20,526 nucleotides of DNA from a virus, in the IMG/VR virus record IMGVR_UViG_3300042340_000174, positions 1 through 20,526 of that record. The stretch is one strand, 5' to 3'. The notes beneath the pieces are model-generated. The model had not been told where the DNA came from and did no database searches. It saw only the letters and a program-made list of their open reading frames with translations. Each line of letters begins with the position of its first letter. The first letter of the stretch is position 1. The translations under genes were made by a program, and so were the position numbers. Of this stretch, positions 1 to 20,526 are shown in pieces.

Positions 1-2814
1 GGAGTTGGGAAGTTCATTTGCCTGCAAGCTGTCGGTCACAGTATACCTAGTTGCGGTACCAGTTAGGTCCGCATAGACTCGATTTTGTGTGTAAGTGTTC
101 GAGTGCGTGTGCCAAATGCTCACCGTCACTTTGTACATACCAGTTTCGTTGAATGTGAAAGTAACAGCACCAGAGGAGATTGCGCCTACCGTGATGTTTC
201 CTGTTCCAGCAGAGTTTACAGTCCGTACCGATGGCAGCCCTGTTGAGCTAGAAAGGTTGTTGGGGTTCCAGTTTTCGTACGTGACAAAAGTAGGTACCGC
301 ATTCCACAGGTTCTGCACGCCAACCGGATAGCCCACAACCGCGCCGCCCGATACTTTGCGCACTCGCCAGCGATAACCTGCCCCAGCCACTGCAGACCAG
401 TTTACTCCTGGAATAACGGCAGAATAGAAAAATACATCGGCATCTGTAGTGGAGCCAGTTACACGGTCTACAGTGAACCCGTAGTAAGTGGTTCCTGCGT
501 CGTTGGAGGAAAATGGCGCAAGAAATTGTTCCAGTGGTGACCAGTTACCATCTGACCTACGACCCTCGACTACTAGGTAATCGGTAGCCTGAATTGGTGT
601 TTGGAACCGGACACGCTTAGTCACGCTTGCGGTTGTGCCGGGGGCAAATGCCTGCAAAACAACACCTGACGAACCATTCCCGAAGCTAGTTGTGTCCGAT
701 GTGGTAGAAGTAGAACTATTCCACGCGTATTCCTCAACCGCCCTTTCCGCCATGGTGACGTTGCTGGACCACTGGGAGATTGGAACCATAATGTCTATGG
801 TGTAAAAGTCTCCCGCACCAAAAGTAAAAGGTGACGTAGTTGTTACCGTGCCAGTACCGGATGCGTTGATTCCAAGAAGCACTTTGTCGCTTCGTACTGT
901 ACTAACTCCACCATAGTTTTGCACGCCTGTATCAGTTGCTTTCCATGTACCGGACGCAATGGTTTCGGTATCTCCCGCGCCGGTTTTTACCGTTATCCCA
1001 AGTCCATTAAGCATCTGAGCTTCGGTAAGGGAAAAAGACCCACTTGGTGTGCCAGTAAAAGCAAAGTCAATATGGAGTGCAATCGAGTCGCCGAACCGCT
1101 TCCAACGCCCAGTCATGGTCGTGTTGGTGAGGGATGTCGTTGGGGTGTAAGTGTTCCAGTCGGTGCCAGCATAGCCCACAAGCTGCACCTGCGGACCTAC
1201 ATAGATGGTGTCGAGCCTGATTTGCTCAGCTCCGGAGATGCGCCTGAACCTAAGTGCGTAGAGGTCGCCAGCAGTGGAGCCAGATACGAAGAACCCGCGC
1301 TGTTGTGCGGTGCCGGTAAGGAGGGAAGCCGATGGAGTGCTGGTAGACGCAGATGCCGTGCCAGCCACAGGGATGAGTGCTTGGAAGGTACCGCTGGAGT
1401 TATATCGCGCGACTACCACGTCCCAGCCAAGCGCGGTGAGTCCTGTTATGTCGAACGAGAGCGAGACAGGTTTGCCAAGGTCGGATGATTCCAGGGCGAT
1501 TGCGGGAAACTGGAAGAAGCGTCCGCCTGCTGTATCAGAGCCGGAAAGGGCTGAGAGATAGTTGGTAGAGCCGCGTAGGGCAGTGGATGTGGAGGAAGAC
1601 AGTGCGGATGAGCCGGAGGTGGTGTCTGCGTAGAAAAGTCCTGCAGTGGTGGCGATATTACCACCAGCGGCTACTGTGGAGAGTGTACCGGGAGAAACTA
1701 CTGCAAGAGCGTACGGTTTAAGGTAGTTCTTGAGGGGTTGTTCGTTAACGCCGCCACCAACAGAAGCCCATGCCCCATTAGCGTAACCTTCGAATTCGTC
1801 CGCGTCGGTGTTGAACCTAATGTGCCCTTCTTGGGCAATTACGGGACGCTGTGCTTCGGTACCGGCGGGAAGTTTAATGGCAGACGTTCCCAGAAAATTT
1901 GCAGCGCCCACATTGTTTGCTGCGGTGCCACCCGAAAAAGTTGCCACGTTGGTGTTGTTTGCGCGAATTGTCGTAGACGCGTTGCTGCCCGCGTTTTTAT
2001 TACCCAACGTAACGGTGACGTCACCTATGTCGTTGCCGCCTTTTAGTGCTGCGTTGGAGGTGTCGTCAAAGGTTTTGTTGGTAAGATTCTGTGTGTCAGA
2101 TGTACCGACTACGGAGCCTGTTACGCCGTGCACGCCTGTGGATGCACCCGTGTGGGCCGAGAGTGCAGAAGACGTAGCGCGGGTGTCTACATCGGACTGC
2201 AACTCATTGAGGGCGGCTTGGACGTCGGTTGCTGCAAGGTTTCCAGAAGGTACGCTAGAAATGGCAGACGCGTCGTGTGCGTCTACGGCATCGCTAAGGT
2301 GGTTGCTAAGGTCACTTGCGAGCGCCCGCGTATCTACGTCGCTTTGTAATTCGTTTAGTGCACCCTGTACATCCGTGGCCGCGAGGTTGCCTGCTGGCAC
2401 GGAGGAGATGGCCGAAGCATCGTGCGCATCTACGGCGTCGCTAAGGTGGTTGCTAAGCCCAGTAGCCCCTGTGTTAAGTTGCGTCTGGATGTCCGAGGTG
2501 ACACCATTCAGATACTGAAACTCGGTGCTGGACACGGAGCCGTCAGCAATCTTGGAGGCGTCTATAGCAGCGCCGGCCTTGATGTCGGCATTCTCGATGT
2601 TTGTGATGGTGTTGAGGTCTGCATTAATGGTCTTATTGGTGAGTGCCTGCGAGGAGTCCGCCGACACGAGTACGCCAGCTGCATCCTGTGGAGGAAGCTG
2701 CACATCTCGCGCACCCGTGTACGTAGTGGACTGGTTAGGACGAAGCGTGACGTCCTGGCCGTCCTTGCGGAACAGGAGAGAGACTGCGCGACTGATTGAC
2801 CCAAAAATCTTCAT
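1..2814 (-). CDS. Large tail-fibre-like protein, 3' end beyond window
   Basis: An open frame of 938 codons runs from ATG at 2814 to base 1 without a stop, so the C-terminus lies outside the window. The start is supported by GGAGG eight bases upstream, encoded inside the last codons of the preceding GIY-YIG gene, with an ATGA start/stop overlap. Residues 55-113 hold the ALTNKTI / GAAIDASKIADGSVS module common in phage fibres. Residues 121-164 and 170-213 are two nearly identical 44-residue repeats (DAHDASAISSVP, NLAATDVQ, ALNELQSDVDTR). After about residue 350 it becomes a Ser/Thr/Gly-rich beta-type protein. The last visible stretch (near residue 880 on, with ETGMYKVTVSIWHTHS) resembles a C1q/TNF-like jelly-roll edge; that is an inference. 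The likely role is an adhesin or fibre on the virion. Confidence is high for the frame and moderate for the exact virion position. Confidence 0.85.
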   Translation of the reverse strand, partial: MKIFGSISRAVSLLFRKDGQDVTLRPNQSTTYTGARDVQLPPQDAAGVLVSADSSQALTNKTINADLNTITNIENADIKAGAAIDASKIADGSVSSTEFQYLNGVTSDIQTQLNTGATGLSNHLSDAVDAHDASAISSVPAGNLAATDVQGALNELQSDVDTRALASDLSNHLSDAVDAHDASAISSVPSGNLAATDVQAALNELQSDVDTRATSSALSAHTGASTGVHGVTGSVVGTSDTQNLTNKTFDDTSNAALKGGNDIGDVTVTLGNKNAGSNASTTIRANNTNVATFSGGTAANNVGAANFLGTSAIKLPAGTEAQRPVIAQEGHIRFNTDADEFEGYANGAWASVGGGVNEQPLKNYLKPYALAVVSPGTLSTVAAGGNIATTAGLFYADTTSGSSALSSSTSTALRGSTNYLSALSGSDTAGGRFFQFPAIALESSDLGKPVSLSFDITGLTALGWDVVVARYNSSGTFQALIPVAGTASASTSTPSASLLTGTAQQRGFFVSGSTAGDLYALRFRRISGAEQIRLDTIYVGPQVQLVGYAGTDWNTYTPTTSLTNTTMTGRWKRFGDSIALHIDFAFTGTPSGSFSLTEAQMLNGLGITVKTGAGDTETIASGTWKATDTGVQNYGGVSTVRSDKVLLGINASGTGTVTTTSPFTFGAGDFYTIDIMVPISQWSSNVTMAERAVEEYAWNSSTSTTSDTTSFGNGSSGVVLQAFAPGTTASVTKRVRFQTPIQATDYLVVEGRRSDGNWSPLEQFLAPFSSNDAGTTYYGFTVDRVTGSTTDADVFFYSAVIPGVNWSAVAGAGYRWRVRKVSGGAVVGYPVGVQNLWNAVPTFVTYENWNPNNLSSSTGLPSVRTVNSAGTGNITVGAISSGAVTFTFNETGMYKVTVSIWHTHSNTYTQNRVYADLTGTATRYTVTDSLQANELPNS
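2176..2454 (-). repeat. Two tandem 132-base coding repeats in the left fibre gene
   Basis: Bases 2323-2454 and 2176-2307 encode two copies of a 44-residue unit (residues 121-164 and 170-213), 147 bases apart. The two protein copies differ at only two positions that I can see (A/S and G/A), while the DNA shows several synonymous differences. This looks like an older duplication held by protein-level selection. The DAHDASAIS...LAATDVQ...ELQSDVDTR motif recurs in fibres of many phages. Confidence 0.85.
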
Positions 2815-3509
2815 TCCTCAATCCTCCAAAAAGTTAAGTTAAGCTTGTAGTATGGACGGCTTGACTTAATACAGTGTGTAATACTACATGCGGGCATTTT
2901 TAGGTCGTAGGCAGCTGCTTGCGCAGACTCATAGGTCTGACCATTACTGCATCCAATCTTTTTGCTAAGTGCCGCACGAACTCCTGCAGCCCGTTTGCGT
3001 AGTTGCTCTTCCGTAAACACCTGCCTAGCCCTGGCTTCTCGTATTTTTTGTTTGGTTACTTCACTTTTTTGCTTACCGCGATTGGCGTCGGCTATGCGTC
3101 TACCTGTCTCGGGCGGCCGTTTACGTCCCTTATGTGCACGACTGATTGCTTCTCTAGTACTATCTGCTACTACTCGAAGCTTTCTCTTTTCGCGTGTTTC
3201 TGGACTCCACCTATGCCCTTTTGCTGGCTGCCGTGCGACTCGCTCAATATTTAGCTTGGGTTGAAGCAAGTTCATCCAATACTGCTCCATTCCTAGAGTC
3301 AGGTCACCGGGATGGTACTCAAGTACTTCAAACGCCAACGAATCCGGTCCGTATTTGTTATACGTATTTTGTAACATGTTATTAACATGCTTGTTTAGCC
3401 GCAGCTTTGCTAGGTGTCTACGCCAACGCTCATGTACGCAGATACTGCTGGAGCCCACGTAGGTGGCTCCAGTCACTGTACAAGTTATTGTGTAAACACC
3501 GCTTTGCAT
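2811..3509 (-). CDS. GIY-YIG homing endonuclease with NUMOD repeats
   Basis: A 232-aa GIY-YIG family endonuclease. The signature is GVY (residues 4-6) with YVG (17-19). Arg28 in HERWRRH and Glu75 in LGMEQYW sit where I-TevI has its catalytic Arg and Glu, and LNI follows at 87-89. Residues about 100-165 are basic and carry NUMOD3-like repeats (RWSPETREKRK, RKRPPETGRR, QKSEVTKQKI). The C-terminus (SNGQTYESAQAAAYDL...) resembles a NUMOD1 helix-turn-helix. Known relatives cut a homing site in phage DNA and spread by gene conversion. It lies between two fibre genes, overlapping the upstream stop as TAATG and the downstream start as ATGA. Its own Shine-Dalgarno (AGAGGT) lies at the very end of the upstream fibre gene. 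All visible catalytic residues are intact, so it is probably active. Confidence 0.93.
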   Translation of the reverse strand: MQSGVYTITCTVTGATYVGSSSICVHERWRRHLAKLRLNKHVNNMLQNTYNKYGPDSLAFEVLEYHPGDLTLGMEQYWMNLLQPKLNIERVARQPAKGHRWSPETREKRKLRVVADSTREAISRAHKGRKRPPETGRRIADANRGKQKSEVTKQKIREARARQVFTEEQLRKRAAGVRAALSKKIGCSNGQTYESAQAAAYDLKMPACSITHCIKSSRPYYKLNLTFWRIEE

Positions 3510-6151
3510 TATAACCTCTGGATGAGAACTCGCCAGCTAGTACCGGGTGCCTCACTACTCGTGAGCGTGATTGAATCTACTGTGGTTCTTTCCACTTCGT
3601 CAACCAGGATGGTTTGGTACGAGACTCCGTCAAAAATTTGAACCATTACGTCCCTGGAGTTGAGGCTGTGGGTCACCACCTTCGTCGTGCCATCTGCCGT
3701 GACCCAGTCCGCCTTGAAGCTAGCACCGCCAAGGTTGAGGACGTCCTGAACCAGTACCTTTTTCAGGTTGTCTGTGTCCGAGGTGTCCCCGATGAGGAGG
3801 TAGTCAGTGGCGGCGGGAGCGACAGCACTCTTGGCGCTTAAGAACTCCTTCTTAATGGTCAGAGTCAGGCTATCAGAGCCGTCCACGTAGCTGGCGTCAA
3901 TGTCGTTGCTATCGTCAATAAGGGTATCGCCAACGACGTCCATGACTGCCTCAGCGAAGTCCGAGACTGCGCTAGAGGTGATGGAAATGCTGGAGTTTGA
4001 AGCAGCTGTCAGACGTCCCTTGCTGTCTACGGTAAAGGTAGCGACTTGGCTACCGGAGCCGTAGCTTGCTGCAGAGACTGTCGTCGTGGCGAGTGCCCAG
4101 CTAAGCGTATTTCCGCCGTCGTTGTACGTGCGCTCAATCTCGGAGGAATTGATGCTCATCGCACCGACTACGTCTTGTACTCTCTCGTCTGTGTGGAAAA
4201 GGTTGGTTGTACCTTCCGTAATAGAATCGGTGTTGAACTCAGAGAAGTCTACTGCCAGGGTCACGGTCTCGGCTGTGTCGTTTAATGACACAGCGACGCC
4301 CGTTCCCCCGACAATTACGGTCTTCGCCTTATTGTAGACGCGGGTGTTTGTGTAATAGAGGCCGGTTCCTTCTGCAAGGTCCGTCGTACTGAAGGGGGCG
4401 AGGGAGACCGTAGCACTAAGAGTGTTGCCAGCGTCATTGTAAGACCAAGACACACTAGTAGTATTTTGGACGAGACTAGAAACTCTATCATCGACTGCCT
4501 CGGAGAAGTCCGTCACATCGGCGGCCACGTGAGTGTGACTTGGCAGGTCGTTTGCCACGAGTGCACGGAACGTTGGAGCTGAGGGGATACCGCTAGCTGG
4601 ACCTGCCAGTACTACGTTGGCGCTCTGGTTATTCCACGCGAGACCCAAGGTGCCGCTGGTCGTAATGGGGGAGCCAGACGTTGTAAACTGACTTGGGGCA
4701 GTGAGTGCCACGGAGGTGACTGTACCACCGCTGGCAGGGTTAGCCCAGACCAAATCGCCGGCACCGTCCGTGGAAAGCACGTAGCCTGCTGTCCCGTAGT
4801 CAGCTGGGAGGTCGAACGTAAGGTTAACACTTTGTCCGCTTTGCGACGCGCGAACCTTCGTCAGGTAGCCGCCCTCGCTAAACTCCAGTGCGTTGGTCGT
4901 CTTGATGACTTGGTCACCGAAGTCGGGGACTACCTTGGAGCCCTCGATGGCTGCGTTGGAAGCCACATCCGCGTTTACTATGCTTCCGGTAAGATTTAGT
5001 TTGGAGTATGAAATGGCTGCGGTAGGAGAGACGTCGGAGTTAACAACCGCATTAGAGAGTATTAAGGCACTGTAAGGCACATTTAATATGGTATTAGCAG
5101 CGCCGTCGATGGTCTTATTCGTGAGTGTAAACACTCCGGTAGACGTAACAAGGACACCGCTCGCAGGGAAGGTCACGGCACTAACATCTGCGCCGGCACC
5201 ACCCTGTGCTTTTGGTAGGACAGCGGAGGAACTGAGAACACCCGAGCCGTCGTTGAGGATGACGTGACTTGGTGAGCCTGCCGCAAGCTTGCTGCGTGCT
5301 ATGCTTCCTGCAACTTTCGCGTCTGTCACACTCGCGTCGGTTAGTTGGGTTGTCCCGACGGAGCCTGCGCTGAGACTTGCCGTAGCTGCTCCAGGACCGG
5401 AGGCGGTTACAGCACCCACTAGGGAGGTGATGTAACTGCCGGAGGACTGCTTAGCATCCAGCTGACTTTGTATACCGGAAGTTACACCAGCAAGGCGTTG
5501 GAACTCTGCATTAGAGACAGAGCCGTTCGCGACTTTAGTCGCATCGATAGCAGCCCCGCCGGCTATGCTGGCATTAACTATGTTAGAGATAGAGTTGTAG
5601 GAAGCGTCAATTGTCTTGCCGGTAAGCGTCTGGCTACCACTGGTCAGAACAACTGTGCCGGAGAAGGGGACGCTGATGGAGTAGCCCCCACCTGCAAGGG
5701 AGATGCCCGAGGACAGGGTGAAGTCCCCGCCGAGGACCATCTGTCGATTTCCGGCCTGAACGTCGACAGACCAAGTACGTAATGTCGAGTCCGTCGACCC
5801 TTCCAAGTCGGACTTGTACTGGAGGAGGAGCTTGGAGTTTGAGGGTGCCCCAGCCGCTTTGTCACTAAGTTTGAGGTCCCCGTTCATCTCGAACGTGCCG
5901 GCGTGCACCGTCAGCGTGGAGAGCGGGGTAGCCTGCGTACCCAGCGTAATGTTAGCAGAACCGGAGCCGCCGACAGACGGGTCCCCCGGCAACAGCGTTA
6001 TGTCCTGTTTGGAGCGAAGGAGGACCGACTCAGTGTTATCTACATAGTAGACATCACCAAGCCGGTCCAGTATCTCCAAGTTCGCCCGGGCCTCTGCGGT
6101 GAGCCCAGTCGACAAGAACATCTTCAAATTTCGAGTCTTTTTCGTCGTCAC
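3509..6151 (-). CDS. Tail fibre / virion structural protein, 880 aa
   Basis: A long, low-complexity beta-type protein rich in Ser, Thr, Ala, Gly and Asp, typical of phage fibres. A short helical N-terminus (residues 1-30) is followed by DVYYVDNTESVLLRS. Residues 173-231 share the LTGKTID...GAAIDATKVANGSVS...GVTSGIQSQL module with the neighbouring fibre. Several YNDAGNTLSATVS-like units recur (YNDGGNTLSWAL, LNDTAETVTLAV). The last ~65 residues (THSLNSRDVMVQIFDG ... SWRVLIQRL) match a C-terminal domain I recognise from many phage tail proteins. The start is GTG at 6151, with GAGGT six bases before it; the in-frame ATG ten codons in has a poorer ribosome site. The stop overlaps the GIY-YIG start (TAATG). 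Exact role (tail fibre, head fibre or spike) is not decidable here. Confidence 0.88.
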   Translation of the reverse strand: MTTKKTRNLKMFLSTGLTAEARANLEILDRLGDVYYVDNTESVLLRSKQDITLLPGDPSVGGSGSANITLGTQATPLSTLTVHAGTFEMNGDLKLSDKAAGAPSNSKLLLQYKSDLEGSTDSTLRTWSVDVQAGNRQMVLGGDFTLSSGISLAGGGYSISVPFSGTVVLTSGSQTLTGKTIDASYNSISNIVNASIAGGAAIDATKVANGSVSNAEFQRLAGVTSGIQSQLDAKQSSGSYITSLVGAVTASGPGAATASLSAGSVGTTQLTDASVTDAKVAGSIARSKLAAGSPSHVILNDGSGVLSSSAVLPKAQGGAGADVSAVTFPASGVLVTSTGVFTLTNKTIDGAANTILNVPYSALILSNAVVNSDVSPTAAISYSKLNLTGSIVNADVASNAAIEGSKVVPDFGDQVIKTTNALEFSEGGYLTKVRASQSGQSVNLTFDLPADYGTAGYVLSTDGAGDLVWANPASGGTVTSVALTAPSQFTTSGSPITTSGTLGLAWNNQSANVVLAGPASGIPSAPTFRALVANDLPSHTHVAADVTDFSEAVDDRVSSLVQNTTSVSWSYNDAGNTLSATVSLAPFSTTDLAEGTGLYYTNTRVYNKAKTVIVGGTGVAVSLNDTAETVTLAVDFSEFNTDSITEGTTNLFHTDERVQDVVGAMSINSSEIERTYNDGGNTLSWALATTTVSAASYGSGSQVATFTVDSKGRLTAASNSSISITSSAVSDFAEAVMDVVGDTLIDDSNDIDASYVDGSDSLTLTIKKEFLSAKSAVAPAATDYLLIGDTSDTDNLKKVLVQDVLNLGGASFKADWVTADGTTKVVTHSLNSRDVMVQIFDGVSYQTILVDEVERTTVDSITLTSSEAPGTSWRVLIQRL

Positions 6152-6163
6152 TGAGGTACCTCA
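6152..6163. promoter_or_regulatory. 12-bp palindrome containing the fibre gene's ribosome site
   Basis: TGAGGTACCTCA is a perfect palindrome immediately before the GTG start at 6151. On the minus strand its GAGGT half is the Shine-Dalgarno sequence of the 880-aa fibre gene. It could hide the ribosome site in an RNA duplex or bind a dimeric protein. The sequence is seen directly; the regulatory role is inferred. Confidence 0.45.
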
Positions 6164-6205
6164 CCAATTCATTCACACTTCACAGATTGTGGAGGCGTTG
6201 TAACA

Positions 6206-6760
6206 TTACTCAGAGATTACGTAGCGGACAAAGAAGCGGACCTTACCGGCAGTCACTGCACCGCCAGAGACTTGCAGCTCCAGGTTGCCAGGTGTGGTAA
6301 TCTTGACTACTGCAGGCAGGTGCGAGTAAACGCCAGCCGAGTCGCCAACCAGGTCAGGGGAAAGGGCAACTGCGCCGACTTCCAAGGCAGCTGTACCGCC
6401 ACCGACAACCTGCGTGAGGATATCAGATGCTACTTCGAGGATGATGGCGTTGTCGGGGATGGCCACGCCGAGGTCACGTGCACCAACAGCTCCGCCGTTC
6501 ACGGAGAAGTCGTAGAGGGCCGAGACAGTCTTGGCAGCGCCAACTTCACCAGCTGAACCTACGGGATAGGCAGCGGCGATGGCATCAATAGCTTCCGAGA
6601 TAGAATCAGGAGCCGATGCCCAGTTGGAGGGAGCAGCAGGCTCATACTTGTCTGCGGATGCGAGGAGGAGGCGCTCAGCCTTCGAGAGGCGTTGGCCGGA
6701 CTTGGTGACCTTGAGACCTTCAGCAACTTCATTGGCCTTGTTAAGTTCGCTAACTTTCAT
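6206..6760 (-). CDS. Virion structural protein (capsid-associated or adapter), 184 aa
   Basis: The C-terminal half (about residues 80-184: LYDFSVNGGAVGARDLGVAIPDNAIILEV... to KVRFFVRYV) follows a beta-sandwich pattern that I recognise from a widespread phage structural family encoded near capsid genes. The N-terminal 45 residues are helical and charged (NKANEVAEGLKVTKSGQRLSKAERLLLASADKY). The start ATG has AGGAG nine bases upstream. The gene follows the capsid/HNH block and precedes the fibres, and appears to have its own promoter (6857-6885) after a hairpin that ends the upstream transcript. It is likely a decoration, head-fibre or connector component; which of these is not resolved. Confidence 0.7.
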   Translation of the reverse strand: MKVSELNKANEVAEGLKVTKSGQRLSKAERLLLASADKYEPAAPSNWASAPDSISEAIDAIAAAYPVGSAGEVGAAKTVSALYDFSVNGGAVGARDLGVAIPDNAIILEVASDILTQVVGGGTAALEVGAVALSPDLVGDSAGVYSHLPAVVKITTPGNLELQVSGGAVTAGKVRFFVRYVISE

Positions 6761-6856
6761 GACGTAGTTCTCCTAGGCCCAGGCGAGGCCGGACGTTACC
6801 GCTGGCGACTTGGAAAGCAACCTGCTTCCATCGTGAGGCCAGCGCACCTACCGAGG

Positions 6857-6885
6857 AGTTTACTATTAGCGCACGCCGGTGTCTA
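6857..6885 (-). promoter_or_regulatory. Candidate sigma70-type promoter for the 184-aa protein and fibres
   Basis: On the minus strand TAGACA (6880-6885) and TAAACT (6857-6862) are separated by exactly 17 bases. That is 5/6 and 4/6 to the consensus. Transcription would start near 6850, giving an untranslated leader of about 90 bases before the ATG at 6760. It lies just downstream of the hairpin terminator at 6901-6934, a sensible place to restart transcription. Confidence 0.5.
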
Positions 6886-6900
6886 GCGTGTACCTATGGT

Positions 6901-6934
6901 AAACGAAAGGCCCCCGCAGCGAGGCTACGGGGGC
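6901..6934 (-). terminator. Hairpin terminator downstream of the HNH gene
   Basis: GCCCCCG at 6910-6916 pairs with CGGGGGC at 6928-6934, continued by AGC/GCT around a GAG loop with one mismatch. On the minus strand the hairpin is followed by CTTTCGTTT, a broken U-rich tail. It therefore fits an intrinsic terminator for leftward transcription from the HNH/capsid block, though the U tract is imperfect. Confidence 0.65.
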
Positions 6935-6945
6935 GAGAGAGGTTA

Positions 6946-6964
6946 CCCTAGCGCAAGGCTAGGG
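6946..6964 (-). terminator. Perfect 7-bp hairpin just downstream of the HNH stop
   Basis: CCCTAGC (6946-6952), loop GCAAG, GCTAGGG (6958-6964). There is no U tract directly after it, so alone it would be a pause or RNA-stability hairpin. It is 25 bases before the terminator at 6901-6934, and its loop and inner stem resemble the terminator on the other side of the HNH gene (7619-7641). Confidence 0.5.
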
Positions 6965-6976
6965 CGGAGGCAAGGA

Positions 6977-7582
6977 CTATTTAGACTGTTGCTCAACCAG
7001 ACGGCGGGCCCAGGAGAGGAACTCATCCACTGAGTGGTCCCGCTTGGCAATGTTGCACTGCTTGCAGCACGCGACTATGTTGCCCGGCTCATAGCCTTTA
7101 CCATTGTCCACTCGGTCGATTCCGTTCACCGATACACAGAGGTTTTGGTAGTAGGAGTCATTGAACGACCCACGCTTTAAGGCCTGAATCCTATAACCAG
7201 AACCGCCCGTCTTAGACGCTACAGGAGCAGCTCCGCAGTAGTAACAGTCCCGTGTTCCTACAGCCTTCATCTCTTCCAGGGTCACATTGAACTCAATGTT
7301 ACGTTCCTTGGCTTTGATTTTGTAGTTGTAATACCACTTATTGTAGCCGACCTGGTCTCCCTTCGTGCTGTGGTGGTACGCGCGGGTTGCTTCGGGGACA
7401 AGGCAACCGCAGGACTGTACGCCTCCATCTACTAGGTTCTTGCTCAATGTCTCTTTGGTATTACCGCAGTCGCAGCGACACGCCCAGGTAATGCCTACTC
7501 CTCGGCTACCGCTCTTAACTTTATGCGTAACAATCAGGCGACCAAACCTCTGTCCCGTCAAGTCTCTTACTCGATTAGGCAT
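6977..7582 (-). CDS. HNH homing endonuclease with N-terminal Cys-rich DNA-binding region
   Basis: A 201-aa free-standing HNH endonuclease. The N-terminal residues 7-61 (LTGQRFGRLIV ... WACRCDCGN ... SCGCL) are the Cys-rich segment found in many phage HNH/AP2-type proteins. The nuclease core has CYYC (113-116), NGIDRVDN (153-160), N168 and CCKQCN (172-177), the usual zinc-stabilised HNH layout. The start ATG is backed by GGGAGGT seven bases upstream, a strong ribosome site. The gene lies alone between the capsid terminator (7611-7641) and two hairpins (6910-6964), outside the overlap-linked gene runs. A poor promoter-like pair lies in the 40 bases before it (TTGCTC, 17 bases, CATAAA), so expression may rely on read-through. 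Homing function is inferred from family and context. Confidence 0.9.
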   Translation of the reverse strand: MPNRVRDLTGQRFGRLIVTHKVKSGSRGVGITWACRCDCGNTKETLSKNLVDGGVQSCGCLVPEATRAYHHSTKGDQVGYNKWYYNYKIKAKERNIEFNVTLEEMKAVGTRDCYYCGAAPVASKTGGSGYRIQALKRGSFNDSYYQNLCVSVNGIDRVDNGKGYEPGNIVACCKQCNIAKRDHSVDEFLSWARRLVEQQSK

Positions 7583-7610
7583 GTGCGTTACCTCCCGTAA
7601 CTTTATGCCA

Positions 7611-7641
7611 GAGAAAAACCACTAGAGCAAGGCCCTAGTGG
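7611..7641 (-). terminator. Rho-independent terminator of the capsid transcript
   Basis: CCACTAG (7619-7625) pairs with CTAGTGG (7635-7641) around a 9-base loop. On the minus strand the stem is followed directly by TTTTTCTC. It starts 22 bases after the capsid stop codon, so it should end most leftward capsid messages. Confidence 0.85.
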
Positions 7642-7663
7642 CAAGAGGTAACTAACCTAATGA

Positions 7664-9028
7664 TTAGCTAACAGTAAAATTTTTCAGTGTCAAAACGGCT
7701 GCCGGGTGCTTGCAGAGAAGCGTCCCGTAGCCTTCGAGGAACTGTTGCACGTTACGGGAGAAGCCGCCGCCCGAAGCAGGCTTGAGGAACAGCTTGTTGC
7801 CGTCGACTTGCACGAGGCTGAGGTCAGACATGTGGAGCTCGAGCACGCGGCCTTCAGCAGCTTTACCCTTGGGAAGGGCGCGGGCGCGCTTCTTCGGGCA
7901 GTACTCAGAGGAGTACATTTCGACGCTGTCTTGCTCATGCACGTAGACGAACTTCGAGAAGCCGCGTTGAGCGTCCTGAACTGCCTGGAAGCGGCGGTCC
8001 GTTTCAGCTGCGTTGATGAGGGCGCTGCGGGCTTCAGGAGCCATGCAGAACTTGCTCCAGCTGTACACGCCTTGGCCAACGTTGACCTTGACAGTCGAGA
8101 GTCCTTCTTCGAGGAAGGAGACGTCGATGCCCGAGCCGCCGCAGTCAATCTGTGTACCAGCAGTTGCGCCGGACATCGTCACGCCGTGCACAACGCGTCC
8201 GTCAGCAGCCACGAGGGACTCGAGGCCAGGCATCACTTCTGTGGCAGAGCCATAGTCAGCGATAGCGCCCGTGAGGTCGGGGATGGAGGGCTGAGCGTAG
8301 CGGTAGAACACCGCGCCAGCTGCAGCTTGGACCGAGATGGACGAGATGGAAACTTCAGCGAACGAGGAGTCGAGGCCGCGGAGGACAACGCGGTCGTTCT
8401 TGCGGTCGCGGCTGATGACCTTCCAGTAGGCAGGTTCCGTGGCGAGGTTCGTGTCGAGAGCCGTGGCGGTGCCGTCGGCGTCGCGGAGGACGAGGATGTC
8501 GCCGAACTCGAAGAAGCCGACGTGGCCGCGAGCCGAGTCAGTTGTTGCGAGTTGGAAGCGCACGTCGCTGCCAGTCACCGAGGCCGAAGCCGAAGCGAGC
8601 TGTCCGACAACGCCGAGGCCGTCGCCGTGGAGGTCAGCAGCGAGGCGACGCTTCATTGCGATGGACTTGCTTTGGAATTCCAGTGCGAGAGGCTCAGCGT
8701 ACTTCGCCGGGCTCATCTGTGCACGCTTCCACAAGTTCCACTCAATCTCAACCGTAGCTGCCAATTCCTTGAAGATAGCCGTGTGCTCGGAGACCGAAGC
8801 CTTGTGGCTAGCGGGGAACGAGCCACCTGTCGGAGACAGGTACTGGATGGCAGCAGGGCCCATCGAGGTTTGGAGCATGAAGCGGTGTTCGCGGCCGTTA
8901 GGGTTGCCGATGCGCTCTGCGCGGACCTCCTCGAAGTCCCTAAAATTCTGGGACAATTGGTTACGAACCCCGTTCGAGAACGAGATTTGTAGAAGTTTGC
9001 CTAAGGTTAAGGTGTCTATGTTGCTCAC
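7664..9028 (-). CDS. Major capsid protein (HK97-fold candidate)
   Basis: A 454-aa protein directly downstream of the scaffold gene (with an endonuclease between) and followed by a strong terminator, as expected for a highly expressed coat protein. The N-terminus (residues 1-50, LGKLLQISFSNGVRNQLSQNFRDF) is helical like an N-arm. A long helix at about 105-135 (PAKYAEPLALEFQSKSIAMKRRLAADLHGDG) could be the spine-helix region. The middle alternates beta segments. The start is GTG at 9028 with AAGGA upstream; this ribosome site overlaps the stop codon of the HNH gene before it. Codon use is strongly biased, which leaves a 428-codon shadow frame on the other strand. The identification rests mainly on gene order, size and expression signals; I cannot name a close homologue. 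Confidence 0.82.
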   Translation of the reverse strand: MSNIDTLTLGKLLQISFSNGVRNQLSQNFRDFEEVRAERIGNPNGREHRFMLQTSMGPAAIQYLSPTGGSFPASHKASVSEHTAIFKELAATVEIEWNLWKRAQMSPAKYAEPLALEFQSKSIAMKRRLAADLHGDGLGVVGQLASASASVTGSDVRFQLATTDSARGHVGFFEFGDILVLRDADGTATALDTNLATEPAYWKVISRDRKNDRVVLRGLDSSFAEVSISSISVQAAAGAVFYRYAQPSIPDLTGAIADYGSATEVMPGLESLVAADGRVVHGVTMSGATAGTQIDCGGSGIDVSFLEEGLSTVKVNVGQGVYSWSKFCMAPEARSALINAAETDRRFQAVQDAQRGFSKFVYVHEQDSVEMYSSEYCPKKRARALPKGKAAEGRVLELHMSDLSLVQVDGNKLFLKPASGGGFSRNVQQFLEGYGTLLCKHPAAVLTLKNFTVS

Positions 9029-9038
9029 GTTAAATTCC

Positions 9039-9578
9039 TTACTGTTTATACCAGTTTAGTCTGGCGTGTTTGGAGAGATTGTCGGCCGCGGTAAGCGCCT
9101 GAAGATTAGTCCAGTGGGTAGCTTGACGCAGTTGTTCTGCGTTTGTCAAGTCCCAAGCACACAGCGGCTTTATATGGTCTATATGAAACATGGTTGGGTT
9201 GTCTAGATAGGAGATACCGTAGCGCTCCATAGCCGTCTGGTTCAGATGCTGAACTAGTGTGGACAAGGAGCAACCGAGTAAGTCTAGCGTTCTTTTGTCC
9301 TTCTTATACCCCCTCAGTGCGTTTTTTAAGCGAGAGCGTAGCCGGTGAGCTGCATTGGCTTGTGGGCAAGTTCGTCTCTGGGTAGTAATATAATTACTGA
9401 CATATGCTCTTACTTGGTCCCGATTCTTCTCGACGTACAACTTGTGATTGGCCGCATACCGTGCCTTGTTCTGCTGGTAATGCCAACGTTTATACTCCCT
9501 GCAGCGACCGTTGGTATCCCAATGGTCTCCGGGACGGGTGAATTCAGCTTGGCAATGGTTGCAAAACTTAGTGGTCAC
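9039..9578 (-). CDS. HNH homing endonuclease between scaffold and capsid genes
   Basis: A 179-aa HNH endonuclease. The N-terminus has a zinc-knuckle pattern (CNHC at 6-9, with C26 further on) and a Tyr/Lys/Arg-rich linker. The nuclease core is FHIDHIKPL (131-139), then HWTNLQAL (155-162) and DNLSKHARL (166-174), the classic pattern of phage HNH enzymes. The start is GTG at 9578, overlapping the scaffold stop as GTGA, so translation is probably coupled. Only ten bases separate its stop from the capsid GTG, and its stop codon is part of the capsid ribosome site. Catalytic His and Asn residues are present, so it looks intact. As a known class it would cut an endonuclease-free capsid-scaffold junction in related phages. 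Confidence 0.92.
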   Translation of the reverse strand: MTTKFCNHCQAEFTRPGDHWDTNGRCREYKRWHYQQNKARYAANHKLYVEKNRDQVRAYVSNYITTQRRTCPQANAAHRLRSRLKNALRGYKKDKRTLDLLGCSLSTLVQHLNQTAMERYGISYLDNPTMFHIDHIKPLCAWDLTNAEQLRQATHWTNLQALTAADNLSKHARLNWYKQ

Positions 9579-10744
9579 AGTTTAACACGTCCAGTCAACG
9601 CGGCTTTGAACGCCTCCGCCCAGTTACCACTGTCCAGGTTTTGCTTGAACTCAGCCATGTCTGCTTGTCTACCCTGTGACGTACGTGCCGCACTGGTAGT
9701 CGCAGTCTGCACCTTCGTCTGGGCCTCTGTGCGACGTTGCTCGGTGGCCTTGGCTGCTTCCTTCTTGGACTGCATCGAGATGGCCTTGCGGACGCTCTCT
9801 GCGGACTCCTTAAAGATGCGGGCTGCCAGGGCAGGAGTAACTGCCTGAGGACCATACTGTTCTTCGACCTCGGCCAACTGGTCCATTGCATCTGACCAGA
9901 TGCCCTTGTCAAGGCGCGTCTCAAGTGCTGCATCTCCGAGAGTCCCGGAGAAGCGTACCTTGTCAAACGCGGGATTGATGGAGGCCTCGAGACGCTCACG
10001 CACCGCCACTTCCTGGGCAGCTTTGGCAGAAGCCTCGCGGGCCTCTGCTTCTTGCTTTGTCCGGGAGGACTCACGTTGCAGCTTCTCGATGCGCTCCATC
10101 ATTTCCAGGCGCTCAAGCTCAGCAGGGGAAGCGTCACGGCGCATCAGCTCCTTGTCCACCTCGCGCTGTTTCCACTCGTCGTAAGCTCCCTGGCGGCCCT
10201 CAAAGAGGTCTACCAGTCCAGCCACGCCTTCCTTCTTGAACGCCTGTTCGACCTGAGCCCAGCTCTCCTTGTACTCCCCAGCTTCCTTAGCAACGGAGTC
10301 ATACTTGGATTTCAGCTGGTCTCTCTCGGCCTGCCACTTACGCGCACCAACCGAAAGGCTGATAGCACGCTTAATGGAATCGCGGTCAGACCAGTCTACC
10401 TTGACTTTGGTCTTTCCATTCTCTCCGGTGACCTCGAGGTACTCGACCTCTCCTTCAGCGGGTTTGGCCTCTTCCTGAGGCTTTGCTTGCTCGCCTTCCA
10501 GGGGGTCATCTCCGTCAGGAGATGCCTCGAGCGAAGCGAGAGGGTCCGGGGTATCAGCTTCCTCTTCCTCGTAGCCGAGACCATGTTGCTCCTGTGCCTC
10601 CTCCATCGACGCTCCTCCATTGAGCGAGCTAAAAAGGGCGGCAGTCTGCGGGTCCAGTCCATTGGCCGATGGTGCTGGTGCAGGGGCTCCGGAGCCGGGT
10701 TGGTTGGCATTAAGAAAAAGGGTCGACTTAGCTGACACTAACAT
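9575..10744 (-). CDS. Capsid scaffolding protein
   Basis: A 389-aa highly charged, mostly helical protein upstream of the capsid gene. Residues about 15-30 are Pro/Ala-rich, residues 50-100 strongly acidic (EEEEADTPDP, EQAKPQEEAKPAEGEVE), and residues 130-300 a long coiled-coil-like region rich in Glu, Lys, Arg and Ala. The C-terminus (about 345-389) is basic (SAARTSQGRQ ... FKAALTGRVKL), as in scaffolds whose basic tail binds the coat protein. No protease motif is seen. The ATG at 10744 has GAGGAG nine bases upstream. A promoter candidate (10835-10863) precedes it with a leader of about 85 bases. The stop overlaps the HNH start (GTGA). Assignment is by composition and position. Confidence 0.82.
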   Translation of the reverse strand: MLVSAKSTLFLNANQPGSGAPAPAPSANGLDPQTAALFSSLNGGASMEEAQEQHGLGYEEEEADTPDPLASLEASPDGDDPLEGEQAKPQEEAKPAEGEVEYLEVTGENGKTKVKVDWSDRDSIKRAISLSVGARKWQAERDQLKSKYDSVAKEAGEYKESWAQVEQAFKKEGVAGLVDLFEGRQGAYDEWKQREVDKELMRRDASPAELERLEMMERIEKLQRESSRTKQEAEAREASAKAAQEVAVRERLEASINPAFDKVRFSGTLGDAALETRLDKGIWSDAMDQLAEVEEQYGPQAVTPALAARIFKESAESVRKAISMQSKKEAAKATEQRRTEAQTKVQTATTSAARTSQGRQADMAEFKQNLDSGNWAEAFKAALTGRVKL

Positions 10745-10834
10745 ACTGTAATTCTCCTCTTACCGTCCAGTCGTGGATGGGTAAGCGTACTGTGTTAATA
10801 CCGCGTCCCCACAATGGGGGATGGCAGCATCACT

Positions 10835-10863
10835 AGGTTAGCGACAACCGGGTAACATGTCAA
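10835..10863 (-). promoter_or_regulatory. Candidate sigma70-type promoter for the scaffold-capsid block
   Basis: On the minus strand a perfect TTGACA (10858-10863) is followed after 17 bases by TAACCT (10835-10840), a weaker -10 element. Transcription would begin near 10828. The leader contains the hairpin CCCC-ATTGT-GGGG (about 10807-10819). This would give the scaffold and capsid genes their own supply of message, separate from the terminase-portal transcript. Confidence 0.55.
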
Positions 10864-10878
10864 GCTAGTGCGTGAGCG

Positions 10879-11085
10879 CTACTTGGACTTGCGTTCGCCG
10901 AGGCTCTGAAAGGACTGTGGGAGCTTAGCGGCAGGCTTACAAAGTCCATGCTGTACTTCCTTGGAGGGAGTTACGCTAGCCGAGCAGACCAGGAGTTGGC
11001 CGGGTACCGTAGCCTTAGGCTCCAGCTCGGTCTTGGCGGCAAATGCGGGTACGGATAGCATAGAAAGTAAGATAAGCGTACGCAT
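10879..11085 (-). CDS. Small secreted protein with signal peptide, unknown function
   Basis: A 68-aa product beginning MRTLILLSMLSVPAFAAK: a short basic N-terminus, a hydrophobic core and an AFA-A cleavage site, i.e. a signal peptide. The mature part (about 52 aa) is basic and has two cysteines (VCSAS and GLCKPA) that could form a disulfide outside the cytoplasm; there is no lipobox. I chose the ATG at 11085 (GGAG ten bases upstream), because the longer frame from 11139 would run into the tRNA gene. The gene sits between the tRNA and the scaffold promoter, an odd place for an exported protein. I do not recognise its family; host-envelope modification or lysis support are guesses. Confidence 0.65.
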   Translation of the reverse strand: MRTLILLSMLSVPAFAAKTELEPKATVPGQLLVCSASVTPSKEVQHGLCKPAAKLPQSFQSLGERKSK

Positions 11086-11115
11086 ACTGTGGTGTCTCCA
11101 AACGGGGAAAGTGAG

Positions 11116-11192
11116 TGGTACCCCTCCACGGAATTGCACCGCAGACCTTCACTGTATCAGAGTGACGCTCTAACTAACTGAGCTAGAGGGGC
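11116..11192 (-). tRNA. tRNA-Ile (anticodon GAT)
   Basis: The minus strand from 11192 folds as a 77-base tRNA. The acceptor is GCCCCTC/GAGGGGT with a G1-U72 wobble, the D stem GCTC/GAGC, and the anticodon stem TCACT/AGTGA is perfect around loop CTGATAC, giving anticodon GAT (isoleucine). The T stem is TGCGG/CCGTG with two wobbles. A73 is followed by an encoded CCA (11118-11116). The T loop begins TGC instead of the usual TTC, and the G1-U72 pair is unusual, so it may be a diverged phage tRNA. Phages often carry tRNAs to match their own codon use. It lies between the portal gene and the secreted-protein gene, in the same direction as both. Confidence 0.88.
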
Positions 11193-11427
11193 AAGGAGCC
11201 TCGTAACGTGAGACCAAACGAGGGCTGCTCATTAGCCCCAAAGCATCCCACTTCGTTAAATGGGAGACGGGTTGCACTTTTTAACGCGGTCCGTAAACCA
11301 ACCACAGTTTACAGCTACATTCCTCGACATCGCTTAGAAGGACACCCAAGGCAACTGCTTCCTCGGGGCCACGGCTGTGCGCTCCTTGTGAGCGTACAGT
11401 GTTCCCTTTCTTCTGTCTACAACAAAG
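11193..11427. other. Intergenic region with several hairpins between portal and tRNA
   Basis: No gene is supported here. Visible stems are CCTCGT/ACGAGG (about 11199-11223), GGGCT/AGCCC with a 7-base loop (11222-11238), a 7-bp stem CCCACTT/AAATGGG (about 11247-11264, one G-U pair), GTAAAC/GTTTAC (about 11293-11312) and CGCTC/GAGCG (about 11380-11394). On the minus strand the GGGCT hairpin is followed by TCGTTTGGT, which might be a weak terminator after the portal gene. The others may be processing or stability elements around the tRNA. Confidence 0.4.
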
Positions 11428-13383
11428 TTAGGTGAGGCCGGTAGGAGCTGCAGGAGCTTGCATAATTGGGGCTTCGGGAGCGACTGCCCCGCCTTGTGGT
11501 CCCTTCGCAGCCAGCTGCTCACGCTCGCGGATGTGCTGCTCAATGAGGTCCTTGAGTCCTTCGGGCAGGCCCTGGAATTCACTGGTCATAAGGAAGTCAT
11601 AGCCGAAGGCAAGCATGGAGGCATGGTCTTGTAGCTCACGTGGACCAACATAGCCGCCGGTAGCCATGATGGTCTCGAATATCTCGCGTTGACGGTCTGC
11701 TGCCATCTGTGCACGGTCGTAGGCTCCGTCCAGCTCATTGAGCTTGAGTAAACTGAGCATTGTCTTTGGTGGGATTCCTGCCTTTTCAAACAAGGGCATG
11801 AGGGTCAACATTTCTTCACGTCGTGTCATTGGGTCGAGCGAGAGAGAGGTACCGTATTCGCACACAATGTCAAAGCCCGACTGGATGTCGGCGGAATTGA
11901 TGTCTACGCTTTCAAATGCCTTCTCCTTACCGAGCACGTGAATGGTGCGCGTCTCTTTCCAGTTCTCGCGCACGATGGAGAGGAACGTCTTGTAGGACCA
12001 CTCGACAAAGAGGACGTACTTGTTGAACAGACGCCTGCGAATCATGTTACCTTGCTGCGTAGCATACTGAAGGCTGAAGCCACTCGTCTCACGCTGCATC
12101 TGGCCCATCATCGAATCATTTACACCCATCATGTCGTCGATGCCTGCACGCATGCTCTCACGGACTTCCCGGAGAGAGGGAGGCATGGGCAACGGCTCCA
12201 TGAAGTTCGGCGGGATAGTTCCGGTATAACGAATGACGTCCCAAGGTGAGTTAGTAATAGAGTCATCGCTAATCTCGGCATTTTCTGGAAGGAGAAGCCT
12301 AGCTACACCGTGTGCATCCAGAATGTCAAGCATCGTATTGTCGAGGCGATTGAGGGAGTCCTGGAGAGCCCCTGCATAGGCGATGACACTCTTGCCCCAG
12401 TAGGTCCCGGGCACGTCAATGTCTGTGAGGAGGAAGTAAGGCAGGTCTGCCTTCTTCGGGCCCTGGCTTCCATCACGGAGCACCCTGCTAAACCTTTGCG
12501 GACTTGGGGCTGCAGGTTCCGTCAGTGTGGTGCCGTCGGGGAGACACCACACGTGACGTCCCTGCATACCATTAGCCGCTGTTCCCTTCTCCCAATACTC
12601 ATATACTTTCACGCCATCCAATGTCTGCCGTTGTACGTAGGGGGAGCCTGATACGCCAATAGTGGCGGACATGTCGTTGGTGAGCTCGCCTCCCTTTACG
12701 CGGAATGCTTCGAGCTGTTCCAACTTGTCAGGGAACATTGCGCATGCCTCGTCCCAGCGCATTGGGACTTCCTCGAATACGTAGTTGACTTCTTCCCAGC
12801 ACGCCGCATCGGGGTCTGGATAGATGTGCCAGATGGGGGGAACTGTAAAGGAAAAGTCTCCTTCCATGTTCACTTCCATCGTCTCCTCGTTAAACTCGGC
12901 GATGTCTCCTTTGCTGGGGTCCCAAACTGACTTACCAAAGGCCGTGCCATAGATAAGGGCCGACAGGTTGGAGCGGTCGTGAAGCTCCTGCATCTTGTAT
13001 TGACGAAGCGCGTAACGCACGAGACGGTCCGCTGCATCAGCCCTGCGCCTGTCTTCAGGGTCGGCAGAAGTAGGACGCGGCACGACGGAGGGCGGGTTTG
13101 TCGACAGCTGGCTGTGGATGAACCGCAGGTTCTTAATAACATAGTTAACGCTCACGCCGGTCGTACTACCTTCGCCGGCTGCGCCTGGTGAGCCTGTAAA
13201 GAGGCCTGGCACCAAGTCCTGGATGCGTCCGCCTCCCTTCCCAAAGAAGCCGGAAACGCTGAAGGCTACGCGCTCATTCATTTCCCACTCGCCCTCGTAC
13301 TGCCTACGGGCTTGCTGAGCAAACTGGAGGCGACGGAGCAATTCCCGCTTAGCTGTGTCTTCGGTCCAAGGAATGATGCGCAT
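11428..13383 (-). CDS. Portal protein
   Basis: A 651-aa protein downstream of the large terminase and upstream of the scaffold, the standard place and size for a podovirus-like portal. The N-terminus is helical (AKRELLRRLQFAQQARRQYEGEWEMN type). VNYVIKNLRFIHSQLSTNPPSVVPRPTS (about 79-106) and NLSALIYGTAFGKSVWDP (about 139-156) are typical portal wing/stem patterns. A long helical C-terminal third carries RRREEMLTLMPL-like and QMAADRQREIFETIMA segments. The tail end is Pro/Ala-rich. It forms the dodecameric DNA gateway and docks the terminase. The start ATG has GGGAG upstream, three bases after the preceding small gene's stop. The portal assignment is strong on context and residue pattern, although I cannot name the closest family. 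Confidence 0.9.
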   Translation of the reverse strand: MRIIPWTEDTAKRELLRRLQFAQQARRQYEGEWEMNERVAFSVSGFFGKGGGRIQDLVPGLFTGSPGAAGEGSTTGVSVNYVIKNLRFIHSQLSTNPPSVVPRPTSADPEDRRRADAADRLVRYALRQYKMQELHDRSNLSALIYGTAFGKSVWDPSKGDIAEFNEETMEVNMEGDFSFTVPPIWHIYPDPDAACWEEVNYVFEEVPMRWDEACAMFPDKLEQLEAFRVKGGELTNDMSATIGVSGSPYVQRQTLDGVKVYEYWEKGTAANGMQGRHVWCLPDGTTLTEPAAPSPQRFSRVLRDGSQGPKKADLPYFLLTDIDVPGTYWGKSVIAYAGALQDSLNRLDNTMLDILDAHGVARLLLPENAEISDDSITNSPWDVIRYTGTIPPNFMEPLPMPPSLREVRESMRAGIDDMMGVNDSMMGQMQRETSGFSLQYATQQGNMIRRRLFNKYVLFVEWSYKTFLSIVRENWKETRTIHVLGKEKAFESVDINSADIQSGFDIVCEYGTSLSLDPMTRREEMLTLMPLFEKAGIPPKTMLSLLKLNELDGAYDRAQMAADRQREIFETIMATGGYVGPRELQDHASMLAFGYDFLMTSEFQGLPEGLKDLIEQHIREREQLAAKGPQGGAVAPEAPIMQAPAAPTGLT

Positions 13384-13386
13384 GGG

Positions 13387-13722
13387 TCAGGGCTCCCTCT
13401 TTAGTCTTTTGCGGGCTTGTCTTTGTCTGTGCAGGTCTTGCAGGTCGATTGCTTGCCGTGTTTGCATGTCTTCTGCTTGGGCATTCCCTTGCTCCTTACG
13501 AAGGCGATTTGAAGAACGCGCCTCAAGCCCTCGTCGTGCTGCTTGTCGAAGTCGGAAGGCGAGGAGTCCATCCCTGTTTCCCTGTCGTGTGCTGAAGACG
13601 GCCCGGGTAAGCAGTACGTCTGCTAGCCGGCGTAACGTAGCATACCTCCGACGCTCCCACAAGCGCAAGGCAGCCAGCGCAAGGAGTACAAGTAGGATTG
13701 CTGATGCGATTATCGGCCCCAT
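13387..13722 (-). CDS. Small membrane protein between terminase and portal genes
   Basis: A 111-aa product: one hydrophobic helix (residues 4-22, IIASAILLVLLALAALRLW), then a strongly basic helical tail (ERRRYATLRR ... RQRQARKRLKREP). The start ATG lies inside the 3' end of the terminase gene (13-base overlap), after a G-rich stretch that serves as ribosome site. The positive charge just after the helix predicts an outside N-terminus and a cytoplasmic tail. That is opposite to an i-spanin, which argues against the Rz-like role its position in T7-type maps might suggest. It could anchor packaging or assembly proteins to the membrane, but no function can be assigned. Confidence 0.65.
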   Translation of the reverse strand: MGPIIASAILLVLLALAALRLWERRRYATLRRLADVLLTRAVFSTRQGNRDGLLAFRLRQAARRGLEARSSNRLRKEQGNAQAEDMQTRQAIDLQDLHRQRQARKRLKREP

Positions 13723-15209
13723 GCCCGTCCCCCCCGTCCGTACATCCCCCGCCGGGCAATCCTGGTCGGCCCTCTAATAGTCTTTGCTTCCTCGACAGCT
13801 TGAGCTTTAGTCTCGCGCTCCTGCTTCCACGCCATCCGAAGTTGCACATCCCAGTCTACGGCAGTGGTAACCACTCCGTCGAACTTAGGGATATTGTCAC
13901 AGAAGTAGGTCGCGGAGTCAAGCAAATGGTACTTGGAGCCCTTGGCAATCTTACCCTCATTCACGTCGGACCAGTGCGCTTCGGTGACCTGGTCTACGAA
14001 GTCTGTACACCAGGGTGCGATGAAGACTTGGGAGCCCAGCTTGTCTTGCAACTGCTTAATCAGCTCCCCCTTGCGGTTCTGTTTCTTATACACCCCACAA
14101 TACGTCAGGCCCATGCGTGAGGCCATGCCCGCATACCAGCTTTCGGCTGGGTCGTACACCCGCCGTACAATGTTGACGTTGGCTGTCAGTTCCTTCACTT
14201 TCTCTACTAATGTCACGGGGTCATGCATGCCCACCAGCTGCTCACACCGTATCAGATACCATTTACCGTCCCTGGGGTCCTCTGCCCAGAGCGTAAACCC
14301 ATGGGCGCTGGAGATGGCAGGGTCACTACTTTCCACATGCCGCCATGCCGGGGAGTAGCCCTGCGGGGGTCGAATCATCGTCGCCGGGTCAAAGTAGTAG
14401 ACGGAGTTGTCATGAGCCATCCACTCGCCCTCGAGGCGGGCTCTGCGCACGTGTTCCGGCAATGCTTCCATCCCTTTAAGAATGTCTGCCTGGCGCTCTG
14501 GGGTGTAGATTGGATTATCAAACATGTTCAGCCGATAGACGGAGCCAATGTCCGGGTGCAATTCATCGCAGAACTTACGCACGTCCTGGGAGATGACCAG
14601 GGGAGTAAACGTTGCGAGGAAGTAACCATCCTTGGCCTGCACACGACGAAGACACTCATCGATAAGGGCAAGCGTGTGGGGCATTTCATCAATCCACACA
14701 AAGTTAGCGGAGTAGGACTGGACGCGTTCGCGGGCCTGTGCCTCATTTTCGTACGTCTGAAAGATAATCTTGTTTTTGGTACGACGGTGTTCAACCGCCT
14801 GCAGGATGTTACCGACTCGTACTTCTCGCAGCTCACCCTCAGCAAAGTAGCTTTTAATACGGCGGAACAAGCTCTCCTCTATCTGCTTGGAGTTTCGTCC
14901 AAGGACAAGGAGCTGTAAAGATTCCTTACCCCAGCTAGTGGGCCGCTTCCAGTAGGGATGCGTCTCGTCTAGGAGCCAAGCTGAAAGTCGCGCACCGGTC
15001 TGGGATTTACCTGTCTGGTTACCTGCACGTAGTATCTGGATAGCTTTCTTGCCGAACTCGCGAAAGACCAACTCCTGCTTGGAGGTAGGCCGGCTGTCCG
15101 GCTTGTTTGGGTCAAAGCACAGGTTGGCTTCGATGCGCTGTTTCTTCTGAATGGCAGCGGCGAGAATCTTCATCTCCGCTTCATTCAGTGGCTGATTTCC
15201 GTAGCTCAC
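13710..15209 (-). CDS. terL: Terminase large subunit (packaging ATPase-nuclease)
   Basis: A 499-aa packaging motor. The ATPase has Walker A GNQTGKS (residues 63-69, with R61 before it), Walker B FVWIDE (170-175) and the coupling motif TFTP (200-203). The nuclease domain shows the expected acidic residues: D296 in VESSDPAIS, D353 in VYDPAESW and D431 in HLLDSATYF. The C-terminus is a short basic Gly/Arg tail (RRGMYGRGGRAWGR), probably for portal or DNA contact. Length is normal for the family. The start is GTG at 15209, overlapping the stop of the upstream gene as GTGA, so translation is likely coupled. It works with the candidate small subunit (15749-16273) and the portal. Confidence 0.95.
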   Translation of the reverse strand: MSYGNQPLNEAEMKILAAAIQKKQRIEANLCFDPNKPDSRPTSKQELVFREFGKKAIQILRAGNQTGKSQTGARLSAWLLDETHPYWKRPTSWGKESLQLLVLGRNSKQIEESLFRRIKSYFAEGELREVRVGNILQAVEHRRTKNKIIFQTYENEAQARERVQSYSANFVWIDEMPHTLALIDECLRRVQAKDGYFLATFTPLVISQDVRKFCDELHPDIGSVYRLNMFDNPIYTPERQADILKGMEALPEHVRRARLEGEWMAHDNSVYYFDPATMIRPPQGYSPAWRHVESSDPAISSAHGFTLWAEDPRDGKWYLIRCEQLVGMHDPVTLVEKVKELTANVNIVRRVYDPAESWYAGMASRMGLTYCGVYKKQNRKGELIKQLQDKLGSQVFIAPWCTDFVDQVTEAHWSDVNEGKIAKGSKYHLLDSATYFCDNIPKFDGVVTTAVDWDVQLRMAWKQERETKAQAVEEAKTIRGPTRIARRGMYGRGGRAWGR

Positions 15210-15505
15210 CAGACGCCTCCGTCATACAGGTCGCCAGGCGTCACCGTCTCCGTCTCCCCCGTAACGATGTAGTGCACATACTCGCTACAGAGCATCCACT
15301 TTGGGTTGATGGAAAGGCGTGGAACTGCCCAGCCCTTACGGGTCGCCAACAAGTAGAAAAGGAACCAGAGCAAGGCTGGTACATCGTAGGCTGAGCCGAG
15401 CTTGGACACGGCGCGATTGTGCATTGCCTGCGTCTCGCGGAAGACAGGGACTACTCGCCCAACGGCTACTGGTCCCAGAAACTCTACGCCGGATGTACTG
15501 CTCAC
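15206..15505 (-). CDS. Half of a permuted papain-like (YiiX/NlpC-P60 type) domain
   Basis: A 99-aa product whose pattern (AMHNRAVSKLGSAYDVPALLWF, then PKWMLCSEYVHYIVTG, then VTPGDL) matches the C-terminal half of circularly permuted papain-like amidases. In those the nucleophile Cys lies in a CSEL motif; here it is C73. The N-terminal half that normally supplies the catalytic His is absent: an in-frame stop lies two codons upstream of the GTG, and AGGAGG is eight bases before it, so the start is secure. Both ends overlap neighbours as GTGA. It may be a compact variant, a remnant, or a structural use of the fold. Tight placement between a basic protein and the terminase suggests it is kept for a reason. 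Family call moderate; activity doubtful. Confidence 0.55.
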   Translation of the reverse strand: MSSTSGVEFLGPVAVGRVVPVFRETQAMHNRAVSKLGSAYDVPALLWFLFYLLATRKGWAVPRLSINPKWMLCSEYVHYIVTGETETVTPGDLYDGGVW

Positions 15506-15759
15506 TTCTTAGTCCTCCTGCGCTTTTTTGGGAGAACTTGTAGACGTGGGTCATCCATAATCTCTACGCGGCAGCCTTGCTGCACAACAAGGATACACTC
15601 ATTCCCGTCATAGACGTGTACAGTAAAGGTGGACTCCTCCGTCGCGATGGAGGTGCCTTCCACGATGAATTCGTTACCCTTAGTGTCGATGACCTTCCAC
15701 TTACACCGACGCTTTGTTGCCCTCTTGCTAGGAGGTAGAGAGACCAAATTAGTTCCCAT
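15502..15759 (-). CDS. Small basic protein, unknown function
   Basis: An 85-aa product with basic ends (SKRATKRRCKWK and PKKRRRTKK) around a predicted beta-rich core (GNEFIVEGTSI, STFTVHVYDG, CILVVQQGCRVEIMD). The layout suggests a small SH3- or OB-like barrel that binds nucleic acid, but this is inference from composition. The ATG at 15759 lies 11 bases inside the end of the preceding gene, and its stop overlaps the next start (GTGA), so it belongs to the tightly packed packaging cluster. Confidence 0.7.
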   Translation of the reverse strand: MGTNLVSLPPSKRATKRRCKWKVIDTKGNEFIVEGTSIATEESTFTVHVYDGNECILVVQQGCRVEIMDDPRLQVLPKKRRRTKK

Positions 15760-16273
15760 CTTTTTCTTCCTCCGAGGGAGCTTGCGGCAATACTTTTAAT
15801 GTTTGTTTTTCGATGAAGGCATTGAGCTGGTCCAGGTCCATTTCCTGAATAGCTCTGTCCAGCATTTTTGGTTGACGTTTAGCTTGGCGCATCTCCGCAA
15901 GTAAGCGAATTACGCTGACTCGTGCACTCTGTGCCTTTGGGTCGCTGGTGTCGAGAATCTCAGCCATAGCGTCGAGTGCCTTATCCCACAGCACTTCTAG
16001 CTTCTGCTCGCCTTCAAACTTGTTGAAGAAGAAGTCTTTGAAGCCTTTCTCGGAGAACCAGCGAACAACAAGTGGTGTCCGTAGGAGGTCTGCTACATCG
16101 GTAGAGGAGTAAGTCATGGGGTCTTTCATCTGAAGACCCTCGTTCATGATTGCCCAGAAACGGGACTTAGCTTCCTTTTGTGCAGGCGTCGGACGAAACA
16201 TAACGCCGTTCAACTCAGCAAGCTCTGCCGGGTCTACATTAAGCTTTACACTTCGTTTAACGTTGTCGCTCAC
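15749..16273 (-). CDS. Terminase small subunit candidate
   Basis: A 174-aa mostly helical protein upstream of the large terminase. An early region (MTYSSTDVADLLRTPLVVRWF, about 53-73) could hold a helix-turn-helix. It is followed by a helical oligomerisation-like core (about 90-130, LDAMAEILDTSDPKAQSARVSVIRLLAEMR) and an acidic tail (PSEEEKDGN). Size, position and layout fit a small terminase, which recognises phage DNA and hands it to the motor. The start is GTG at 16273, directly abutting the upstream TAA. No sequence signature is decisive, so this is a context-based call. Confidence 0.6.
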   Translation of the reverse strand: MSDNVKRSVKLNVDPAELAELNGVMFRPTPAQKEAKSRFWAIMNEGLQMKDPMTYSSTDVADLLRTPLVVRWFSEKGFKDFFFNKFEGEQKLEVLWDKALDAMAEILDTSDPKAQSARVSVIRLLAEMRQAKRQPKMLDRAIQEMDLDQLNAFIEKQTLKVLPQAPSEEEKDGN

Positions 16274-16552
16274 TTAGACCTCCCAGCGCATTCCAGGTGG
16301 AAGCTTCACTCTCAGTGTGGCCCTATTATGCCCTAAGTCTAGTGCCTCAAGCAAGCCTAATTTGTCGAGGGCCCGCAGGTCGTCACGTACGTAGCGCGCA
16401 TTGCCTACGTGGATGCGAAGGCTAAACTCGGTCAGAGACTCCACCGCGATTGTGCCATCTGGGTGACGAAACAAGGAGGGGGTCTGCATGTAGAGGAGGA
16501 AGCTCAGTGTCCTGAAGGCCCTAAACTTGTATGGGTGCAAAACTCTCGCCAC
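16274..16552 (-). CDS. Winged-helix-like DNA-binding protein, 92 aa
   Basis: A small basic protein. Residues about 30-75 (DGTIAVESLTEFSLRIHVGNARYVRDDLRALDKLGLLEALDLGH) read as helix, turn, recognition helix and beta wing. The pattern 'YVRDDLRALDKLGLLE' is typical of winged-helix regulators. It starts at GTG 16552 with AGGGA eight bases upstream, 17 bases after the HNH gene, and its stop abuts the next start. As the first non-mobile gene after the strong promoter, it may regulate the late operon or assist DNA packaging; both are guesses. Confidence 0.6.
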   Translation of the reverse strand: MARVLHPYKFRAFRTLSFLLYMQTPSLFRHPDGTIAVESLTEFSLRIHVGNARYVRDDLRALDKLGLLEALDLGHNRATLRVKLPPGMRWEV

Positions 16553-16569
16553 TTGACAGGTCCCTTTAT

Positions 16570-17109
16570 CTAGGTTAGATTAACCGAAGCAGCCGACTGG
16601 GTAACGCCAGCGACTGTACCCCCGGAGGGCCGGCCCGCGTACTGCAGGTCGGCTCTTTTTAGTTCTAGCAGGTAACGCTCATGCGCCTCTTGCTCGGTAG
16701 CAAAGTAACCTAAGGTGCGCTGCTTCTTGTTTTCCTGGAATGTAGCTCTCCAGGTCTTGTCTCTAGTAGCGTAGTGGCAGCCAGGAAGACGACCATTGCG
16801 ATGACTAACGCGGTTCTGGCAGTTCTCGCGGTGAGTTACAACCCGTAGATTGGTGATTCTGTTGTCGCTCCGCACTCCGTTAATATGGTCCACTTGACCG
16901 TCTGGCCAGCTTCCATAGTGTAGTAGCCACGCTACCCGGTGGGCCGCATAGGTACGACCGGAGAGGGAGACACGGACGTACCCATTGACTTTGTTCTTTA
17001 TCTCGTCGCCGGGCCGAACCCCCTTAGGGCGGGCTACACGCCAGATGAGCTTACCTGTGTCAGCCTGATAGTGTATTAGGTTTGCAATGTAGTCTGGCGT
17101 GTGTAGCAT
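16570..17109 (-). CDS. HNH homing endonuclease with AP2 domain
   Basis: A 179-aa protein of the common phage HNH-AP2 architecture. The HNH core comprises HRVAWLLHYG (57-66), VDHING (73-78) and DNRITNLRVVTHRENCQN (82-99). The AP2-type DNA-binding segment runs from about 109 to 150 (PGCHYATRDKTWRATF, LGYFATEQEAHERY). All signature residues are present. The ATG at 17109 has GAGG five bases upstream and lies about 18 bases from the predicted transcription start. It is therefore the first gene of the promoter-driven late transcript, and would be expressed as strongly as the terminase genes. The family usually acts as a homing endonuclease. Confidence 0.93.
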   Translation of the reverse strand: MLHTPDYIANLIHYQADTGKLIWRVARPKGVRPGDEIKNKVNGYVRVSLSGRTYAAHRVAWLLHYGSWPDGQVDHINGVRSDNRITNLRVVTHRENCQNRVSHRNGRLPGCHYATRDKTWRATFQENKKQRTLGYFATEQEAHERYLLELKRADLQYAGRPSGGTVAGVTQSAASVNLT

Positions 17110-17133
17110 ACTGTCCTCTTCGGGTCTTGCTAT

Positions 17134-17162
17134 ATATTAACAGGCACCTACAGGGGAGTCAA
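17134..17162 (-). promoter_or_regulatory. Strong sigma70-type promoter of the packaging/late operon
   Basis: On the minus strand TTGACT (17157-17162) and TAATAT (17134-17139) are separated by 17 bases. That is 5/6 matches in each box with ideal spacing. Initiation near 17127 gives a short leader to the HNH-AP2 ATG at 17109. This is the clearest promoter in the window and implies that host RNA polymerase transcribes at least this part of the late region. Confidence 0.8.
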
Positions 17163-17534
17163 GTACCCGTAGCCATGTGCCGCCTCTTTCCTCCCCTCGA
17201 GTAGTTAGCCCGACCGAGTAGCCCTCCCGCCTCTGGCAAGGGAGGGGTGCGAGGGAGGGCGTGGGGTAAAGCATCCCGCTAGGCCAAAACCCTTTAGTCG
17301 CACAGACATGCAGCCGCGCAGGGGCCCGTCTATATGGAAACTGCCCGCCAGTGTAAGGGACGATTTCCATCCGCGGTCGCCCCTCAGCCCCACTTACCCC
17401 CTTCCTCGCACTGCTTCCCGACAGCGTCTCCGGATGGGTTGGAGGGGGGCCTTACCACTCTCACTGTCTCTTTTTTACCACAGCCGCGCCCTCTGCCCGC
17501 CTTGCTGAGGAGCTGCTGCACCCAGGCAGCTGCG
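17163..17534. other. Gene-free region of 372 bases with inverted repeats
   Basis: No convincing gene: the frames here are short and lack ribosome sites. It holds an 8-bp inverted repeat GCCCTCCC/GGGAGGGC (about 17220-17260) in a strand-biased purine/pyrimidine stretch. A 7-bp inverted repeat ATGGAAA (17334-17340)/TTTCCAT (17364-17370) follows, then a C/T-rich run with six T's near 17471. The 12-bp palindrome TGCGCTAGCGCA (17531-17542) overlaps the stop of the flanking endonuclease gene. It may house regulatory sites upstream of the late promoter or a DNA site such as an origin or packaging signal; none can be shown. Confidence 0.4.
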
Positions 17535-18014
17535 CTAGCGCACGATGCCCCACCGACGCAGGGACATTCTGCGCGTGTTCTCCGAACGTGTCACCCATTC
17601 ACAGTTATGGGGACTGTAGGACTGTGTCGGGTCTATGCGGTCTATAGACAAACCAGGGGACCAGCCAGAGGCTAAGGCCCATTGATAGAATTGCTGGCGA
17701 TGGACGCGCCACTCCTCACACACGGTTACTCCCTTGGCGCCGTAATACTGATAATTGCAGTTCTTCTCGTTATAACAGCGTTGCATCATGTCTCCCCAAG
17801 ACCGACGCAACTTTAACGGGACGCGCGCACTGGGCGCCTTCGTCTCTTTTTGTCTTCTGGGGAGATAGGTAAACGTCTCCTGCTGAAACCTCGGGCCTCG
17901 CCCAATGGCATCCATCTTAGCGCGAAACTCCGGGTCAGACTCGTACCGGCGTTTGTTCTGCTTCCAATAATACGCGGCGGCATATGCTCTCTGTTTGTCT
18001 GTCTTATCAGCCAT
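17535..18014 (-). CDS. Homing-endonuclease-like protein (HNH-related, YGAKGVTVCEEW family)
   Basis: A 159-aa protein. The C-terminal half has the hallmarks of a widespread phage HNH-like family: SWGDMMQRCYN (72-82), YYGAKGVTVCEEW (90-102), a helix FYQWALASGW (109-118), GLSIDRID (121-128), YSPHNCEWVTRSENTRR (133-149). The N-terminal 60 residues are basic and helical (KQRAYAAAYYWKQNKRRYESDPEFRAKM) and probably bind DNA. The ATG has AGGAGG ten bases upstream. It is the first leftward gene beside the divergent region. A TTGACT lies upstream at about 18059-18064, but the -10 at proper spacing (CATTGT) is weak. It may be the fifth mobile nuclease in this window. Confidence 0.8.
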   Translation of the reverse strand: MADKTDKQRAYAAAYYWKQNKRRYESDPEFRAKMDAIGRGPRFQQETFTYLPRRQKETKAPSARVPLKLRRSWGDMMQRCYNEKNCNYQYYGAKGVTVCEEWRVHRQQFYQWALASGWSPGLSIDRIDPTQSYSPHNCEWVTRSENTRRMSLRRWGIVR

Positions 18015-18255
18015 GTTAACTGGGCCTCCTTTTCCTCACAATGCCACAACTTTTCCCTTTAGTCAAACCGGAATCAACCGATACGTCTTATGAAGGCCAG
18101 GACGGGGGGCGGCGACAGCCGCCGGGTCGCAGACCCTCCCTCCCAGCCTAAGCAGACCAGCAAGCCCGGGTAAATCAACCCGCACCTACTGAACCTGCCG
18201 CCCGCCAGCCGATTGTGGTCACCGGGACGCGCTTGCCCTTAAGTGGAGAGCGATA
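18015..18255. other. Divergent intergenic region between the two operons
   Basis: Leftward transcription of the endonuclease gene and rightward transcription of the hammerhead-led operon both have to start in or near this stretch. Two adjacent GC hairpins are visible: GGCGGC-GACA-GCCGCC (18108-18123) and GGGTC-GCA-GACCC (18124-18136). Neither is followed by a T run on either strand, so they are not classic terminators. No good sigma70 promoter is evident for the rightward operon, which could mean another factor or an upstream-acting phage protein. Confidence 0.45.
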
Positions 18256-18308
18256 GTGTCCGGGCATGAAACTTGCCCGCTGATGAGGGTCTAGTAAGAC
18301 CGAAACAC
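18256..18308 (+). ncRNA. Type III hammerhead ribozyme
   Basis: All elements of a hammerhead are present in order. Stem III 5' strand is GTGT (18256-18259), cleavage base C at 18260 (GUC site, cut before 18261). Stem I is CGGGCA (18261-18266), 7-base loop, TGCCCG (18274-18279), a perfect 6 bp. The core is CTGATGA (18280-18286). Stem II is GGGTCT/AGACC with one bulged G and loop AGTA (18287-18301). Then GAA and A (18302-18305), and stem III 3' strand ACAC (18305-18308) pairing with GTGT. Stem III is open, hence type III. The motif lies in the leader of the rightward operon, six bases before the AGGAG of the first gene. Self-cleavage would leave a message whose 5' end is the folded ribozyme. Hammerheads are known in some phages; activity here is inferred from structure. 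Confidence 0.87.
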
Positions 18309-18325
18309 CATTTAGGAGTAACACC

Positions 18326-18556
18326 ATGACACACGTAACACGACACGATATGGAATTTGCTTTTTGCGAGGCTATGCAAGAGGAGTTTGGTGACGTCAGC
18401 ATCTGCGGCTTTAACTTCAGTCCAGGCTATGCACTGAAGGAGGTGAGTCCAGTCGACTTCGAACTGTCCCTCAAGGAATTCACACACCAGCTAGTTGAGG
18501 CTGGTATCTGGACTAGACACGAGGATGGCACCATACACGACGCAAGCTTAAACTAG
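18326..18556 (+). CDS. Hypothetical 76-aa protein behind the hammerhead
   Basis: First gene of the rightward operon: ATG at 18326 with AGGAG seven bases upstream. The product is small and acidic (EFAFCEAMQEEFGDVSICGFNF, VSPVDFELSLKEFTHQLVEAG), with alternating helix and strand and two cysteines, and no membrane segment. I do not recognise a family. Its ribosome site directly follows the ribozyme, so its translation would be the one most affected by cleavage or by folding of stems II and III. Confidence 0.7.
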   Translation: MTHVTRHDMEFAFCEAMQEEFGDVSICGFNFSPGYALKEVSPVDFELSLKEFTHQLVEAGIWTRHEDGTIHDASLN

Positions 18557-18570
18557 AAAGGAACCACACG

Positions 18571-18801
18571 ATGCCTACCAATATTCACGCTCTCGCCCAA
18601 CATATTCGCAAACTGTACCTGGAAAAGCTCCAGACTGACCTCACCGACGCAGGCTATCGCGTGGCGTTCAAACAGGGGACAGGCCGCACGGTAGCTGCGG
18701 TGGGCCTTCACGTGCACGCTCCCACTGAGGTCGACCTGCTCGAAGCAGCAGAGAAAGCCATGCGGGACGGCTACGACAGCGTCTTTATCTACCCAAACTA
18801 A
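18571..18801 (+). CDS. Hypothetical 76-aa protein
   Basis: ATG at 18571 with AAGGAA upstream, 14 bases after the previous stop. The N-terminus is an amphipathic basic helix (NIHALAQHIRKLYLEKLQTDLTDAGYRV), followed by two strands (KQGTGRTVAAVGLHVHA) and a helix (EVDLLEAAEKAMRDGYDSVFIYPN). It looks like a compact alpha/beta protein. No known family or catalytic motif is recognised. A small early-type protein acting on the host is plausible from position only. Confidence 0.7.
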   Translation: MPTNIHALAQHIRKLYLEKLQTDLTDAGYRVAFKQGTGRTVAAVGLHVHAPTEVDLLEAAEKAMRDGYDSVFIYPN

Positions 18802-18823
18802 ACCAACATAGGAGTACTCAGCC

Positions 18824-18940
18824 ATGACACTAGATATTACTTCAGATGCCTTCCTTACTCTCGCGTTCATGCCACTGCTCGGGTTCGTGAGCTTCATTGT
18901 GCTGATGACCCTCCTCATCCTGCTAGTAGAGAGGAGTTAA
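18824..18940 (+). CDS. Tiny membrane protein, 38 aa
   Basis: ATG at 18824 with GGAG (18811-18814) nine bases upstream. Almost all of the chain after residue 9 is hydrophobic (FLTLAFMPLLGFVSFIVLMTLLILLV), ending ERS. It is one membrane helix with an acidic N-terminus (MTLDITSD). It is directly followed by a second tiny membrane protein. Peptides of this size act as holins, superinfection factors or regulators in phages; none can be chosen here. Confidence 0.6.
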   Translation: MTLDITSDAFLTLAFMPLLGFVSFIVLMTLLILLVERS

Positions 18941-18941
18941 C

Positions 18942-19037
18942 ATGGCAGACATCGTCTGGCTGGTAGCTACAATAGCTGTCAGTGTCTACCTCGGCATCAA
19001 CTTAGCTAAGCTGCTAGCTCGGGCCCTACTAGGCTAG
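18942..19037 (+). CDS. Tiny membrane protein, 31 aa
   Basis: ATG at 18942, one base after the previous stop, with GAGGAG (18931-18936) inside the end of the upstream gene. The product MADIVWLVATIAVSVYLGIN continues LAKLLARALLG: one membrane helix with a short basic tail. Spacing and ribosome site support a real gene despite its size. It is probably co-translated with the 38-aa peptide, perhaps as a pair. Confidence 0.55.
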   Translation: MADIVWLVATIAVSVYLGINLAKLLARALLG

Positions 19038-19043
19038 TCATCT

Positions 19044-19277
19044 TGCTAGCTTACTTGAGTCCGGCCGCTTGGTTGGGTGAGCGAAGCGAACCTGCTTGCT
19101 TAGAGCTTAACAGCCTAACCAGTCAGACGCACTCGACACTGCGCATCAACTCTCGGGCGCTTCCCGGTGAATGACGCCAGTAAGCTAGACCGTGCTCTTT
19201 ACCAGAGCACCTCAAGACCCCCGAGACTGAGACAGACGGGAACGGAAGGTTCACCATGCTGTGGGGCTAGCTTACTG
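19044..19277 (+). ncRNA. Candidate structured RNA with alternative helices
   Basis: This gene-free stretch contains more long stems than expected. TGGTTGGG (19070-19077) pairs with CCTAACCA (19114-19121) and encloses AGCGAAGC/GCTTGCT (19080-19087/19094-19100, one bulge). TCTCGGG (19151-19157) pairs with CCCGAGA (19220-19226) around the perfect hairpin GTGCTCT-TTACC-AGAGCAC (19192-19210). GGTGAA (19166-19171) can pair with TTCACC (19250-19255). AGTAAGCTAG (19179-19188) can pair with either CTAGCTTACT at 19046-19055 (10 bp) or 19267-19277 (11 bp with flanks). Some of these pairings cross, implying pseudoknots or alternative states. The stems are seen directly; that they form an RNA element (ribozyme, switch or protein-binding leader) is inference. 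It is roughly 95 bases upstream of the next gene. Confidence 0.5.
19045..19276. repeat. Repeat GCTAGCTTACT: two direct copies and one inverted
   Basis: GCTAGCTTACT occurs at 19045-19055 and 19266-19276, each followed by a GAGTC-like sequence (TGAGTCC and GAGTCGC). The inverse complement of its last ten bases occurs at 19179-19188. The two direct copies bracket the structured stretch about 220 bases apart. Confidence 0.75.
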
Positions 19278-19370
19278 AGTCGCACCGTTAGCAGCGCAAC
19301 TAGAGTACAAACTACGTATAGCATATTTCCACGCATCTGTCAATACATTCTTTTACGGAGCCTTAACGCC

Positions 19371-19709
19371 ATGACATCACCGAATAACCTTTACGCTGGC
19401 CCATCTCCCTCCTCTGCCCTCACCGAGACCCTCGCCAGCCTTCCCGACTTTGCCCTCCGCTCCCTGGCCGAGACCACACCCGACATCAACGTGGTGCGTA
19501 TGGTAGTCCAGGAACTGTATCTGCGCCTCGAGCTGCGGGCATGGACAGACCTCGAGGCAGACGAGGCAAACGCTGACGCGTCCGACGAGGCGAATGCCGA
19601 GTTCCGAGACGAGGACGAGTACCCTGCCTCCCTTCAACGCGAGGAGTACGAAACGAGCCTCCTCAGGGCACGCCGCGAGTCGGCAAGCCGGTACCCCTAT
19701 GGAGACTGA
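19371..19709 (+). CDS. Acidic helical protein, 112 aa, unknown
   Basis: Start chosen at ATG 19371, with GGAG ten bases upstream. The longer frame from 19167 would run through the structured non-coding stretch and its extra residues look random. The product begins MTSPNNLYAGPSP, then has a helical part (LTETLASLPDFALRSLAETTP, VVRMVVQELYLRLELRAW). A strongly acidic run follows (DLEADEANADASDEANAEFRDEDEY), and the tail is charged (LLRARRESASRYPYGD). Acidic runs of this kind occur in DNA-mimic and small regulatory phage proteins, but there is no family match that I can name. It ends six bases before the next ATG. Confidence 0.65.
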   Translation: MTSPNNLYAGPSPSSALTETLASLPDFALRSLAETTPDINVVRMVVQELYLRLELRAWTDLEADEANADASDEANAEFRDEDEYPASLQREEYETSLLRARRESASRYPYGD

Positions 19710-19715
19710 CCAACC

Positions 19716-20129
19716 ATGGCCAGCAGCCTTATTATCGCCCTTATCACCGCCTCAACCCAACCTGGCCTCACCCATACAACGTATGGATGGGGCGAACACA
19801 TGTGCGGAGACCCTCATGCACCTAGCCCCTGCGACACCACTGCCACCACTGCCTCCGGCCTCCCCTTTCATCCCGACGAACCACACGTGGCCATACATGT
19901 GCCCAGCGACGTTACCGGTCGCGTCCGCCTTCGTCCTGGACGGTGGACTGTCTGTTTCCGCCACGTACGGAGCGGAACATACATCCACCTCCCTATCACC
20001 GACAAGAAGGGGAAGAAAGGGGGCCTTGACTTTAGCCCCGGTGCCCTTCGACTGCTGGGCATCCATCCCACACCCTGGTGGAGCGGAACACTAACACCAT
20101 GCAGCAAACAACAGGAGACGACCAAGTGA
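19716..20129 (+). CDS. RlpA / double-psi beta-barrel-like secreted protein
   Basis: A 137-aa product. A short hydrophobic N-terminus (SSLIIALITAS, residues 3-13) may be a signal sequence. Residues about 20-127 follow the pattern of RlpA/expansin-like barrels: TYGWGEHMCGD (22-32), TASGLPFHP (45-53), a strand region (about 57-94), D96 in PITD, then LDFSPGALRLLGI (104-116), like the conserved IDLS-x-A-LGI segment of RlpA. Four cysteines (C30, C39, C80, C129) could form disulfides outside the cytoplasm. RlpA-type proteins are lytic transglycosylases or wall binders, so a role in wall degradation is plausible; the family call is by eye. GGAG lies 11 bases before the ATG. Its stop overlaps the next start (GTGA). 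Confidence 0.6.
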   Translation: MASSLIIALITASTQPGLTHTTYGWGEHMCGDPHAPSPCDTTATTASGLPFHPDEPHVAIHVPSDVTGRVRLRPGRWTVCFRHVRSGTYIHLPITDKKGKKGGLDFSPGALRLLGIHPTPWWSGTLTPCSKQQETTK

Positions 20130-20317
20130 GCAACGTAATTGACCTGACCGAGTACATCAAAATTAAAAAGGGACGGGAACAACAAGGCAGGCCCCTTTCC
20201 GAGGATGCACAGGCCGAATTCAACCGACGCGTAATGCGTATCAAGGAAAGCATCGAACGCATTGACAAGTTGGCCAAGGAATTGCGTGGCGAAGCAAACA
20301 AAGCCGGGAGTACTTAA
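20126..20317 (+). CDS. Small helical protein, 63 aa
   Basis: I place the start at GTG 20126: AGGAG lies eight bases upstream and the GTGA overlap with the preceding stop matches other junctions in this genome. A longer reading from GTG 20078 lacks this support. The product is strongly charged and helical (VIDLTEYIKIKKGREQQG, EDAQAEFNRRVMRIKESIERIDKLAKELRGEA), a likely coiled coil, with no membrane segment. No family is recognised. Confidence 0.65.
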   Translation: MSNVIDLTEYIKIKKGREQQGRPLSEDAQAEFNRRVMRIKESIERIDKLAKELRGEANKAGST

Positions 20318-20319
20318 GT

Positions 20320-20490
20320 ATGCTAATCGAGACTGTTCTCCTCGTGGTCGGCCTTGCTATCGCCGGTGCATGGGGAACCGAGAAAGTTGTTGACGTAAAG
20401 AAACACAATGCTACGCTACAAGCAGACCGCTACGCGCAGTGTGTCGCGGCTACCAAAGACCCTAGGCAATGCCGCAACTTGGAGAACTGA
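20320..20490 (+). CDS. Small membrane-anchored protein with two cysteines, 56 aa
   Basis: ATG at 20320 with GGGAG nine bases upstream, two bases after the previous stop. An N-terminal hydrophobic helix (residues 5-19, TVLLVVGLAIAGAWG) is followed by a charged segment (TEKVVDVKKHNATLQADRY) and C41 and C51 near the end (QCVAATKDPRQC). The layout resembles short i-spanin-like or other inner-membrane-anchored periplasmic proteins, but it is shorter than usual spanins. It follows the RlpA-like protein, so a joint envelope role is plausible. Confidence 0.6.
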   Translation: MLIETVLLVVGLAIAGAWGTEKVVDVKKHNATLQADRYAQCVAATKDPRQCRNLEN

Positions 20491-20493
20491 CCC

Positions 20494-20526
20494 ATGCTCT
20501 CACGCTTCTTCTTTCCTGCCCTCGTT
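20494..20526 (+). CDS. Start of a further gene with hydrophobic N-terminus, cut by window
   Basis: ATG at 20494, GGAG (20481-20484) nine bases upstream, three bases after the previous stop. Only 11 codons are in the window: MLSRFFFPALV. The Arg plus hydrophobic run looks like the beginning of a signal peptide or membrane anchor. If a lipobox follows to the right, it would be a candidate outer-membrane spanin partner of the 56-aa protein; this cannot be seen. Confidence 0.5.
   Translation, partial: MLSRFFFPALV

What the first reader, a model, noticed from the sequence alone, without database searches (positions are those of the whole stretch)
18256..18308. Complete type III hammerhead ribozyme in the leader of the rightward phage operon
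Every invariant element is present: GUC cleavage site at 18258-18260, core CTGATGA, GAAA, a perfect 6-bp stem I, a stem II with one bulged G, and a 4-bp open stem III. It ends six bases before the first gene's AGGAG. Cleavage would trim the message and leave stems I and II as its 5' cap-like structure, perhaps controlling mRNA decay or early translation. Hammerheads are documented in some phages, but one placed directly on the first ribosome site of an operon would be a notable regulatory arrangement.
Basis: partly seen in the sequence, partly recalled or inferred. Interest (0 to 1): 0.92.

Follow-up and report, generated by a model that had tools for sequence, protein, structure and literature searches.

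The report
Hammerhead ribozyme in phage operon leader
This phage carries a small self-cutting RNA (a hammerhead ribozyme) just in front of the first gene of an operon; the same element, often with one extra letter in its core, sits just before genes in many unrelated phages, so it is real and most likely trims phage messages, although no cutting has been measured here.

Summary
Window 18256-18308 is a complete type III hammerhead: every invariant core base, cleavage predicted after C18260, stems I/II/III of 6/5/4 bp. Rfam's Hammerhead_3 scores it 37.8 bits (E 3.6e-7 for the 161-nt stretch searched), below its cut-off of 48.5. A model built from other phages' ribozymes, window left out, gives 68.5 bits; the next best place in the window scores 12.3. 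A related phage (L003), fetched by its terminase, has the ribozyme at the same place: all 6 stem I pairs and 3 of 5 stem II pairs are changed on both sides yet still pair. The "bulged G" is a recurrent one-base insert after A9. 102 distinct type III hammerheads were gathered from viral contigs (58 with the insert, mostly U). 82 of 99 measurable ones end within 45 nt of a start codon (control 26%). Loop I-loop II pairing, ACU/AGU here, exceeds permutation. The insert form also occurs in cultivated Pseudomonas phage LKA1. Placement on an operon's first ribosome site has a published precedent (HF1/HF2). Likely role: self-cleavage gives the operon mRNA a 5'-OH, hairpin-capped end. Cleavage and any effect on decay are inferred; folding gives no support for translation unmasking.

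The parts
18256..18308 (+). type III hammerhead ribozyme, predicted cleavage between C18260 and C18261
   Evidence: RF00008 37.8 bits; phage model R1 built without the window 68.5 bits, E 3.6e-21
18256..18259 (+). stem III 5' strand (GTGT), pairs with 18305-18308
   Evidence: sequence; aligned helix 98% paired over 13 phage copies that were chosen for having the stems
18258..18260 (+). GUC cleavage triplet
   Evidence: sequence; H17 is C in 98 of 102 instances
18261..18279 (+). stem I hairpin CGGGCA-TGAAACT-TGCCCG; would be the 5' end of the cleaved mRNA
   Evidence: all 6 pairs changed on both sides in L003 and still paired
18280..18286 (+). catalytic core CUGAUGA (C3-A9)
   Evidence: sequence
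18287..18287 (+). one-base insertion between A9 and stem II
   Evidence: insert present in L003 (T) and in 58 of 102 phage instances (46 T, 6 G, 6 A)
18288..18301 (+). stem II hairpin GGTCT-AGTA-AGACC
   Evidence: 3 of 5 pairs double-changed against L003
18271..18273 (+). loop I ACU, predicted to pair with loop II AGU (18293-18295)
   Evidence: loop-loop pairing in 40 of 80 unique loop pairs against 16.7 by permutation, 0 of 5000
18302..18308 (+). GAA plus A15.1 and stem III 3' strand (GAAACAC)
   Evidence: sequence
18314..18318 (+). Shine-Dalgarno AGGAG of the first gene
   Evidence: sequence
18326..18556 (+). first gene of the rightward series, 76 aa, phrog_9396 of unknown function
   Evidence: ORF; PHROGs E 4.5e-7
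18209..18233 (+). conserved block upstream (CCGATTGTGG..CCGGGACGCGCT) shared with L003; candidate promoter of unknown type
   Evidence: alignment; no consensus sigma-70 promoter in 17950-18600; single copy in the window

Best explanation
A functional type III hammerhead ribozyme in the leader of the rightward operon. A transcript started upstream (perhaps at or near the conserved block 18209-18233) folds during transcription, loop I docks on loop II by ACU/AGU pairing, and the RNA cuts itself between C18260 and C18261. The downstream mRNA then starts with a 5'-hydroxyl at the first base of stem I, with stems I and II ahead of the ribosome site. Shown by sequence and comparison: the structure, its covariation, and its recurrent place on ribosome sites of phage genes. 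Inferred: cleavage itself, the start site, and that the purpose is to give the operon message a uniform end resistant to 5'-end-dependent decay and free of upstream RNA (I put about 0.45 on that purpose; the confidence below is for an active, message-trimming ribozyme).
For: Complete core and stems. Left-out covariance model 68.5 bits. L003, fetched by terminase rather than by ribozyme, has it at the same place with 9 of 11 pairs of stems I and II double-changed. Of 246 distinct motif matches in all sequence fetched by then (mostly viral contigs), 60 have a matching stem I, T-H17 and stem III against about 0.6 with shuffled 5' flanks. Loop-loop covariation. Distance to start codon: median 21 nt; 82 of 99 within 45 nt against 26% for random places. 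Insert form in phage LKA1 upstream of ORF2 and in two LKA1-like phages with compensatory stem II changes. Published precedent: haloviruses HF1/HF2, hammerhead 13 nt upstream of the first gene of an early polycistronic transcript, mRNA 5' end mapped within three nt of the cleavage site (PMC3088659). A 5'-terminal stem-loop can stabilise E. coli mRNA (Emory, Bouvet and Belasco 1992, title seen in the reference list of PMC3997798).
Against: No transcript or cleavage data for this phage. Rfam's type III cut-off is not reached. The extra core base could slow the enzyme. A 5'-OH end can also speed decay, as after glmS cleavage through RNase J1 (PMC3997798), so the sign of any effect on decay depends on the host, which is unknown. 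The promoter is not identified. Of the terminase relatives searched with R1 only L003 carries a match, though the fetched flanks of the others need not reach the equivalent region.
Confidence: 0.8

Rival explanations
1. The cut serves to separate RNAs: it releases or removes an upstream RNA (read-through transcript or a small leader RNA with a 2',3'-cyclic phosphate end), and the downstream end is a by-product.
For: 29 of 46 scored intergenic copies lie between two genes of the same direction, a processing-site arrangement; the gap to the same-strand gene upstream has a median of 34.5 nt (crude gene caller). Perreault et al. propose processing of long phage transcripts into gene-length mRNAs. 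The upstream block is conserved between the window and L003.
Against: In the window, and in other copies among the 12 scored with this layout, the gene upstream points away, so there is no upstream message to cut off unless transcription comes from elsewhere; position follows the downstream start codon closely.
Confidence: 0.25
2. Cleavage lowers expression, as in the glmS ribozyme: the 5'-OH message is degraded, perhaps under control of an unknown signal.
For: 5'-OH glmS mRNA is degraded by RNase J1 in B. subtilis (PMC3997798); L003 has a 31-nt loop I that could be a control point.
Against: The window's 7-nt loop I leaves no room for a sensing domain; the cleaved end starts inside a hairpin.
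Confidence: 0.15
3. Cleavage unmasks the ribosome site by releasing stem III.
For: Stem III ends five bases before AGGAG.
Against: Predicted accessibility of AGGAG in the longer folds (to 18420) is 0.55-0.58 before and 0.58 after cleavage; in the shorter folds (to 18345) it is 0.35-0.51 before and 0.55 after. Some copies have the ATG directly after stem III with no Shine-Dalgarno between (L355, L356).
Confidence: 0.08
4. A chance or decayed look-alike without activity.
For: Below the Rfam cut-off; extra core base.
Against: Double compensatory changes with L003, model score, loop-loop pairing, recurrence at start codons.
Confidence: 0.04

Closest known systems
HHphage hammerhead of haloviruses HF1/HF2 (PMC3088659)
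   Same: hammerhead 13 nt upstream of the start codon of the first gene of a polycistronic early transcript; mapped 5' end within three nt of the cleavage site
   Different: insertions near C3 and stem I, not after A9; virus of archaea; weak activity outside high salt was measured for the analogous variant HHmeta
Rfam RF00008 Hammerhead_3
   Same: topology, core, cleavage triplet
   Different: window scores below the gathering score; none of 16 phage loci tested gave a Hammerhead_3 match at that score
Chrysanthemum chlorotic mottle viroid plus-strand hammerhead (De la Pena and Flores 2001; only the title was seen, in reference lists; the rest is my own knowledge)
   Same: one extra nucleotide in the core, to my knowledge between A9 and stem II, compatible with activity
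   Different: viroid RNA, extra A; here G, in most phage copies U
Hammerhead of Pseudomonas phage PaP3 (named in the Figure S6 legend of PMC3088659)
   Same: hammerhead in a phage intergenic region; R1 finds a 20-bit match at 44073-44122 minus of AY078382
   Different: no insertion after A9 in that match and a shorter stem I region; I did not verify that this match is the copy they tested
Element in Pseudomonas phage LKA1, AM265639 1502-1554 (no annotated feature in the record)
   Same: same architecture, insert U, 16 nt before ORF2 of the early region
   Different: phage of another lineage, different downstream gene

Membership tests
hammerhead ribozyme, type III | C3 U4 G5 A6 N7 G8 A9, G12 A13 A14, A15.1-U16.1, H17 | tested here: met
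   read directly, 18259-18305
hammerhead ribozyme, type III | three helices with stem III open, stems I and II closed by loops | tested here: met
   fold; L003 pair by pair; covariation over 13 phage copies, 54 double changes against 13 shuffled, with the caveat that the copies were chosen for having the stems
hammerhead ribozyme, type III | stem II directly adjacent to A9 (usual, not strict) | tested here: not met
   G18287 is inserted. [quoted passage not shown]
hammerhead ribozyme, type III | loop I-loop II tertiary contact | tested here: met
   ACU/AGU can pair in the window; permutation test over the family; the contact itself is not shown
hammerhead ribozyme, type III | Mg2+-dependent self-cleavage 3' of H17 giving 2',3'-cyclic phosphate and 5'-OH | not testable with these tools
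   needs in vitro transcription
Rfam RF00008 as curated | score at or above 48.5 bits | tested here: not met
   37.8 bits, E 3.6e-7 in a 161-nt search
hammerhead on an operon's first ribosome site (HF1/HF2-like arrangement) | ribozyme within a few tens of bases of the first start codon | tested here: met
   ribozyme ends 17 nt before ATG 18326
hammerhead on an operon's first ribosome site (HF1/HF2-like arrangement) | mRNA 5' end at the cleavage site | not testable with these tools
   no transcript data

The most novel reading that the evidence does not exclude
Phages carry a large, mostly unannotated class of leader hammerheads, many with a conserved one-base insertion (mostly U) after A9 and a three-base loop-loop lock, used as a general device that gives phage mRNAs a self-made 5'-OH hairpin end and so takes them out of the host's 5'-phosphate-dependent decay.
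Probability: 0.35. Interest if true: 0.8.

Novelty: new member of a known kind. Interest (0 to 1): 0.55.

Why it matters
What hammerheads do in prokaryotes and their phages is called an open question in a review (PMC6155905). Their recurrent place about 20 nt before start codons, and the presence of the same form in cultivated phages (LKA1 and HHBS14_1 of Pseudomonas aeruginosa, and a phage recorded from M. smegmatis; a hammerhead without the insert in Caulobacter phage S2B), make the question directly testable by mapping mRNA 5' ends and half-lives. Rfam's type III model at its cut-off misses the copies tested.

Tried and rejected
Whole-window Rfam scan: no hammerhead listed; a narrow scan was needed, and L003's copy is missed even so, probably because of its 31-nt loop I. 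Relatives through the first gene: none confirmed. DNA-level matches of 17900-20526 in annotated phages: none. Sigma-70 promoter or terminator near the leader: none found. The conserved upstream block as a repeated promoter motif: single copy in the window (an earlier pattern had the wrong spacing). Bacterial genomes: of 14 pattern matches in 257 Gb only one, in a Rhodospirillaceae MAG, is a full hammerhead by my finder. More distant terminase relatives (L326-L351) gave no hit with R1; their flanks need not cover the equivalent region. Unmasking of the ribosome site: little support from folding. The downstream genes tested share no common function: primase, ATPase, unknown. Two pattern calls and several paper look-ups failed on syntax or holdings.

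Full report
What was checked. The sequence at 18256-18308 was read directly. It has stem III GTGT/ACAC, the cleavage triplet GTC ending at C18260, stem I CGGGCA/TGCCCG with a 7-base loop, the core CTGATGA, one extra G (18287), stem II GGTCT/AGACC with loop AGTA, and GAA. Rfam's Hammerhead_3 model finds it at 37.8 bits, E 3.6e-7 when only 161 bases are searched. That is below the curated cut-off of 48.5, and the whole-window scan does not list it. The RNA folds with stems I, II and III (z -2.6), and 300 Markov copies of the window gave no equally complete hammerhead.

Independent evidence that it is real. The related phage contig L003 was fetched by its terminase (90% identical in the best segment), not by the ribozyme. 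It carries a hammerhead in the corresponding leader: GTGTC, stem I GTCCAC/GTGGGC with a 31-base loop, CTGATGA, an extra T, stem II GGGGA/TCCCC with loop AGCA, GAAACAC, then a ribosome site and ATG. Pair by pair, all six stem I pairs and three of five stem II pairs are changed on both sides and still pair. The loop I-loop II contact is GCU/AGC in L003 and ACU/AGU in the window.

The wider family. An exact pattern for the insert form found 11 viral contigs. Of 246 distinct motif matches among the sequences fetched by then, 60 have the cleavage-site T-H17, a stem I of at least 5 bp and a stem III of at least 3 bp, against about 0.6 after shuffling the 5' flank (T insert 40 of 137, G 12 of 69, A 8 of 30, C 0 of 10). 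With a scan for the form without insert, 102 distinct instances were collected: 46 with T, 6 with G, 6 with A, 44 without insert. These proportions are shaped by the patterns used and are not a census. The insert, which in the window alone could be any of three G's, is placed between A9 and stem II by the family.

Loop-loop contact. Pairing between the loops was not used to select instances. At least three Watson-Crick pairs can form in 40 of 80 unique loop pairs, against 16.7 on average when loops are permuted, and no permutation of 5000 reached 40. For 7-base loop I it is 26 of 33 against 11.8. Relatedness among phages is not removed by this permutation.

Covariation and model. On 13 same-length copies the structure is 95.7% paired, with 54 double-changed cells against 13.0 in shuffles and far above slid versions. 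These copies were chosen for having the stems, so the percentage is inflated; the L003 comparison is the cleaner test. A covariance model of 12 copies without the window scores the window at 68.5 bits (E 3.6e-21); the next best place in the window scores 12.3. L003 scores 32.2 and phage PaP3 20.1.

Position. For 99 copies with enough sequence downstream, the median distance from the end of stem III (counted as at most four pairs) to the start codon is 21 nt, and 82 lie within 45 nt, against 26% for random places on the same strands. With a crude gene caller, 29 of 46 scored intergenic copies lie between genes of the same direction and 12 follow a gene pointing away, as here. In that of the 102 copies overlapped an ORF of the crude caller and were not scored. 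Downstream genes are diverse: primase, ATPase, unknown. Several contigs carry two or more copies, and some also carry type II hammerheads (L021, L045, L318).

Cultivated phages. L035 is Pseudomonas phage LKA1: the ribozyme lies at 1502-1554, 16 nt before ORF2 in the early region, downstream of putative host promoters. Two LKA1-like phages, HHBS14_1 and HHBS51_1, keep it with two stem II pairs changed on both sides, H17 A instead of C and N7 C instead of U, all allowed changes. Mycobacterium phage jiawei (insert form) and Caulobacter phage S2B (no insert by my finder) have a copy whose stem III runs straight into the annotated start codon.

How it most likely works. Shown: structure, covariation, placement. 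Inferred: the RNA cuts itself after C18260, so that the operon message begins with a 5'-OH at the first base of stem I, followed by stem II and the ribosome site. Such an end lacks the 5' phosphate and unpaired bases that 5'-end-dependent decay uses (established knowledge of RNase E and RppH), and a 5'-terminal stem-loop can stabilise mRNA in E. coli (reference titles in PMC3997798). The opposite is possible where RNase J acts, as on glmS mRNA (same review). Folding gives little support for unmasking of the ribosome site: in the longer folds AGGAG is 0.55-0.58 unpaired before and 0.58 after the cut; in the shorter folds 0.35-0.51 before and 0.55 after. The start site is unknown. A 25-base block at 18209-18233 is conserved with L003 and is a candidate promoter.

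What is known. Hammerheads in phages and prophages, often near genes or each other, were described in 2011 (PMC3088659), including HF1/HF2, where the ribozyme lies 13 nt before the first gene of an early transcript whose 5' end maps within three nt of the cut. Inserts of one or two bases next to CUGAnGA are implied by PMC10085705. An extra core nucleotide is known from a viroid (De la Pena and Flores 2001, title only; its position is from my own knowledge). The window's element is therefore a new member of a known kind. I found no paper in the library that describes the insert form as a phage class, but the library lacks most subscription journals and I could not read supplements, so the class may be listed there.

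Limits.

Noticed in passing
window 19036-19325 (+): Stretch without a convincing gene, conserved with L003 1-213 (78% over the part covered), folding z -1.95; an 11-base direct repeat GCTAGCTTACT (19045, 19266) whose two copies can each pair with the middle segment near 19178-19191, as in an alternative-pairing switch; no credible Rfam match.
   Followed up: partly
window 2811-3509, 6977-7582, 9039-9578, 16570-17109, 17535-18014 (-): Five ORFs that look by eye like homing-endonuclease-type (GIY-YIG or HNH) genes scattered among the structural genes; not tested except 17538-18014, which has no Pfam match at E 0.001.
   Followed up: no
L021 4701-4768, L045 4860-4930, L318 3742-3803 and 4715-4779: Type II hammerheads at or above the Rfam gathering score in contigs that also carry the type III copies.
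   Followed up: no
L003 1284-1360 (-): The related phage's ribozyme has a 31-base loop I that may contain its own hairpin and still ends in the loop-lock bases GCU.
   Followed up: partly
L355 646-697, L356 486-539: Ribozyme stem III is followed directly by the annotated ATG with no Shine-Dalgarno between; how these genes are started is unclear.
   Followed up: no
L139 933 (+): A full insert-form hammerhead in a contig binned as a Rhodospirillaceae bacterium; phage origin not checked.
   Followed up: no
window 11116-11192 (-): A tRNA-Ile (GAU) gene between the portal-like gene and the next structural gene.
   Followed up: no
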